From Aneurinibacillus soli (GTDB lineage: Bacteria; Bacillota; Bacilli; Aneurinibacillales; Aneurinibacillaceae), in NCBI RefSeq assembly GCF_002355375.1, contig NZ_AP017312.1, positions 1,257,001-1,321,000 on the forward strand: a stretch of 64,000 bases of DNA, written 5' to 3'. Position 1 is the first letter of the stretch. Every line of letters starts with the position of its first letter. Position numbers and translations under genes: made by a program. The notes beneath the pieces are model-generated. The model saw only the letters and a list, made by a program, of their open reading frames with translations, did no database searches and had not been told where the DNA came from. Positions 1 through 64,000 of the stretch are shown one piece after another.

Positions 1-33
1 GAGTCAACGATTTATTTCTCATATATACAGGAA

Positions 34-95
34 GGCACAATATACGGGAAAGCTGATTTTATTTTTCCTTAGCATATTGTGCCCTTTTGTTTTAT
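34..95 (+). terminator. Possible terminator of a gene left of the window
   Basis: A 10-bp perfect inverted repeat (GGCACAATAT at 34-43 and its complement at 74-83) is followed by a T-rich tract on the plus strand. The 30-base loop is long for an intrinsic terminator. It would serve a plus-strand gene ending before position 1. No coding sequence is seen in 1-136. Confidence 0.4.
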
Positions 96-136
96 TAGGT
101 AGTTTTTTAATAGTATCTTCACTTATGGTACAGCTT

Positions 137-1030
137 TTAGTGTTGATTTATTCCTAGCATGCCGATCCAAATTTTGTGTACCATATCTGAACTTGCGTTA
201 AATGTAGCATGACTTAAAAAGCTTGCTATTAGCCCATATCTCAAAAAGAAAAACCAATCAACGACACCACCCAAAAAATATAAATGAAAGTTTGTTATAT
301 CAGGTTTATGAAGTATAGAAAACACAGTTGAAGCAACGATTACATAGATGCATGTCCCTAATTTACTACTTCTTTGAAATATCTTTTGTACAAAAATTTC
401 TATCATAATGTTAAATAAGTTCAGCATCTTATATAAAACCATCTGCGCAGCATTAAAAGTTTTAACTTTTTCTCTTGGTAAAGGAGCTATCATTGAAAGT
501 AACAATAAACACACACCATCATAAAATAAAAAACGTGTTATAAATTCTTCATTTGATGGAGCTATGATACATGTTAGAAACCAATTAGCAAAACGGGACA
601 GATGTCCATCATCTTTTACTTGTCCACTGCCTATACCAATGATATCTCCATTAAATATTAGAGGAAGGTATCGTGTTCCTTCAAGAATAAACACGGTGAT
701 TACTCCTATTACAATTGGTTTAGAAATAACTGATATGTAGTCTTTACTAGTAATCAGTCGCTCCATGAATGCTTTTCTTAAATTTGAAAAACTCATTAGG
801 AAAAAGAGTGCCATATATGCAGGTACAAATGCCAGTTGTATATCTTCTTCTGTCATTCCCCAATTCATCTTGATATTGATGATTAAAATTAGTACACAAA
901 TAGAAATAAATATTAAAAAGAATTTCATCATTCTAATTGCTGATCTAATAGTAATCCCTCCTTTTTTCCATATACTTATGAAGATAAATGGGACAAAATG
1001 CAAAAATAAAATGACTAGTTTAATTGACAC
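137..1030 (-). CDS. CPBP-family intramembrane metalloprotease-like protein
   Basis: A 297-residue, strongly hydrophobic protein with several membrane segments. It has the three motifs expected of CPBP (Abi/CAAX-protease) proteins in the right order: EExxxR (EEFITR, about residue 161), FxxxH (FSILH, about 238) and HxxxN near the C-terminus (HATFN, about 277). These should supply the glutamate, histidine and asparagine of the membrane-embedded active site. Known members act in CAAX-type processing, bacteriocin self-immunity or signalling; the substrate here is unknown. The GTG start at 1030 lacks a well-spaced ribosome site, so the N-terminus is uncertain. Base composition is far more AT-rich than the chromosome to the right, suggesting acquired DNA. 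It diverges from the ankyrin lipoprotein gene. Confidence 0.7.
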   Translation of the reverse strand: MSIKLVILFLHFVPFIFISIWKKGGITIRSAIRMMKFFLIFISICVLILIINIKMNWGMTEEDIQLAFVPAYMALFFLMSFSNLRKAFMERLITSKDYISVISKPIVIGVITVFILEGTRYLPLIFNGDIIGIGSGQVKDDGHLSRFANWFLTCIIAPSNEEFITRFLFYDGVCLLLLSMIAPLPREKVKTFNAAQMVLYKMLNLFNIMIEIFVQKIFQRSSKLGTCIYVIVASTVFSILHKPDITNFHLYFLGGVVDWFFFLRYGLIASFLSHATFNASSDMVHKIWIGMLGINQH

Positions 1031-1147
1031 CTTTGTATTAAGAAATTAATTAAATCAACTTTGTGAAATCAATCTCAAATATTGATTAAAAGAAGGGGGG
1101 AAAGTAAAAAATTAGGTTTAATAAATTCGTTAAGTGAGGGATAAAAA

Positions 1148-2236
1148 TTGAAAAAAACGTTATTAAGCCTAATGGTTATTACTGTTCTTCTTTCGGGTTG
1201 TGGAACTACCCCAGAAAAGGCAAGAGAAGAACTTGGAAAAATGAATATCCAGTACACAAATTCAAGTTTTGTAAATGCAGCAAGTAACAATGATACAATG
1301 GTTATCGATTATTTTATTAAGTCTGGGATGAGCCCGAATGTACAGGATACAGATGGGAAGACAGCTCTAGCTGAAGCGACTAGGCTCGGACATTCTGGTA
1401 TTGCTAAAATGCTTTTTGAAAATGGGGCTGATCCTACTCTTAAAGACCGAGCGGGGATGAATGCCTTATACTATGCTGCTGCAGATGAAAATAAATTTGA
1501 CTTGTTACAATCTTTTCTTAGTAAAAAAGCGGATATTAATGCTCTGACAAATAATAAAACATTACTTATGACTGCAGCAGAAAACGGAAATAACAAAGCA
1601 ATTGATTTGCTATTAAGCAAGGGAGCAGATATTAATATAAAAAACCAACTGGGTGAAACAGCATTATCGAAAGCTGTTGTCACAGGTAGTATAGAAACAG
1701 TCAAATTATTATTAAACAAAGGTGCAAATCCTAAAGATAAAATTCAAGGAAAAGGAAGTCTGTCTACATTGGCTGCCTATTCTGGGTATAGAGAAATTAC
1801 GGAGATGTTAATAAATAAGGGTACAAAAGAAATGAGTCTTCTTGTTTTACCTGAGGTTAATAAAACAGAGGGAGTTAAAGAAAATGAAGTGATTTCTAGC
1901 AATCCAGAACTTCATTTTACCAAAAATTATAATTCAGCGAATCCCGAAGTTACTTATAATTTGGATGGAAAGGGACAAAAATTAACTTTTCGTTTTCAAA
2001 ATGATCAAGAGCATGTAGGCTGGTTCAATCCATATTACCGAGCTAAGGTTATTGTTAAAGGGGATGGAAAGGTATTATTAGAAAGTGGATTTTTGGAAGG
2101 TGGAAAATCTCCAAAGGAGTATTCAGTTGAGGTAAAAGGAATAAAAAATTTAACATTAAGTGTGCACTATGATTCGAAAGATGGGTTGGCAGATAATAAA
2201 AGTACAATTTTTAATCCCGTAATTTTGGTTCAGTAA
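1148..2236 (+). CDS. Ankyrin-repeat lipoprotein with C-terminal beta-rich domain
   Basis: 362 residues from a TTG start preceded by a GTGAGGG ribosome site. Residues 1-18 form a lipoprotein signal with lipobox LLSGC (Cys18), so it should be anchored outside the membrane. About residues 40-230 are five to six ankyrin repeats (GADPTLKD, KGADINIKN and KGANPKD style loops), a protein-binding scaffold. Residues about 255-362 form a separate beta-rich domain (GWFNPYYRAKV, LSVHYDSKDG) resembling NPCBM/NEW2-type carbohydrate-binding modules; that resemblance is tentative. The region is AT-rich like its divergent protease neighbour. Role unknown; a surface or immunity scaffold is possible. Confidence 0.75.
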   Translation: MKKTLLSLMVITVLLSGCGTTPEKAREELGKMNIQYTNSSFVNAASNNDTMVIDYFIKSGMSPNVQDTDGKTALAEATRLGHSGIAKMLFENGADPTLKDRAGMNALYYAAADENKFDLLQSFLSKKADINALTNNKTLLMTAAENGNNKAIDLLLSKGADINIKNQLGETALSKAVVTGSIETVKLLLNKGANPKDKIQGKGSLSTLAAYSGYREITEMLINKGTKEMSLLVLPEVNKTEGVKENEVISSNPELHFTKNYNSANPEVTYNLDGKGQKLTFRFQNDQEHVGWFNPYYRAKVIVKGDGKVLLESGFLEGGKSPKEYSVEVKGIKNLTLSVHYDSKDGLADNKSTIFNPVILVQ

Positions 2237-2249
2237 TGGATAGCTAAAA

Positions 2250-2297
2250 ATAGGCTCATCCGCTGGAACCGTACAGGCACGGACTGGGCGGGGCGCT
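2250..2297 (+). repeat. Probable fragment of the inverted-repeat element family
   Basis: Between the ankyrin gene and sigK, the stretch with TCCGCTGG and CGTACAGGC in that order resembles the right half of the repeat elements, where TCCGCTGGGGAATCGCGTACAGGC occurs in the reverse of 33035-33070. Only about 40 bases match and no partner arm was found, so this would be a truncated remnant. Confidence 0.35.
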
Positions 2298-2305
2298 CAT
2301 ACCCT
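2278..2305 (+). promoter_or_regulatory. Candidate sigma-K/sigma-E type promoter of sigK
   Basis: CATACCCT at 2298-2305 fits the CATAnnnT -10 pattern of sigma-K promoters and is close to the sigma-E -10. An AC dinucleotide lies about 16-17 bases upstream (GCACG), the minimal -35 of sigma-K. It lies about 35 bases before the sigK ATG. sigK is known to be transcribed by sigma-E and then sigma-K, so the context fits; the match itself is short. Confidence 0.4.
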
Positions 2306-2339
2306 GAGATAAGGTGAAAAACATCTCGGAGGTGACGCC

Positions 2340-3053
2340 ATGTCAAGCTTGTTCGCAATGCTGACTATGTTTTTCAAAGACATGATGATGTTCGTGTCGT
2401 ACATCAAGAACAACGCATTTCCACAGCCGCTTAGTGAGATGGAAGAGAATCGGTATCTGGATTTGATGGCGGAAGGGGATAAGTATGCGCGGAATATGCT
2501 GATCGAGCACAATTTACGTTTGGTAGCGCATATAACAAAGAAGTTTGAAAACACCGGAGAAGACAGTGAAGACTTGATTTCCATTGGTACGATTGGACTT
2601 ATTAAGGCGATTGAAAGTTATAAGAAAAACAAAGGTACGAAGCTGGCAACATATGCAGCTCGCTGTATTGAAAACGAGATTCTCATGCATCTTAGATCTT
2701 TGAAGAAAACGAAGAAAGATGTATCTCTTCATGACCCGATCGGAACCGATAAAGAAGGAAACGAGATTTCCCTTATAGATATCTTAGGAACAGAGGCAAA
2801 CGAAATTGAGGATCTGGTGCAGCTCAAAATTGAGAAAAACAAAATTTACAAGCATATTCACATCCTCGATGAGAGAGAAAAAGAAGTCATCATTGGCCGC
2901 TTTGGATTAGATAACGAGGAAGAACGAACGCAACGGGAAATTGCACGGGAGTTGGGTATTTCACGGTCTTACGTGTCACGAATTGAAAAAAGAGCGTTGC
3001 TAAAACTTTTCCATGAGTTTTATCGGAAGAATGAAAACGGTATAAAAAGCTAG
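2340..3053 (+). CDS. sigK: RNA polymerase sporulation sigma factor SigK, complete
   Basis: 237 residues, intact and uninterrupted. The hydrophobic pro-sequence of 20 residues ends just before [12 protein letters not shown], the same place where pro-sigma-K of B. subtilis is cleaved, so mother-cell activation by SpoIVFB-type processing is expected. Region 2 contains [14 protein letters not shown] and [12 protein letters not shown]; region 4 contains the helix-turn-helix [20 protein letters not shown]. An SD sequence (GGAGGTG) sits ahead of the ATG. In B. subtilis and some relatives this gene is split by the skin element within the codons for NEISLID; here that point (nt 2760) is uninterrupted, but a second copy of everything downstream of it lies at 7283. 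It directs late mother-cell sporulation genes. Confidence 0.95.
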
Positions 3054-3061
3054 ACCAGAAC

Positions 3062-3100
3062 AAAAAGGACGCTTCCCGCTTTGGGAGCGTCCTTTTTGTC
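3062..3100 (+). terminator. Intrinsic terminator of sigK
   Basis: A GC-rich stem (GGACGCTTCCC with GGGAGCGTCC) flanked by A- and T-runs follows the sigK stop. The same GGACGC/GCGTCC hairpin, with different loop sequence, follows the orphan sigK fragment at 7598. Confidence 0.9.
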
Positions 3101-3278
3101 GTAAACCAAGCCTTACGGAGAGAATAGAAGGAGTTTAGCTAAGTTTATTATAAATTGAGTAAGTAAACAGTGCTTTTTAGTATATAGATCTGGTTTTGTT
3201 CAGAATTTGTTTAGAAGCCTCTGATACAATACAAAATTGTAAATCAATTTTGTAGAAAAAAGGAGGTAAGAATATTTC

Positions 3279-4886
3279 ATGTTCAAAATCAAATCAGTCT
3301 ATGTATGTTTTCTTTCTTTTCTTTTCATCTTTTCAACGTTTATAGGGGGACCGTTTACGAATCAAGTGTATGCTAAGACTCTTTGGGATGTAGTAGGGAC
3401 TGCCGGTTTCTCTTCCGGACAAATTAACTTCCCTTCACTTGCAATTGCCCCAGATGGAACGCCGTACGTAGCGTATACGGAAAGTAACGATAACAATAAT
3501 AAAGCAACGGTCAAGAAGTTTAATGGGTCAGGTTGGGAGACAGTAGGTACTGAAGGGTTCTCCGACGGTGCAGTTCACTACCCCTCGATTGCGATTGCTT
3601 CCGATGGAACGCCGTACGTAGCGTATAAGGATTGGGGGAACGGTCGGAAAGCAACGGTCATGAAATTTAATGGATCAAGTTGGGTACCGGTAGGCCCAGT
3701 AGGTTTCTCCGCTGGTTATGCTAACTACACGTCACTTGTGATTGCTCCGGATGGAACGCTGTATGTAGCGTATCAAGATCAGGCGAACGCTTCTAGAGCA
3801 ACGGTCAAGAAGTTTAATGTTCAAACTTCAAGTTGGGATACAGTAGGAGCAGGAGTAGGAGGAACTGGCGGTTTCTCTGCGGGTGAAGCCTATGATCTTT
3901 CATTTGCGATTTCTCCGAATGGAACGCCGTACGTAGCGTATACGGATACGGTGAATGGTTACAGAGCAACGGTTCAGAAGTTTAATGGGTCAAGTTGGGT
4001 ACCGGTAGGTCTAGTAGGTTTCACCGCTGGTTATGCTTCCAAGCCTTCACTTGCGATTGCTCCGGATGGAACGCCGTACCTAGCGTATGGTGATGGGCCG
4101 TACCAACTGTATGGTGGTGATGAAGGGAACGGTTATAAAGCAACGGTTAAGAAGTTTACTGGATCGGGTTTATCGGGCTGGGAGACGGTAGGAACGGAGG
4201 GCTTCTCAGCCGATAGGATGTCCTTCCTTTCACTTACGATTGCTTCCGATGGAACGCCGTACCTAGCGTATCAAGACGGTCTTCAGTACCTTTATAAAGC
4301 AACGGTCAAGAAATTTAATGGGTCAAGTTGGGAGTCGATAGGAACGGAGGGATTCTCCGCTGGTCTCTCTAACTACATTTCTATTAAATTTGCCCCAGAT
4401 GGAACACCGTATGTAGCATATCTGGATGGGGGAAACGGTGTTAAAGCAACAGTCATGAAATATTCGACCGTATATACGGTGACCTATGAGGCGGGAGCGA
4501 ACGGCACAATCAGCTCAACAAGTGAGAATGTAGCACCCGGGAACCGTCCATCGTCGGTGCCTACGGTAACATCAAATATGGGTTATACATTTGCAGGATG
4601 GAGTAGTGATGGAGGAACGACAAAGCTGAGCAACGCACAAGTAGCGGCAACGCCAGTAACGGACGATATTACGTACACGGCGTACTATAAGGCGAAAGGT
4701 GATGCTAACGGGGATGGTGTGATAAGTCCGGCAGATGCCCTTCTCATCATCCAATATGCGCAGGGAAAAATCACGTTAACAGATGAGCAAAAAATGGATC
4801 TGGATATGAATGGTGATGGGAAAGTCGATAATCTGGACGCCAAAATCATTCTGGATATTTGCACGGGGAAAGGGAGAGTGGGCTAA
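3279..4886 (+). CDS. Secreted seven-bladed propeller protein with dockerin domain
   Basis: 535 residues with a signal peptide (about 1-32, ending near QVYA). Residues about 36-400 are seven repeats of 50-60 residues with the pattern GFSxG, S(L/I)xIAPDGTPYVAY, NGxKATVKKFNGSSW; seven such repeats suggest a beta-propeller. About 400-473 is an InlB-like/Listeria-Bacteroides repeat (GYTFAGWSSDG). About 474-535 is a type I dockerin with two calcium-loop segments (DANGDGVISPADA and DMNGDGKVDNLDA). Dockerins bind cohesins, and the next gene, which starts at the very next base, encodes cohesins; the two probably form one surface complex. The propeller's ligand is unknown. It lies inside the segment bounded by the two sigK 3' copies. 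An AGGAGG site precedes the ATG. Confidence 0.85.
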   Translation: MFKIKSVYVCFLSFLFIFSTFIGGPFTNQVYAKTLWDVVGTAGFSSGQINFPSLAIAPDGTPYVAYTESNDNNNKATVKKFNGSGWETVGTEGFSDGAVHYPSIAIASDGTPYVAYKDWGNGRKATVMKFNGSSWVPVGPVGFSAGYANYTSLVIAPDGTLYVAYQDQANASRATVKKFNVQTSSWDTVGAGVGGTGGFSAGEAYDLSFAISPNGTPYVAYTDTVNGYRATVQKFNGSSWVPVGLVGFTAGYASKPSLAIAPDGTPYLAYGDGPYQLYGGDEGNGYKATVKKFTGSGLSGWETVGTEGFSADRMSFLSLTIASDGTPYLAYQDGLQYLYKATVKKFNGSSWESIGTEGFSAGLSNYISIKFAPDGTPYVAYLDGGNGVKATVMKYSTVYTVTYEAGANGTISSTSENVAPGNRPSSVPTVTSNMGYTFAGWSSDGGTTKLSNAQVAATPVTDDITYTAYYKAKGDANGDGVISPADALLIIQYAQGKITLTDEQKMDLDMNGDGKVDNLDAKIILDICTGKGRVG

Positions 4887-7121
4887 TTGAAAGATAGCAA
4901 AATTGCTGGAAGACGTTTTGTTTTGCGCCGATTGATTTCGATGATGATGGTGTTGTGTATGATGTTTTCCCTAAGCTCAATGGGTGTCGTTAGTGCAGCA
5001 ACTGCCACCCATACAATTGAAGCTGGTAATGTAACAGGAAAGATTGGGGATACCGTTGACATTCCGGTATATGTGAATCCCATAAAAGAGATTATTGGCT
5101 ATACGATTACAACAACATATGACTCTATTTCGTTGGAGCCGGTAGAGGTAAAGGATGAAGCAACTTCTAGTATTTTTACTCCAGATAAAACAGTAAATGG
5201 CCAAGTGAAAGTTACGGCATCAACGTTTGGAACCGATTTTTTTATTAATAAAAGACAGAAAGTATTTACGATTCGGTTCAAAATTAAAGACACAGCATCC
5301 CTTCCTGGTACAACGCCAGTGAGCCTGTCTGGTACGGTTACAGAAGATGTAGATCCGATAGAGGCGACAGCCATATCAGGCAAAGTATCATTACAGGGTA
5401 CAGCAACCGTAGGAATCGGTAGTGCAAGTGGACAAGCAGGAGCAACGGTAGTGGTGCCGGTTACGGCAACCAGCGCATTGCCAGCTATCGGTTCTTATGG
5501 GATGCAGATTGATTTTGACAAAAGTGCACTGGAAGTCGTCAGCATTCAAGAAGATTCGGGTGGTGACATCTTTTCGTCGAACTACAACAATACGGAAGGT
5601 TGGCTGAAAACAGCGTGGGCTGACGGTACTGGTGGTGACAGCCCGATCGGTGCAGGCAAGAAACTATTCACGGTAACGTTCAAGATTAAAAATACAGCCA
5701 CAGCAGGCGACAAGGCATTGACCGTCAATACAAACGCAAACGATGTGCAATATTTCTCGCTTACGGATACACTTGCAACGGAAATGAGTAAGACACTAAA
5801 CGTTGGGAAAGTAACGGTGACGGCATCGACACCGCCTTCTAACGGTGGTGGAGGTGGAGGTCGAGACTCTTCTACTCCAAGTAACACCCGAACCTCTTCT
5901 GTTCTAGTCGGGGAGAATGAAAAAGGGAAACAAGCAGCTAGTGTAGAGATTACACGAACTGTTACAGCAGATGGGAAAAAGAGTGATACAGTAACTTTAG
6001 ATTCCAAAAAAGCAGCCGAAGCGATTGCCAAAGCGACAGATAACATGAACAAGGTAACTGTCTCCATTCCTGATCTGAAAGGAAATGAAGCGCAGGAGAT
6101 TGTAGCGAATGTACAGAAAGAGGCATTGGCTACCATGGCAGACAAAGGATTCTCAGCTCAAGTTGTGACAGATAAAGCGACGATTGAACTTCCGAAAGAA
6201 ACGGTGTCGTCTCTCAGTAAAAAAGACGTATACATGAAAATTGAGCCTGTAACGAAAGAAACCGAGATTCAACAAACAAAAACATTGCTGAGTGTACAGG
6301 CGAAGGATGGAAATGTAATCGGAACTCCGTTACACATCGAGACGAACTTCTCGGGTCGTACGAAAATCACGCTTCCATTGAAGGGAATGAACATCCCAAC
6401 CGAAGTGAAGGAACAGGAAGCGTTCTTACATTCTCTCGCTGTCTTCATTGAACATAGCGATGGCGAGAAAAAAGTAGATAAAGGCGAAATTCAATACGAT
6501 GAGAAGAAAAATCCAATCGGTCTTTCAATTTGGGTGGATAAGTTCAGTACCTTCACGATTGTTGGGCTGCCAGAAAAGAAGGAAGAAACTAAAGCTGCTT
6601 TGAAAGACATTCAAGGGCACTGGGCAGAAGCGCGCATTCAACAACTTGTACAAAGCGGAGCCGTTAACGGTTATCCAGATGGTACGTTTAAACCAAACCA
6701 AACGATTACCCGTGCTGAATTTGTCGCAATGGTCGTAAAAGCATTTGGATTACAACCAAAAGAAAATCAGGGTGTTGTCTTTACTGACATCCAGAACCAT
6801 TGGGCAAAAGAAGCGATCAAAATAGCATACGCGAATGGAATTATCAACGGCTACAATGCCACAACATTTGGAGCCAACGACACGATTACGCGCGAACAAA
6901 TGGCGGTCATTTTAACGAACATCAAGAAGAACGGTACAGAAGGAAAACAACTGTCATTCAAGGATGCAACGTCGATCTCTGCATGGGCACAAAAAGCAGT
7001 AAGCAAGGCAGTAGAAGAAGGAATCGTTACGGGCTATCCAGATCAAACGTTCAAGCCGCATAAGACGGCTACAAGAGCGGAAGCGGTAACCATGATTCAT
7101 AATGCTTTAACCATGAAATAA
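4887..7121 (+). CDS. SLH-anchored scaffold protein with two cohesin-like domains
   Basis: 744 residues from a TTG start directly abutting the stop of the dockerin gene. A signal peptide spans about 1-37. Two cohesin-like beta domains follow: about 40-170 (GKIGDTVDIPVYVNP, IGYTITTTYDS) and about 172-310 (GQAGATVVVPVTATS, GSYGMQIDFDKSALEVVS). A Gly/Ser/Thr linker (about 315-330) and a long region of uncertain fold (about 335-570) come next. The C-terminus carries three SLH domains (571-744; GHWAEARIQQL, NHWAKEAIKIAYANGIINGY, TGYPDQTFKP), which bind pyruvylated secondary cell-wall polymer. The architecture matches a small anchoring scaffoldin. It should hold the adjacent dockerin protein at the cell surface. 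Confidence 0.85.
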   Translation: MKDSKIAGRRFVLRRLISMMMVLCMMFSLSSMGVVSAATATHTIEAGNVTGKIGDTVDIPVYVNPIKEIIGYTITTTYDSISLEPVEVKDEATSSIFTPDKTVNGQVKVTASTFGTDFFINKRQKVFTIRFKIKDTASLPGTTPVSLSGTVTEDVDPIEATAISGKVSLQGTATVGIGSASGQAGATVVVPVTATSALPAIGSYGMQIDFDKSALEVVSIQEDSGGDIFSSNYNNTEGWLKTAWADGTGGDSPIGAGKKLFTVTFKIKNTATAGDKALTVNTNANDVQYFSLTDTLATEMSKTLNVGKVTVTASTPPSNGGGGGGRDSSTPSNTRTSSVLVGENEKGKQAASVEITRTVTADGKKSDTVTLDSKKAAEAIAKATDNMNKVTVSIPDLKGNEAQEIVANVQKEALATMADKGFSAQVVTDKATIELPKETVSSLSKKDVYMKIEPVTKETEIQQTKTLLSVQAKDGNVIGTPLHIETNFSGRTKITLPLKGMNIPTEVKEQEAFLHSLAVFIEHSDGEKKVDKGEIQYDEKKNPIGLSIWVDKFSTFTIVGLPEKKEETKAALKDIQGHWAEARIQQLVQSGAVNGYPDGTFKPNQTITRAEFVAMVVKAFGLQPKENQGVVFTDIQNHWAKEAIKIAYANGIINGYNATTFGANDTITREQMAVILTNIKKNGTEGKQLSFKDATSISAWAQKAVSKAVEEGIVTGYPDQTFKPHKTATRAEAVTMIHNALTMK

Positions 7122-7134
7122 GATAAGGAACAAG

Positions 7135-7187
7135 AAGTCTGACATGTACCCGATTCATAAGAAATGGGGAATTGTTGGGCTTTTTTA
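7135..7187 (+). terminator. Terminator of the cohesin/dockerin operon
   Basis: AAGTCTGACA (7135-7144) can pair fully, using three G-U pairs, with TGTTGGGCTT (7173-7182), followed by a T run. Confidence 0.65.
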
Positions 7188-7282
7188 TATAGATAGTATA
7201 CTTGCTGTGTCCCTTCGGATAGATACCTTTATCAAGTAAAGGGAACTACGTTTATTTGAAAAACAGATAACCCATTAGTAGA

Positions 7283-7576
7283 AATGAAATTAGCCTAATC
7301 GATATTCTAGGTACGGAAGCTAATGAAATCGAAGACCTTGTTCAGCTCAAAATCGAAAAAAATAAAATCTATAAGCACATTCATATTCTCGATGAACGGG
7401 AAAAGGAAGTCATCATCGGTCGTTTTGGACTCGACAACGAAGAAGAGCGTACCCAGCGTGAGATTGCGCGGGAGCTAGGGATTTCACGGTCCTATGTGTC
7501 ACGCATTGAGAAGCGGGCATTGCTTAAGCTGTTCCATGAATTTTATCGTAAGAATGAAAGCGAAGTAAAAAATTAA
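7283..7576 (+). pseudogene. sigK: Orphan 3' fragment of a second sigK
   Basis: 97 codons plus stop encode a protein segment from [18 protein letters not shown] to the C-terminus, identical to residues 141-232 of the complete SigK and differing only in the last few residues (93 of 97 identical). By hand count about 67 of 294 bases differ, almost all synonymous, so this is an old or interspecies copy rather than a recent duplication. Its first five bases are AATGA, the core at which the B. subtilis skin element splits sigK (from memory). Upstream similarity stops there, and an in-frame TAA lies five codons earlier (7268-7270). There is no start codon or ribosome site, so it is not an independent gene. 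Its own terminator and csp follow. Confidence 0.9.
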
Positions 7577-7597
7577 TGGTTTTATCTATTTTCACAG

Positions 7598-7630
7598 AAA
7601 AGGACGCCCCCCAATGGGGAGCGTCCTTTT
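7598..7630. terminator. Bidirectional terminator between sigK fragment and csp
   Basis: AAAAGGACGCCCCCC-AAT-GGGGAGCGTCCTTTT: a strong stem with A-run before and T-run after, so it can serve both the plus-strand fragment and the minus-strand cold-shock gene. It is homologous to the hairpin at 3062. Confidence 0.9.
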
Positions 7631-7643
7631 GCATAACTGAGCC

Positions 7644-7847
7644 TTACAGTTTAACTACGTTTTCAGCTTGTGGTCCACGGTTGCCCTGAACGATCGAGAA
7701 CTGAACGCGTTGTCCTTCTTCTAACGATTTGAATCCTTCGCCTGTGATCGCGCTGAAGTGAACGAATACATCGCTGCCGCCTTCAACTTCGATAAAGCCA
7801 AAACCTTTTTCAGCATTAAACCACTTAACTGTTCCTGTTGTTTGCAT
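7644..7847 (-). CDS. Cold-shock protein (CspA/CspB family)
   Basis: 67 residues, the usual family length. RNP1 (KGFGFIEV) and RNP2 (VFVHFSAI) motifs are present, giving a single-stranded RNA/DNA-binding OB fold used as an RNA chaperone. The ATG at 7847 sits eight bases after a perfect GGAGG; an in-frame upstream TTG would translate the ribosome site and is rejected. It converges on the orphan sigK fragment and has a promoter about 70-95 bases upstream. Confidence 0.95.
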
Positions 7848-7888
7848 GAAAGGAACCTCCAAAAAATTATTATTTATATAGGGTCTCT

Positions 7889-7903
7889 ATTTACCGGGTA
7901 AAT
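7889..7903. promoter_or_regulatory. Palindrome in the csp leader
   Basis: ATTTACC-G-GGTAAAT is a perfect inverted repeat placed a few bases downstream of the expected csp transcription start. It could be an operator or a leader hairpin. Only the symmetry and position are seen. Confidence 0.4.
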
Positions 7904-7913
7904 AAACACTCAT

Positions 7914-7943
7914 ATATCAAGAAGTGGATCGTACTTTTGACAA
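7914..7943 (-). promoter_or_regulatory. Probable sigma-A promoter of csp
   Basis: On the minus strand TTGTCA (7938-7943) and TGATAT (7914-7919) are 18 bases apart, leaving a leader of about 60 bases before the csp ATG. Confidence 0.5.
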
Positions 7944-8326
7944 CTCAAAACAATGAAAGCCCTACCTCTCTTTCATCCTTACGGCTCCAATGACCGTGCC
8001 AGTGTGAATTGCATGGCAAAAATATAAGCCGATACTTAGTATCACCGTTTCCTACAAGATTATACATGGAATGATCAGGAATAAGAAAAAGAAGTGATAA
8101 AAAGGGGGTATAATAGAAGAGAAGGAACTGTAAGACATATAATACCAGCGCACCTATGCGCGAGTTACCTAACTATACGCTCTTTCAGATGAAAAGTCAA
8201 ACCAGCGTAGACATGGTCTGCATGCCACAAGTTTTTCCGCTTATTTTCACAGAAAAAGATTGCTCCTACAGCTATTTTTTCGATATAGTAACATCGTATT
8301 CTTCATGTAGAAAGGACTTCATTTCC
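7944..8326. other. Gene-free stretch before the acyltransferase gene
   Basis: No convincing gene is seen. A TATAAT-like box at about 8109-8114, after GGGGG, could belong to a promoter for the acyltransferase gene, but no good -35 was found. The reading frame of the acyltransferase stays open back to 8156, yet residues encoded there do not resemble the family and no ribosome site precedes that ATG. Confidence 0.4.
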
Positions 8327-9421
8327 ATGCAAAAAAGGCTGCGAGAGTTGGACTGGATGCGATCATTTGCCGCTCTGTCGGTTATTATGATCCATGTCAC
8401 ATCGGGATATGTGATTGCGAATCCAGCTGCTTATGTTCTAAACCAGGCGATGCGCTATGCAGTGCCGCTATTTATTATTTTATCCGGCTTTTTACTGTTT
8501 TATGTGGATCGGAATCGGGATCGATTATCGTGGGCTTCTTTTTATAAGAAGCGTTTCAGTAAAATTTTGGCGCCCTATGTGATTTGGACCGTCATATATA
8601 CGCTGTACACATATCACGATGCAGTGATTGCAGGGCAGTATGGGAAGTGGCTGGCTGTATTGAAGGCAGATCTGATAAGGGGAACGGGATTTGTCCATCT
8701 GTACTTCCTTCTGATTATGGTGCAATTGTATGCGATCTATCCAGTGCTGTGGAAATGGCTGAAAAAGCATACGGCAAGCTTTTTGGCTGTGACATTTGTT
8801 GTGACTGCTTTTTCGCAGACGATGATTTACTTTCACGCGCTGCACATTGTCCATCTGCCTCGGCTGATCGTGCCGTATGTCATTCTTTTCCCACTCTGGC
8901 TGTTTTATTTTGCCGCTGGGATGTATGTGGCAAAACATAATGAGGCGATTACTTCTGCACTGGCCGGACGGACTGTACAGCTTGGTGTGCTGTATGTGGC
9001 TTCGTTTGGGCTGTTGCTGCTGGACAGTCACTACACTCATACGTATGATTCTTCAATTAAGCCGACTGTCATGCTTTATTGTTTTGTTTCATACGCGTTC
9101 TTTTTGAGTATAGCGATGAAGTTGAGGGATGTGCACGGGCGATTGGCCCGGCTGTCTGACTGGTTGGCGATTCAGTCCTTTTTGGTATTCTTGCTGCATC
9201 CGCTTTTACTTGTTTGGATTCAGCGCACGTATCATGAACTGGAATCTTTTTGGAAAACAACACCAGGATTTCTCTTGCTATTTAGCATTGTTACAGTTGT
9301 ATCATGTTTGGTTGTGTATGTGGCGAGCTGGTTTCGCCCTGTTATATGGATCGGCGGCGTTCCGAGATCAAACGCTGAGGCTTCCCCGACCGAACAGAAG
9401 TCAGCTACAAGCGTACACTAG
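8327..9421 (+). CDS. Membrane acyltransferase, acyltransferase_3 family
   Basis: 364 residues with about ten membrane segments. The N-terminus LRELDWMRSFAALSVIMIHVT and the segment RYAVPLFIILSGFLLFY are hallmarks of the acyltransferase 3 (OafA/WecH-like) family, which transfers acetyl or other acyl groups to extracytoplasmic sugars or peptides. The histidine in VIMIHVT is the likely catalytic residue. The start was chosen at the ATG with a GAAAGGA site; the frame is open 57 codons further upstream but without family similarity. It stands alone, with a strong terminator after it. The acceptor (teichoic acid, exopolysaccharide or cell-wall polymer) cannot be told. Confidence 0.85.
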   Translation: MQKRLRELDWMRSFAALSVIMIHVTSGYVIANPAAYVLNQAMRYAVPLFIILSGFLLFYVDRNRDRLSWASFYKKRFSKILAPYVIWTVIYTLYTYHDAVIAGQYGKWLAVLKADLIRGTGFVHLYFLLIMVQLYAIYPVLWKWLKKHTASFLAVTFVVTAFSQTMIYFHALHIVHLPRLIVPYVILFPLWLFYFAAGMYVAKHNEAITSALAGRTVQLGVLYVASFGLLLLDSHYTHTYDSSIKPTVMLYCFVSYAFFLSIAMKLRDVHGRLARLSDWLAIQSFLVFLLHPLLLVWIQRTYHELESFWKTTPGFLLLFSIVTVVSCLVVYVASWFRPVIWIGGVPRSNAEASPTEQKSATSVH

Positions 9422-9436
9422 AATAATGTTCGAGAC

Positions 9437-9480
9437 AAAAGCCAGTACACAGATGTATTTAAATCTGTACTGGCTTTTTT
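9437..9480 (+). terminator. Terminator of the acyltransferase gene
   Basis: AAGCCAGTAC and AGAT pair with ATCTGTACTGGCTT around a short loop, followed by six Ts. Confidence 0.9.
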
Positions 9481-9603
9481 CACAAATTCTTACGTTTAAT
9501 AGGTCTTATTATTCATTTCTTCTTGCTTCTTTCGATAGTAAAATTTACTTATATCGAATATAAACAAAGAAAAAAGTCCCTGATGTGTTTTGGAGGTGCC
9601 CTC

Positions 9604-10191
9604 ATGGAGCAAGTGAAGTTTGAATATAAGGGAAGACTTGAATTTGGGAATATGAGTGTGATTGAAGGTGAATTGCTTAGTTTAGAAGTTACCGATACAG
9701 ATGGATATACAGTGGGCGGTACAATTGTGTTTTTGTACGCAGGAAAGCGTTTTCCTACGAAGATCATTAAAAAAGAAATGCGTACGCTGTATTTATTTGT
9801 CCCCTTATTCGATACTCACTTTCCAAATGATCGGCGCCATATAGCACGTATTCCTGTGCAACTGCCGGCTTATGTGAATGATTATATCAGCGAGCGAGTG
9901 TATGAAATTCCGGCTGATCTACGTGTGCGTGTCATTGACGTAAGCTTGCAGGGATTTGGTTTTGTATCAGGCGAACGATTGCGGGTAAACCATGCATACT
10001 ATGTAGCGTTTGATACAAAAGATCTGGAGATTAAAACAAAGACGATCATTCGTAATGAAACGATGGCGGATGAGGGATATCGATATGGTTGCGAAATTCA
10101 GTCAATCACACGAGAAGATTTTCATGTTTTGCGCCGCTTTATGTTGATTCGACAATTATCCATAGCGATACAGAATCCACTTGGTTCATAA
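9604..10191 (+). CDS. PilZ-domain protein, probable cyclic di-GMP effector
   Basis: 195 residues from an ATG after GGAGGTG. The N-terminal half (about 1-85) resembles the YcgR-like flagellar-brake domain; the C-terminal half carries the PilZ nucleotide-binding signature RxxxR (RHIAR, about residue 83) and DxSxxG (DVSLQG, about 122). Both motifs are complete, so c-di-GMP binding is expected. Such proteins tune motility or surface polysaccharide output. The neighbouring genes do not reveal the partner, although two chemoreceptors lie elsewhere in the window. Confidence 0.8.
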   Translation: MEQVKFEYKGRLEFGNMSVIEGELLSLEVTDTDGYTVGGTIVFLYAGKRFPTKIIKKEMRTLYLFVPLFDTHFPNDRRHIARIPVQLPAYVNDYISERVYEIPADLRVRVIDVSLQGFGFVSGERLRVNHAYYVAFDTKDLEIKTKTIIRNETMADEGYRYGCEIQSITREDFHVLRRFMLIRQLSIAIQNPLGS

Positions 10192-10302
10192 AATTTAGGG
10201 TACATAGACTTGTTTTTTTATATTGTCTATTGAGTTTTAAGTAAATATACCTATAATTGAGTATAAAGTTGGCAAGAAAGAGTATGCTTGGAGGTGGGAG
10301 AA

Positions 10303-10572
10303 ATGGTGTGGGGACCGATTAGTCTTATTGGTTTCTTTTGTACACTTGTCTTTTTAGGTTTTGCGATTCTTTCGCTTTTGCTTATTTTTTCGAAGCGAGG
10401 AACGTTTATGCAGAGTGTAGGTAGTCTCCTTCTTTCTTGTGCATTTTTCGCTGTTTTTGTGTTTGGTGCAGTCAAAGTACAGCAAGATATCGAGAAATCC
10501 TCCCATAAATTAGACGCCCATGCAACTCATGCAACCCAGGTGGCTAAGATGCAGCTGGAAGCGAAAAAATAA
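10303..10572 (+). CDS. Small two-helix membrane protein, unknown
   Basis: 89 residues from an ATG preceded by GAGGTGGG. Two hydrophobic segments (about 4-28 and 37-57) are followed by a polar, His-rich tail (SSHKLDAHATHATQVAK). Not recognised as a named family. An in-frame TTG 15 bases upstream overlaps the ribosome site and is rejected. It is monocistronic, with a terminator immediately downstream. Confidence 0.65.
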   Translation: MVWGPISLIGFFCTLVFLGFAILSLLLIFSKRGTFMQSVGSLLLSCAFFAVFVFGAVKVQQDIEKSSHKLDAHATHATQVAKMQLEAKK

Positions 10573-10574
10573 AC

Positions 10575-10618
10575 CAAAAAACCTGTCTTCTTTTAGATAA
10601 AAGAAAGCAGGTTTTTTT
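10575..10618 (+). terminator. Terminator of the small membrane protein gene
   Basis: AAAAAACCTG and TTCTTTT pair with AAAAGAA and CAGGTTTTTT. Confidence 0.9.
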
Positions 10619-10704
10619 ACTTGTAAATGAACAAACTATGGTAGGATTAGGGGGGTAATGAATTTTGTTATCATGCCATTACATTATAGGAGATGTTACT
10701 GACT

Positions 10705-12132
10705 ATGGAACAAACAAACAATTATCGCGTAGAGAAAGATTTCCTTGGTGAGAAACAAGTACCACTTCATGCTTTCTACGGTGTGCAGACGATGCGTGCG
10801 ATTGAGAACTTCCCTATTACCGGGTACCGCATTCACGAATCTCTTATCGTAGCGATGGCGATTGTGAAGAAGGCAGCCGCATTGGCGAATATGGAAACCG
10901 GCCAGCTGAACCCGCGTATTGGAAAAGCGATTGTCGATGCAGCGGAGGAAATTATCGACGGTAAGCTGCATGATCAGTTTATTGTTGATCCGATTCAAGG
11001 GGGCGCTGGAACGTCCATTAACATGAATACAAATGAAGTAATCGCTAATCGTGGACTTGAATTGCTTGACAAAGAAAAAGGTAACTATTTTGAATTAAGT
11101 CCGAACACACATGTTAATATGGCACAGTCGACAAATGACTCGTTCCCAACAGCGATTCACCTCTCGGTACTGAGCATGCTGGATAAACTACTTGTTACGA
11201 TGCAGGAGATGCACGATACATTTGGTAAAAAAGCAAAAGAGTTCGACCATGTGATCAAAATGGGACGTACGCACTTGCAGGATGCAGTGCCGGTACGCCT
11301 CGGACAGGAATTCGAAGCGTACCGCCGTGTGCTAGAACGTGATATGAAGCGAATCAAGCAGTCGCGCCAGCATATGTATGAAGTAAATATGGGAGCGACC
11401 GCAGTTGGGACCGGTCTGAATGCTGATCCGCGCTATATTGAAAGCGTTGTAAAACATCTGGCTGACATTTCGGGCTTCCCGATTGTAGGGGCGGAGCATC
11501 TGGTTGATGCGACGCAAAATACTGACGCGTATACAGAAGTATCTGCCGCGCTCAAAGTGTGTATGATGAACATGTCCAAAATTGCCAACGATCTGCGCCT
11601 TATGGCATCCGGTCCACGCGTTGGACTTGGTGAGATCACACTGCCGGCACGTCAACCGGGCTCTTCCATCATGCCGGGTAAAGTGAATCCGGTTATGGCC
11701 GAAGTAATCAATCAGATCGCGTTCCAGGTAATCGGTAACGATCATACGATCTGCCTGGCATCTGAAGCAGGCCAGCTGGAACTCAATGTTATGGAGCCTG
11801 TGCTTGTGTTCAATCTGTTGCAGTCGATCAGCATTATGAACAACGGCTTCCGTGTCTTCCGGGAATACTGCCTGGATGGCATCACGGCAAATGAAGAGAA
11901 GATGAAGGAATATGTGGATAAGAGTGTGGGGGTTATTACAGCAGTAAACCCGCACCTTGGTTATGAAACAGCGGCACGCATCGCACGGGAAGCGATTCTG
12001 TCTGGCAAGTCCGTACGGGAGTTGTGCCTGTATTACAACGTGCTGACAGAAGAAGAGCTTGATCTCATTCTTGATCCGTTCGAGATGACGCATCCGGGTA
12101 TTGCGGGTGCATCGCTTCTATTCAAAGATTAA
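10705..12132 (+). CDS. aspA: Aspartate ammonia-lyase
   Basis: 475 residues, matching the usual length of bacterial aspartases. It converts L-aspartate to fumarate and ammonia in the cytoplasm as a homotetramer. The superfamily signature GSSIMPGKVNPV (about residue 320) contains the flexible catalytic loop with its serine; GAGTSINMNTNEV and NDSFPTAIH are other conserved active-site stretches. The ATG at 10705 is spaced 11 bases from AGGAGA; an ATG 12 bases earlier lies too close to it. It is not next to an asparaginase gene, so it is probably transcribed alone. No clear terminator was seen before the SASP gene. Confidence 0.93.
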   Translation: MEQTNNYRVEKDFLGEKQVPLHAFYGVQTMRAIENFPITGYRIHESLIVAMAIVKKAAALANMETGQLNPRIGKAIVDAAEEIIDGKLHDQFIVDPIQGGAGTSINMNTNEVIANRGLELLDKEKGNYFELSPNTHVNMAQSTNDSFPTAIHLSVLSMLDKLLVTMQEMHDTFGKKAKEFDHVIKMGRTHLQDAVPVRLGQEFEAYRRVLERDMKRIKQSRQHMYEVNMGATAVGTGLNADPRYIESVVKHLADISGFPIVGAEHLVDATQNTDAYTEVSAALKVCMMNMSKIANDLRLMASGPRVGLGEITLPARQPGSSIMPGKVNPVMAEVINQIAFQVIGNDHTICLASEAGQLELNVMEPVLVFNLLQSISIMNNGFRVFREYCLDGITANEEKMKEYVDKSVGVITAVNPHLGYETAARIAREAILSGKSVRELCLYYNVLTEEELDLILDPFEMTHPGIAGASLLFKD

Positions 12133-12234
12133 TCCAGTAAGAAGAAAATCCTCCTGCTCTGGAAAGAAGTACGCCTTATAAAACGGTTCTAACGACGGAC
12201 ACTAAAGGTACTTTCCAGACAGGGGGTGAACAAC

Positions 12235-12420
12235 ATGGCAAACAACAATAAACTTCTTGTACCGCAGGCAGCTCAACTGCTTGATCAGTACAAATATGAG
12301 ATCGCATCCGAATTCGGCGTACAGCTTGGCAGTGATACGGTTTCCCGCGCAAACGGTTCAGTTGGCGGCGAAATTACGAAGCGCCTCGTACAGATGGCCC
12401 AGCAACAGTTAAAATCATAA
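12235..12420 (+). CDS. Alpha/beta-type small acid-soluble spore protein
   Basis: 61 residues. The GPR cleavage segment EIASEFGV and the DNA-binding signature [19 protein letters not shown] are both present, typical of alpha/beta SASPs that coat spore DNA and protect it from UV and damage. The start is the ATG seven bases after AGGGGG; a GTG inside that ribosome site is rejected. It should be transcribed in the forespore by sigma-G, though no convincing sigma-G promoter was identified. The protease that degrades such proteins at germination, Gpr, is encoded at 58063. Confidence 0.93.
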
Positions 12421-12431
12421 TATATGGATAC

Positions 12432-12466
12432 AAAAGCCCCCTGGCTCTACAACCAGGGGGCTTTTT
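12432..12466. terminator. Bidirectional terminator between SASP gene and hemY
   Basis: AAAAGCCCCCTGG and CCAGGGGGCTTTTT form a perfect stem with A-run and T-run on either side. Confidence 0.92.
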
Positions 12467-12477
12467 ATGGTTTACAT

Positions 12478-13908
12478 CTACAGGGAGGTAGCTTCATAAG
12501 TATGAAGATAATGAAGGATATCAGACACAATAGCTTCTCCCTGGTCAATACAATCGGGAAGCCCTGCTCCATAGTAGGGAGCACCGGCGACAAACATACC
12601 AGGCATCTTCCCATCAAGCTCATGAACAAGCTGATCAACCCGCGCTTTATGCCCGACTACATATTGCGGACGCACCTGTTTCCAACGGGAGATGCGGTAA
12701 AATTCCGGTTCTTGATTGATCTTCATAATTTTATTCAAGTCGTTCATAATCGTTGCAATTAGTTCCTCATCCGGCAGGTGAACCGGAGAATCATCCCACG
12801 GACGGCCAACAAAGCAGCGAAGTAGTGCTTTGCCTGCTGGAGTCGTGTGCGGCCATTTTTTGTGTGTCCATGTACAGGCAGTAATGGTGAACTTTTCATT
12901 GCGCGATACGATGAAGCCTGTACCATTAATGTCCTGCTGAATCGCTTCTAATGGAAAGGCGAGGGCAGCCGTGGCAACGGATGAAGTCGGAATTTCCTCT
13001 AGTAGATGAGAGAAGTCATATTCCGACAGCATGTCCCGCGTTGGACGCAGTGATGAACAGAGAACTACACTGTCTGCGTCCATCTGTGTACCATCTGCCA
13101 GGTGAAGCGTGTAGCCGCTTTCTGCCTGTGCCACTCTAGATACACTCGTTCCGGTGCGAATACAGTTGCGGTCAAGCTGATTCTCAAGTGCTTCTACAAG
13201 TGCTTGCAGGCCGCTTTTGAATGTCATAAAAGCACTTGACGACTTTTTGTCACCGGCTGACTTCGGCTGTTTTGGCGTTGTGGAACGCATGCCAAGAATC
13301 AGACTGCGATGTTTTTGCTCAACCTGATAAAATTGCGGGAATGTAGACATCAGGCTTAAGTCATCAATATCGCCTGAATACACACCGGAGAGCAAAGGCT
13401 CAATCAAATTCTCCACCACTTCATTGCCAAGGCGACGACGGAAGAACTTGCCGAGTGACTGATCTGCTCCATTTGACTGGGCGCGTGGTAAGAACAGGTC
13501 ACAGGCTGCTCTCATTTTTCCGGAAAGAGAAAAGAGAGGGGTTGTGACAAATGGTGCCACCTTTGTCGGAATGCCCATGATGGAACCGCCTGGCATCGGA
13601 TGAAGTTGGCCATTTGTCAGAATAAACGCCTGTCCGGTATGATTGCGCACGAGATCATCTTTGAGCCCGACTTCTTCTGCAAGACGAATCATACTTGTCT
13701 TGCGGGCCAGAAACGAATCGGGTCCGAGTTCAATCACAAAGTCGTTCGTGTAATCCGTTATGATCGTGCCGCCCAGACGGTCTTCTGCTTCAATCAGTAC
13801 ATAGCGGATGGGCAAATTTTGTTCCCGAACGGTTTTTTGCAAATAGTAAGCAGTTGTTAGGCCAGTGATGCCACCGCCGATGATCGCAACTGTATGCATC
13901 CGATTCAT
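12478..13908 (-). CDS. hemY: Coproporphyrinogen/protoporphyrinogen oxidase HemY
   Basis: 476 residues. The N-terminus has the FAD-binding fingerprint VAIIGGGITGLTTAYYL, and GTIITDY and the C-terminal GAPYYGAGLPDCIDQGE match HemY-type oxidases. In Firmicutes this oxygen-dependent enzyme (also called CgoX) oxidises coproporphyrinogen III to coproporphyrin III. Its ATG overlaps the TAA of hemH (TAATG), so translation is probably coupled. It is the last gene of the minus-strand hemE-hemH-hemY operon. Confidence 0.95.
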   Translation of the reverse strand: MNRMHTVAIIGGGITGLTTAYYLQKTVREQNLPIRYVLIEAEDRLGGTIITDYTNDFVIELGPDSFLARKTSMIRLAEEVGLKDDLVRNHTGQAFILTNGQLHPMPGGSIMGIPTKVAPFVTTPLFSLSGKMRAACDLFLPRAQSNGADQSLGKFFRRRLGNEVVENLIEPLLSGVYSGDIDDLSLMSTFPQFYQVEQKHRSLILGMRSTTPKQPKSAGDKKSSSAFMTFKSGLQALVEALENQLDRNCIRTGTSVSRVAQAESGYTLHLADGTQMDADSVVLCSSLRPTRDMLSEYDFSHLLEEIPTSSVATAALAFPLEAIQQDINGTGFIVSRNEKFTITACTWTHKKWPHTTPAGKALLRCFVGRPWDDSPVHLPDEELIATIMNDLNKIMKINQEPEFYRISRWKQVRPQYVVGHKARVDQLVHELDGKMPGMFVAGAPYYGAGLPDCIDQGEAIVSDILHYLHTYEATSL

Positions 13909-14852
13909 TATTCATCACGTTCTTTCTTTGCAATCTGATCCAACACAGCATTTGCGAGTCCCTCGATGAATGTATCATGTGTGTTTGGCATAGGCGGACG
14001 AAGATAGCGGATGTTAAGTTCATCGGCTATCTGTTTACATTCAATGTCGTTATCATACAGTACTTCCAGATGGTCAGATACGAATCCAACCGGACAGAAT
14101 ACCATTGTTGTATAGCCTTCTGCATGTAGCTCACGCATCCGATCCTGCACATCTGGCCCAAGCCACGGTTCCGGTGTTCGGCCTGCACTCTGCCAGGCGG
14201 TTGTATAATGTCGAACATCCGCCTTCTCCGCAATCATGCGAGCGGTATGTGCGATCTGCTCGGGATACGGGTCATTCATCTGCTTGATTCGTTCTGGCAA
14301 GCTATGCGCTGTGAATAGCACAATCGTCCGGTCCTGGTCTGCTTCCGAAATCTGAGAAAATGTCTCACGCAGACGGTCTGCCCAGTAGCGGATGAAGGCA
14401 GGCTGATCATACCAGCTGTCAATCGAATGGATGCGTATATTTCCGAGTGCAGCCGCCTTCGCATGCGCCCGGTCATTATACGACTGAGCGCTGAACGTGG
14501 AATAGTGCGGAGCTAGAACGATGCTAACAGCGTCGCTTATTTCCGCCTCTCGCATGTTTTTAACGCCGTCTTCAATGAACGGCGTAATATGCTTCAGTCC
14601 AAGAAAGGCTGTGAACGTAATCGTATCTTGCATCTCGTTTAGCTTCGCAGCAAGTGCATGCGCCTGTTCATCTGTAATACGGGCGAGAGGGGAGAGCCCC
14701 CCGATGCGTTCATACCGCTCGATAAGCTCACTAAGAAGCTCCGGGGTAGGTTTTCGTCCACGCCGAATATGTGTATAGTAAGATTCCACTTCATCGGGAC
14801 TGTGCGGCGTCCCATATGCCATCACGAGAAGTCCCATTCGCTGTTTCGTCAT
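13908..14852 (-). CDS. hemH: Ferrochelatase HemH (coproporphyrin type)
   Basis: 314 residues. LLVMAYGTPHSPDEVESYYTHI at the N-terminus and VLFTAHSLPERI (with the metal-binding histidine) are typical; the acidic stretch with the conserved glutamate is in CPVGFVSDHLEVLYD. In Gram-positive bacteria it inserts iron into coproporphyrin III. The ATG was chosen at 14852 because GGGAGGA lies eight bases ahead; the frame is open ten codons further but unsupported. It lies 33 bases after hemE and overlaps hemY by one base. Confidence 0.95.
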   Translation of the reverse strand: MTKQRMGLLVMAYGTPHSPDEVESYYTHIRRGRKPTPELLSELIERYERIGGLSPLARITDEQAHALAAKLNEMQDTITFTAFLGLKHITPFIEDGVKNMREAEISDAVSIVLAPHYSTFSAQSYNDRAHAKAAALGNIRIHSIDSWYDQPAFIRYWADRLRETFSQISEADQDRTIVLFTAHSLPERIKQMNDPYPEQIAHTARMIAEKADVRHYTTAWQSAGRTPEPWLGPDVQDRMRELHAEGYTTMVFCPVGFVSDHLEVLYDNDIECKQIADELNIRYLRPPMPNTHDTFIEGLANAVLDQIAKKERDE

Positions 14853-14885
14853 GTTCTTAATCCTCCCGCTACTTGCTTTCATCTG

Positions 14886-15923
14886 CTACTTTCTGGCGGA
14901 GTATTCGTGAATGAATGCTGTCAGACGCTGTAGGGTTTCGACCTGCACTTGCGGATATACTCCATGACCGAGGTTGAAAATAAAATTCGGATTTTCCATA
15001 CCTTGATCAAGAATTTCTTTTGTTTTTTGTTCAATCTGTGCCCAGTCAGCAAGAAGGAGTCCTGGGTCAAGATTACCCTGAACGGTACAGGTTACGCCTT
15101 GCTTGCGTGCAGACTGGATACTTGTACGCCAGTCGAGTCCGATGACATCAAGCGGCAAGCGATTCCATTCCGTAAGCAGATGGCCTGCTCCGACACCAAA
15201 CATAATTTTTGGAGCGTTTTCGTCTTTGAGAGCAGCAAAAATCTTATTCATAACCGGAGCCACGAACGTTTGATAGTCTTGTGCATTAAGCGCCCCTACC
15301 CAGGAGTCGAATACCTGAATAGCCTGGGCACCTGCTTTGATTTGTGCTTTCAAATATGTAATCGTCATCTCACCGAGCTTGTCCATCAACAGATGCCATG
15401 CTTCCGGCTGAGAGTGCATGAAAGCTTTCGTTTTGTAATAGTTACGTGATGGACCGCCTTCAAGTAAATAGCTGGCAAGGGTGAAAGGTGCACCCGCAAA
15501 GCCAATGAGTGGAACATGAAGTTGTTCACGTAACAGTTTAATCGTATCGAGAATATACGGAACGTCTGTGTCTGGATCAAGCGTACCGAGCTTTTCTACA
15601 TCGGCTTTGGATGTGATCGGATTGGCAATGACGGGTCCGATGCTTGATTTAATTTCTACATCAATTCCAAGTGCTGGCATTGGCGTCATGATGTCTGCAA
15701 ACAGAATGGCCGCATCCACATCAAGTTGCTGGATCGGAAGCATGGTAACTTCCGCGCAGACTTCCGGACGGTGTGTAATCTCAAACAGCGAATATTTTTC
15801 GCGGATTTTGCGGTACTCAGGCTGATAACGCCCCGCTTGACGCATATACCATACTGGTACGTGGTTGTGCTCCTCGCCCCGGCAAGCTTTCAAAAAATTA
15901 TCATTAAATGGCTTTGCGCTCAT
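14886..15923 (-). CDS. hemE: Uroporphyrinogen decarboxylase
   Basis: 345 residues, normal for the family. It removes four carboxyl groups from uroporphyrinogen III to give coproporphyrinogen III. The signature [17 protein letters not shown] is near the N-terminus, and [14 protein letters not shown] near the C-terminus. First gene of the hemEHY operon, with a sigma-A-like promoter and a 14-bp palindrome just upstream. The terminal heme step (HemQ/ChdC) is not in this window. Confidence 0.96.
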
Positions 15924-15945
15924 TGTTCCACACCTTTCTTTTCCA

Positions 15946-15959
15946 TAAACACGTGTTTA
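15946..15959. promoter_or_regulatory. 14-bp palindrome in the hemE leader
   Basis: TAAACACGTGTTTA is a perfect palindrome located a few bases downstream of the predicted hemE transcription start and about 23 bases before the ATG. It could be a repressor site. No regulator is assigned. Confidence 0.45.
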
Positions 15960-15969
15960 ATTATTTCTT

Positions 15970-15998
15970 ATTGTACGATAGCATAAATGTTCGGGCAA
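15970..15998 (-). promoter_or_regulatory. Sigma-A-like promoter of hemEHY
   Basis: On the minus strand TTGCCC (15993-15998) and TACAAT (15970-15975) are separated by 17 bases. Confidence 0.6.
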
Positions 15999-16008
15999 AG
16001 TTAAGTAA

Positions 16009-16812
16009 TTATTGTGACAGGTACTCTTCAAGAGTCAGACCTTTCTTTGTAATTTCTTGGGCGACTGTCTTGCCTACATAGCGAATATGCCATGGTTCAT
16101 ACGCGTAGCCTGTAACGGATTCTTTGCCTTTCGGATAGCGGATGATAAAGCCGTATTTTGGTGCATTAGCCGCAAGCCACTTTCCTTCCGGTGTATCGCC
16201 AAACGTTTGCTCAAGTGTATTGCCCATGCGTTTACTTGTGACGTCAATTGCAAGGCCAGTCTGGTGTTCGCTCTGACCTGGATAGGCACTGACGGCATTC
16301 GCTTTCTCCTCAGTGCCGTATTTTTTGATCAGGCGGGTAAAAACTGCTTTTTGCATCGAATACGGACGGTACGCTGATTGGCCGAGTAGATCTATGTTCT
16401 CAGCTTTTGCCTGGGAGAATAGTTCTTCAAGTGCTTTCGCTGCTTCTTTGCGCATCATTTTTCGCGGGCTTTTTTCTGCGAATGAGAAAGGGATGTTTGG
16501 TTGTACAAGATCGGACGGCTCAAAAGCAGACTGAATAGTTCGCTTCTTGTTCACCACAACAAGTACATCATTCATATTTGTCACTTCCTGAACACCGCTA
16601 CCGGTTTTTATAACCGTAGTGGCGAGTGCTGCTTTTACTTTTTGCTCTGCAAGCGGATCAGGCTGTGATTGGTTATTTTTGTTGCTGTCCTTTTGGTTTG
16701 TTGGCTGTGTGGTTGCCTGATCCGGTGATTTTGATCCTGTCTCAGTTGCACAGCCGGCTGTAAAAGATGCGGCTGCTAACAGAAGTGCCAGCATCGTTGT
16801 TCGTTTGTTCAC
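16009..16812 (-). CDS. VanY-like D-alanyl-D-alanine carboxypeptidase lipoprotein
   Basis: 267 residues from a GTG preceded by GAGAGGGA. A lipoprotein signal ends in FTAGC, then comes a Thr/Gln/Asn/Ser-rich linker (about 22-55). The C-terminal half is an M15B peptidase: SAYRPYSMQ, SEHQTGLAIDV (zinc-binding His and Asp) and EPWHIRYVG (catalytic Glu and zinc His). It trims the terminal D-Ala of peptidoglycan stem peptides outside the membrane. No VanR/S/H/A/X genes are nearby, so a housekeeping or sporulation/germination wall role is more likely than vancomycin resistance. Confidence 0.88.
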   Translation of the reverse strand: MNKRTTMLALLLAAASFTAGCATETGSKSPDQATTQPTNQKDSNKNNQSQPDPLAEQKVKAALATTVIKTGSGVQEVTNMNDVLVVVNKKRTIQSAFEPSDLVQPNIPFSFAEKSPRKMMRKEAAKALEELFSQAKAENIDLLGQSAYRPYSMQKAVFTRLIKKYGTEEKANAVSAYPGQSEHQTGLAIDVTSKRMGNTLEQTFGDTPEGKWLAANAPKYGFIIRYPKGKESVTGYAYEPWHIRYVGKTVAQEITKKGLTLEEYLSQ

Positions 16813-16840
16813 AGTATATCCCTCTCTTTTTGGAAAACAC

Positions 16841-16885
16841 AAAAATCGAGCATACACGCTTAGGGGTGAATGCTCGGTTTTTTCG
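16841..16885. terminator. Terminator between comB and the VanY-like gene
   Basis: CGAGCAT (16847-16853) pairs with ATGCTCG (16870-16876); T-rich runs flank it on both strands. On the minus strand it ends the comB transcript. Confidence 0.75.
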
Positions 16886-16929
16886 TTTTTTAGCTTCTCT
16901 AGTATTCTAGCATACTATCGATTTAGCAT

Positions 16930-17658
16930 TCAATTTACTGGAGAGATTGTAGCAGTAACCAAATTTTTGTCTTGTAAAATTGGAACGACTGCAAGTGCAT
17001 TTAATCTAGCACAGTACAGCACATCAGCAGTTCCCTGCTGCCCTGCGATGCGTCTTCCGGTTGTGGTCTCAAGCAGAAGATCGGGAAGGGACGGAGCTAA
17101 GTGCGTGTAGCTTGCAGCAAGTGCGGTGCCGAGATCGCATACGCGCACACACGGCAGGAGCGTCCGGGCGTGTTCGATCATAAGTCCGGCTGCCAGTCCG
17201 TCTTCTAAGGCGAAGGTCTGCCGTGTTCCAGCACAGTACAGCGTAATATCGAGCTGTCGGCGCAGCGCTTCTTCGATGCAGGCATGTGCGTTTAGTAAGC
17301 AGCCAATCAGCAAATGAGCAGCTCGTGCTGCTTTATTGATCGCGATGGTGCCATCTGTTGTCGTCAGTACAAGCTGTTGTCCAGGCTGTTTATGGCTGCA
17401 CAATTCAGTAGGTGAGTTGCTGTATGTGAATTCAGAAATTTTTTTGCCGTGTCGCTCGCCAGCAAAGACGACATTCGACGCTCTGCGTAGTAGTTGTGCC
17501 TGCCCGATGGTTTCTACGGGGAGCACTGAAGCAAATCCTTGGCCGAGCGCAGTGACAATTGTGCTGCCTGCTTTCAGTACATCGATGACCACAACGGTTC
17601 GTCCAGCCACCTGTTCATGGCGGATTTCTTCTACGGTCTGCACGACTTCGATTCTCAT
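16930..17658 (-). CDS. comB: ComB-family 2-phosphosulfolactate phosphatase
   Basis: 242 residues. VVIDVLKAGSTIVTALGQGF, ERHGKKISEFTYSNSP and VLTTTDGT match the ComB family, whose founding member dephosphorylates 2-phosphosulfolactate in coenzyme M synthesis. Sporeformers use sulfolactate in spores, so a sulfolactate role is plausible. The usual RAT/RAS after VIDV is KAG here, a change in a conserved spot. No other sulfolactate genes are adjacent. This gene is unrelated to competence ComB of streptococci. Confidence 0.8.
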   Translation of the reverse strand: MRIEVVQTVEEIRHEQVAGRTVVVIDVLKAGSTIVTALGQGFASVLPVETIGQAQLLRRASNVVFAGERHGKKISEFTYSNSPTELCSHKQPGQQLVLTTTDGTIAINKAARAAHLLIGCLLNAHACIEEALRRQLDITLYCAGTRQTFALEDGLAAGLMIEHARTLLPCVRVCDLGTALAASYTHLAPSLPDLLLETTTGRRIAGQQGTADVLYCARLNALAVVPILQDKNLVTATISPVN

Positions 17659-17778
17659 AGTTGTTCTCCTCTTTCCGTAGACGTTATGTCTTTATCGTAT
17701 GCCGGACAAAACAAAGAAGTGTCGGGCGACTATTCTGATAGGTACATGCATACGTTGGGAAGAAAGGGGGGAAAGCCC

Positions 17779-18042
17779 GTGTTTGAAAAGGCGATTCTCG
17801 GTATGGCCTCGCTCCGCATTCTATCTGGTTCACTGGAAATACTTGCGGCATTTCTTATTCTGCGTGTGAACCAGGTGGAAAAAGCACTTCTGATTAATTC
17901 AGGCTTAGCGTTTGTCGGACCGTTTGTATTGCTACTGACGACAACAATCGGTCTGCTTGGTGTAGCGGAACGTGTTAGTTTTGGGAAACTGGCATGGATT
18001 CTGGCTGGCGTGGCTTTTATTTTGATTGGTGTACGAAAATAA
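17779..18042 (+). CDS. yqhV: YqhV-like small membrane protein (DUF2619)
   Basis: 87 residues from a GTG about seven bases after AGGGGGG. Three hydrophobic segments span nearly the whole protein: ILGMASLRILSGSLEILAAFLIL, then the segment after NQVEKALLINSGLAFVGP, then LAWILAGVAFILIGVRK. The LRxLSGxxE pattern fits YqhV proteins of sporeformers, of unknown function, which in B. subtilis sit next to the spoIIIA operon; that operon is not here. The following LysM-M14 gene starts 19 bases downstream, so the two may be co-transcribed. Confidence 0.75.
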   Translation: MFEKAILGMASLRILSGSLEILAAFLILRVNQVEKALLINSGLAFVGPFVLLLTTTIGLLGVAERVSFGKLAWILAGVAFILIGVRK

Positions 18043-18061
18043 CGTAGAAAGGAAGATGCGT

Positions 18062-19288
18062 ATGCAGTATACGGTGCGAAAAGGGGACACGCTACAAAAA
18101 ATCGCAAATCGATTTGGTGTGAGTGTAGAGGCGATTCGGTGTTGTAATGCAGGAGTGGTCGGCGTACGGCTCATACCTGGTCAGATTCTGTCCATAGCAG
18201 GACCGCTTCGGTATTATGAGATTCAGTTGGGTGATACTCTTGATTTTATTGCGCAGGCGTTCAATCTAGCACCGGAACGGATTGTAGCCGCCAATAATTT
18301 TTCGGATAGAGTTGAACTTGAACCGGGCGAAGTGATGGTATTGCCCCCGAGTCAGCCAGATGGAATCGTACGTACAGATGAGGAATATACGCACCGTAAT
18401 CTTGCTCATGATCTGGCTGCCCTTCTTGATACGTATCCATCTCTTGGGATGGAGGTGATCGGATACTCGGTGTTAGGCAAACCGTTATATGCGATTCGTC
18501 TCGGAACAGGAGCGAGAGAGGTATTCTATAGTGGTGCCTGGCATGCGAATGAGTGGATGACTGCAGCTGTATTAATGAAATTCGTGGAGAATGTTGCTCG
18601 TGCGTATGCACGTAATGAATGGCTTGATGGATATGATGTGAGGCAGTTATTGGCGGAGTTTACAATTTGGGTGGTGCCGCTTGTAAATCCGGATGGAGTG
18701 GAGCTATCTGTAGAAGGAATTGATCCGTGCCATCCTTTTTATAAAGAAGTGCTAGATATTAATGGTGGATCATGTAATTTTACCGGGTGGACCGCAAATG
18801 TGCGAGGAGTCGATTTGAACCACCAGTGGCCAGCGGGATGGGAGGAGGAAGCAAAAACAAGCCCGAACCGTCCATCGCCTCGCCATTATGGCGGGCATAC
18901 TCCTTTATCGGAGCCGGAAGCTCAGGCTGTTTATGCATTTACAAAAGCGCATGATTTTCTTGGTGTACTTGCGTATCATTCGCAGGGGCAGGTCATCTAC
19001 TGGGGATATCAGCAGATGGAGCCGCCGGAGAGCCGTGCCATTGCGGAGCGGCTGCAAGTGCTAAGCACGTATCAGCCAGTCCGTACCGCTAACAGTTATG
19101 CGGGATATAAAGACTGGTTCATTCAGGAGTATCGTCGCCCCGGCTATACGGTTGAGATCGGTGTCGGTGTGAATCCTGTACCTCTGGATCAATTTGATGC
19201 GATCTATCGGCAGAATCAGGCGGTTCTGCTTGAAACACCTCTGTTGCTTGCAAGACGATGGGATGAAGAAAACAGAGAGTCGGATTAA
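18062..19288 (+). CDS. LysM-containing M14 metallopeptidase (gamma-D-glutamyl-meso-DAP peptidase type)
   Basis: 408 residues. Two LysM modules at the N-terminus (YTVRKGDTLQKIANRFGV, about 2-46, and YEIQLGDTLDFIAQAFNL, about 50-95) bind peptidoglycan. An M14 carboxypeptidase-fold domain follows: zinc ligands in HANEW (His, Glu), PLVNPDGVEL, third zinc histidine in AYHSQGQ, and catalytic glutamate in YTVEIG. This layout matches endopeptidase I of Lysinibacillus sphaericus and YqgT of B. subtilis, which cut the gamma-D-Glu-DAP bond during sporulation or wall turnover. There is no signal peptide, as in those proteins. The start was chosen by spacing to AAAGGA. Its stop overlaps the convergent TSUP gene. 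Confidence 0.88.
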   Translation: MQYTVRKGDTLQKIANRFGVSVEAIRCCNAGVVGVRLIPGQILSIAGPLRYYEIQLGDTLDFIAQAFNLAPERIVAANNFSDRVELEPGEVMVLPPSQPDGIVRTDEEYTHRNLAHDLAALLDTYPSLGMEVIGYSVLGKPLYAIRLGTGAREVFYSGAWHANEWMTAAVLMKFVENVARAYARNEWLDGYDVRQLLAEFTIWVVPLVNPDGVELSVEGIDPCHPFYKEVLDINGGSCNFTGWTANVRGVDLNHQWPAGWEEEAKTSPNRPSPRHYGGHTPLSEPEAQAVYAFTKAHDFLGVLAYHSQGQVIYWGYQQMEPPESRAIAERLQVLSTYQPVRTANSYAGYKDWFIQEYRRPGYTVEIGVGVNPVPLDQFDAIYRQNQAVLLETPLLLARRWDEENRESD

Positions 19289-20052
19289 TGAGTGAGCAGA
19301 TCCCATGCCTGTTTGCTGATCATCAGTACGGTTACGCCGATAAAAAGTGGTCGGACGTAGGTGGAACCTTTACGGATCGCAACTTGTGAGCCGATCAGTG
19401 CGCCGATAATCATAGCGATCCCCATCGGAATTCCATACTGGTAGTTAATATGGCCAAGTGCAGCAAAGGTAACCAGTCCAGCGATGTTACTACCAAAATT
19501 GAGTACTTTAGCGTTTCCAGCCGCTCCCACAAAATCAAAGCCCATCATTAAAAAGGCAAATAGCAGAAACGAACCAGTCCCTGGTCCGAAGAAGCCATCA
19601 TAAAAACCGATGAGTAGCGCCACTGTCACGGACAGAATGGCGATTTTTTTTGTGATTCCTTTATACGTCGATGTGCTGCCCCAATCTTTTTTAAACAGCG
19701 TGTAAATCGTTACGCCAGTCAATAGTACGACCACGAGCGGTTTGAGGAATTCCTGCGGGATTTTGGTAACAGCATAGGCACCAAAGGCGGATCCGATTAA
19801 TGAAAGCGGGAATAAATATTTAACCAGCTTAAAATTGACTTTGCCAGAGCGCATAAAGGAAATCGTGCTGGTGCAGGATGCCATTGTGCTCGCTAGTTTG
19901 TTTGTACCGAGTGCTACCGTTGAAGGTAGTCCGGTTAATAGGAGGGCAGGGAGTGAGATCAGTCCACCGCCACCGACAACCGAATCAATGAATGCTGCGA
20001 GAAAGCCCGTCGCAAGCAGAAAGAGTAGCATGTTAGTATCGAGCATTTCCAT
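19285..20052 (-). CDS. TSUP (TauE/SafE) family permease
   Basis: 255 residues with about eight membrane helices. FIDSVVGGGGLISLPALLLTGLP and the second-half repeat FYDGFFGPGTGSFLLFAFL are the two signature repeats of the TauE/SafE sulfite/organosulfonate exporter family. GGGG sits nine bases ahead of the ATG. The substrate is not deducible; the ComB homologue about 2 kb away also belongs to sulfonate metabolism, but that link is only suggestive. It converges on the M14 peptidase gene with a 4-base overlap. Confidence 0.85.
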   Translation of the reverse strand: MEMLDTNMLLFLLATGFLAAFIDSVVGGGGLISLPALLLTGLPSTVALGTNKLASTMASCTSTISFMRSGKVNFKLVKYLFPLSLIGSAFGAYAVTKIPQEFLKPLVVVLLTGVTIYTLFKKDWGSTSTYKGITKKIAILSVTVALLIGFYDGFFGPGTGSFLLFAFLMMGFDFVGAAGNAKVLNFGSNIAGLVTFAALGHINYQYGIPMGIAMIIGALIGSQVAIRKGSTYVRPLFIGVTVLMISKQAWDLLTH

Positions 20053-20176
20053 GTAGAGTAACCCCCTAGTTCAGATAAGAAATATGATGTATTTTTCAAC
20101 TATACACTAAAAATTCGGTATAATAAGCATGGATAACAAAGTAATTTTATTTATCGGACAAGCAGGGGGATGGCAT

Positions 20177-21454
20177 ATGGAACAGCAGGCGATGTATGCA
20201 ATCATCATTTTTCTGGTGATTTACGCGCTTATTATCTCGGAAAAAATTCACCGCACGATTGTTGCGATGATAGGAGCGCTTCTGATGATCGGAGCAGGGA
20301 TCGTCAGTCAGGAAACAGCGCTCCATCATATTGACTTCAATACACTCGGGCTTCTCATCGGGATGATGATTATTGTAAGTATTACTGCCCAGACGGGATT
20401 ATTCAAGTACATTGCGATCTGGGCCGCAAAGAAAGCAGGCGGAAGTCCAGTTCGTATTCTTGTGGCGCTCGGGTTAATTACAGCGATTGCCTCAGCCTTT
20501 CTTGACAATGTAACAACGGTGCTTCTTATGGTGCCGGTTACGTTCAGCATCACCCGGCAACTGCGTGTGACGCCGATTCCGTATTTATTGACACAAGTTT
20601 TGGCGTCAAACATTGGCGGAACAGCTACACTTATTGGGGACCCGCCGAACATTATGATCGGCAGCGCGGTTAAAGAACTGACATTCATGGCTTTTATTAC
20701 GAACCTGGCCCCGGTTATTGCAATCATTCTTGTCGTAACGATTGCTATTCTGGCCTTCTGGTATCGTGATCAGCTCCGAACTGAACCGGCTCTGCAGGCG
20801 GAGCTGATGCAGATGAATGAGAAGGATGAGCTGATGGACAGCAAGCTGCTCAAAAAGAGCCTGTTCGTGCTCGCGCTGACGATTGGTGGTTTTTTTGCCC
20901 ATCAAGCTCTGCATCTCGAATCTGCTACCGTGGCACTGGTCGGGGCATTTCTGCTGCTGTTGATTAGTGGCGAGGCTTATTTAGAGCCTGCACTTGAACG
21001 AGTAGAATGGACGACGATTTTCTTCTTTATCGGGTTGTTTGTGCTGGTCGCTGGACTAATCGAGACAGGGGTAATTGCTGCACTGGCACAGAAAGCAATG
21101 TCGCTTACGGGTGGCAATCTAAAAGAAACGGCTCTGTTGATTTTATGGCTAAGTGCGATTGCATCTGCATTTGTCGATAACATTCCGTTTGTGGCCACGA
21201 TGATCCCGATGATTCAAGAGATGGGCAAAATGGGGATGAATCATCTTGAACCGCTCTGGTGGGCGCTGTCTCTTGGTGCATGTCTCGGCGGTAATGGAAC
21301 ACTTATTGGCGCAAGTGCCAACGTTATTGTAGCGGGGATGGCTGCAAAGGAAGGGCATCATATTTCATTTATGCGGTTTTTATGGATCGGATTTCCGCTC
21401 ATGTTGATTTCGATTATCATCTCGACCGTATATATTTATATCCGCTATTTATAA
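20177..21454 (+). CDS. ArsB/NhaD-type ion permease
   Basis: 425 residues with about 11-12 membrane helices. Two inverted structural repeats carry the signatures SAFLDNVTTVLLMVPVT and GGTATLIGDPPNIM in the first half, and SAFVDNIPFVATMIPMI and GGNGTLIGASANVI in the second, as in the ion-transporter superfamily (ArsB, NhaD, CitM). It may move arsenite, sodium/protons or an organic anion; no arsenic regulator or reductase is adjacent. The ATG at 20177 has AGGGGG seven bases upstream; an earlier in-frame ATG at 20129 has no ribosome site. Confidence 0.85.
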   Translation: MEQQAMYAIIIFLVIYALIISEKIHRTIVAMIGALLMIGAGIVSQETALHHIDFNTLGLLIGMMIIVSITAQTGLFKYIAIWAAKKAGGSPVRILVALGLITAIASAFLDNVTTVLLMVPVTFSITRQLRVTPIPYLLTQVLASNIGGTATLIGDPPNIMIGSAVKELTFMAFITNLAPVIAIILVVTIAILAFWYRDQLRTEPALQAELMQMNEKDELMDSKLLKKSLFVLALTIGGFFAHQALHLESATVALVGAFLLLLISGEAYLEPALERVEWTTIFFFIGLFVLVAGLIETGVIAALAQKAMSLTGGNLKETALLILWLSAIASAFVDNIPFVATMIPMIQEMGKMGMNHLEPLWWALSLGACLGGNGTLIGASANVIVAGMAAKEGHHISFMRFLWIGFPLMLISIIISTVYIYIRYL

Positions 21455-21478
21455 AGGATCCGCAAAAGGAGGGATAGA

Positions 21479-21757
21479 ATGCTTCGCTATTACTATGACA
21501 CAGAAGAGTTAGACATTGAGGAGACGGAAAACGGTCAGGATCGCGAATTCCATTTTCATTTTAAAAGTGCAGGTCAGAATATGCATGACTTTCAGAAGGT
21601 ACGTGCCCATTTTAATCGTGACCGCGTGATTACAGATGTGTTTTTTTATCCACAGGCCGACCAGCGCTGCCGTGTGATTGTGCGGAATGATTATTACATT
21701 GATTTTGTGCTGGTCTTGTTCAAGTACCAGATTCTTTCTCACATAGAATGGATATAG
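21479..21757 (+). CDS. Conserved-looking small protein, unknown
   Basis: 92 residues from an ATG with AGGAGGG. It starts with an acidic segment (YYYDTEELDIEETENGQDREF), followed by mixed hydrophobic/charged beta-like stretches (VRAHFNRDRVITDVFFYP, CRVIVRNDYYIDFVLVLF). No signal peptide, membrane helix or recognised domain. It follows the permease by 24 bases and is closed by a strong terminator, so it is probably the last gene of a two-gene operon. Confidence 0.6.
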   Translation: MLRYYYDTEELDIEETENGQDREFHFHFKSAGQNMHDFQKVRAHFNRDRVITDVFFYPQADQRCRVIVRNDYYIDFVLVLFKYQILSHIEWI

Positions 21758-21764
21758 AAGGGGA

Positions 21765-21796
21765 GTGCTCGGTTTTCATGACGAGCACTTTTTTTG
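21765..21796 (+). terminator. Terminator after the permease operon
   Basis: GTGCTCG (21765-21771) pairs with CGAGCAC (21782-21788), followed by seven Ts. Confidence 0.9.
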
Positions 21797-21890
21797 TAAC
21801 GAAAAATTTTAATATAATAAATACCAGGTGAGTATTTCTCTGGTAAAATGAATAGAGGGAGCATTGATGTACAGAGGGGAGAGGGAAGGT

Positions 21891-23603
21891 ATGGGATGGT
21901 TGCGTAATTTACGAGTTCGGCTGAAGATGCTTGTATTGAATGTTGTAGTAGGGGTTTTCTTGGCTATTGTAGGTATTTCCGGATATACACATATGAACGA
22001 TTTAAATAAGCAGACAGAGGCGATGTATGCGGAAAGTCTTCAACCTGTAGAATGGTTGGATGAAGCACGTGCTCATTCACGGGGGATTGAGGCATTGACA
22101 GCTCAGTTAATGCTCGAGAAGGATGCGAAGCGACAGCAGGATATGGTGGAAGAGATTAAGGCTCGGATTGATAAATCGGATCAAGTATTGAAACAAATTA
22201 CAGCGCTTTCACTTGATGGGTATGAGAAAGAACGTATAACCAAAATCCAGAGCATTTTACCGACATATAGAGTAGAGCGACAGAAAGCGATTGATCTTGC
22301 ATTAGCAGGGAAACAGGCAGAAGCGTATACATACTTTGTAAGCCATGCGCTTACGCCGTTGAATGAGTTCAATAGTCTTCTGCAAGAGCTGACAGATTAC
22401 AAAATCAAGCAGGCAGATGAGATGAGTAAACAAGGCAGGCAAAATGCAAATGAAGCGAATCTCATTATGATTAGTACCTTTGTGATTGCGATGATTGTCT
22501 GTGCAGCGCTCTGTTCGATCATCTCCGGCATGATTTCTAAGCCGCTCGGGCGCATGCAGGAGTTAATGGAGCGAGCGGAGACTGGGGATATGACAGTCCG
22601 GGGAGACTATGAAGCAAGCGATGAACTGGGCCGGTTGAACCACACATTTAATAACATGATGAATGGGCTGTGTACGGTTATCAAACAGGTGAATGACAAT
22701 GCAGCCGGTCTAGCGAATAGTTCGCGTCAGCTTGCTGTAAATGCGGAAGGAGCGAATCATGCTACGCATGAGATTGCAGCGGCCATTCAGAAAGTAGCAG
22801 CAGGCTCTGAGACGATGATGGGTGGAGCAGAGGAGAGTGCACGTTCGATGGAAGAGATGGCGATTGGCATTCAGCGGATCGCCGAGAATTCCTCGATTGT
22901 TTCCGAATCATCAGATGTAATGGCGCAGCAGGCGCAGCAGGGCAATGAGATGATTCGTAAAGCGGGGCATCAGATGCAGCTAATCAACAGCTCGGTTGGC
23001 AATTTGTCTGCTGTAATCACGCAGTTGAATACACGTTCGCAGGAAATCGGACATATCGTAGAAGTCATTACCGACATTGCTTCTCAGACGAATCTGCTAG
23101 CGCTTAATGCAGCGATTGAAGCGGCGCGCGCTGGTGAACATGGCAAAGGCTTCGCCGTTGTAGCAGATGAAGTACGCAAGCTTGCCGAGCAATCCGAACA
23201 GTCAGCTGGAAAAATTACGGCACTTATTCAGGAGATCCAGAGTGATACGATTCGTTCGGTAGAAGCCATGGAGAAGGGAACGAAGGATGTAGAAGCAGGG
23301 ATGGACATTGTTGAGCATGCCGGTACAACGTTTGAAAGTATTGTGAACGCAGCCAAGCAAGTCGCTGAACAGATTCAGGAAGTGTCAGCCGCAACGGAAC
23401 AACTGTCTGCCGGTTCGGAGCAGGTAACGGCATCTGTAACAGATATGAGCTGTATTGCGAAAGATTCGGCAGCGGATACAAGCCGGGTCGCATCAGCCAC
23501 GCAAGAGCAGCTTGCAGTTATTGAACAAATCCATGATTCTGTAGAATCGCTCAGTACGATGGCAAAAGAACTGGATGGAGCGGTACGCAAGTTTACAATC
23601 TAG
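21891..23603 (+). CDS. Methyl-accepting chemotaxis protein, four-helix-bundle sensor
   Basis: 570 residues. First membrane helix about 11-32; a helical extracellular sensor of about 150 residues (4HB_MCP type; [30 protein letters not shown]); second membrane helix about 190-212; HAMP ([19 protein letters not shown]); then a long coiled-coil signalling domain with the hairpin-tip signature [21 protein letters not shown] and [16 protein letters not shown]. It should signal to CheA/CheW at the pole. The ATG at 21891 was chosen because [13 protein letters not shown] leads straight into the helix; a start at 21867 (eight residues longer, AGGGA ahead) is equally possible. The next gene begins 12 bases after its stop. 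Confidence 0.92.
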
Positions 23604-23615
23604 GAGGCTTGAGCC

Positions 23616-24209
23616 ATGGAACAAGCGGAACAGATGCTTGTGGTCACTGTACAGAAGGCGCAGCAGCGAGCGGCTTCTGTAACCGCTTATGCAAAAAAAG
23701 CAGGTGAATGGATACCGATATTCGGTCCACTTCCTGCTGTTATTGGGAAGAATGGAGTTACGATGAATAAGATGGAGGGGGATCGTAAAACGCCGATGGG
23801 GCTGTATCCGATTCGGTACGCCTTCGGAACAGCGGTCAAGCCGCACGGTGTCCACCTGCCGTATCGTATGGTGACCCGGCAGGATTACTGGATAGATGAC
23901 CCTGCTTCACCTGACTATAATCGATGGGTAACATGCTATTCGCAGCCGAAAAAGTACTGGAATTCGTTTGAGAAATTGAGCGTTTCAGCATACAAATATG
24001 CGCTCATAATTGGGTACAATGATGACCCGCCGATCGCAGGAGCCGGAAGTGCAATTTTTCTCCATGTATGGCGTGGGCCTGCAAGCTATACCGCCGGGTG
24101 TGTCGCTTTGGCAGAAGCAGATGTATTGCGCATTCTTCGCTGGTTGCACCCGGAGAATAAGCCTGTGATCTGGATTGGAACCATACAGGGAGCGCCTGAC
24201 TCCATATGA
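23616..24209 (+). CDS. L,D-transpeptidase (YkuD)-like protein
   Basis: 197 residues. The catalytic-type stretch is FLHVWRGPASYTAGCVAL, with the histidine 14 residues before the Gly-Cys, as in YkuD-fold L,D-transpeptidases that crosslink peptidoglycan or attach proteins to it. The upstream part has the GDRKTPMGLYPI motif common to the family. No signal peptide or LysM is visible, so export is unclear; secreted family members usually have one. AGGAGG precedes the ATG. It is probably co-transcribed with the chemoreceptor, an odd pairing. Confidence 0.8.
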   Translation: MEQAEQMLVVTVQKAQQRAASVTAYAKKAGEWIPIFGPLPAVIGKNGVTMNKMEGDRKTPMGLYPIRYAFGTAVKPHGVHLPYRMVTRQDYWIDDPASPDYNRWVTCYSQPKKYWNSFEKLSVSAYKYALIIGYNDDPPIAGAGSAIFLHVWRGPASYTAGCVALAEADVLRILRWLHPENKPVIWIGTIQGAPDSI

Positions 24210-24213
24210 ACCT

Positions 24214-24255
24214 TCATGAAAAAAAAGCCGGAACTATACCGGCTTTTTTTTCATG
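24214..24255. terminator. Bidirectional terminator
   Basis: TCATGAAAAAAAAGCCGG and its full complement around a 6-7 base loop, with runs of A and T inside the stem. It serves the L,D-transpeptidase gene and the convergent YkvI-like gene, whose stop codon lies inside it. Confidence 0.92.
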
Positions 24256-25274
24256 AACATAAGCAATAGAGTAATACAGCCTACAATGCCGAACAATGGA
24301 TAGAGATGATGAACAAGAGCGGAAAATCCGAACTGACTGATGAAGCAACAGATGGCAAGCAGGCCGATAATAAGCGTACGTTCGGTAACGGATGAGGGGA
24401 ACAAACGCCGTAGCTGCCGAGTAATGCCAAATACGTTGCCGGCAAGCGTTGTGAAAATCTCACCAAAAATAACGAGGGAAAACAGCCACTGAGCAAGCGG
24501 ACCAAAATTCGCGACGATGACTGCCATCGGGATTTCGGAACCTTCAATTTGGGGCAGATGGGCAGCGAGGACGAAGTCGGATAGCCAGAGTAGCACACCA
24601 AGTCCGATGCCTCCGACTATTCCTCCGGCGATGATTGTCCGACGGTCTTCAAATTCACTGCCGAGCGGTACGAGTACGGCGAGTGCCAGGGTAAGATTGA
24701 AAGCCGCGTACAGAAAGGGTGACAACATCCATAAGTCGCTGTCTGGCGCTGAAGAAGGAAAGGTTGTGGCTACACGTCCACTTCCGAGTGTAGCTATGCC
24801 GATTAGCACACTGAACAGGAGCATCACAGGTACAACGATCGTGTTGATTGCCATAACGGCATTCATGCCGCGAGTGGCAACAAGGTACAGGATCAGGACG
24901 GTGACAGCAACTCCAGGAACCCCCAGGCCATTTATCTGCTGGTTGAACAGAGCGGCCGTTCCGGCAAGCATGACGCCAGTAATACAGATCAGAATAAGCA
25001 GGGTCGTCAGATTAATCCATGCTCCGGCTGTTCGGCCAAATACATACTCATTGAACGCATCATAGGAAGTAGTCTGCATTCTGCTGGCAAGGAGCATAAT
25101 TTTTGTTCCGACGATCATAAATAATAGTACCGCCACAGCAATAATCAGGTAGCTTTTATCACCAAAACAGGTAACAAACCGAAAAATTTCCTGACCGCTG
25201 GCAAAACCAGCCCCAACCACGGTTCCGATGTACGTGAAACCGATCTGCATAATAGCTTTGTACGATATTCGCAT
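24234..25274 (-). CDS. YkvI-like membrane transporter (APC superfamily)
   Basis: 346 residues with about ten membrane helices. The N-terminal helix TYIGTVVGAGFASGQEI has the broken-helix Gly-rich pattern of sodium-coupled amino-acid/GABA-type transporters and matches YkvI proteins. The ATG at 25274 is preceded by GGGAGAG; the frame is open 86 codons further but that part is unlike a transporter. Substrate unknown. Its 3' end overlaps the terminator hairpin. Confidence 0.8.
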   Translation of the reverse strand: MRISYKAIMQIGFTYIGTVVGAGFASGQEIFRFVTCFGDKSYLIIAVAVLLFMIVGTKIMLLASRMQTTSYDAFNEYVFGRTAGAWINLTTLLILICITGVMLAGTAALFNQQINGLGVPGVAVTVLILYLVATRGMNAVMAINTIVVPVMLLFSVLIGIATLGSGRVATTFPSSAPDSDLWMLSPFLYAAFNLTLALAVLVPLGSEFEDRRTIIAGGIVGGIGLGVLLWLSDFVLAAHLPQIEGSEIPMAVIVANFGPLAQWLFSLVIFGEIFTTLAGNVFGITRQLRRLFPSSVTERTLIIGLLAICCFISQFGFSALVHHLYPLFGIVGCITLLLMFMKKKPV

Positions 25275-25422
25275 TTTTCGCTCTCCCGTGCTTTTTCCTT
25301 TTAGCCTATGAGGTTGTCCGGTAAAGTAGACTCCCAAAAAATTTGTCGTTACAAGATAATCAGTTTGTTTTACAATGTAGAGAAGGAAGAAGTACAGTTG
25401 AAGTACAGGAGGACCAATCTGC

Positions 25423-25935
25423 ATGTGGAAATGGTTAAAAGAGTGGGTGCCGATCATCGTGATTGCACTTGTGCTCAGTATGACAATTCGGACATACGTC
25501 GGAGAGGCAGTTGTCGTTCCAAGCGGCTCCATGCTGCCTACTATTCATATTAATGACCGCCTTGCTGTAGAGAAGTTTATTAACACGAAGGATCTCAAAC
25601 CGGGTGATATTGTGGTCTTCTACCCGCCTGTCCCGGACAAAAAAGACGAGCGTTTCATTAAGCGTCTGATCGGAATCGGAGGAGATACGATTGAGATTCG
25701 AGATGGGGCATTGTACCGCAATGGTAAAAAAGTAGATGAACCATATATTCGGGAGCCAATGACGTACAATTTCGGTCCGGTAACTGTTCCAGAAGGAAAA
25801 TTCTTCTTTCTTGGTGACAATCGAAATGAAAGCTTTGATGCGCATCTGTGGCCGACGCCGTTCGTGGATAAGAGTGCCATTTGCGGAAAAGCCGTTTTTC
25901 GCTTCTATCCATTCTCTGATATGAAACCGATGTAA
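25423..25935 (+). CDS. lepB: Type I signal peptidase
   Basis: 170 residues, the size of Bacillus SipS/SipT. One N-terminal membrane helix (about 8-24) is followed by the catalytic serine in VVPSGSMLPTI and the general-base lysine in DERFIKRLIGIGGD; GDNRNESFDAH is box D/E. It removes signal peptides on the outer face of the membrane, and would process the secreted SLH and propeller proteins of this window. ACAGGAGG precedes the ATG. A repeat-containing gap begins 45 bases after the stop. Confidence 0.95.
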   Translation: MWKWLKEWVPIIVIALVLSMTIRTYVGEAVVVPSGSMLPTIHINDRLAVEKFINTKDLKPGDIVVFYPPVPDKKDERFIKRLIGIGGDTIEIRDGALYRNGKKVDEPYIREPMTYNFGPVTVPEGKFFFLGDNRNESFDAHLWPTPFVDKSAICGKAVFRFYPFSDMKPM

Positions 25936-25979
25936 TTTATGGAAGTAAGAACGAAAAAGACAAGGACGAATCAGAAGGT

Positions 25980-26029
25980 GAGGCTGTCTCAAGAGCTGTA
26001 ACACGGCGACTGAGGTAGCCTCTTTTTTT
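25980..26029 (+). terminator. Terminator-like hairpin T1 after lepB
   Basis: GAGGCT...AGCCTC with inner CTCA/TGAG pairing, then seven Ts. It is nearly identical to the hairpin at 33256-33306 (inverted there). It forms the outer end of the composite repeat described at 26047-26458. Confidence 0.75.
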
Positions 26030-26046
26030 CTTGAGGGCGATTTTCT

Positions 26047-26282
26047 CCAAAGTGTGGTGGAGGAGCCGGGATCGGGCGGGGCCTCGTCACTTTGGTACGC
26101 TTACGAAGAAGTTGAGACTGTCCGCTCCAGGTGCCAGACGAACTCGCCCACAAACGATGCCCGCGATGTATGTGCATCGAAGCATTGTGGGCAAAAGCCC
26201 GTTCGCCTGCCCCCTTTCACTGAGGAGTCGCGTACAGGTGTTCCGTTGCCCCGCCCGATCCCGCTCCTAGCACGCTTTTGTT
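26047..26282 (+). repeat. Inverted-repeat element, copy A1
   Basis: About 236 bases. Tips resemble CCAAAGTGTGGTGGAGGAG. The long arm GGGATCGGGCGGGGC (26068-26082) is perfectly complementary to 26248-26262. Inside are GGTACGC/GCGTAC, the conserved CTGTCCGCTCC, and the core hairpin GCCCACAA (26146-26153) with TTGTGGGC (26185-26192) followed by the conserved bulge AAAAGCCCGTTCG; CGATGC/GCATCG forms an apical stem. It matches copy B2 (inverted) almost throughout. No reading frame of note. Confidence 0.85.
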
Positions 26283-26302
26283 AAACACCATCAAACAATA
26301 TC

Positions 26303-26458
26303 AAGAGGCTGAGCTTTGGGAGCGGACAGCTACCGCTTCCCTGCAAGCGTACCGAAGCGAACGGCTTCTTCCTTCTCCCACTCCCTCACCTCCACACGTT
26401 GTCGATATCACGAAAAAGCTGTCCCGTTCACCATGTTCTGACTTTTAGGACAGCCGCT
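26303..26458 (-). repeat. Truncated inverted-repeat element A2 with hairpin T2
   Basis: Reverse-complement of the left half of copy B1: it keeps GGGAGCGGACAGC, AAGCGTACCGAAGCGAACGG, the arm TTCTTCCTTCTCCC, and the T2 hairpin AAAGCTGTCCC...GGACAGCC (26416-26455). The core hairpin and the other arm are missing, so this copy cannot fold like the others. Together with T1 and A1 it is an inverted, internally deleted version of the 32581-33306 composite. Confidence 0.75.
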
Positions 26459-26462
26459 TTAT

Positions 26463-26505
26463 TCTCTCGCTTTATTTTCGTATAAAAGCGGGAGATTTTT
26501 TTTTG
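26463..26505 (+). terminator. Terminator-like hairpin upstream of the 55-codon gene
   Basis: CTCTCGCTTTA pairs (with G-T pairs) with TAAAAGCGGGAG, followed by nine Ts. It isolates the next promoter from upstream read-through. Confidence 0.75.
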
Positions 26506-26513
26506 CTTTTCTA

Positions 26514-26542
26514 TTGTACTACTACAGAATAACTGTTATAAT
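26514..26542 (+). promoter_or_regulatory. Sigma-A promoter of the 55-codon gene
   Basis: TTGTAC (26514-26519), 17-base spacer, TATAAT (26537-26542). Confidence 0.75.
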
Positions 26543-26569
26543 ACAGAAAAGAACGACGGAGGGAAAAAT

Positions 26570-26737
26570 ATGGGGTACGGATACCGACCACAGCGCGGCT
26601 GGACTCAGCCGGAGACAGAATCTTTTTCAACCATGTACGGACGAAACGTGTCCGTCAAGCGTGATGGCAAAATGATGTTCATAAACCGCATTGTTGTGCA
26701 GGGGACATCCGCTATACCCGCCCGTTCGCTTCGCTAA
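26570..26737 (+). CDS. 55-residue protein, unknown
   Basis: A short open frame beginning MGYGYRPQRGWTQPETESFS and ending TSAIPARSLR. It has a GGAGG ribosome site six bases before the ATG, a near-consensus promoter 28 bases upstream, and terminators on both sides, so it is an independent transcription unit. The sequence is polar and rich in Arg, Tyr and Gly, with no membrane helix, signal peptide or cysteines. Not recognised. Expression looks likely; function cannot be said. Confidence 0.55.
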   Translation: MGYGYRPQRGWTQPETESFSTMYGRNVSVKRDGKMMFINRIVVQGTSAIPARSLR

Positions 26738-26777
26738 TCCATGCATGTACGTAATTGAATCAACTAAGCTGCCTCCT

Positions 26778-26810
26778 CCACCGGGATATTTTATCCTGGT
26801 GGTTTTTTTA
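26778..26810. terminator. Bidirectional terminator before the esterase gene
   Basis: CCACCGGGATA and TATCCTGGTGG (one G-T pair) flank a short loop and are followed by seven Ts; it lies at the convergent end of the 55-codon gene and the esterase gene. Confidence 0.85.
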
Positions 26811-27530
26811 TTTCAGCACTCCAAAGGAAAAAGTAAGAGCATCCGGGAGTTCGCGCTGCCAGAATCCCCAGTCGTGTCCACCTGAGCGTTCCACATACGT
26901 GACTGAAGCTCCGCGTTCTTCGAGCAGGGATTTCATCTCCCGGTTCAGAGCAAGAAAATCAGCCGTTCCATCCCAGACTGGTACAGCTGTTTCATCCAGT
27001 CCGATGAGCATATAGATCGTCAGAGTTCGAAGCTCCGGTTTGCGCAATACCCCTTTCATTACCTCTGGATAGAACGCTCCAGACAGGGAAAGCACGTGAG
27101 AGAAAAGCTCTGGATGTTCAAGAGCCAAATCCAGACTGATAGTGCCGCCAAGCGAATCGCCAGCGAGCACGCGTTGGCTGACGCGTACTTCTCGTTCAAC
27201 TGTGGGCATAAGTTCTTCGATGAAGAAGGACTTGTACAAACCGTTGCGGGAGCGGTTTGTGCCGTATTCGCTTGTACGATTTTCACGAGAAACTGTAACA
27301 GCAGCTATGATAAATGGATACAGTTTTCCGCTGAGAATCATTTCCTGTGCCGCCGTCGCTCCCCGACCGAAGTTGAGAAATTGTTCGCCATCCTGTGCGT
27401 ACAGAATGGGATAGGCTTGATCCGGGTTGTATCCCGGTGGCAGATACAATTTATAGGAGCGTATCTCTCCTAGATAGTTGCTGGTGATTTCACGGCGAAG
27501 AATGGTCCGCTTACGCAAGTTTTCCTCCAT
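26808..27530 (-). CDS. Alpha/beta-hydrolase esterase, enterochelin-esterase-like
   Basis: 240 residues. Motifs of the PF00756-type esterase family: YLPPGYNPDQAYPILYAQDGEQ, the nucleophile elbow AGDSLGGT (Ser about residue 129), an Asp near GLDETAVPVWDG and the catalytic His in SGGHDWGFW. Members hydrolyse siderophore esters or small acyl esters in the cytoplasm; no siderophore genes are nearby, so the substrate is unknown. The ATG at 27530 follows AGGAGA by ten bases. Confidence 0.82.
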   Translation of the reverse strand: MEENLRKRTILRREITSNYLGEIRSYKLYLPPGYNPDQAYPILYAQDGEQFLNFGRGATAAQEMILSGKLYPFIIAAVTVSRENRTSEYGTNRSRNGLYKSFFIEELMPTVEREVRVSQRVLAGDSLGGTISLDLALEHPELFSHVLSLSGAFYPEVMKGVLRKPELRTLTIYMLIGLDETAVPVWDGTADFLALNREMKSLLEERGASVTYVERSGGHDWGFWQRELPDALTFSFGVLK

Positions 27531-27586
27531 AAATACAACGTCTCCTCTCGCAATGTATGCAAAATAATTGGACATGCTAACAATGA

Positions 27587-28768
<1,182 letters not shown>

Positions 28769-28770
28769 TC

Positions 28771-29751
28771 ATGGCACAAATGACGATGATTCAAGCAATT
28801 ACAGATGCGTTGCGTACTGAGATGAAAGCAGATCCGAATGTTCTTGTTTTCGGGGAAGACGTCGGTTTAAACGGCGGGGTATTCCGTGCGACAGAAGGAT
28901 TGCAGAAAGAATTCGGTGAAGAACGCGTCATGGATACACCGCTTGCTGAGTCCGCAATCGGCGGTATGGCAGTGGGCCTCGGCCTTCAAGGATTTCGCCC
29001 GGTAGCGGAAATCCAGTTCTTTGGTTTCGTATTTGAAGTATTCGATGCGGTTGCTTCTCAGGCAGCGCGGATGCGCTACCGTTCAGGCGGTAAGTACAAT
29101 GCACCGATTACATTCCGTGCCCCATTCGGCGGCGGTGTAAAAACTCCGGAGCTGCACGCAGACAGCCTAGAAGGTCTGTTCCTGCAAACACCGGGTGTAA
29201 AAGTTGTCATTCCGTCTAATCCGTACGATGCGAAAGGACTTCTGATCTCTGCGATTCGCGACAATGATCCGGTTATTTTCCTTGAGCATATGAAGCTGTA
29301 CCGTTCATTCCGTGGTGAAGTGCCAGAAGAATCATACACAGTGCCGATCGGCAAGGCAAATGTTGTAAAAGAGGGGAAAGATGTTACGATCATCACATAT
29401 GGTGCGATGGTGCAAACATCCCTCAAAGCGGCAGAACAAATCGAAAAAGACCGCAACGTAAGTGTCGAGGTCATTGACCTGCGTACGATTAGCCCGCTTG
29501 ATGTGGAAACGATTATCGCATCGGTTGAAAAAACAAACCGCGCCATTGTGGTGCAGGAAGCGCAACGCCAGGCAGGTGTGGCAGCAGAAATCATTGCGCA
29601 AATTAATGAACGTGCGATCTTGTCTCTCGAAGCGCCCGTTCTGCGTGTAACGGCTCCAGATACCGTTTTCCCATTTGCGGCAGCAGAAGATGTATGGCTT
29701 CCAGATCCGACTCGCGTAATTGAAGCGGTTAACAAAGTGCTTGATTTCTAA
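28771..29751 (+). CDS. pdhB: Pyruvate dehydrogenase E1 component, beta subunit
   Basis: 326 residues. [39 protein letters not shown] and [19 protein letters not shown] are conserved E1-beta segments (TPP-binding interface and monovalent-cation site). Its SD (AAGGAGATG) overlaps the last codons of pdhA, indicating translational coupling. 41 bases separate it from pdhC. Confidence 0.96.
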
Positions 29752-29792
29752 ACCTGAATGTATAGATACGAATATCCAAAGGAGGGTTCCGC

Positions 29793-31121
29793 ATGGCGTT
29801 CCAGTTTAAAATGCCGGACATCGGTGAAGGCATTCATGAAGGCGAAATTGTAAAGTGGCACATTAAAGAGGGTGATCAGGTCGAAGAAGATCAGATCATC
29901 ATGGAAGTGCAGAACGATAAGGCGGTCGTGGAAATTCCATCTCCGGTAAACGGGAAAGTTCTGGCTATTAAAGTAGAAGAAGGCACAGTAGCGGTTGTTG
30001 GTGATGTACTCGTTGAGTTTGACGCAGAGGGTGCACCAGCAGAAGAGGAACAACCACAGACTGAAACGGCTGCTGCGGAAAAAGCGGAGCAGAAGACTGT
30101 AGAAAGCGCTCCGTCAACACCGGCACCGGCTCCTGTTCAGCAAAATGCTGCACCTGTTGACGAATCCAAGCGTGTATTCGCGACTCCGGCTGTTCGCAAG
30201 TTAGCTCGTGAGCGCGGCATTAACATCCGTCAAGTAGCAGGAACAGGCAAAAACGGACGGATTACGCGCCAAGACGTAGAAGCATTCGCATCCGGTGGCG
30301 CACCGGCAGCACAGACTGCACCGGTTACAGCTCCGCAAGCGGCACAGCAGGCAGAGAATGTGGCTCCTGCGGAAGCAAAAGCAGCGCCAGCAGCAGCTCC
30401 GATTCAAACGCCGGCAGGACTCGAAGAGCGCAAGCCGCTTAAAGGCATCCGTAAAGCAATTGCAAATGCTATGGTCAAATCAATGTACACCGCTCCGCAC
30501 GTGACAATCATGGACGAAGTCGATGTAACGAAGCTGGTTGACATGCGCACCCGCTTTAAGCCGCTTGCGGCCCAAAAAGAAGTGAAATTAACGTATCTTC
30601 CATTTGTCGTTAAAGCAGTCATTGCTGGTCTGCGCCAGTTCCCAGAACTGAATGCAAGCATTGACGAAGAGACAAACGAAGTGGTACTGAAAAAATACTA
30701 CAACATCGGAATTGCAGCAGCGACAGATGAAGGTCTGCTCGTGCCGGTGATTAAGGACGCTGACCGCAAGCCGTTGTGGAAAATTGCCGGGGAAATCTCC
30801 GAACTGGCGACAAAAGCACGCGAGCGTAAAGCATCTGCTGATGAGCTAAAAGGCAGCACATTCTCGATTACGAATATCGGTTCAGCAGGTGGCATGTTCT
30901 TCACTCCGGTTATTAACTACCCGGAAGTAGCAATCCTTGGCGTTGGTCGCATCGCGAAAAAGCCGATTGTGAACGAAAATGATGAAATCGTCGCAGCTCC
31001 AGTACTTGCCCTCTCACTCAGCTTTGACCACCGCCTCATTGACGGAGAGTTGGCTCAGCTGTACATGAACTACATCAAGAACTTGCTGCAAAATCCTGAA
31101 ATGCTTGTTATGGAGGTGTAG
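29793..31121 (+). CDS. pdhC: Dihydrolipoamide acetyltransferase, E2 of pyruvate dehydrogenase
   Basis: 442 residues. One lipoyl domain (about 1-78; lipoyl lysine in VQNDKAVVEIPSP), an Ala/Pro-rich hinge, a peripheral-subunit-binding domain (about 125-165; FATPAVRKLARERGINIRQVAGTGKNGRITRQDV), a second hinge, and the catalytic domain (about 210-442) with the active-site motif SFDHRLIDG. E2 forms the icosahedral core in Bacillales. AAGGAGGG precedes the ATG. Confidence 0.96.
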   Translation: MAFQFKMPDIGEGIHEGEIVKWHIKEGDQVEEDQIIMEVQNDKAVVEIPSPVNGKVLAIKVEEGTVAVVGDVLVEFDAEGAPAEEEQPQTETAAAEKAEQKTVESAPSTPAPAPVQQNAAPVDESKRVFATPAVRKLARERGINIRQVAGTGKNGRITRQDVEAFASGGAPAAQTAPVTAPQAAQQAENVAPAEAKAAPAAAPIQTPAGLEERKPLKGIRKAIANAMVKSMYTAPHVTIMDEVDVTKLVDMRTRFKPLAAQKEVKLTYLPFVVKAVIAGLRQFPELNASIDEETNEVVLKKYYNIGIAAATDEGLLVPVIKDADRKPLWKIAGEISELATKARERKASADELKGSTFSITNIGSAGGMFFTPVINYPEVAILGVGRIAKKPIVNENDEIVAAPVLALSLSFDHRLIDGELAQLYMNYIKNLLQNPEMLVMEV

Positions 31122-31126
31122 AATCC

Positions 31127-32539
31127 ATGGTAGTAGGGGAATTTACGACAGAATTAGACGTTCTCGTAATCGGAGCAGGTCCAGGTGGATATGTGGCAGC
31201 CATTCGCGCTGCCCAGCTCGGTAAGAAAGTAGCTATCGTGGACAAGTCAGAAGTGGGCGGTGTCTGCTTGAACCGGGGCTGCATTCCATCCAAGTCCTTG
31301 ATCTCGGCAGCACACCGCTTCGAGCAGGCAAAAGACGGCCATGAAATCGGCATTAATGTCGGTGATGTAAGCGTCGATATGAAAAAAGTACAGGAGTGGA
31401 AGCAAAGCGTTGTGAGCAAGCTTACAGGCGGCGTACGCTCCCTTCTGAAAGGTAACGGTGTGGAGATTATCGAAGGCGAAGCACTGTTCGTCAATGAAAA
31501 CGAAGTGCGTGTGTTCCATGGCTATGACGTGAATCGCTATCACTTCAACCATTGCATCATCGCAACAGGCTCCCGCCCAATTGAAATTCCGGCGCTGCCG
31601 TTTAGTGACCGCATTCTGTCTTCGACAGAAGCCCTCACACTCGATCACATTCCAAATAAGCTACTTGTTGTCGGTGGCGGATATATCGGGATCGAGCTTG
31701 GTACTGTATTTGCGAAGTTAGGCGCACAAGTAACGGTGCTTGAAGGATCGGATGGCATCCTGCCGGGCTTTGAGAAAAATATGGTGCAGCTTGTGAAGAA
31801 AAAGCTGAAAAAGCTTGGCGTAGAGATTCATACAAACGCTTTGGCTAGCAGCAGTGAAGTAACTGACAATTGTGTCAAAGTTACAGCAAAAATCGGCGAT
31901 AAAGAAGAAGCGTTTGAGGCAGATTACTGCCTCGTTACTGTTGGACGTCGCCCGAATACAGATGAACTTGGTCTAGAAGCCATCAGCATGAAAATGACTG
32001 ATCGTGGCTTGATCGAGATCGATAAACAGTGCAAAACAAATGTGCCAAACGTATACGCCATCGGTGATATCGTAGCGGGGCCTGCCCTCGCGCATAAAGC
32101 GTCATATGAAGGCAAGGTAGCCGCAGAAGTGATTGCAGGGATGCCAAGTGAAATCGACTATCTGGCTATCCCGGCGGTTGTTTTCTCTGATCCAGAGATG
32201 GCAAGCGTTGGCTTGACAGAAGATCAGGCAAAAGCAGAAGGCTATAACGTGAAAACAGGCCGTTTTTCTTTCGGTGCGAACGGTCGCGCGCTCAGTGTAA
32301 ACGAAACAGACGGCTTTGTGAAGGTAGTCGCGGATGAAGCCGATGGTCGTGTGCTTGGCGTACAGATCGTTGGACCAGAAGCGTCCGACCTCATTGCTGA
32401 AGCAGGACTTGCGATTGAAATGGGTGCAACGCTTGAAGATATTGCGCTGACCATTCATGCGCATCCAACGCTTGCGGAAGTAACAATGGAAGCCGTAGAA
32501 GCGGCACTTGGACATGGGGTTCATTCATTGTCAAAGTAA
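31127..32539 (+). CDS. pdhD: Dihydrolipoamide dehydrogenase, E3
   Basis: 470 residues. FAD-binding VLVIGAGPGGYVAAIRAAQLG; redox disulfide GGVCLNRGCIPSKSL; NAD-binding VVGGGYIGIELGTVFAKLG; catalytic His-Glu in IHAHPTLAEVTMEA. It reoxidises the E2 lipoyl group with NAD+. GGAGGTG of its ribosome site overlaps the end of pdhC. Last gene of the operon, followed by a T2 hairpin and repeat elements. Confidence 0.96.
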   Translation: MVVGEFTTELDVLVIGAGPGGYVAAIRAAQLGKKVAIVDKSEVGGVCLNRGCIPSKSLISAAHRFEQAKDGHEIGINVGDVSVDMKKVQEWKQSVVSKLTGGVRSLLKGNGVEIIEGEALFVNENEVRVFHGYDVNRYHFNHCIIATGSRPIEIPALPFSDRILSSTEALTLDHIPNKLLVVGGGYIGIELGTVFAKLGAQVTVLEGSDGILPGFEKNMVQLVKKKLKKLGVEIHTNALASSSEVTDNCVKVTAKIGDKEEAFEADYCLVTVGRRPNTDELGLEAISMKMTDRGLIEIDKQCKTNVPNVYAIGDIVAGPALAHKASYEGKVAAEVIAGMPSEIDYLAIPAVVFSDPEMASVGLTEDQAKAEGYNVKTGRFSFGANGRALSVNETDGFVKVVADEADGRVLGVQIVGPEASDLIAEAGLAIEMGATLEDIALTIHAHPTLAEVTMEAVEAALGHGVHSLSK

Positions 32540-32580
32540 CTGGAAGAGCGTGGATTCAATAAACTGAAGTGGTAAGACAG

Positions 32581-32624
32581 AAGCTGTCCTAAAAGCCAGA
32601 ACATGGCGATGGGACAGCTTTTGT
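32581..32624 (+). terminator. Terminator-like hairpin T2 after pdhD
   Basis: AAGCTGTCC (32581-32589) pairs with GGACAGCTT (32612-32620), then Ts. The same hairpin is found inverted at 26416-26455, so it is also the outer boundary of the composite repeat. Confidence 0.75.
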
Positions 32625-32630
32625 TGTGAA

Positions 32631-32883
32631 ATCGAAAGTGTGGGTGTGAGGGTGTGAGGGAGTGAGAGAAGGGAGGAGCCGTTCGCTTCGGTACGCTTGC
32701 AAAGAAGCAGCGGCTGTCCGCTCCGGGAGCTCGACGAACGTGCCCGCAAAGAAGAGCCTACGATGTTGATTCACCGAAGGATTGCGGGCAAAGGCTCGTT
32801 CGCCGTTCTCCCTCCGCTGAGTAGGCGCGTACAGGCGCTCGTGCTCCTCCCTTCTCCCACTCCCCGCACAACGTTTTGGTTTA
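32631..32883 (+). repeat. Inverted-repeat element, copy B1
   Basis: About 253 bases. Arms GAGAAGGGAGGAGC (32666-32679) and its perfect complement (32843-32856). GGTACGC/GCGTAC and CTGTCCGCTCC are present as in A1. Core hairpin GCCCGCAA (32742-32749) with TTGCGGGC (32782-32789), where A1 has A-T instead of G-C at one pair: a compensatory change. The same bulge (AAAGGCTCGTTCG) follows. Confidence 0.85.
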
Positions 32884-33003
32884 CAAAAAATATGCACGCC
32901 AGAACGTATTTGCTCGATCGCCACTGACTTCTCCAGAGACAGCTTCCTTACTTTTCACCTACATAGCAAAGCTCAGCCTCTTGATATTACTTGATGATGT
33001 TTA

Positions 33004-33240
33004 ACCAAAGTGTGTCAGGAGTGGGATCGGGCGGGGCAACGGAACGCCTGTACGCGATTCCCCAGCGGAAGGGGTCAGATGAACGGGCTTTTGCCCACAA
33101 TGCTTCGATGTAACTACATCGTGGGTCCTCTTTTGTGGGCGAGTTCGTCTGGCACCTGGAGCGGACAGCCCCAACTTCTCTGTAAGCGTACCGAAGTGAC
33201 GAGGCCCCGCCCGATCCCGACTCCTCCACCACACTTTGGA
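33004..33240 (-). repeat. Inverted-repeat element, copy B2
   Basis: Reverse orientation. Arms GGGATCGGGCGGGGC (33023-33037) and complement (33204-33218), identical to A1. The core TTTTGCCCACAA...TTGTGGGCGAGTTCG and the GGAGCGGACAG box are present. It is linked to B1 by about 120 bases whose right half (AAAGCTCAGCCTCTTGATATT) also links A1 and A2. Confidence 0.85.
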
Positions 33241-33255
33241 GAAACCAGCCCTCAA

Positions 33256-33306
33256 GAAAAACGAGGCTGCCTCAGTCGCTGTGTTACAGCTTTCGAGACA
33301 GCCTCT
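33256..33306 (-). terminator. Terminator-like hairpin T1 after the soluble chemoreceptor gene
   Basis: On the minus strand GAGGCTGTCTC...GAGGCAGCCTC is followed by five Ts, 12 bases after the stop of the minus-strand gene. Inverted copy of the hairpin at 25980. Confidence 0.75.
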
Positions 33307-33317
33307 TCAATTTATGA

Positions 33318-34172
33318 TCATTGAGTCAGCGTTTCCGCCACATCGCTTACCTTGCGTGAATTTTCTTCGAGGGAGGACATGGACGCGCTAATTTCCTGGG
33401 TAGCGGCAGCCTGTTGCTGGGCGAGTCCGTCGAGGTTTTTCACTTCTTTGGCAATCTCTTCGATTGTATTCGACATTCCCATCAAGTTCTTTGAGATTTC
33501 TTCCACATTCTCACGCGTGCTTGAAGCAAGCTTGCGTACTTCATCGGCTACCACGGCAAAGCCGCGTCCGGCATCTCCGGCCCGAGCTGCTTCAATCGCT
33601 GCGTTGAGTGCCAGCAGGTTCGTTTGATCGGCTACCTGCTTAATAAGATTGATTACTTTGCCGACGGTGCTGAGTGCATTCTGGGCATTTTGTGAATTGA
33701 CAGCCAGTGCGCTAACTGCATCTGCCATGCTTGTTGCGCCGCTTGCAATTTCTTCCGTTGCGGTAGTGGTCTGTTCTGTCGTCTGCATTAATTCAGACGC
33801 CATTTTCTTCAGGATTTCCTGTTTATATGTAGGCATGGCAATTCCAAGTGCTCCAATGACTCGGCGGCTTTCATTATAGATTGGCATGGTGTTGCCAGTA
33901 TAGCCGAAGTTAAAGGAAGACTCGTTTTCAGAGACATTTTGCGTAATTTTACGCTTCTGGTCCATGGCCTGGCGCATCACGGTATTTGATGGCAGAGAAG
34001 AGCCGATTTTGAAGCCGAATTTGATGTGTTTTCCTTCCCAGTACCCTACAATTTTTTCCGTATCAGATACAATGAAAGTATTTTCTTGATTAAACATATC
34101 AAATAGATGGGAGCATGCTTTTAAGAGAGCGCTAAAGTCATCACAGCGATTCTCATATTCTTGAGTCATCAT
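33318..34172 (-). CDS. Soluble methyl-accepting chemotaxis-type signalling protein
   Basis: 284 residues, no membrane helix. Residues about 1-125 are a cytoplasmic sensor of PAS/GAF-like length ([38 protein letters not shown]); the rest is a short MCP signalling coiled coil with [37 protein letters not shown]. It should act with CheA/CheW from the cytoplasm. AGGAGTG precedes the ATG. Monocistronic, closed by the T1 hairpin. Confidence 0.88.
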
Positions 34173-34426
34173 ACAGATTCACTCCTGTCTTATAGGTAAT
34201 TGTTAATCTTTTTCTTTTTTGTTTTGAATTATCTTCCTTTATGATAGAACAAAAGTCTGTGTTTGCAAATAGTTAAAAGAGCATAGATGATGAGAGAGAT
34301 TAGGAAGAATGTGGATGAATATGCTCCGTAAAATCCGATTAGGGTGCATACTAGTAGGGAGAATGATTCTGTCGTGAATCGATTTCATCCGTTCTGGGTG
34401 ATAACTAGAAAGGGAGTTCAAAGAAA

Positions 34427-35851
34427 ATGAACCAGACAATGAGCACAGATCTGTATCAGATTAATATGATGTATGCTTACTACAAGCGGGGAATGGCAAA
34501 TACTCGTGTTGTATTTGATATGTTTTTTCGAAAACCACCGTGTGGCAACGGGTACGCACTATTCGCGGGCCTTGAGCAGGCGCTTCATTTTATTGAGAAT
34601 ATAAAATTTACCGAAGAGGACCTGGATTATTTTCGCAGTCTGTATCCATATGAAGAAGCGTTTCTGGAACGACTAGCGAACATGACATTCACAGGAAATG
34701 TAGCGGCTGTACGGGAGGGAACGGTGGTGTTTGCCGATGAGCCGCTTGTGCGCGTGGAGGCACCTGTGATGGAGGCACAGTTGATCGAGACGGCGCTGCT
34801 TGCGATGATTAATCATCAGACATTAATTGCGACGAAGGCAGCGCGTATTGTGCGGGCGGCAGGCGACGACCCGGTGTTGGAGTTTGGACTGCGCCGGGCT
34901 CAGGGGACGGAGGCGGCATATTATGGAGCACGTGCCGCATATATCGGCGGGATCGCAGCCACTTCGAATGTAATGGCAGGACGTGACTTCGGCATTCCGG
35001 TGAAAGGAACGCATGCACACAGTTTTGTACAACTGTTTGAAGACGAGAAAGAGGCGTTCATCACGTATAACGCAGCGTTCCCGGATGAGACGACGCTACT
35101 GGTTGATACATACGATGTGCTTGGTGTCGGCGTGCCGCATGCGATTGAAGTGGGGCTGGAATTAAAGAAGCAGGGAAAGAAGCTTGTCGGCATTCGCATT
35201 GATTCGGGTGATCTGGCGTATTTGTCTAAAGAAGCACGCAAGCAGCTGGATGCGGCAGGATTAACGGATGTTGCGATTGTTGCCTCTAGCGATCTGGACG
35301 AGATGCTTATTCGCGATCTGAAAACACAGGGAGCTAGAGTCGATGTATGGGCAGTCGGTACGAATCTGATTGTCTCGAATGGATGTCCTGCGCTTGGTGG
35401 CGTGTACAAGCTTGCTGCTGTACAGGAGAACGGGGAATGGACCCCGCGTCTGAAAATATCGGAGAACCCGGCAAAAATTACAACGCCTGGTTATAAGCGG
35501 CTGGTGCGTTTTTATGATGAACAGAGCGGGCAGGCTCTTGGCGATCTGGTGACATTTGCGGAGGAAGAGATTCCGGGGGATACGATTACGCTGTTTGATC
35601 CGCTGTTTCCGCATAAGCGCAAAACCATTCGGGGGTACCGGATGGAGGAGTTGCTTGTACCGGTCATAGAGAACGGTCGGCGTATAGGGAACCCGGTTTC
35701 GCTTGAAGATAGTCGGGCACATGCGTGTGAGCAGCTTAGCCATTTTTCTGATGAGGTGAAGCGTCTGATCAATCCGCATGGCTATCATGTGGATTTGAGT
35801 CAAAAGCTGTGGGACAGCAAACAGGAGCTGCTTCACCGTTCACGTCTGTAG
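34427..35851 (+). CDS. pncB: Nicotinate phosphoribosyltransferase
   Basis: 474 residues. STDLYQINMMYAYYKRG at the N-terminus, FGLRRAQGTEAAYYGARAAYIGG, GTHAHSFVQLF and VGIRIDSGDLAYLSKEARK are family signatures. It joins nicotinate to PRPP to make NaMN for NAD salvage; nadD, the next NAD enzyme, is encoded at 40292. The ATG follows AGGGAG. The 250-base gap before it contains short inverted repeats (AGAAT-G-ATTCT, 34360-34370) but no assigned regulator site. Confidence 0.95.
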   Translation: MNQTMSTDLYQINMMYAYYKRGMANTRVVFDMFFRKPPCGNGYALFAGLEQALHFIENIKFTEEDLDYFRSLYPYEEAFLERLANMTFTGNVAAVREGTVVFADEPLVRVEAPVMEAQLIETALLAMINHQTLIATKAARIVRAAGDDPVLEFGLRRAQGTEAAYYGARAAYIGGIAATSNVMAGRDFGIPVKGTHAHSFVQLFEDEKEAFITYNAAFPDETTLLVDTYDVLGVGVPHAIEVGLELKKQGKKLVGIRIDSGDLAYLSKEARKQLDAAGLTDVAIVASSDLDEMLIRDLKTQGARVDVWAVGTNLIVSNGCPALGGVYKLAAVQENGEWTPRLKISENPAKITTPGYKRLVRFYDEQSGQALGDLVTFAEEEIPGDTITLFDPLFPHKRKTIRGYRMEELLVPVIENGRRIGNPVSLEDSRAHACEQLSHFSDEVKRLINPHGYHVDLSQKLWDSKQELLHRSRL

Positions 35852-35966
35852 AGGAATCCATGTATTCTCTTCCTCATCTTTTTTCTCCATACTATGAAAC
35901 TTTTTCCACACTTTCCTCGTATGTAAGTAATGAAGAGATTACATATATATGCGAGGAGAGGTAAAT

Positions 35967-37322
35967 ATGAAAAAACGTAATGCTGCAGCTGGTTTGCTTA
36001 GTTTGTCTATGCTGTTCGGGGGTCCAGCGGTTAGTGTGTTCGCCGCTGAGCCAGCACCTGTGGTGGCTTCCCAGGCACAAAATATGACACGTGGTGATTT
36101 CTTGCTTTTGCTGGATAAGGCGATCCATCTGCCTGATACAGCAGTACATAGCCAGTATAAAGATGTTCCGGCTGGAAGTGCCTTGTCGAAAGTGATCGAT
36201 AAGATGCGTGCGAATGGTGTCGTTGCCGGAAATAGCACACAGGTGCGCCCGAACGAGCCGATTACCCAGGTTGAAGCACTGGCGTTCATGAGCCGTGCGC
36301 TCGGTATTCCGAATACGGCGCTGCCAGGTAGCACAGTAGAGCTGCCGAAGTTGCACTGGGCATACGGTACGGCAACCTGGTTATCAGCAGCAGGGGCCAA
36401 TATTGATTGGAAGCAAAGTGATCGTATTCTGACAGCAGCGGAAGGAGAGGCGCTACTTGCACAGCTTTTGAAAACATCGCCAGAAGCGAAACAAAAGCTT
36501 GAACAGTCTCAGAAGGCACAGGCAGCTGTGAAGTCGTTCAAAATGAATGGCACCATGACGATGCAAGTTAAGCTTGATGAACGTAAGCTTGCTTCGATGC
36601 CATCTGACGCTCGCAAAGAAATGGATGTACTTGACGAGCCATTTAAGATGAAGATTGCTGCAGCATTCTCGCTGCCGGATCACATTAAGATGGAAACAGA
36701 AATGAAGCTCCCGGCCGTTCCAGGAATAACTGGCGACATGAAAATGGAGCAGTATATTATTGGACATGATATGTACATGAAAATGAACATGCCAGGTATG
36801 CCGGAGAACAAGGAAAATCCGTCTGGCTGGGTGAAAGCACCGAATGCGTTTCCAATGGATATGAAGGCGATGATGGAACAGCAAATGCAAGGTATTCCAC
36901 CGGAGCTTGAAAAAAATACGTTCTACTCGCTCACCAAAGACGGGCAGCTTAGCTTTAAGACCCGTATTAACAGTTTGAAAGATCTGATGAGCATGGTTCA
37001 GGGCATGCAGGGCATGGGCGATATGAAGGCGATGTTTGATGAAGCGGACAAGATGGTTCAATCGATTTACGTACAAGGTACGATGAAGCTTGATGAAAAA
37101 ACACAAATGCCTGTTGTGAGTAACAATCAAATCGTGATCAACTTCAAGCCACAACCAGATATGCCGCTTACCCAAATGATTATGACACAAGATCTAACAT
37201 ACAGTGATTATAATGCAGATGTTAAGATTGAACTGCCAACGGAAGCAAAAAATGCTCAGGTTGTTCCAATGACTGGCGAGAAGACAGCGACAGAATCAGG
37301 AACAAAATCTGCAACAAAATAA
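35967..37322 (+). CDS. Exported SLH-domain protein with LppX-like (DUF6612-type) domain
   Basis: 451 residues from an ATG after GAGGAGAGG. Signal peptide about 1-26 (ending VFAA). Residues about 35-170 contain SLH-like repeats (YKDVPAGSALSKVIDKMRANGVVAGNSTQVRPNEPITQVEALAFM and a weaker second one). About 175-440 is Met- and Lys-rich, with MKMNMPGMPENKENPSGW and long amphipathic beta/helical stretches, resembling the LppX/LolA-like proteins that hold lipids between membrane and wall; this assignment is tentative. It is presumably wall-bound through the SLH repeats. Monocistronic. Confidence 0.72.
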   Translation: MKKRNAAAGLLSLSMLFGGPAVSVFAAEPAPVVASQAQNMTRGDFLLLLDKAIHLPDTAVHSQYKDVPAGSALSKVIDKMRANGVVAGNSTQVRPNEPITQVEALAFMSRALGIPNTALPGSTVELPKLHWAYGTATWLSAAGANIDWKQSDRILTAAEGEALLAQLLKTSPEAKQKLEQSQKAQAAVKSFKMNGTMTMQVKLDERKLASMPSDARKEMDVLDEPFKMKIAAAFSLPDHIKMETEMKLPAVPGITGDMKMEQYIIGHDMYMKMNMPGMPENKENPSGWVKAPNAFPMDMKAMMEQQMQGIPPELEKNTFYSLTKDGQLSFKTRINSLKDLMSMVQGMQGMGDMKAMFDEADKMVQSIYVQGTMKLDEKTQMPVVSNNQIVINFKPQPDMPLTQMIMTQDLTYSDYNADVKIELPTEAKNAQVVPMTGEKTATESGTKSATK

Positions 37323-37333
37323 TATGTACAGGA

Positions 37334-37366
37334 GAAAGGCATGCGTAAGAAGCATGCCTTTCTTTT
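37334..37366 (+). terminator. Terminator of the SLH protein gene
   Basis: GAAAGGCATGC and GCATGCCTTTC around GTAAGAA, followed by TTTTAT. Confidence 0.9.
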
Positions 37367-37440
37367 ATAGGGGGAATATGGTATAGTAAATGCCGGATTT
37401 ATGCGCATGATTATACGTAAAAACCATATGGAGGGGTCGC

Positions 37441-37959
37441 ATGATTACCTCGTTACTGATTCCGGATCTGCACGTCGATTCGATTTATGACATTGATCTG
37501 GTGCAGCTAAAGCAGCGCGGCGTGAAAGGGATTATCACCGATCTGGACAATACGCTGATTGAATGGGATCGCCCTGATGCAACCCCGGAGCTTATCACAT
37601 GGATCAAAGAGCTAAAGGAGCACGGGTTCTCGGTTGTGATTGTGTCCAACAACAATGAGACACGCGTATCTAAAGTCGCTGAGCCGCTCGGTGTTCCGTA
37701 TATTCATCAGGCGAAAAAACCGACAAAGAACGCATTTCACAAGGCAACGCGTGGTATGGGGCTGTCCGTGCAGGAAACAGTCGTAATTGGGGATCAGTTG
37801 TTTACCGATGTGCTTGGCGGCAATCGCATGGGTCTATATACGATTCTTGTTGTGCCGGTCGCGCAGACAGACAGCCTGATTACCCGTTTTAACCGCAGGC
37901 TGGAACGGGTTGCATTGAACTGGATGAGAAAACGCGGAAAAATTCCGTGGGAGGACTAG
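37441..37959 (+). CDS. yqeG: YqeG-family HAD hydrolase
   Basis: 172 residues. HAD motif I is ITDLDNTLIEW (nucleophile Asp), motif II VVIVSNNNE, motif III lysine in AKKPTKNAFHKA and motif IV IGDQLFTDVLGGNRMG. YqeG-type proteins are HAD IIIA phosphatases related to phosphatidylglycerophosphate phosphatases. First gene of the yqeG-to-yqeM cluster, one base from yqeH. GGAGGGG precedes the ATG. Confidence 0.93.
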   Translation: MITSLLIPDLHVDSIYDIDLVQLKQRGVKGIITDLDNTLIEWDRPDATPELITWIKELKEHGFSVVIVSNNNETRVSKVAEPLGVPYIHQAKKPTKNAFHKATRGMGLSVQETVVIGDQLFTDVLGGNRMGLYTILVVPVAQTDSLITRFNRRLERVALNWMRKRGKIPWED

Positions 37960-37960
37960 A

Positions 37961-39073
37961 ATGAACAATATGGAACATGAAATTTACTGTGCGGGATGCG
38001 GGGTCGAGATTCAGGCGGAAGACCCGAAGCACGTTGGCTATGCGCCGCCGCAGGCACTGGAGAAAGAAACAATCATCTGCCAGCGCTGTTTCCGTATCAG
38101 ACACTATAATGAAGCGTCCACCGTTACACTCGGTGACGATGACTTCGTACGCATTCTGAACAGCATTGGCGATACGAAGTCACTTGTGGTGCAGGTAGTT
38201 GATATTTTTGATTTTAATGGCAGTTGGTTGCGTGGCCTGCACCGTTTCGTTGGCAACAACCCGATTCTGCTCGTCGGCAATAAAGTCGATCTGCTTCCGA
38301 AGAACGTCAACCGCAACCGTCTGGTGAACTGGATGCGCAAGTCAGCGGCTGACCTCGGTCTGAAGCCGGTTGACGTTATTCTCGTAAGTGCACATAAGGG
38401 AGAAGGGGTTGATCGGCTGGTAGCGGCGATGAATGAACACCGCCGTGGACGCGATATTCACGTTGTCGGTGTGACGAATGTCGGTAAATCCTCGCTCATC
38501 AATCGATTGCTCAAGCAGTTCGGGGAGTCCGAGCTTGATATTACAACATCGCAGTTTCCTGGAACGACGCTCGATGTGATTGAAATTCCGCTCGATGAAC
38601 GTTCATCGCTATATGATACACCAGGGATCGTCAACCGTGATCAGATTTTGCATCTGGTGGCACCGTCCGAACTGAAGCTCCTTTTGCCGGACAAGCAGCT
38701 GAAGCCGAAGACATATCAGCTCAATGATAAGCAGACGCTGTTTATTGGAGGTCTCGCACGCATTGACTTCGTGAAGGGAGAGCATCAACCATTTGTTTTC
38801 TACATCTCGAACCAGCTAAACATTCACCGTACGAAATTGGAGAAGGCGGATGAGTTGTATGAGAAGCATCTGGGTACGCTGCTTTCACCACCGGGAAAAG
38901 AAATGGCAGAAAATATGCCGAAACTCGACCGCTTCACGTTCAAAGTGCCAGCGGGCAATCAAGATATTGTCATCTCCGGTCTCGGCTGGATCGCGTTGCA
39001 CGGAAGCGGTGCGAACGTGGAAGTGCGTGTGCCAAAAGGTGTAGCCGTCAGCATCCGCCCATCGCTTATATAA
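37961..39073 (+). CDS. yqeH: Ribosome-biogenesis GTPase YqeH
   Basis: 370 residues. An N-terminal zinc ribbon (CAGCGVEIQ and ICQRCFRIRHYNE) is followed by a circularly permuted GTPase domain with motifs in the order G4 (NKVDLLPK), G5 (VSAHKGEG), G1 (GVTNVGKSSLI), G2/G3 (PGTTLD, DTPGIV), then a C-terminal RNA-binding domain. It assists 30S subunit assembly. Tightly linked to yqeG; followed by a terminator. Confidence 0.96.
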   Translation: MNNMEHEIYCAGCGVEIQAEDPKHVGYAPPQALEKETIICQRCFRIRHYNEASTVTLGDDDFVRILNSIGDTKSLVVQVVDIFDFNGSWLRGLHRFVGNNPILLVGNKVDLLPKNVNRNRLVNWMRKSAADLGLKPVDVILVSAHKGEGVDRLVAAMNEHRRGRDIHVVGVTNVGKSSLINRLLKQFGESELDITTSQFPGTTLDVIEIPLDERSSLYDTPGIVNRDQILHLVAPSELKLLLPDKQLKPKTYQLNDKQTLFIGGLARIDFVKGEHQPFVFYISNQLNIHRTKLEKADELYEKHLGTLLSPPGKEMAENMPKLDRFTFKVPAGNQDIVISGLGWIALHGSGANVEVRVPKGVAVSIRPSLI

Positions 39074-39085
39074 ACACAAGAGAGG

Positions 39086-39117
39086 TGCCCCTGCCGCTTG
39101 CTGTCAGGGGCATTTTT
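39086..39117 (+). terminator. Terminator between yqeH and aroE
   Basis: TGCCCCTG (39086-39093) pairs with CAGGGGCA (39105-39112), then five Ts. In B. subtilis the corresponding genes are cotranscribed, so it may only reduce read-through. Confidence 0.8.
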
Positions 39118-39137
39118 GAAACGGAGGAGAGAATGAC

Positions 39138-39995
39138 ATGAACAGCCAAACTGTCCTAACCGGACTTCTCGGCCATCCGGTCAGCCATTCACTGTCACCG
39201 TTGATGCATAACCGGGCATTTGATGTACTTGGCTTGAATATACGGTATGCGGCGTTTGATGTGGAGCCAGCACGCATAGGGGAAGCTGTTGCTAGTATTC
39301 GGGCACTTGGATTGCGTGGTGTGAATGTTACAATTCCACATAAAGTAAGCGTGATGGCACATCTGGATGAGATTGATGAAGAAGCGCGTTTTATTGGGGC
39401 GGTTAACACCATTGTAAACGAGAATGGGCGCCTTATTGGATATAATACAGATGGAAGAGGGTATGTGCGCTCTCTGGTGGAAGAAACGGGAGTTGTGCTG
39501 ACTCGGCAGTCTGCCCTGATGCTTGGAGCAGGAGGGGCTGCACGCGGTGTCGCATTTGCGTTGCTTGCATCTGGCTTGCCGAAGCTTACCGTTGCGAACC
39601 GGACGCGGGAAAAAGCAGACGAGCTAGTACGCGATCTCGGACAGATTTATCCACAAGCAGAACTTAGGGCCATTTGTACGGAAGAAGTCGGTGCTTGTAC
39701 AGCAAATGCGACACTGCTCGTACAGACAACATCAATTGGTATGCATCCACATACGGACGTAAGCCCACTAGATGCGAAACACCTGCATGAAGGATTGCTG
39801 GTTAGTGATCTTATTTACAATCCGCTCGATACAAAACTGTTGCGTGATGCGGCTTACGCAGGTGCTCGCACGCATCGGGGTGTTGGGATGTTTATTTATC
39901 AGGGTGCGCTGAGCTTCGAGTACTGGACGAAGCAGCAAGCACCTGTTGTGGAGATGCGCGCGGTTGTCATGGACGCGCTTACGCATCGCAATTAA
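39138..39995 (+). CDS. aroE: Shikimate dehydrogenase
   Basis: 285 residues. Substrate-binding SHSLSPLMHNRAF, NVTIPHKVSVM (catalytic Lys) and YNTDGRGYVRSL (catalytic Asp); NADP-binding MLGAGGAARGVAFAL; then NRTREKADEL. It reduces 3-dehydroshikimate to shikimate in aromatic amino-acid synthesis. GGAGGAGAG precedes the ATG; yhbY follows after 19 bases. Confidence 0.95.
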   Translation: MNSQTVLTGLLGHPVSHSLSPLMHNRAFDVLGLNIRYAAFDVEPARIGEAVASIRALGLRGVNVTIPHKVSVMAHLDEIDEEARFIGAVNTIVNENGRLIGYNTDGRGYVRSLVEETGVVLTRQSALMLGAGGAARGVAFALLASGLPKLTVANRTREKADELVRDLGQIYPQAELRAICTEEVGACTANATLLVQTTSIGMHPHTDVSPLDAKHLHEGLLVSDLIYNPLDTKLLRDAAYAGARTHRGVGMFIYQGALSFEYWTKQQAPVVEMRAVVMDALTHRN

Positions 39996-40014
39996 CGGAA
40001 GGGGACTAATAAAC

Positions 40015-40308
40015 GTGTTAACAGGCAAACAAAAACGACATTTACGCGCACTGGCGCACCATCTTAACCCAATCTTTCAAGTGGGGAAGGGTGGCGTAAA
40101 CGATAATTTGATTAAGCAAGTTGATGAAACGCTGGAATTACGGGAGTTGATCAAAGTATCGATACTGAACAACTGCGGAGAAGATAAGAATGAAGTAGCG
40201 AAAGCGATTGCGGAAGGCAGTGGCGCGGAAGTTGTTCAGATCATTGGCAGTACGATTGTGCTGTACAAAGAGTCGCAGGAACACAAAACGATTGAGCTTC
40301 CGAAATAA
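40015..40308 (+). CDS. yhbY: YhbY-family RNA-binding protein
   Basis: 97 residues from a GTG after GGAAGGGG. A single CRM/KH-like domain: LTGKQKRHLRALAHHLNPIFQVGKGGVND, then the conserved GxxG-type loop, and VVQIIGSTIVLYKES. It associates with pre-50S ribosomal particles. Equivalent to B. subtilis YqeI. Its end overlaps the TTG start of nadD by 17 bases. Confidence 0.93.
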   Translation: MLTGKQKRHLRALAHHLNPIFQVGKGGVNDNLIKQVDETLELRELIKVSILNNCGEDKNEVAKAIAEGSGAEVVQIIGSTIVLYKESQEHKTIELPK

Positions 40309-40891
40309 AAAACGGCGCATTGGTGTGTACGGCGGGACATTCGACCCCGTACATACCGTGCATCTAATTGTCGCAGAACGAGCACGTGATGTGCTTGCTC
40401 TCGATGAAATCTGGCTCATGCCAGCCCGCATTCCGCCGCACAAGCAGAATAAAGTCATTACAGCCGACCGCCATCGGGTTGAGATGCTCAGGCGGGCTGT
40501 GGCAGGGAACTCATGTTTTCAGATTACTACGATTGAACTTGATACACAGGGCAGTGCGCCATCGTATACGTATGACACGATGAGCAGGCTGACGGCAGCC
40601 TATAAGGACGTGGATTTTTTCTTTATTATTGGTGGCGACATGGTGGAATACTTACCGAAGTGGCATCGTGTGGACGAACTGCTTCGCATGGTGCAATTCG
40701 TGGCGTTAGCCCGTCCGGGTTACTCGATGAATACGCCGTATCGGGAGTGGTTGATCGAAGTAGACATGCCACAGCTCGATGTAGCTTCAAGTCAGGTGCG
40801 CGATCTAATCCGGGACGGACATTCCATCCGTTATCTTGTGCCGGAAGCGGTTAGACTATATATAGAGGAGAACGAGCTGTATGAATCGTGA
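40292..40891 (+). CDS. nadD: Nicotinate-mononucleotide adenylyltransferase
   Basis: 199 residues from a TTG inside the end of yhbY; the start is inferred because RRIGVYGGTFDPVHTVHL must be near the N-terminus. The nucleotidyltransferase HxxH motif is HTVH, with Val where most members have Gly; SSQVRDLIRDG is the second ATP-binding motif. It makes NaAD from NaMN. It overlaps yqeK by 11 bases, so expression is probably coupled. Confidence 0.93.
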   Translation: MSFRNKKRRIGVYGGTFDPVHTVHLIVAERARDVLALDEIWLMPARIPPHKQNKVITADRHRVEMLRRAVAGNSCFQITTIELDTQGSAPSYTYDTMSRLTAAYKDVDFFFIIGGDMVEYLPKWHRVDELLRMVQFVALARPGYSMNTPYREWLIEVDMPQLDVASSQVRDLIRDGHSIRYLVPEAVRLYIEENELYES

Positions 40892-41468
40892 GCAATTGTT
40901 GGCAGCTGTCAAAGAACAGGTCACGAAGCATCGCTATGAGCATATCCTTGGTGTCGTAGAAACAGCGAAAAAGCTTTCAAAACGCTATGGTGCAGATAAG
41001 AAAAAAGCGGAACTCGCAGCGATACTTCACGACTATTGTAAGTTCTGGCCGGAAGAAAAAATGAAGCGGATTATCGAGGAAACCCCTCACATTCCGTCTG
41101 ATCTGCTCGAATACGATAAAGAGCTGTGGCACGCTCATGTCGGTGCGGAAGTGGCTAGACGTGAGCTTGGCATTGAGGATGAAGATGTACTTGATGCGAT
41201 TCGCTATCATACATCAGGCAGGGAAAATATGACGCTACTGGAGCGGGTAGTATGTCTTGCAGATTATATTGAGCCGACTCGTCAGTTCCCTGGCGTGGAT
41301 GAATTACGGAAGCTGGCCAAAGAAGATCTGGATCGGGCACTGGCCCAAGCGCTCGGCGGCACCATCACATTTCTCGTGAAGCGGGAAAAGAGGATTTACC
41401 CACTGACGGTGCTCGCGCGCAACTCGCTCGTGAAACCAAAAAAGAAGCAAGCACAGGAGGAAGTATAA
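40881..41468 (+). CDS. yqeK: YqeK, HD-domain symmetrical Ap4A hydrolase
   Basis: 195 residues. HD-type metal ligands appear as H (KHRYEHILGVVE), HD (AAILHDYCKFW), H (LWHAHVGAEVARRE) and D (VCLADYIEPTRQFPGVDELR). YqeK proteins hydrolyse diadenosine tetraphosphate to two ADP. It overlaps nadD and is followed five bases later by rsfS. Confidence 0.94.
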   Translation: MNREQLLAAVKEQVTKHRYEHILGVVETAKKLSKRYGADKKKAELAAILHDYCKFWPEEKMKRIIEETPHIPSDLLEYDKELWHAHVGAEVARRELGIEDEDVLDAIRYHTSGRENMTLLERVVCLADYIEPTRQFPGVDELRKLAKEDLDRALAQALGGTITFLVKREKRIYPLTVLARNSLVKPKKKQAQEEV

Positions 41469-41473
41469 CGATT

Positions 41474-41818
41474 ATGACAGAACTCGATATTGCCAAAATT
41501 GCCGCGCGTGCGGCAGACGATAAAAAAGCACACAAGGTAATGCTCCTTGATATTCAGGGATTGTCGGTCATCGCTGATTATTTTGTAATCTGCCACGGGA
41601 ATTCCGAGCCGCAGGTACAGGCGATTGTAGATAATATTAAAGACAGTGTGGAAGAAGCTGGGGCTACTCTGAAAGGCCGGGAAGGTTATGATGATGCACG
41701 CTGGGTGCTGATGGATTTAGGCGACGTTGTTGTCCATGTATTCCACCGCGATGAGCGTGAATTCTACAATATTGAGCGCCTGTGGAAAGATGCCCGTGTT
41801 GTCGAATTCACAGAATAA
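41474..41818 (+). CDS. rsfS: Ribosomal silencing factor RsfS
   Basis: 114 residues. KAHKVMLLDIQGLSVIADYFVICHGNSEPQVQAI, GYDDARWVLMDLGDVVVHVFHRDEREFYNIERLW is the full family signature. It binds ribosomal protein uL14 and blocks 50S-30S joining under starvation. AGGAGGAAG precedes the ATG. Its last 29 bases overlap yqeM. Confidence 0.95.
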   Translation: MTELDIAKIAARAADDKKAHKVMLLDIQGLSVIADYFVICHGNSEPQVQAIVDNIKDSVEEAGATLKGREGYDDARWVLMDLGDVVVHVFHRDEREFYNIERLWKDARVVEFTE

Positions 41819-42581
41819 TACAAGCTATCGTCGCCTAGCAGATGTGTACGACCATCTAATGGGAGATGCACCGTATGATCGGTGGATGCAGGTGGCGGTC
41901 GAAGTATGGCGGCATGCCGGAACCGGTCCATCTCGTGTAGCGGAGCTTGGCTGCGGCACGGGATCACTCACCCGGTATTTGCTGGAGTATGGCTTTGAAG
42001 TATGGGGTGTCGATCTGTCAGCGGATATGCTGCATGTCGCCAGAGAGAAAGTCGAACGCAGCCACCCGGATGCTTCGGTTCACTGGCTGTGTCAGGACAT
42101 TCGTGAATTGGCGCTCAGTGCGCACATAGACAGTGTGCTGTGTTTTTGTGATACACTGAACTATATTTCAGATGCGGAAGGTGTACAGCGTGTGTTCGCT
42201 CGTGTATATGAGGCGCTTGTACCGGGCGGCACGTTCCTGTTTGATGTGCATACGCCATACAAAATTGCCGAAGTGTTCGGTAACGAGTCGTTTAGCCATC
42301 AGGACGGCGAGGTGGCTTATATATGGGAGAGTACGTATGATCCGGATACGGAAGCTGTTGAGCACGATCTGACGTTGTTTGTGCAGGAGCAGGATGGATT
42401 GTATCGTAGATTCCATGAACTGCACCATCAGCAGACGTATCATCTTGCTGACCTGACGGACTGGCTTGCCGCAGCAGGGTTTGAATTATTGTCGATCACT
42501 GCTGATTTTACCGGACAGCCAGTGGAAGAAGACAGCGAACGGGCATTTTTTGCAGTGCGGAAGCCTGTCAGGGAAGATTAG
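41790..42581 (+). CDS. yqeM: YqeM-like SAM-dependent methyltransferase
   Basis: 263 residues. Class I motif I is VAELGCGTGSLTRYLLEYG, motif II VWGVDLSADML, then DSVLCFCDTLNYI and LVPGGTFLFDVHTPYKI. This occupies the yqeM position of B. subtilis. The start (ATG within rsfS) is weakly supported by GGAAAG; a GTG six bases later is an alternative. The substrate is unknown. Confidence 0.9.
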   Translation: MPVLSNSQNNTSYRRLADVYDHLMGDAPYDRWMQVAVEVWRHAGTGPSRVAELGCGTGSLTRYLLEYGFEVWGVDLSADMLHVAREKVERSHPDASVHWLCQDIRELALSAHIDSVLCFCDTLNYISDAEGVQRVFARVYEALVPGGTFLFDVHTPYKIAEVFGNESFSHQDGEVAYIWESTYDPDTEAVEHDLTLFVQEQDGLYRRFHELHHQQTYHLADLTDWLAAAGFELLSITADFTGQPVEEDSERAFFAVRKPVRED

Positions 42582-42611
42582 TTGACATCAGCAGAATATG
42601 TTGCATATAAT
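42582..42611 (+). promoter_or_regulatory. Sigma-A promoter of leuS leader
   Basis: TTGACA (42582-42587) starts directly after the yqeM stop; TATAAT at 42606-42611, spacer 18. Confidence 0.8.
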
Positions 42612-42619
42612 CTACATAA

Positions 42620-42884
42620 TTGAACATATAGGTTAGGAAGAGGAATAGTAATGACGGGTAGATGTATGCAGAGAGTTAACGGATGGTGCGAGTTAACCGT
42701 CTCGCGTGATGAACTCACCTCGGAGCCGACAGCGGGAATCATAGTAGCGCTGTCCGAATTATCCACGTTACGGATCATAAGGTGAACGCTTGAATGCCCA
42801 TGTGCATATTGCGTTAACTAGGGTGGTACCGCGGGAAGCAAGCTTCTCGTCCCTGGGTTTTCCCAGGGACGAGAGGCTTTTTTT
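42620..42884 (+). promoter_or_regulatory. T-box leader (tRNA-Leu sensing) of leuS
   Basis: Contains the invariant T-box AGGGTGGTACCGCG (42820-42833). A Stem I region holds the likely specifier codon CTC (42714-42716, in GAACTCACC), a Leu codon as expected. A terminator (CTCGTCCCTGGG with CCCAGGGACGAG, 42846-42874, then a T run to 42884) competes with the antiterminator. Uncharged tRNA-Leu should pair with the specifier and T-box and allow transcription into leuS. Confidence 0.93.
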
Positions 42885-42925
42885 ATTAGATTTTTGAAGA
42901 CGTAAGATGTTTAGGAGGACAAAAA

Positions 42926-45385
42926 ATGTCAACTTATAAGCCGCATGAGATTGAAGAGAAGTGGCAGCAGTACTGGAATGAAACAGGAGCTAACGTAACA
43001 AATGAAGACGAAAGCAAGCCGAAATTTTACTGCCTGGAGCAGTTTCCGTATCCATCCGGTCGCCTGCATATGGGACATGTGCGCGTATACTCGATCGGGG
43101 ATGTTGTAGCCCGCTATAAGCGCATGAGTGGGTATCAGGTGCTACACCCGATGGGCTGGGATGCCTTCGGGATGCCGGCGGAGAATGCAGCCATTAAGCT
43201 TGGCGCACAACCGGCAAAATGGACGTATGAAAACATTGATTTCATGCGCAATCAACAGAAAAAACTTGGTGTGAGCTATGATTGGGATCGCGAATTTGCG
43301 ACCTGCTCACCGGATTACTATAAAATGACACAACAGCTTTTCTTGCTGTTCTATGAACGCGGTCTTGCCTATCGCAAAAACGGCGCCGTAAACTGGTGCC
43401 CGAATGACCAGACTGTACTTGCGAATGAGCAAGTAGAAGAGGGCTGCTGCTGGCGCTGTGGTACGGAAGTGGTGAAGCTTGATCTTGAACAGTGGTATTT
43501 CAAGATTACAGACTATGCCGACCGTCTACTTGAAGACCTGGATCAGCTGCAAGGCTGGCCGGATAAAGTTAAAACGATGCAACGTAACTGGATTGGCAAA
43601 AGCACTGGTGCTGAAGTTACGTTTGAAGTACCGGAAATTAATGAATCGTTGACGGTATTCACAACGCGTCCGGATACGCTGTATGGTGTCACTTTCATGG
43701 TGCTTGCACCGGAGCATCCGGCTGTGCGCAAGTTGATTGCAGGCAAAGAAAACGAGCAGGAAGTTACTGACTTCATTGAGCGCATTCGTAAAGAATCAGA
43801 CATTACTCGTACAGCGGCAGATGCGCCGAAGGAAGGGATGTTCACAGGAGCGTACGCTCGCCATCCGCTGACTGGTAAAGATGTACCGATCTGGATTGCC
43901 AACTATGTCCTGATGGATTACGGTACGGGTGCAGTTATGGCTGTTCCAGCACATGATACACGTGATTTCTCATTTGCGCGTCAGTATGAACTGCCGATTG
44001 TGCGTGTAATCGCACCGGCAGGAGAAGATGTAGATGTGTCTGCGGAGATGGAAGAAGCCTTCACAGAAGATGGTGTGCTTGTGCAGTCTGCGGAATTTGA
44101 TGGTACGCCAAACCGGGAAGCACTTGTCAAAATTGCAGACAGCCTGAAAGAAAAAGGCATCGGCGGTTCTACCATTTCATATCGCCTGCGTGACTGGCTT
44201 GTATCTCGTCAGCGCTACTGGGGTGCGCCAATCCCGATCATTTACTGCGATACATGCGGTACGGTTCCAGTTCCAAAAGATCAACTGCCGGTTCTGCTTC
44301 CAGAAGATGTTGTGATTGATGGTGCAAGCAATCCGCTTGCTAAGTCAGAGGAATTCGTGAACACCACATGCCCGTGCTGCGGTGGTGCGGCACGCCGCGA
44401 AACAGACACGATGGATACGTTCATTGATTCGTCCTGGTATTATTTGCGTTTTGCCGATTCGAAAAACGATGAGATTCCGTTTGAAGCGGCAAAAGCGAAC
44501 AAATGGCTGCAAGTTGACGAATATATTGGCGGGATTGAGCACGCTATTCTGCACTTGCTGTATTCACGCTTCTTCACGAAAGTACTGCATGATGCAGGCA
44601 TGGTTAACTTTACCGAACCGTTCAAGAGTCTCCTGACGCAGGGTATGGTTCTCAGGGACGGCGCAAAAATGTCGAAATCAAAAGGCAATGTTGTGAGCCC
44701 GGATGAGATCATTGAGAAGTATGGGGCGGATACGGGTCGTCTATTCATCCTGTTCGCAGCTCCACCGGATCGTGACCTGGAGTGGAGTGATTCGGGTGTA
44801 GAAGGCAGCTTCCGTTTCTTAAACCGTGTCTGGCGTGTAGTAGAGGCAAATGTAGAGCTTGTGACGAGCCATCCGGCTGTGAATGTGTCTGACAGCGATG
44901 CGAAAGAGTTAAATCGTACGCTTCATGCAACGATCAAAAAAGTCGGGGACGACATCGGCGAGCGCCGTCAGTTCAATACAGCGATTAGTTCCATCATGGA
45001 GCTGGTCAACAAAATTTATGCGTATCCGGAAACAGCAGACCGTGGCATGTTCGCCCATGCGATCGAAACAACAGTCAAGCTGCTTGCGCCGTTTGCACCG
45101 CACATTGCGGAAGAAATGTGGCGGATGATCGGCCACGAAGACAGTGTGCATCATCAAGCATGGCCAGCATTTGATGCATCGGCACTTGTGCTGGACGAGA
45201 TCGAGATCGTTCTGCAAATTAACGGCAAAGTGCGCGACAAAATGGTCATTTCCGCAAGTGCAACAAAACAGGATATGGAAGCGCTCGTGAACGAAAATGA
45301 CAAAATTAAGGAACTGATCGCAGGCAAGACCGTTCGTAAAGTGATTGCGGTACCGGGTAAACTTGTCAACATTGTTGTTGGATAA
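42926..45385 (+). CDS. leuS: Leucyl-tRNA synthetase
   Basis: 819 residues, full length. HIGH motif as [13 protein letters not shown] (about 45), editing domain (CP1) about 220-420 with TTRPDTLYG, zinc-like CDTCGTVP...CPCC cysteines about 435-490, KMSKS as KMSKSKGN (about 580), and anticodon-binding plus C-terminal domains. AGGAGG precedes the ATG. Controlled by the T-box leader. Confidence 0.97.
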
Positions 45386-45414
45386 TGTGATAGTATTCCC
45401 TCAACTCTCCGTGC

Positions 45415-45420
45415 TATAAT
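45415..45420 (+). promoter_or_regulatory. Possible -10 box of the lipoprotein gene
   Basis: TATAAT at 45415-45420 in the 91-base gap after leuS. No good -35 was found 17 bases upstream. Confidence 0.3.
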
Positions 45421-45476
45421 TTTGGCAAGCATAAGGCTTACAAGATTTTAGTTGAGAGAGTTGGAGGAGAGTTAAG

Positions 45477-46484
45477 ATGAGAAGAGCAGCAGTTGTATGC
45501 ATCCTGTTCGTATTCGCAATGATGATGGCAGGGTGTGGTCAGGGAAAACAGGCAGAAAGTGCGCCGCAGACGTCTGCAAAATCAGATGCAAGCAAGCAGG
45601 TGAAAGTCGGCATTACCCAGATTGTTGAACACCCGGCGCTTGATTCGATTCGCAAAGGCATTATTGACCAGTTGGCAGCGGAAGGATACAAAGACGGCAC
45701 GTCCATGCAGCTTGAATACGTCAACGCGCAGAACGACATGAACAATGTCGCGACAATTGCCCAGAAGATGGCGGCGGATCATAAGGATATCATTATCCCG
45801 ATTACGACGCCGTCTGCGCAGGCTGTTGTCAACCAGGCCAAAGACACCCCGGTTGTGTTCTCGGCTGTTACCGACCCGGTAGCGGCAAAGATTGTCCCGG
45901 CACTTGATAAGCCGAAGGCAAACGTGACAGGTACATCTGATGCGTCTCCGATGGATAAGCAGGTGGAACTGGTGCACGCTTTTGTTCCAAAGCTGAAGAA
46001 CCTTGGTGTCATCTACAATACGGGTGAAGTGAATGCGTCTGTTCAAGTCGATATGATCGAGAAAGCGGCGCAGGCAAAAGGCATTAAAGTCGTGCGTGCT
46101 GGCGTGACGAATTCAAACGAAGTAAAACCGGGTGCAGAGTCGCTTGCTGGTAAGGTGGATGCGATTCTCATTCCGGTGGATAACACGGTTGTGTCTTCTT
46201 TTGAATCGCTGCTGAAGGCAGCCAATGCTGCGAAAATTCCAGTGTTTGCGTCTGATAGCGACACAGTGAAGCGCGGTGCGGTTGCGACGTATGGCATTGA
46301 CTATTACAAGCTGGGCAAGCAGACAGGTGTGATGGCCGCACGTGTTCTGCGCGGTGAGAAGCCGGGAGACATCCCGGTGGAAACACTGAAAGATGTTCAA
46401 CTGATTGTGAATGCCAAAGCGGCGCAAAGCTTCGGCCTGTCCATTCCTGAGCAGCTTAAAGCGGGAGCGCAGATTATTAAATAA
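45477..46484 (+). CDS. ABC transporter substrate-binding lipoprotein (PF04392 type)
   Basis: 335 residues. Lipoprotein signal ending MAGC (Cys about 20), then an Ala/Ser/Lys linker, then a two-lobed periplasmic-binding fold: KVGITQIVEHPALDSIRKGIIDQLAAEGY, DTPVVFSAVTDPVAAKIV, GVIYNTGEVNAS, AILIPVDNTVVSSFESLL, VATYGIDYYKLGKQTG. This is the family that includes TrpX-like binding proteins for aromatic amino acids. Usual permease and ATPase genes are absent on both sides, so it is an orphan here. GGAGGAGAG precedes the ATG. Confidence 0.85.
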   Translation: MRRAAVVCILFVFAMMMAGCGQGKQAESAPQTSAKSDASKQVKVGITQIVEHPALDSIRKGIIDQLAAEGYKDGTSMQLEYVNAQNDMNNVATIAQKMAADHKDIIIPITTPSAQAVVNQAKDTPVVFSAVTDPVAAKIVPALDKPKANVTGTSDASPMDKQVELVHAFVPKLKNLGVIYNTGEVNASVQVDMIEKAAQAKGIKVVRAGVTNSNEVKPGAESLAGKVDAILIPVDNTVVSSFESLLKAANAAKIPVFASDSDTVKRGAVATYGIDYYKLGKQTGVMAARVLRGEKPGDIPVETLKDVQLIVNAKAAQSFGLSIPEQLKAGAQIIK

Positions 46485-46494
46485 TGTGCTACCC

Positions 46495-46536
46495 AAAAAA
46501 TCCCCTCCACAGTGGTTAGTGGAGGGGATTTTTTTT
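46495..46536. terminator. Bidirectional terminator between lipoprotein gene and comER
   Basis: AAAAAATCCCCTCCAC and GTGGAGGGGATTTTTTTT form a perfect stem. It overlaps the last codons of comER. Confidence 0.93.
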
Positions 46537-47352
46537 GTCCGTAAATAGTGCCTGCACTTCAAGTAAATCTGTGTGGAATTTACGTTGCGTCGCCTGCACG
46601 AGATGGTTGAATGTGTCTTTTGTTTCCTTGTCGAGCACATTCAGGCCGATGCCGGTCACACCGCCAGGTACACACACCTTGGCCTGTAAGGATGGCAAAG
46701 AATATCGGCCGTCTTCGAGCAGGCGGCCCATGCCAATAACCATAGCTGTCATCATCTCGGTAGCCTGCTCCTCGGAAATCCCAGTTTCTTCCACTGCGCA
46801 ATCAATATAGCGCTGCATAAGAAAACTGAAAAAAGCAGGTCCGCAGCTTGTGATATCCGAAGAAATGCGTGTATGATCTTCTTCAATCTCGATCGGCGTA
46901 CTAATCGTAGCGATTAGCTTCAGTAGACTGGTTCTGTCTGCTGGTGTTAGGCGAGAGCCGAATGTAACAAGCGAAGCTCCGGAATGTGCTGTGTTTGTAA
47001 TGCTTGGAATAATACGGGCAATTTTGGATGGAATATAGGATTCCAATCGTTTGACACCGATTGAGCTCGTAATTGACAGAATCAGCTTCTCCGGAGTAAG
47101 AGTTGCTTGAATCTCGTCAAGCACAGCACGGTATTCAAGAGGCTTAACACAAAGGAAAACAACGTCTGCTTTCTGAGCTACATGAATGTTCGTTCCGGTA
47201 TGTAGACCGGAATGTTTTTGAATCAGCACATCGAGTTTATGAGACGAACGATTGGAAGCGATAATTTGATCGGGTGCTACTGCTCCTGATTCAATAAAAG
47301 CTTCCAACAACATCGTTCCCATGCTTCCTGTGCCGATAAAGCCGATATGCAT
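46516..47352 (-). CDS. comER: ComER, P5C-reductase-like protein
   Basis: 278 residues. NAD(P)-binding IGFIGTGSMGTMLLEAF at the N-terminus and the reductase-family C-terminal signature SSDITSCGPAFFSFLMQRYIDCAVEETG. Divergent from comEA as in B. subtilis, where the comER product is a proline-reductase-like protein not needed for competence; roles in sporulation and biofilm have been proposed. GGGGGG precedes the ATG. Confidence 0.9.
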   Translation of the reverse strand: MHIGFIGTGSMGTMLLEAFIESGAVAPDQIIASNRSSHKLDVLIQKHSGLHTGTNIHVAQKADVVFLCVKPLEYRAVLDEIQATLTPEKLILSITSSIGVKRLESYIPSKIARIIPSITNTAHSGASLVTFGSRLTPADRTSLLKLIATISTPIEIEEDHTRISSDITSCGPAFFSFLMQRYIDCAVEETGISEEQATEMMTAMVIGMGRLLEDGRYSLPSLQAKVCVPGGVTGIGLNVLDKETKDTFNHLVQATQRKFHTDLLEVQALFTDKKNPLH

Positions 47353-47458
47353 CTGAATCCCCCCGGCTTTGTTTTACTTGTTCTTACAATGTATGGATGC
47401 ACAGAGAGATTCAGTACACATAATTTGCCTAATGTGATAAAATGTAAATAAAAGGTAA

Positions 47459-47707
47459 TTATTTATTTGTGCTTTCAATCATGGCTGCTGTAACAAATTT
47501 GCGTGGCGGCAGATGATGACGCTGTGCCAGTTGATTGATCTGCTGAGTAACTTCGTTAATAGAAGCAAGATCAACGGCTTCTCCCGCCTGATACTGTTCA
47601 ATAGCCCGTTCAATTCGTACTTCACGCATCACATCAAGCTTGCGGTACAGAACGATATACTCCGCTTGGCTAGCTGAATGGGCTGAAATCGCATGGTGAA
47701 CACTCAT
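47459..47707 (-). CDS. Small YpbS-like (DUF2533-type) protein
   Basis: 82 residues from an ATG after GGAGG. Helical and charged: MSVHHAISAHSASQAEYIV, REVRIERAIEQYQAG, INEVTQQINQLAQRHHLPPRK. It resembles the short DUF2533 proteins of Bacillales (YpbS in B. subtilis); this is from memory and unsure. It lies between comER and comEA on the minus strand, a spot with no gene in B. subtilis. Confidence 0.6.
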   Translation of the reverse strand: MSVHHAISAHSASQAEYIVLYRKLDVMREVRIERAIEQYQAGEAVDLASINEVTQQINQLAQRHHLPPRKFVTAAMIESTNK

Positions 47708-47800
47708 AATAGTAACCTCCTTATTTCCGGTATGAATCCAGAATAGTTTAATTAAATTATAGGCAAAGCAATGACAAATCACAAGCGGGGGAGTAAAGAG

Positions 47801-48454
47801 ATGAAAGAATGGATGCGTACACGAAAAAAACGAATTGGTATTATTGTATGCGCGTTATTTCTTGGTAGTAGTTTTTATTTGTATAGCACCAATGAATCAG
47901 AGCCGGAACTTCTGCCTGTGACAGCGGCATCAGCATCAGCAAAAGGTGCAAAAGAGGAACGTGCTTCGACACCTGACCAGAAACCGTTACAGAATACCGA
48001 GTCTTCTCTTCCCGCTGCACCGGCCACCGTTGATGTGAAAGGAGCGGTCATTCGACCAGGCGTGTATACGATGTCGCCCGGCTCTCGTGTACATGAAGCA
48101 ATTCAGCAGGCGGGTGGTTTGGCACCGGAAGCAGATAGCCGCAGTCTGAACGGAGCGAAGAAGATTGTGGACGGTATGCTTATTTATGTGCCACGCCAGG
48201 GAGAGACGCCACCTGTGACGGGTGGTGAGAACGGTACAGCAGGTACAGATAACGGGAAAGTGATTGTCAATATAAACGAGGCAACGTCTGAACAACTTCA
48301 GACAATCCCGGGTATTGGCCCGGCGAAAGCAGTGGCGATTCTGGAATACCGAGAGAAAAAAGGAGCGTTTAAGAAAGTGGAGGACATTACGAACGTGTCC
48401 GGCATCGGACCGAAAACACTGGAGAAAATCCGTTCTCGTCTTACAGTTGAGTAA
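47801..48454 (+). CDS. comEA: ComEA, competence DNA receptor
   Basis: 217 residues. One N-terminal membrane anchor (about 10-28), a variable linker, a SLBB/Soluble-ligand-like domain (VDVKGAVIRPGVYTMSPGSRVHEAIQQAGG, about 78-140), and a C-terminal pair of helix-hairpin-helix motifs (LQTIPGIGPAKAVAILEYR and ITNVSGIGPKTLEKIRS) that bind double-stranded DNA. The ATG at 47801 is seven bases after GGGGGAG; an earlier ATG at 47771 lacks a site. Confidence 0.93.
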   Translation: MKEWMRTRKKRIGIIVCALFLGSSFYLYSTNESEPELLPVTAASASAKGAKEERASTPDQKPLQNTESSLPAAPATVDVKGAVIRPGVYTMSPGSRVHEAIQQAGGLAPEADSRSLNGAKKIVDGMLIYVPRQGETPPVTGGENGTAGTDNGKVIVNINEATSEQLQTIPGIGPAKAVAILEYREKKGAFKKVEDITNVSGIGPKTLEKIRSRLTVE

Positions 48455-48481
48455 AAAACAATAAAAAATTTTCAGATTAAG

Positions 48482-48510
48482 TTGACAGGTCGGAATAGTA
48501 AACCTATAAT
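48482..48510 (+). promoter_or_regulatory. Consensus sigma-A promoter of metY
   Basis: TTGACA (48482-48487), spacer 17, TATAAT (48505-48510): a perfect consensus match. Confidence 0.92.
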
Positions 48511-48552
48511 AAGTATTAAGAACAGCACGACACAATCACACAATAGAATAGT

Positions 48553-48718
48553 ATCTCTTATCGAGAGAGGCGGAGGGACTGGCCCTATGAAGCCCGGCAA
48601 CCGGCACGACGTGCAAGGTGCTAAATCCAGCAAAGCAGCGGCTTTGGAAGATGAGAGCGGTGATACATACCTGAGTATGCAACCCTCTTCTTCCACAACG
48701 GAGAAGAGGTTTTTATTT
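48553..48718 (+). promoter_or_regulatory. SAM-I (S-box) riboswitch and terminator
   Basis: S-box landmarks in order: CTCTTATCGAGAGAGGCGGAGGGA, CTGGCCCTATGAAGCCCGGCAACC, AAGGTGCTAAATCC and GAAGATGAGAG. A terminator (CCTCTTCT with AGAAGAGG, then T-rich) lies at 48683-48718. High SAM should promote termination before metY. Confidence 0.95.
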
Positions 48719-48743
48719 TGGTACATAACATCGCCCTCCGTGA

Positions 48744-50084
<1,341 letters not shown>

Positions 50085-50093
50085 TATATGAAG

Positions 50094-50126
50094 AGGATGC
50101 TGTGCATTTTGCACGCATCCTTTTTT
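50094..50126 (+). terminator. Terminator of metY
   Basis: AGGATGC and GTGCA pair with TGCAC and GCATCCT, then six Ts. Confidence 0.88.
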
Positions 50127-50167
50127 CGTTTACTATAGAAGAAAGAACATGTGGAGGAGAGAGAAGA

Positions 50168-50671
50168 ATGAGTGAACGCAAAACATGGGATGAGTATTTT
50201 ATGGACCTGGCTTATATGGCATCTACACGTGCGACGTGCCCACGTCGGCATGTAGGGGCTGTACTCACAAAACAGCGCAAAGTGCTAGGTACTGCCTATA
50301 ACGGAAGTCCGAGTGGTGTACCATCCTGTCTGGAGGAAGGATGCTTGCTACATAGTTATTACGAGACAGACGAAGCGGGCGTGATTAAGGAGAAGCAGAA
50401 GTGCATTCGAACGATTCACGCGGAGCAAAACCTGTTGTTGTTTACCGATCAAGCGGATCGACAGGGGGCGACGATTTACGTGACGGATCAGCCGTGCTGG
50501 ACGTGCGCGAATATGATTGCGAACAGTGGCATTGCGGAAGTTGTCTTCCATCGTCCGTATGCAAAAGATCATGTGAAAGTAGCGGAACTGTTTCAAAGAA
50601 AAGAGATTTTGTTCCGGCAGTTGGATATATACAAGGCTCCAATCGGTATTAAGATGGAATTTGTAGATTAG
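50168..50671 (+). CDS. comEB: ComEB, dCMP deaminase family
   Basis: 167 residues. Zinc-deaminase motifs HAEQNLLLF (His and catalytic Glu) and TDQPCWTCANMI (two Cys); N-terminal RATCPRRHVGAVLTKQRKVLGTAYNGSP. It deaminates dCMP to dUMP. GGAGGAGAGAG precedes the ATG. In B. subtilis it sits between comEA and comEC; here it is separated from both by other genes. Confidence 0.93.
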   Translation: MSERKTWDEYFMDLAYMASTRATCPRRHVGAVLTKQRKVLGTAYNGSPSGVPSCLEEGCLLHSYYETDEAGVIKEKQKCIRTIHAEQNLLLFTDQADRQGATIYVTDQPCWTCANMIANSGIAEVVFHRPYAKDHVKVAELFQRKEILFRQLDIYKAPIGIKMEFVD

Positions 50672-50777
50672 CATAATTTTTTTATAAAATGCGTGAAAAA
50701 CTGGTATGGACTAGTCGCGAGGGGGTAAAGATGTAGCAAGAAGGAAATGAAGCTGAACTACAAAAGAGGTGAATTCT

Positions 50778-51362
50778 ATGCAACCGAATGTGGCAACGAT
50801 ACGTGGTGTATGCGATAATTTTCAGGCTCCGCAAGAACGCATTGATGATGTCTATCGAATTGTAGAAGAAGCCAAAGTGCGTCCGGAAATTACAGTAGAA
50901 GAGAAGAAAACCATGCAGGGTACGCTCCTGCTTGGATTTTATACAGAACATGGTGTATTCCGGCTGGTTGTACAGTCAGGGCTTCCGATCAAAGGTCGAC
51001 TTTACATTAATGGAATTACCGAGGAAGAGCTGAATGCAAACCCGCTCATTCGCCTGTTCCATGGCTCGATCTATCTGATGGGAGCAAGCGGCATGCTTCG
51101 ACTGTATGAAGAAGGAATGAGCAAGGACATTCATTTTCGGGAAGGACGCATCTTTGAAAACAATGGTTTCGGAGAAGAGAAAGAGCTGGCTAACGTTCTT
51201 GTTGAGCAGTATATCGAACAGCAAATCGTCGAGGGACGGATTAACTGGTTGCTAGAGAGGCTCAATGACTGCATCGAGCAGCAGGAAGAACCTAATATGT
51301 ACATAATTAAGCAGGAGTTGTCCATACTCACGGATCAGTGGAATGGCCTGCAAAGTTCGTAG
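50778..51362 (+). CDS. Unknown protein between comEB and comEC
   Basis: 194 residues from an ATG seven bases after AGAGGTG. Residues about 40-130 look like a beta-rich domain (GTLLLGFYTEHGVFRLVVQSGLPIKGRLYINGITEE, HGSIYLMGASGMLRLYEEG). The C-terminal 60 residues are helical and acidic (VLVEQYIEQQIVEGRINWLLERLNDCIEQQ). No signal peptide or membrane helix. Not recognised as a family. A terminator follows, so it may form a unit with comEB. Confidence 0.65.
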   Translation: MQPNVATIRGVCDNFQAPQERIDDVYRIVEEAKVRPEITVEEKKTMQGTLLLGFYTEHGVFRLVVQSGLPIKGRLYINGITEEELNANPLIRLFHGSIYLMGASGMLRLYEEGMSKDIHFREGRIFENNGFGEEKELANVLVEQYIEQQIVEGRINWLLERLNDCIEQQEEPNMYIIKQELSILTDQWNGLQSS

Positions 51363-51390
51363 AAGGAAGAGCATAAGCTCTTCCTTTTTA
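51363..51390 (+). terminator. Terminator of the unknown gene
   Basis: AAGGAAGAGC and GCTCTTCCTT around ATAA, then Ts. Confidence 0.88.
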
Positions 51391-51454
51391 CATTTATTTA
51401 CAAAATATTTGCGTATCGTGATACAATAAAGAGAAAAAGGGAGTTGTCCATACC

Positions 51455-52099
51455 ATGATTGAGATTGTACTTCCCCGGCTGAACCAGCTTGTTCCATCGT
51501 TGGAATCGACATTTCAAAAGCTGGTAGAAGAACAGGGAGAGTTGAGTGAAGCGATTCTTCGCTGGATGGAGGAGCAGGGGACACCGGGAGCACGAGAGGC
51601 GCTGCATCATGTGGCAGGGGAGCTGCTTGATGTGGCACAGACGTGTATTTCTATGACATTCGTGCTCGAAGACATTGCGCCGGATGTGCGCCTTGATGCG
51701 ATGATGGATGAGCATCTTGCCAAACTGCTGCGCAAAGGCTATGTTCGACAGATGCAGGAAATGGATGATGTATACAGTACTGTGACAGCAGATGGCTATC
51801 GGGCACTGCGGTTGCCACGTCTGGTCATTCCAGGTGTTACGCTGGATAGTACAGTGCTTAACATCTCGGTAGCGATTGGGCGGTTCGCACAGTGGATTGG
51901 CAAGTTTCGTGGCGCAAGCGGGGAAGAATGTGTTCGGGCGGAAGAACAGGTGCTACGCGGTTGCGGCTTGAATCTACTGCATATCGCGCAATGCTGCTTT
52001 ACGATGTTATACATATTAGAAGAAACATTTGTGATGGATATTAACAGTCTGCTGCACGCGCATGTAGAGAAGCTTAAGCTGCGCGGATACGTGAAGTAG
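51455..52099 (+). CDS. Tandem MazG-like protein
   Basis: 214 residues made of two similar all-helical halves. The first (about 1-100) has the MazG-like metal motif: EEQGELSEAI then AGELLDVAQTCISMTFVLED (ExxE and ExxD pattern). The second (about 115-214) keeps the spacing and the end (LLHIAQCCFTMLYILEE) but has lost the acidic ligands (VLRGCGLNLLHIAQ). So one half may be catalytic (nucleotide pyrophosphohydrolase type) and the other structural, as in dimeric dUTPase-like folds. GGGAG precedes the ATG. It ends one base before comEC begins, implying coupled translation. Confidence 0.7.
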   Translation: MIEIVLPRLNQLVPSLESTFQKLVEEQGELSEAILRWMEEQGTPGAREALHHVAGELLDVAQTCISMTFVLEDIAPDVRLDAMMDEHLAKLLRKGYVRQMQEMDDVYSTVTADGYRALRLPRLVIPGVTLDSTVLNISVAIGRFAQWIGKFRGASGEECVRAEEQVLRGCGLNLLHIAQCCFTMLYILEETFVMDINSLLHAHVEKLKLRGYVK

Positions 52100-52100
52100 T

Positions 52101-54494
52101 ATGATCGGGCGGCGGATGTTGTTTGTATATAGTTTGTACGGATTAGGTGGACTTATTTGCGCCGCAGTATATACAAACAGTGTTAAGTCCGCTCTTTTGG
52201 TGCTGGCTGTTGGTTTTGCAGTTTCAGCTGGTCTGTTCGTGCGACATGCAGAGCTTAGACGTTGTGCAATCATTGGGGTATGTTTGTTTATGGCTGCATT
52301 CAGTTACTATCGTTTGATTGATAGCCGCAATGTAAGCATGCTTTCGGTCGGAGCAGTCACGTGTGAAGGTGAGATTGTGAGTAAGGTTGTGTATGATGGA
52401 GATCGGGTTCGGTTCGCGCTGCGTGTGCATAAGGTGAACGCACAGCCGGTCACGGCAGAGGAGACTGTGCAGGTAACGGTACGTTTGAAGAATATCGAAG
52501 AATGGAAGCGGGCCCGGGATGTGTTCCGATATGGTACGCAGCTTGCTGGCCCACTCGAGCTTTCTGTGCCGCCTGAACCAACTAATCCAGGTGCATTTGA
52601 TTATGTGCGTTTTTTGTATTTCCAGCATGTTCACCGAGTGGGGAGTATAGAAGGGTTGAACGCGATTTCGTATCAAGCCCCTACATCTAGTGTACGGGGG
52701 AGTCTGGTAGCGGCGCAGGAATGGCTGGCGGAACGGTTGAAGGAGATGTATGGGCCGGATACAGAGGGGCTATTGTCCGGATTTTTACTCGGTTCTGTTA
52801 CGGAGATTGATTCGGAGACATATGCGAAATTCTCTGGTCTTGGTCTAACCCATGTGATTGCCATCTCAGGTCAGCACATTGGGATGTTTGTAGCAGCTCT
52901 TGTCTTTCTGTGCCGGCTTGCTGGCCTATCGCGAGAGCATAGCTTTCGACTTACTATGGTAATGCTGCCGCTGTATGTGTTTTTGACCGGAGCTAGTCCG
53001 TCCGCTATGCGTGCTCTCATTATGGGAGAGCTTGTTTTGCTTGCCCTTCTCGTGCGGCGACGAGCGGATGGGTGGAATGTGCTCGGTGTAGCCTTTCTTG
53101 GCATGACGGCGGTTGATCCGTATGTGATTCATCAGGTTAGTTTTCAACTTTCTTTTCTTGTTACATTTGGGTTGCTCTTGCTCGTTCCTCCGCTACAGGT
53201 GCGATTGCAGTGGATGAAGCCTGCTTTCCTGCGCGGTCTTGTGGCAGTAACCGTAGCGGCTACTCTTACCTCGTTTCCCTTAACGGTGTATTATTTTCAT
53301 GTCTTTTCTTTTCTTTCTCCTCTCATTAATTTTTTATTCGTTCCGTTTATAAGTGTATGTATTGCGCCTCTTGCTGCCCTTTCGCTTGTTTTTGGAGCCA
53401 TTCATCCTGGTTTTGGTTTTTTAGCCGCAAACATAGTAGACAGTGTGTTAACTCCTGTTTTACACTTTTTGTATACGATCGAGTCCCAAAGATTAATGCG
53501 CATCGTGTGGAAGTCTCCTTCTATCATATGGTTGACTCTTTATGGGCTATTGGTTGCTTTCATTGCTTTGCTTTTGTATGGTAAAATTGCCCTTAATCGG
53601 AAAAGTTGGTTACTTTGTATCGTACTCGCTCTCATTTGTGCATCTCTTCCTTATGTAGATCGCCGTGCTGAAGTGCGGATTACGTTTCTTGATGTCGGAC
53701 AGGGAGATGCGATTGTGATACAGACGCAAGACCGAGTCGTATTAATTGATACGGGTGGCATTCCAGCAGTGCCGTTTGATGGACAGACATGGCGTATACG
53801 GCGCAAGCCGTTCTGGCCAGCACAAGATGTCATTCTTCCTTACTTATACGCACAGGGAATTGGAAAGATTGATCAGCTGGTTATGACACACGGCGATAGT
53901 GACCACATTGGTGGTGTTCCTTATGTTCTTACACATGTGCCTGTCCGACAGGTGATTAGCAACGGGGATCTGCCGCGGTCTCACCTTGAGCAGGAAGTGG
54001 CTGCTCTTATGCAAGCGAAGCATATTTCTCATGCGGCTGTGTCAGGCGGTCAAGTATGGGAGGAGCGGGAGGGAGTACGGTGGCGTGTACTGAATCCTAC
54101 AGGGATAACCGGATCTGGAAATAATGATCGGTCTGTTGTGTTGCTGCTTGAAGTGTATGGTCGCCGTATTTTGTTTACGGGTGATCTGGAGCGAGAAGGG
54201 GAGTTGCGTCTGCTTGCAGATGGAATGGAAAAAGTTGATATTTTGAAAGTTGGCCATCATGGGAGCAAAGGCTCAACTTCAGAAGAATGGTTGACCCAGA
54301 TAAAACCCGATCTGGCGATTATTTCAGCCGGACGAAACAATCGATACGGGCATCCGCATCGTGATACAATGGAAAGACTGAATCAAGCCGACAGCCGTAT
54401 TGTACGAACAGATGAATGCGGAGCTGTTACGGTCATCGTAAACAATAAGCAACTCGGCTATACAACCGTAAAAAACGGGATGACATGCCGGTAA
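52101..54494 (+). CDS. comEC: ComEC, competence DNA channel
   Basis: 797 residues, full length. N-terminal helices and an OB-like DUF4131 region (about 1-190), a competence domain with about 8-10 membrane helices (about 215-520; GLTHVIAISGQHIGMFVAAL, TGASPSAMRALIMG), and a C-terminal metallo-beta-lactamase domain (about 525-797) with LDVGQGDAIVIQ, THGDSDHIGGVP and LKVGHHGSKGSTS. It passes single-stranded DNA into the cytoplasm and may degrade the other strand. Intact, as are comEA and comEB, so DNA uptake could be functional if pili genes exist elsewhere. Confidence 0.96.
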   Translation: MIGRRMLFVYSLYGLGGLICAAVYTNSVKSALLVLAVGFAVSAGLFVRHAELRRCAIIGVCLFMAAFSYYRLIDSRNVSMLSVGAVTCEGEIVSKVVYDGDRVRFALRVHKVNAQPVTAEETVQVTVRLKNIEEWKRARDVFRYGTQLAGPLELSVPPEPTNPGAFDYVRFLYFQHVHRVGSIEGLNAISYQAPTSSVRGSLVAAQEWLAERLKEMYGPDTEGLLSGFLLGSVTEIDSETYAKFSGLGLTHVIAISGQHIGMFVAALVFLCRLAGLSREHSFRLTMVMLPLYVFLTGASPSAMRALIMGELVLLALLVRRRADGWNVLGVAFLGMTAVDPYVIHQVSFQLSFLVTFGLLLLVPPLQVRLQWMKPAFLRGLVAVTVAATLTSFPLTVYYFHVFSFLSPLINFLFVPFISVCIAPLAALSLVFGAIHPGFGFLAANIVDSVLTPVLHFLYTIESQRLMRIVWKSPSIIWLTLYGLLVAFIALLLYGKIALNRKSWLLCIVLALICASLPYVDRRAEVRITFLDVGQGDAIVIQTQDRVVLIDTGGIPAVPFDGQTWRIRRKPFWPAQDVILPYLYAQGIGKIDQLVMTHGDSDHIGGVPYVLTHVPVRQVISNGDLPRSHLEQEVAALMQAKHISHAAVSGGQVWEEREGVRWRVLNPTGITGSGNNDRSVVLLLEVYGRRILFTGDLEREGELRLLADGMEKVDILKVGHHGSKGSTSEEWLTQIKPDLAIISAGRNNRYGHPHRDTMERLNQADSRIVRTDECGAVTVIVNNKQLGYTTVKNGMTCR

Positions 54495-54562
54495 AATTTC
54501 TAGATGGATGCAACTTTTTAAAAAGGGATTCCGTCTGTAGGGTAGAGAGGGGAGGCAAGAGC

Positions 54563-55105
54563 GTGGTTGATGAACAATTGATACGCTCCGCCCAGAACGG
54601 GGATCGGGATTCTCTCGTGCGGTTACTAGAAGAGATTGAGCATTCCGTATACCGGACCGCATTTTATATAGTTGGTAATGAGCAGGATGCGATGGATGCA
54701 TCGCAGGAAGCGCTTATTCGGATTTATACTAAAATTGATACATACCAGGAGAAGGCGAAGTTTTCGACCTGGGTTCAGCGCATCGTGACGAACGTGTGCA
54801 TTGATAAATTCCGTAAGAAAAAAGAGACGATTTCGATCGATCAGCACGAGCTTATGCTGTATGACAAGCAGAACGTGGAGCAGGAGGTCGAACGTGCTGG
54901 GATGGCAGTCGAGGTACGGGAAGCAATCAAGCGCCTGCCGGATCATCAGCGTACAGTCGTGACGCTGCGCTATATGCAGGATCTATCATACGGCGAAATT
55001 GCAGAAGTGATGAATATGCCGCTTAACACAGTGAAATCGTACCTCTATCGTGCGCGACAGCAGCTTCAGGAATTGCTACATGAATATCAGAAAGGTGGTG
55101 TATAG
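54563..55105 (+). CDS. ECF-type RNA polymerase sigma factor
   Basis: 180 residues from a GTG after AGGGGAGG. Region 2: AFYIVGNEQDAMDASQEALIRIYTKIDTYQEKAKFSTWVQRIVTNVCIDKFRKKK; region 4: IKRLPDHQRTVVTLRYMQDLSYGEIAEVMNMPLNTVKSYLYRARQQL. Region 3 is absent, as in ECF (group 4) factors of the SigW type. The next gene starts two bases after its stop and encodes a membrane anti-sigma factor, its probable partner. The signal is unknown. Confidence 0.92.
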   Translation: MVDEQLIRSAQNGDRDSLVRLLEEIEHSVYRTAFYIVGNEQDAMDASQEALIRIYTKIDTYQEKAKFSTWVQRIVTNVCIDKFRKKKETISIDQHELMLYDKQNVEQEVERAGMAVEVREAIKRLPDHQRTVVTLRYMQDLSYGEIAEVMNMPLNTVKSYLYRARQQLQELLHEYQKGGV

Positions 55106-55106
55106 A

Positions 55107-56315
55107 GTGAGTTGCGATATGATATATGAACTGATGCAGCGGGATCTAGATGATGATCTTAGCCATGTTGAGAAGCAGCGCATGCTTGCGCATTTGTCGT
55201 CATGCGGATCATGTTCGGAGCTATATGAGCGTCTTCACTCGCTCTCTGCCCACCTTGCTACGCTTCCGGCTGTAACGCCTCCAATGAGCATCGTGCAGTC
55301 CATTATGCCGCGTCTTGATGAAATTGAACGTATGAAAACAGAACATTCGGAGCAAGCAGCGTCTTCTGAAGTGGAAGAAGCAAAGTCGGGACTGCGTTCG
55401 GAACGGAATCTGTTCTGGTTCCGTTCCTTTGCCGGAGCAGCCGCAGCGGCGGCTGTACTGACCATTACGATCTGGAATATGGATGATTCTCCGCTTCAGC
55501 ATACTGCATTTTCTCCGACTCCGCCGCAGGTTGAGGGCCGAGTTGCCATGCAGGGGGCTGACAAGCCAGCGTCCACCAAACCACCTGCTGCAAATGCAGC
55601 AGCTTCGGGTGAGAAGTCGGTAACTCCATCCTCAGGCCAGCCTGCCACTGTTCCAAGTGAGAAGTTACCTGCTACTGCTACGACACAGCCAGTAAGTAAG
55701 GCTGAACCGAATGGTGTTTCAGAAGGCAAAAAAAGTGAATCGACTGATAAGGTGCCCCCTTCTTCTGTGGCAGAGACGACACCAAAAGTATCAAACCAAA
55801 TGCCAGACACTCAGGCGAATAGCAAGCAAGAAAAAGCGGTTGTTGCTGAGAAAACAGAAGCACCTGCAACGGATTCGCAAGCGGACAACGTGCAGGCTCA
55901 GAAGCCGGAGAAGGAGACGACATCCGAACCGGCAGTGTCCAGCCCTGAGCCCGCTGCTGGTAAGCGCGGTATGATGCTTGGATTTGTGGCACCGGAAGAC
56001 ATGAAAGATAAGGCAGAGAATAACGCTAAAGTAGCCGAGCCGGATCAAGCGGCTACGAGCCATGCGATAGCTGATGAATTCTTCGTTAGTAAAAGCGGAA
56101 ATCGTCTGGTAGTGAAGGATGGAAGCGGACAGATCAGGTTTGCTACACATGACTGGGGCGATATGTACGGTGTGTCCTACCGCTGGATCGATAGCAAACG
56201 GATTTCGTATACGCTTGATTATCAGGGAGCAGGCACGGAGATCGGTCCGCGCCCACAAACGCAAGAATGGCTGATTGACTTGCATAAAAATATCGAACGT
56301 CCACTTTTCAAATAA
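55107..56315 (+). CDS. Zinc-finger anti-sigma factor, membrane-bound
   Basis: 402 residues from a GTG two bases after the sigma gene. N-terminal ZAS-like domain (about 1-45): an early Cys (VSCDMIYELMQRDLDDDLS) and HLSSCGSCSELYERL, giving the HxxxCxxC zinc site that clamps the sigma factor. One membrane helix about 113-132 (FRSFAGAAAAAAVLTITIW). Outside: a long Pro/Ala/Ser/Thr/Lys-rich linker (about 140-305) and a small folded end (about 330-402; GNRLVVKDGSGQIRFATHDWGDMYGVSYRWIDSKRISY). The long linker suggests the end domain senses something in or beyond the wall. Probable regulated proteolysis target. Confidence 0.87.
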   Translation: MSCDMIYELMQRDLDDDLSHVEKQRMLAHLSSCGSCSELYERLHSLSAHLATLPAVTPPMSIVQSIMPRLDEIERMKTEHSEQAASSEVEEAKSGLRSERNLFWFRSFAGAAAAAAVLTITIWNMDDSPLQHTAFSPTPPQVEGRVAMQGADKPASTKPPAANAAASGEKSVTPSSGQPATVPSEKLPATATTQPVSKAEPNGVSEGKKSESTDKVPPSSVAETTPKVSNQMPDTQANSKQEKAVVAEKTEAPATDSQADNVQAQKPEKETTSEPAVSSPEPAAGKRGMMLGFVAPEDMKDKAENNAKVAEPDQAATSHAIADEFFVSKSGNRLVVKDGSGQIRFATHDWGDMYGVSYRWIDSKRISYTLDYQGAGTEIGPRPQTQEWLIDLHKNIERPLFK

Positions 56316-56370
56316 TATGCACCTTTTGCGGTAGTGTGCGTATCATGTAGTAAAAGCAGAGGTGCTTATC

Positions 56371-56467
56371 GTTCAGCTGACGGGTAACGGGCCCACCCGA
56401 ACCTGAACGTTTACATATACGCGCAGCTTTCTGAACAGCCATGGCAGGCATCTGCCATGGTTTTTTT
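56371..56467 (+). ncRNA. Possible small structured RNA or leader before holA
   Basis: A compound hairpin (GTTCAG/CTGAAC enclosing CGGGT/ACCCG, 56371-56406) is followed by a strong intrinsic terminator (CCATGGCAG with CTGCCATGG and seven Ts, 56439-56467). The gap between the anti-sigma gene and holA is 185 bases with no open frame. It may be a terminated leader, a small RNA or merely the sigma-operon trailer; no known RNA family is recognised. Confidence 0.35.
56439..56467 (+). terminator. Terminator before holA
   Basis: CCATGGCAG (56439-56447) and CTGCCATGG (56452-56460), then seven Ts. Confidence 0.9.
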
Positions 56468-56500
56468 CGTTCTGGTATAATGGGAGCGAGGTGAAGAGGT

Positions 56501-57562
56501 ATGGATATCCGGCAGGCAGCCCGGGAGATTAAAGCAGGTCGTACAGCTCCTATATACGTGTTGTATGGTACAGAGCATTACCTAATGGATGAACTCATTC
56601 GAATGATGGAAGCGGCGGTACTGGATGAAGCGAGCCGCGATTTTAATTATAGTGTACATGATATGCGGGAGGTACCGATACAGACCGCATTGCAGGATGC
56701 AGAGACATTTCCGTTTATGGGGGAGAAGCGGCTTGTACGGGTCAGGCAGGCGCTGTTTTTAACAGGTGCGAAGCAGACAGGATCGGTGGAACATGACTTA
56801 GAGCAGGTCCTTACTTATGCCACCAATCCGCCAGACTATTCTGTGCTCGTATTTGAAGTGAATCAGCCAAAGCTGGATGAGCGAAAAAAAATTGTCAAAG
56901 CGCTGAAAGAAAACGGAGTTGTCATTGAATGCGCCGAGCTCGGCGAACGGGCGCTTGTGGAATGGGTGCTTAGGCAGGCACAGCGCTACGAGGTGAGCAT
57001 GGAGCCGGATGCGGCAGAGCTGCTGCTGGCCATGAGCGGCACCCGGCTCCGTCAGTTGGATAAGGAAATTGAGAAGATGGCGGTGTATGTGGGTACGGGT
57101 TGCGAGATCACGGTAGAGACGGTAGAGCGATTGGCGACCCGCGAACTTGAGCACGATATATTCCGTCTGATTGACTATATTGCCCGGCTGCGGATTGAAG
57201 AGGCGTTGCGGATGTATTATGACTTGCAACGGCTGAATGTTGGAAGTAGCGAGACGCGAGGGGAAGGAGAGCCGTTGAAAATCTTGACGCTTCTCGCCCG
57301 TCAGTTTCGGATTTTGCTACAGATCAAGACGCTTGCACCCAGAGGCTATTCCCAGCAGCAGATTGCGTCTACACTCGGGATTCATCCGTATGTGGCCAAA
57401 CTGGCAGGTGAGCAGGCACATTCGTTCAGCGAAAAAGCGCTGAAAAATATTGTGCATCGCCTGGCGGAAGAGGACACTCGGATTAAAACTGGACAGATTG
57501 AAAAAGGACTGGCTCTTGAGCTTCTTATTGTGGGGTTGAAAGACATTATACAGGCATCCTAA
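56501..57562 (+). CDS. holA: DNA polymerase III delta subunit
   Basis: 353 residues. N-terminal IYVLYGTEHYLMDELIRMM, LVRVRQALFL and the AAA+-like middle (LVFEVNQPKLDERKKIVKALKENGVVIEC), then the collar domain (LLARQFRILLQIKTL, GIHPYVAKLAGEQAHSF). The delta subunit opens the sliding clamp in the clamp loader. Equivalent to B. subtilis YqeN. GAGGTGAAGAGG precedes the ATG. Confidence 0.94.
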   Translation: MDIRQAAREIKAGRTAPIYVLYGTEHYLMDELIRMMEAAVLDEASRDFNYSVHDMREVPIQTALQDAETFPFMGEKRLVRVRQALFLTGAKQTGSVEHDLEQVLTYATNPPDYSVLVFEVNQPKLDERKKIVKALKENGVVIECAELGERALVEWVLRQAQRYEVSMEPDAAELLLAMSGTRLRQLDKEIEKMAVYVGTGCEITVETVERLATRELEHDIFRLIDYIARLRIEEALRMYYDLQRLNVGSSETRGEGEPLKILTLLARQFRILLQIKTLAPRGYSQQQIASTLGIHPYVAKLAGEQAHSFSEKALKNIVHRLAEEDTRIKTGQIEKGLALELLIVGLKDIIQAS

Positions 57563-57582
57563 CGAAAAGGCTGTCACAAAAG

Positions 57583-57614
57583 AAAAAGCGACCCTATAAG
57601 GGGTCGCCTTTTCT
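57583..57614. terminator. Bidirectional terminator between holA and rpsT
   Basis: GCGACCC (57588-57594) pairs with GGGTCGC (57601-57607), with A-rich sequence before and T-rich after, usable on both strands. Confidence 0.88.
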
Positions 57615-57638
57615 TCATATGAATGCATTCATATATGC

Positions 57639-57905
57639 TTAAGCAGACAGGCCGTTAACCTTCTTAGCCAGACGAGACTTCTTGCGGGAAGCCGCGTTTT
57701 TATGGATCAGACCTTTGGTTACTGCTTTGTCCAGTTGTTTGCTGGCAGCTTGAAGAGCAACTTTAGCGCCTTCGAGGTTGCCTGCAGAAACAGCAACTTC
57801 TACACCTTTAACTGCAGTGCGAAGAGCAGACTTTTGAGCTGCGCGGTGAGCGCGACGCTTTTCGATCGTTTTTGTACGTTTGATCGCAGATTTAATATTA
57901 GGCAT
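57639..57905 (-). CDS. rpsT: Ribosomal protein S20 (bS20)
   Basis: 88 residues, normal length. [33 protein letters not shown] and [17 protein letters not shown]. It binds 16S rRNA early in 30S assembly. The ATG at 57905 lies seven bases from AAGGAGGTG, an excellent site. Convergent with holA and divergent from gpr, as in B. subtilis. Confidence 0.97.
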
Positions 57906-57965
57906 GAGATTCACCTCCTTGGTGCATCCGGTACTACGTGAACTTGTTAAAAGTCAACAAATTAA

Positions 57966-57994
57966 ATTGTATCAGGTCTAGTAGGCATTTGCAA
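57966..57994 (-). promoter_or_regulatory. Sigma-A promoter of rpsT
   Basis: On the minus strand TTGCAA (57989-57994), spacer 17, TACAAT (57966-57971). Confidence 0.75.
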
Positions 57995-58062
57995 GATTCA
58001 TTTTCGATAGTGTCATGTTTTTTTTCTTTACACCGGGGCAAAACTAGAACAGAGGTGATAGC

Positions 58063-59175
58063 ATGGAGAACAAACTGGATTTAAGCGTATATAACATTCG
58101 GACAGACCTTGCACTTGAAGCGCGGGAGCTTGCATCAGAACGTACGCCAGAGGTGGTCATGAATGGTGTGCAGTTCCATACGGAAGAAGAGAATGGGATT
58201 ACGGTTTCGACGATGACGATTGATACGGATGAAGGCGCACAGCTTATCGGTAAGGCGAAGGGACGTTATGTAACGCTTGAAGTACCGGGACTACGCTCAC
58301 ATGATTCGGAACTACAGGATCGGGTAACGACAAGGTTTGCACGTGAGTTTGCGGGTTTCTTGAAAGGAATCGGCATTACTGAAAAGCAGAGTGCGCTCAT
58401 TGTCGGGCTGGGAAATTGGAACGTAACACCCGATGCAGTCGGGCCAATCGTGGTGGAGAACGTGCTTGTGACCCGTCACTTGTTTCAGCTTATGCCGGAG
58501 CAAGTCGAAGACGGCTATCGTCCGGTTAGTGCCATCTCGCCTGGTGTGCTTGGCATTACCGGAATTGAAACGAGCGAGATTGTACACGGTGTGATCGAGA
58601 AAGCGAAGCCTGATTTCGTTATCGCGATTGACGCACTGGCGTCCCGTGCACTTGAGCGAGTGAATACAACGATTCAAATCTCGGATACCGGCATTAGCCC
58701 TGGCTCCGGAGTTGGCAACAAGCGTAAGCCACTTACGAAAGAAGCGCTCGGCATTCCGGTCATTGCGGTCGGCGTCCCGACGGTTGTCGATGCGGTGACG
58801 ATTGTACACGATACGATTAACTATTTGCTTGGGCACCTGGGACGGCAGGTGAAAGAAGCGAAAAAACCGCGTCCATCAAGCAGGCTCACACCAGGAGGGT
58901 TCTCACTTCCAGGCAAGGTGAAGCGGTATACAGAAGACGATATGCCGACACCCGAAGAGAAACAGGCCATCCTGGGCATGATCGGCGGCCTCGAAGAGCA
59001 GGAGACCCGTCAACTCATCCATGAAGTACTTGTGCCGCTCGGACACAACCTCATTGTCACCCCGAAAGAAGTAGATGATTACGTAGAAGACATCGCCAAT
59101 GTAGTCGCAAGCGGATTGAATTCTGCCCTGCACCGTGCGGTTGGTATGGATAATACGTCAGCGTATACACATTAA
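58063..59175 (+). CDS. gpr: Germination protease Gpr
   Basis: 370 residues. N-terminal [15 protein letters not shown] holds the auto-processing region; the SASP-specific protease core includes [10 protein letters not shown]-like [26 protein letters not shown] and [17 protein letters not shown]. It cleaves alpha/beta SASPs (one is at 12235) at the start of germination, and is made as a zymogen in the forespore. GAGGTG precedes the ATG. Sigma-F/sigma-G control is expected; no clear matching promoter was found. Confidence 0.96.
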
Positions 59176-59178
59176 CAA

Positions 59179-59235
59179 AGAAAGGGAGCTACCTCCAAAC
59201 CTACAAAATGGTTATGGAGTCTAGCTTCTTTTTTT
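59179..59235 (+). terminator. Terminator of gpr
   Basis: GAAAGGGAGCTA..CTCCA pairs imperfectly with TGGAG..TAGCTTC, followed by seven Ts. Confidence 0.7.
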
Positions 59236-59284
59236 ACCTACAAGTACTTGACTTAGATCTTCACATTAGGTGGGCTTGTTGGAA

Positions 59285-59484
59285 GCAAAACTGTGTTGGG
59301 AGTAGAGAATAGCGGAGCAAGAGAGCTTTTGTACGCTTTTCTCCCAGCGGAAGAAGAACGTTGAACGGGCCTTTGCCCGCAATCCTTCTATGAGAAGCTT
59401 CCTTGTTTCCGTTTTGCGGGCGAGTTCATCGGGCTTCTGGAGCGGACAGTTCCGCTATTCTCTACTCCCCCACCACACTTTTGG
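59285..59484 (-). repeat. Inverted-repeat element, copy C
   Basis: About 200 bases between gpr and spoIIP, in reverse orientation to A1. Its arms GGGAGTAGAGAATAGCGGA (59298-59316) and complement (59451-59469) are a perfect 19-bp match yet unlike the arms of other copies. Core GCCCGCAA (59375-59382) pairs with TTGCGGGC (59414-59421). The CTGGAGCGGACAG box is at 59437-59449. Tips resemble CCACCACACTTTTGG. Confidence 0.85.
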
Positions 59485-59565
59485 TTCTATCAATCGCCTT
59501 CCTCTCATAGATTGCTAGAAAAGAGCGGGTTGTCCATCCTGTTCAAAGGGAGAGGAGAGTGGGGG

Positions 59566-60738
59566 ATGCAGCGGAAATATCGCGGCGTTGTACTAAATCT
59601 AAACGGAGCAGGCGTCCAGCGGAGCTTCATCATGTTATCGCTCAGTACAGCTGTCGTCTTTATCCTGCTCGGGATGCTATTCGTATCACATGCGGGGCGA
59701 GGACTATCCTCACAGCACGTCGGAAAAATCGCGGTCGGGATGTCAAACGGCTGGATGCTCCAGACTTTGCGCTACGAGTTGCCCTACTTTCAGCCAGATG
59801 CACCAGAGATGGAAACGGTGAATATTCCAACACTTATGTTTCGACTTGTGACAAGCATTAACCCGGACGATCCACGGACGCTTCTTGGCTACGAGCTTCC
59901 CGGATTTAGTTTGTTTGATACAGAAGTGCTTGTCTCGGAAAAAGCGGTGGCATTAAGTGACCTGCCGTTTGAATCATCTCCACCGCCAGAAGCGTTGCGC
60001 GACGAACCCGCAGTGGACAAAAAGGAAGCGCCAGTCCCACCGCAGGATACGATGCTGTCGACTAAAGGGAAAAAAGTTATGTTTATCTACAATACGCACA
60101 ACCGCGAATCGTGGGTATCAGAGGTGCCAAAAGCGCGCGAGAAGAATGACCCGAATCTCGCGATGGATTCAAAAACGAATGTAACGCTTGTCAGCAAGCG
60201 GATGGCCAAAACACTTGAACAAAACGGAATTGGCTCAACAGTGGGGCTGCGTGATTTTACAGGCATCTTGAACCAGCGCAGTGCCTCTTATTCTCTGTCG
60301 TATGCGGAATCACTTAAAATGGTTAAGTCAGTCGTGGCGCAGGATCGCAATTTGAACTATTTCATTGACATCCACCGCGATTCACTTCCACGTAAATCGA
60401 CCACGGCAACGATTAACGGGAAGACGTATGCGCAAACATTTTTCGTCATTGGCATGCGCAACCCGAATTGGGAGAAAAACCAGCAGTTTGCACTTAAAGT
60501 CCATAACGTAATCGAGAAAAAATACCCCGGCCTCTCCAAAGGTATATTTGGCAAAAAAGGTGGGAATGGTGAATATAACCAGTCTGTATCACCTAACTCG
60601 ATTCTGATCGAGGTGGGTGGGCCTGATAATACAGTAGAGGAATGCTACCGTACAGCGGACATTCTGGCAGAAGCGATTGCCGAAGTATACTGGGAAGCGG
60701 AGAAAGCGAATGCAAAGCCAAAAGCGAAACGTTCGTAG
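59566..60738 (+). CDS. spoIIP: Stage II sporulation protein P
   Basis: 390 residues from an ATG after GGAGAGTGGGGG. One N-terminal membrane anchor (about 20-44), a low-complexity acidic/Pro linker (about 130-165), and the amidase/endopeptidase domain: VMFIYNTHNRESW (zinc His and Glu), YFIDIHRDS (His) and SILIEVGGPDNTVEE (catalytic Glu). With SpoIID and SpoIIM it degrades septal peptidoglycan to drive engulfment. gpr-spoIIP-yqxA order is as in B. subtilis, but a repeat element separates gpr from spoIIP. Confidence 0.95.
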   Translation: MQRKYRGVVLNLNGAGVQRSFIMLSLSTAVVFILLGMLFVSHAGRGLSSQHVGKIAVGMSNGWMLQTLRYELPYFQPDAPEMETVNIPTLMFRLVTSINPDDPRTLLGYELPGFSLFDTEVLVSEKAVALSDLPFESSPPPEALRDEPAVDKKEAPVPPQDTMLSTKGKKVMFIYNTHNRESWVSEVPKAREKNDPNLAMDSKTNVTLVSKRMAKTLEQNGIGSTVGLRDFTGILNQRSASYSLSYAESLKMVKSVVAQDRNLNYFIDIHRDSLPRKSTTATINGKTYAQTFFVIGMRNPNWEKNQQFALKVHNVIEKKYPGLSKGIFGKKGGNGEYNQSVSPNSILIEVGGPDNTVEECYRTADILAEAIAEVYWEAEKANAKPKAKRS

Positions 60739-60754
60739 GCAGGAGGGAGCGCTC

Positions 60755-61072
60755 GTGAAACTGGCTGTAAAGTTTGGTTTGCTAGTTGGAGTGCTGTTTG
60801 TAGGAATTCTATTCGGGATTAATACAGCGGAAAAAGGAATGCAACGCATTGAAGGTACGACTGATCTGCCAGGCAAAAGCTTCGTGATCAAAAAGGTAGA
60901 AGGCGGAAAGATGGAAGTAGAAGTGCTTGGCAAGCAAGTGGCATCCGGAGTGCCGATCTCCAGTGGAAAGGCAGTGACCGGAAACTGGCTTAGCCAGGTT
61001 GGAGGAGATATACGTACGTTCGTTATTGGGACAACGCGTACGGTGATGGAATGGATCATGAGCAAATTATAG
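60755..61072 (+). CDS. yqxA: YqxA-like protein (DUF3679)
   Basis: 105 residues from a GTG after AGGAGGGAG, 16 bases after spoIIP, so co-transcribed. One N-terminal membrane helix (VKFGLLVGVLFVGILFGINTAEKG), then an extracytoplasmic part (MEVEVLGKQV, GGDIRTFVIGTTRTVMEW). Position and shape match YqxA between spoIIP and lepA in B. subtilis; function unknown, sporulation expression likely. A terminator follows. Confidence 0.85.
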   Translation: MKLAVKFGLLVGVLFVGILFGINTAEKGMQRIEGTTDLPGKSFVIKKVEGGKMEVEVLGKQVASGVPISSGKAVTGNWLSQVGGDIRTFVIGTTRTVMEWIMSKL

Positions 61073-61097
61073 AGACCGCTTCGGCGGTTTCTTTTTT
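61073..61097 (+). terminator. Terminator of spoIIP-yqxA
   Basis: GACCGC-TTCG-GCGGTT with a stable tetraloop, then TCTTTTTT. Confidence 0.9.
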
Positions 61098-61140
61098 GTT
61101 ACAATAAGTATAAAGAATGGATTTGGAGGAGGAGCGAATC

Positions 61141-62256
61141 ATGGTATATAAACAAAGATTGCGCGTCATCGAGCAAGAGATCGAGCAGGCTGGAGTGGAA
61201 GTGGCACTTCTGACATCCCCGCTGTCTGTGGCGTACGTGTCCGGGTTTGTATGTGATCCGCACGAACGTTTTATGGGGCTCGTGATACGCCCGGGTGCGG
61301 AACCAGTGCTGTTCGTGCCGTCACTGGAGAAGGATAAGGCAGAAGCGGAATTGGCGGCGTACGGCGGTTTTATTCGTGATGTCATTGCTGTTCGTGATAC
61401 AGACAATCCATATGCCCGCCTGTTAGAAGCAGGGCTTGGTACTGGCGTAAAACGTCTGGCGATTGAAAAGTCATACATGCGTGTCAGAGAAGCAGAGCGG
61501 TTGGCGGTAGCACTGCCGGGTGTGCAGTTCGCAGATATTGGCGATGCGATTGTACGCTTGCGCCTGCGCAAGTCGGAAGAAGAATTGGCACGCATGGAGA
61601 TTGCGATGCGTCTCGTAGAAGAGGTGCTGGCGGAAGGGCTACAAAAAGTCCGTCCGGGTGTGACGGAGCTTGAACTTGTCGCGGAACTGGAATATATCAT
61701 GAAAAAGAAAGGCGCAGATGCTCCGTCATTTGACACAATGGTACTCGCTGGGGCTAATTCTGCTCTGCCGCATGGCGTGCCGGGAATGACTAAGGTACAG
61801 GGAGGGCAGTTCCTGTTGTTTGACCTCGGTGTGTTCAAGGACGGCTATTGCTCGGATATTACCCGCACGTTCGTCGTGGGTGAGCCGACAGAAGAAATGG
61901 AGCGCATCTACCACACTGTACTTGCGGGAGAAGAAGCGGCCATTCGAGCTGTCCAGCCGGGACGTGCGCTCGCAGAAGTCGATCGTGCGGCTCGCAATAT
62001 CATCACAGACGCTGGATATGGACACTACTTCACGCATCGCGTTGGCCACGGACTTGGGCTCGAAGTACACGAAGCGCCATCCGTTCACGGCGAGAACCAG
62101 ACTCTTATGGAAGCGGGCATGACTTTCACCATCGAACCTGGCATCTATGTTCCGGGACTGGGCGGTGTCCGGATTGAAGACGACATTCTCGTGACCGAAT
62201 CCGGTGTGCGGGTGCTGACTGCGTTTCCAAAGGGGCTTACGAAGCTAAGTTTGTAG
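61141..62256 (+). CDS. M24-family Xaa-Pro peptidase
   Basis: 371 residues. N-terminal creatinase-like domain (about 1-140; LLTSPLSVAYVSGFVCD) and a pita-bread catalytic domain with all five metal ligands: Asp in LFDLGVFKDGYCSDITRTF (two), His in RVGHGLGLEVHEAP, Glu in FTIEPGIY and Glu in VRIEDD. It cleaves Xaa-Pro dipeptides or N-terminal Xaa-Pro. GGAGGAGG precedes the ATG. It is an insertion relative to B. subtilis order before lepA, followed at once by repeat elements. Confidence 0.93.
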   Translation: MVYKQRLRVIEQEIEQAGVEVALLTSPLSVAYVSGFVCDPHERFMGLVIRPGAEPVLFVPSLEKDKAEAELAAYGGFIRDVIAVRDTDNPYARLLEAGLGTGVKRLAIEKSYMRVREAERLAVALPGVQFADIGDAIVRLRLRKSEEELARMEIAMRLVEEVLAEGLQKVRPGVTELELVAELEYIMKKKGADAPSFDTMVLAGANSALPHGVPGMTKVQGGQFLLFDLGVFKDGYCSDITRTFVVGEPTEEMERIYHTVLAGEEAAIRAVQPGRALAEVDRAARNIITDAGYGHYFTHRVGHGLGLEVHEAPSVHGENQTLMEAGMTFTIEPGIYVPGLGGVRIEDDILVTESGVRVLTAFPKGLTKLSL

Positions 62257-62294
62257 GCACTGGATAAATACAAGGACATTTTGGATAGTTGTCA

Positions 62295-62532
62295 TAACAA
62301 AGTATGGTGGAGGAGCAGAGAAGAAATGGGCATGTCACTTTGTTACGCTCGACAGGGAAGCGTACACTGGCCGCTCCAGGTGACAAGTGAACTCGCCCAC
62401 AAAAGGGACAGGGATGCTTTTGCGAAGAAGAGTTGTGGGCAAAAGCCCGTTCCCTTGTCCCCCTCCGCTGGGCATTCGCGTAAAAGCGTTCCGTTGCCCA
62501 TTTCTTCTCCACTCCTAACCTACTTTGTTAAG
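62295..62532 (+). repeat. Inverted-repeat element, copy D
   Basis: About 238 bases after the M24 gene. Tips AACAAAGTATGGTGGAGGAG and TACTTTGTT; arms GAGAAGAAATGGGCA (62318-62332) and perfect complement (62495-62509). TTACGC/GCGTAA replaces GTACGC/GCGTAC of A1 and B1. Core GCCCACAA (62395-62402) pairs with TTGTGGGC (62433-62440); bulge AAAAGCCCGTTC conserved. Confidence 0.85.
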
Positions 62533-62607
62533 CATCAGCTAAACAAAATGTTTGTTTTTGGACTGTAAAACATCCTCGAAATCGCTAGGAAAAAACCAAC
62601 AGCGAAA

Positions 62608-62855
62608 AACAACGAAAGTATGCAGGAGTCGGAGGGTGGGCGGTGTTCAAGCGGACATTTCGACTTTTATGCTCAGTCATCAGCCCTGGAAAGCGATCAG
62701 ACCCGCAATTGTCTCCATCATTGATCTACCTAGATGTTTTGCGGGTCCGCTTGGAAGGGATGATGACGGACAGTGATGCTTCTCTGCCAAAGTCGACACG
62801 TACGCGGAACACCGCCCACCCTCTCGGCTCCCTCACCATACTTTCGCTTTGTTTT
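62608..62855 (+). repeat. Inverted-repeat element, copy E (divergent)
   Basis: About 248 bases directly before lepA. Arms GAGGGTGGGCGGTGTTC (62632-62648) and perfect complement (62807-62823). Core ACCCGCAA (62701-62708) pairs with TTGCGGGT (62739-62746): both strands changed relative to GCCCGCAA/TTGCGGGC. Additional matched pairs CGACTTT/AAAGTCG and GTCATCA/TGATGAC make almost the whole element foldable. Its right tip (CTTTCGCTTTGTTTTT) runs into the lepA promoter region. Confidence 0.8.
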
Positions 62856-62876
62856 TCCCCCACTGCCTGATATAAT
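62848..62876 (+). promoter_or_regulatory. Probable lepA promoter
   Basis: TATAAT at 62871-62876 with a poor -35 (TTTGTT, 62848-62853) 17 bases upstream, the latter inside the tip of repeat copy E. Confidence 0.5.
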
Positions 62877-62912
62877 AGTACTTAGTGCATTTTTTCCTCG
62901 TGGGAGGTACGT

Positions 62913-64000
62913 ATGGATCGTAGAAAAAGACAAGAAAAAATCCGCAATTTCTCTATTATTGCTCACATTGACCATGGAAAGTCCACACTGGCGGACCGGA
63001 TTCTCGAATTCACCGGCGCGCTAAGCGACCGGGAGAAGGAAGACCAGTTCCTTGATCAGATGGATTTGGAACGTGAGCGTGGCATTACGATTAAATTGAA
63101 CGCTGTCCAGCTTAAATACAAAGCGCAAGACGGCGAAGAATACATTCTGCACCTGATCGACACACCGGGACACGTCGACTTCACGTATGAAGTATCGCGT
63201 AGTCTCGCAGCTTGTGAAGGGGCGCTACTTGTAGTAGACGCCGCTCAGGGCATCGAGGCGCAAACGCTTGCCAACGTGTACCTGGCTCTTGATAATAACC
63301 TTGAGATTCTTCCGGTTATTAACAAGATTGACCTGCCAAGTGCCGAACCGGAACGTGTGAAGCAGGAAGTTGAAGATGTGATTGGTCTTGATGCGAGTGA
63401 AGCCGTGCTTGCGTCCGCGAAAGCAGGCATTGGCATTGGTGATATCCTTGAGCAAGTTGTAGCCAAAGTTCCGGCTCCGACAGGGGACCCGGATGCGCCG
63501 CTGAAAGCGCTCATTTTTGACTCGTATTATGACGCGTATCGTGGGGTTATTACATCCGTTCGGATTGTGGATGGAACTGTGCGTAAGGGTTCCAAAATCA
63601 AAATGATGGCGACTGGTGCTGTATTTGAGGTTGCCGAGGTTGGTACTCACGCTCCTTTTGCGAAGCAAGTAGATGAACTGACTGTTGGGGATGTAGGCTA
63701 TATCGCGGCAAGCATTAAGAGTGTACGGGATACACGTGTCGGGGATACGATTACATTAGCGGACAATCCGGCTGCTGAAGGGCTGCCGGGCTACCGGAAA
63801 GTAAATCCGATGGTATTCAGCGGGATGTATCCGGTTGACAGCAGTGACTACAATGACTTGCGGGAAGCGCTGGAGAAGCTTCAGCTCAATGATGCATCGC
63901 TCCAGTTTGAGCCCGAGACCTCACAGGCACTTGGCTTCGGTTTCCGATGCGGCTTCCTTGGTATGCTGCACATGGAAATTATGCAGGAGCGCATTGAGCG
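62913..64000 (+). CDS. lepA: Elongation factor 4 (LepA), truncated by the window edge
   Basis: The first 362 codons are present and open to the right edge; the full protein is normally about 600 residues. N-terminus [20 protein letters not shown], with G1 [10 protein letters not shown]2 RGITI, G3 DTPGHVDF, G4 NKID and G5 SAKAG all intact. It is a ribosome-binding GTPase that acts on stalled or assembling ribosomes. TGGGAGG precedes the ATG by seven bases. The end at the window edge is artificial. Confidence 0.97.

What the first reader, a model, noticed from the sequence alone, without database searches (positions are those of the whole stretch)
2340..7630. Complete sigK plus an orphan sigK 3' half that begins at the skin-element split point
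Seen: a full sigK at 2340-3053, then 4.2 kb later a second 97-codon 3' half (7283-7576) with its own homologous terminator. The two 3' halves code for almost the same protein but differ at about 67 of 294 bases by hand count, nearly all synonymous. The orphan's similarity starts abruptly at AATGA within the NEISLID codons. Known: in B. subtilis the skin element splits sigK at this very place, through a 5-bp AATGA core (from memory). Inference: this is the right junction of a skin-like intervening element whose left half was repaired or replaced by a complete sigK from a relative, or an element that carried its own replacement 3' end. Either way the split gene has been made constitutively whole, and the recombinase is gone.
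Basis: partly seen in the sequence, partly recalled or inferred. Interest (0 to 1): 0.88.

Follow-up and report, generated by a model that had tools for sequence, protein, structure and literature searches.

The report
Sigma-K gene rebuilt, old ends stranded
The gene for a key spore-forming regulator is whole in this bacterium although its last part came from a relative, while the original last part and four old beginnings lie stranded nearby, and whole copies with stranded ends turn up in other bacilli too.

Summary
In detail: an intact sigK (2340-3053) and an orphan sigK 3' part (7283-7576) differ at 65 of 291 bases, 55 of 59 changed codons silently. The orphan starts at an element junction shared with relatives. 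The orphan is the NATIVE end (90% to the sister genome, syntenic); the working gene turns foreign at codon ~135 (0 of 200 permutations). Left of the window lie four displaced 5' ends, each cut at codon ~67 and followed by the same element end. In five of seven genomes of the genus sigK is split at two or three sites, each with its own serine recombinase family; none of the eight large recombinases compared from this genome belongs to them. Eight of 44 Bacillus genomes have whole sigK plus displaced 3' ends. Best reading: sigK is a hub for end-replacing islands, as reported for dusA, which free it from programmed excision. The recombination chemistry is unresolved.

The parts
2246..2339 (+). 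sigK upstream region (conserved leader, presumed promoter, ribosome site); starts at the AAAAATAGG boundary common to the five 5' copies, 9 bp after the stop codon of the ankyrin gene
   Evidence: alignment of the copies; sequence
2340..2741 (+). sigK codons 1-134, native-like part (91-94% to sister genome G006 in the three segments compared up to codon 140)
2742..3053 (+). sigK codons 135-237 plus stop, foreign part (75-79% to all relatives over codons 143-236; pairs with G002 in the tree, 92/90)
3062..3099 (+). terminator-like hairpin brought with the foreign 3' end; similarity to the native flank ends shortly after, near the stop codon of the native downstream gene
   Evidence: by eye
3279..4886 (+). 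island cargo: repeat protein with dockerin type I domain (535 aa)
   Evidence: Pfam
4887..7121 (+). island cargo: protein with two cohesin and three SLH stretches (744 aa)
   Evidence: Pfam
7255..7282 (+). element right arm (attR-type junction of site C), shared with G006 and G004
7283..7576 (+). displaced NATIVE sigK 3' end, 97 codons plus stop, 90% to G006 and followed by conserved gene order
7598..7630 (+). native terminator-like hairpin of the displaced 3' end
   Evidence: by eye
7644..7862 (-). start of the native downstream flank (cold-shock-type gene; label by eye, no family search), syntenic with G006 at 87% over C1:1264261-1269420
1148..2236 (+). last cargo gene of the innermost 5' island (ankyrin-repeat protein); the island's left end and its displaced sigK 5' end lie outside the window at C1:1253755-1254242
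137..1030 (-). cargo of the same 5' island (Rce1-like protease family protein)

Best explanation
sigK is a hub for end-replacing islands. Attachment sites lie inside the gene at codons ~67 (A), ~113 (B) and ~141 (C). In five of seven genomes of the genus, elements sit at two or three of these sites, each site with its own serine recombinase family, and split the gene, which presumably must be excised in the mother cell as in B. subtilis (inferred). In the window's genome the gene is whole because incoming segments carried a matching gene end: at site C a foreign 3' end with terminator plus cargo, with the native 3' end now 4.2 kb downstream (shown by sequence); at site A, in about four rounds, a new promoter and first 67 codons plus cargo, leaving old 5' ends, each followed by the element's left end, upstream (arrangement shown, order of events inferred). 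No recombinase of the three families was found here (eight of twelve hits compared). Most likely each round was an insertion of an island bearing its own gene end, as reported for dusA islands; the chemistry of the crossover is inferred. Result: sigma-K should no longer depend on programmed excision, yet the islands stay.
For: Orphan native, working 3' end foreign: orphan 90.1% to G006 p3, working 3' part 75-79% to all others over codons 143-236; synteny of the orphan's flank, 87% over 5.2 kb; changepoint at codon 134.7, 0 of 200 permutations, while the native composite shows none (47 of 200); tree, full with G002 92/90, orphan with G006 99/99. Element junction: right arm shared with G006 and G004. 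Four 5' copies, each followed at the same core by the same left end (similar over 140-220 bp), with different cargo between. Site-recombinase pairing in relatives: A in 2, B in 5, C in 4 genomes, three families. Recurrence: 8 of 44 Bacillus genomes have whole sigK plus displaced 3' ends starting at site B (5) or C (3), up to four per genome. Succession: the 399 bp after the working 3' end of G021 match those after a displaced end in G039 at 99.5%. Changepoint G039/G018 at codon 141.0, 0 of 500; other pairs of the 11 vary. Precedent: dusA islands (PMC4482086 section 18).
Against: Serine integrases normally join attP with attB (established knowledge); an island whose circle junction is element arm plus sigK 3' end would be an attR-type site, so its insertion into attB is non-canonical. 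The foreign tract here begins ~19 bp LEFT of the AATGA core, not at it. No island with both a replacement end and an intact recombinase was seen, so mobility is not shown. Only 7 genomes of the genus are held, and none shows an intermediate. Fragments of recombinase genes lie after the working gene in G022, G025 and G045, which fits decay or rescue as well. In four of five site-B-type Bacillus cases the working and displaced 3' halves are 99-100% identical (98% in the fifth), so foreignness is not shown there. Across the order, only 1 of 193 genomes with a match shows a second 3' half at E <= 1e-22. Of 11 changepoint scans in the B. licheniformis-like group, 7 gave at most 9 of 500 permutations but only two of these lie within 5 codons of site C.
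Confidence: 0.58

Rival explanations
1. Rescue by uptake: ordinary splitting elements inserted first; later DNA with an intact sigK (from a relative or from lysed mother cells) recombined by homology on one side and illegitimately inside the element on the other, removing the recombinase end and leaving one half as a relic.
For: The foreign tract starts ~19 bp before the core, as a homologous exchange might. Recombinase fragments (50-59 residues) lie just after the working gene in G022, G025, G045. In G020 the copied segment continues ~415 bp into native-type flank (96%). Working and displaced halves are 99-100% identical in four Bacillus genomes.
Against: Full two-sided repair, which removes the element, should be commoner (inference), yet four 5' relics and one 3' relic are retained here. 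The five 5' copies begin at the same AAAAATAGG boundary (f1 and f2 share ~35 bp more with G001 and G006 respectively), which random illegitimate joints would not give. The changepoint falls next to the attachment site in this genome and on it in G039/G018.
Confidence: 0.27
2. Simple tandem or segmental duplication of sigK within this lineage, followed by decay.
For: The gene pieces are in the same orientation and near one another.
Against: The working 3' end is less like the orphan (78%) than the orphan is like the sister species (90%); the copies stop at attachment cores and are followed or preceded by element arms found in other species; the segments between them are not similar to one another.
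Confidence: 0.03
3. The 5' array is a cassette system worked in trans by the tyrosine recombinase at C1:2560062-2561030, whose gene is followed, about 11 bp after its stop codon, by a copy of the same left-end sequence, somewhat as in integrons.
For: The left-end sequence occurs 6 times in this genome (one more partial copy), once next to that gene; in G006 too, at the same chromosomal place with different neighbours.
Against: In G003 and G001 site A is served by a serine recombinase abutting the right junction, and G003 has the same left end. No hairpin cassette site was demonstrated; the recombinase has no match at E <= 1e-60 in the other five genomes of the genus.
Confidence: 0.08

Closest known systems
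dusA-integrating genomic islands (PMC4482086; section 18 read, other passages seen)
   Same: Insertion inside a protein gene; the island replaces the 5' end with its own sequence, with a putative promoter; a remnant 5' end is left behind.
   Different: Integrase family carried on the island; here no integrase hit in the islands, sites served in the relatives by serine recombinases, both 5' and 3' ends replaced, displaced ends in arrays, and the target is a gene that is developmentally excised elsewhere.
skin and other sigK intervening elements (B. subtilis, C. difficile, B. cereus group; PMC6957869 and PMC5025042 passages; PMC10745906 sections 11 and 15)
   Same: Same gene; site B equals the B. 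subtilis point; site A is near position 195 and site C equals position 423 reported in the B. cereus group; serine recombinases in the relatives.
   Different: Those elements leave the gene split until excision; here the gene is whole, its native end is stranded and no recombinase of the families was found.
SCC elements at rlmH (recalled; non-canonical att reactions of SCC recombinases seen only as a passage in PMC5595907)
   Same: Serine-recombinase sites in a conserved gene, tandem arrays, many members without recombinase (recalled).
   Different: SCC touches only the very end of its gene (recalled); here large parts of the gene are exchanged, from both sides.
e14 / phage 21 in icd (recalled; one search gave listings only)
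   Same: The element supplies an alternative 3' gene end (recalled).
   Different: Single tyrosine-integrase prophages, not arrays; not a developmental gene (recalled).

Membership tests
skin-type sigK intervening element | sigK split into 5' and 3' parts by the element | tested here: not met
   working sigK is whole; split in 5 of 7 genus genomes
skin-type sigK intervening element | serine recombinase gene within the element | tested here: not met
   no PF00239 hit in C1:1241600-1264280; the eight large serine recombinases compared are not of families A, B or C; four small or fragmentary hits not compared
skin-type sigK intervening element | insertion at the B. subtilis point (codon ~113) | tested here: not met
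   orphan starts at codon 141; B. subtilis-like G047 splits at ~113
skin-type sigK intervening element | element arm at the junction with sigK | tested here: met
   right arm shared with G006, G004; a similar AAAACGGATAACC arm at the site C orphans of Bacillus G039, G021, G049
dusA-type end-replacing island | island-borne replacement gene end restores the gene; native remnant stranded | tested here: met
   for the 3' end; for the 5' end by arrangement only. That the end arrived on an island rather than by rescue is inferred
dusA-type end-replacing island | integrase of the dusA family on the island | tested here: not met
   no PF00589 hit in the array C1:1241600-1264280
dusA-type end-replacing island | island can excise and re-form the old gene | not testable with these tools
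   needs PCR or reads
integron cassette array | IntI-type recombinase and attC hairpin sites | not tested
   left-end repeats were found but not folded or tested for attC structure

The most novel reading that the evidence does not exclude
sigK is a general integration hub on which half-gene cassettes circulate among bacilli: each mobile unit carries a functional sigK end (promoter plus first 67 codons, or last ~97-125 codons plus terminator) with cargo, is moved by recombinases acting in trans on sites inside the gene, and turns a gene needing programmed excision into a constitutively whole mosaic, so that a master sporulation regulator evolves by swapping modules at attachment sites.
Probability: 0.3. 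Interest if true: 0.88.

Novelty: new variant of a known kind. Interest (0 to 1): 0.72.

Why it matters
Why sigK carries excisable elements at all is an open question. Here are genomes in which the bargain looks reversed: the DNA that entered the gene also supplies its missing part, so the cell keeps cargo without needing excision. Up to three insertion sites in one gene, a separate recombinase family for each, and stranded native ends make the history of a master regulator readable and testable, and suggest that parts of sigK are exchanged between species at or near attachment sites. The paper searches made here (open-access library only; I saw the listings, which were cut to the top rows, and passages or single sections of the papers opened) showed no description of displaced sigK ends beside a whole sigK, or of several elements in one sigK.

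Tried and rejected
Tandem duplication: rejected on identities, synteny and changepoint. B. subtilis point: rejected. Assembly artefact: unlikely, single-contig genome with diverged copies. A partial sigE at C1:3742221 at first looked like another interrupted sigma gene; it is a decayed copy with a TAG stop. The left-end sequence as a genome-wide repeat: 6 model matches here, 1 in G006, 2 in G003, none at E <= 0.01 in the other 8 genomes searched (only the best 150 of 376-822 first-look candidates per genome were scored). A shared upstream arm for all 5' copies: a pattern made from the f2/G006 arm was found only in those two among the stretches scanned. Recombinase inside the Bacillus islands: only fragments in G022, G025, G045, using the recombinases of this genus as queries. 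First recombinase pick by a text pattern missed families; replaced by picking ORFs at the PF00239 places. The reading frame of the left-end sequence (a possible short peptide) was looked at by eye only and left open.

Rows not used: the rows G039o1 and G021o3 are out of register (30-35% to everything) and were not read; G031 (63% match with two stops) and G026 (extra 48% hit, taken as a paralogue) are counted among the 24 Bacillus genomes with only a whole sigK; G053 (5' piece only) and G038 (pieces at contig ends) among the 12 split or incomplete ones.

In one search, 11 pairs were tested: 7 gave at most 9 of 500 permutations, with changepoints at codons 141.0, 123.0, 152.0, 31.7, 137.0, 56.7 and 100.7; 4 were not significant (60, 64, 145 and 258 of 500). 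So site C is the best place in one pair and near in one more (137). In one search, of 27 pairs only G000full/G006 had 0 of 200; four others had 3-9 of 200 (G006/G004, G003/G004, G003/G002, G004/G002), with changepoints at codons 18-43.
Full report
What was checked. The window is C1:1257001-1321000 of a 4.12-Mb single-contig genome. The intact sigK (2340-3053) and the orphan 3' part (7283-7576) are present as described. Over codons 140-236 they differ at 65 of 291 bases; 59 codons differ, 55 of them silently.

The place. The orphan starts at the AATGA of GNEISL, codon 141 (site C). It is not. In a genome whose contig length, 4,215,606, is that recalled for B. subtilis 168 (G047), sigK is split at codon ~113, in CIENEI, with AATGA at both ends of the element, 48 kb apart. 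The two AATGA motifs are 27-28 codons apart. Codon 141 is nevertheless a real site: insertions at position 423 are described in B. cereus AH820, J7 and J62, and insertions at position 195, near site A here, in B. cereus biovar anthracis (PMC10745906, sections 11 and 15 read).

The genus. All seven genomes of the genus held here have sigK sequence. Five have it split, at two or three of the places codons ~67 (A), ~113 (B), ~141 (C). G003 has four pieces; G001 and G004-G006 have three (G001 has one more partial 3' piece on a small contig with Ns). G002 is whole, on a 3.2-kb contig. Each site has its own family of large serine recombinase: A in G003 and G001 (56% identical), B in five genomes (78-89%), C in four genomes in two subtypes (48-88%). 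Of twelve PF00239 hits in the window's genome I compared the eight large ones; none belongs to A, B or C, the nearest being 35-39% to C. Four small or fragmentary hits were not compared, except that a stretch holding one decayed hit gave no match at E <= 1e-3 to the recombinase set.

Native and foreign ends. The orphan is 90.1% identical to the 3' piece of sister genome G006 (codons 143-236), and 5.2 kb from it on is syntenic at 87%. The working gene is 91-94% identical to G006 in the three segments compared up to codon 140, but 75-79% to every genome over codons 143-236. A single-changepoint scan puts the switch at codon 134.7 (7.0% against 23.1% mismatches; 0 of 200 permutations); the composite of working codons 1-140 plus orphan shows no such switch (47 of 200). 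Codon by codon, 113-133 match G006 exactly and 134-137 all differ, so the foreign tract begins about 19 bp left of the AATGA core. In a tree of 3' halves the working one pairs with G002 (92/90, long branch) and the orphan with G006 (99/99): the donor looks like a congener lineage, not another genus. The 4.2 kb between the two 3' ends holds a dockerin protein and a cohesin-SLH protein and no recombinase hit.

Left of the window. sigK 5' pieces lie at C1:1241694, 1247417 and 1253851 (codons 1 to ~70), and a fourth, missing codons ~16-64, at 1246266. Each is directly followed, at the same AAGA core, by the same element left end, similar over 140-220 bp; the segments between carry unrelated genes: AMP-ligase, SDR and Fic; HARE-HTH and two DUF445; SpoIVA-like, Rce1-like and ankyrin. 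The five 5' copies, the working one included, begin at the same AAAAATAGG boundary; only f1 with G001 and f2 with G006 share about 35 bp more. f2 and G006 are each other's closest 5' ends (94.9%). In G003 the same left end follows the 5' piece of a split sigK that has a site A recombinase.

Recurrence. Of 44 genomes of Bacillus (genus of the B. velezensis locus L067), by my count, 24 have only a whole sigK (one of them decayed), 12 have it split or incomplete, and 8 have a whole sigK plus one to four displaced 3' ends: G020, G022, G043, and decayed G025 and G045, from site B; G021, G039, G049 from site C (in G021 three of the four lie on another contig). The repeat starts sharply at the attachment point, e.g. 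397 bp in G043. No genome of the 44 showed a whole sigK plus an extra 5' piece at E <= 1e-22, a cut-off that could miss short pieces; so the 5' array is so far seen only in the window's genome. The 399 bp after the working 3' end of G021 are 99.5% identical to those after a displaced end in G039; the outermost displaced ends of G039 and G049 share a 90% tail. That is what succession predicts. Changepoints between species of that group fall at codon 141.0 for G039/G018 (0 of 500) and 137 for G039/G023 (4 of 500), but elsewhere for the other five of the seven pairs with at most 9 of 500, and four pairs of the 11 gave nothing. Against generality: of 199 genomes drawn from the order, 193 have a match at E <= 1e-22 and only 1 of these has two 3' halves.

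How it probably works. The pattern is end replacement: the incoming segment restores the gene with its own part, and the old part is stranded. [quoted passage not shown] I think insertion of such islands is the likeliest route (0.58), with rescue of split genes by uptake of intact DNA as the main rival (0.27). The main objection to the first is chemical: serine integrases do not normally join attR-type and attB sites, although non-canonical att reactions are mentioned for SCC recombinases (PMC5595907 passage). The main objection to the second is that five relics are retained, the 5' ones with a common boundary. Steps shown: native and foreign 3' ends, site positions, junction arms, arrays. Steps inferred: order of events, mobility, and dependence of the split genes on excision.

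Membership. It is not a skin element (gene whole, no recombinase found, different point), though it uses the same kind of sites. It works like a dusA island on the end-replacement test, but has no dusA-type integrase. Hence 'new variant of a known kind'.

Noticed in passing
C1:2560062-2561262 (L134 5062-6262); G006 C1:1955687-1956844: A stand-alone tyrosine recombinase (323 aa) is followed closely by a copy of the same left-end sequence that follows the displaced sigK 5' ends; same chromosomal place in G000 and G006 but with different neighbouring genes.
   Followed up: partly
window 3279-7121: A dockerin protein next to a cohesin plus S-layer-homology protein: a possible small cohesin-dockerin surface pair carried in the island.
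   Followed up: no
L010 5972-6961 (C1:1255972-1256961): A gene matching the SpoIVA ATPase domain (329 aa) as cargo between displaced sigK 5' copy f3 and working sigK.
   Followed up: no
L137 6221-6583 (C1:3742221-3742583): Decayed partial second copy of sigE (91% to the intact sigE over 97 residues, TAG stop), about 2.3 kb from a serine recombinase gene related (35-39%) to the site C family.
   Followed up: partly
G003 C4:968625-1056885: sigK in four pieces, three intervening elements (about 15, 4 and 68 kb) in one gene.
   Followed up: partly
C1:1238486-1238657 and 1245456-1245523: Further whole or partial copies of the left-end sequence not preceded by sigK; the genes left of the first (1237665-1238450) match a stretch that lies inverted near the site B recombinase in G006.
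   Followed up: no
C1:1241694, 1247417, 1253851: Three displaced 5' ends keep the conserved leader and ribosome site and could make pro-sigma-K fragments of about 69-82 residues.
   Followed up: no
G001 contig C6:1973-2348 (L053): An extra, partial sigK 3' piece (about codons 154-236, with a run of Ns) besides the 3' piece on C249: perhaps another displaced end, perhaps an assembly artefact.
   Followed up: no
G140 contig C12:194699 and 211238: Whole sigK plus a second 3' half 16.5 kb away, the one such case among 193 genomes of the order with a match.
   Followed up: no
G041 contig C7:2342988 (+) and 2351836 (-): sigK 5' and 3' pieces on opposite strands, as if the element end had been inverted.
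   Followed up: no
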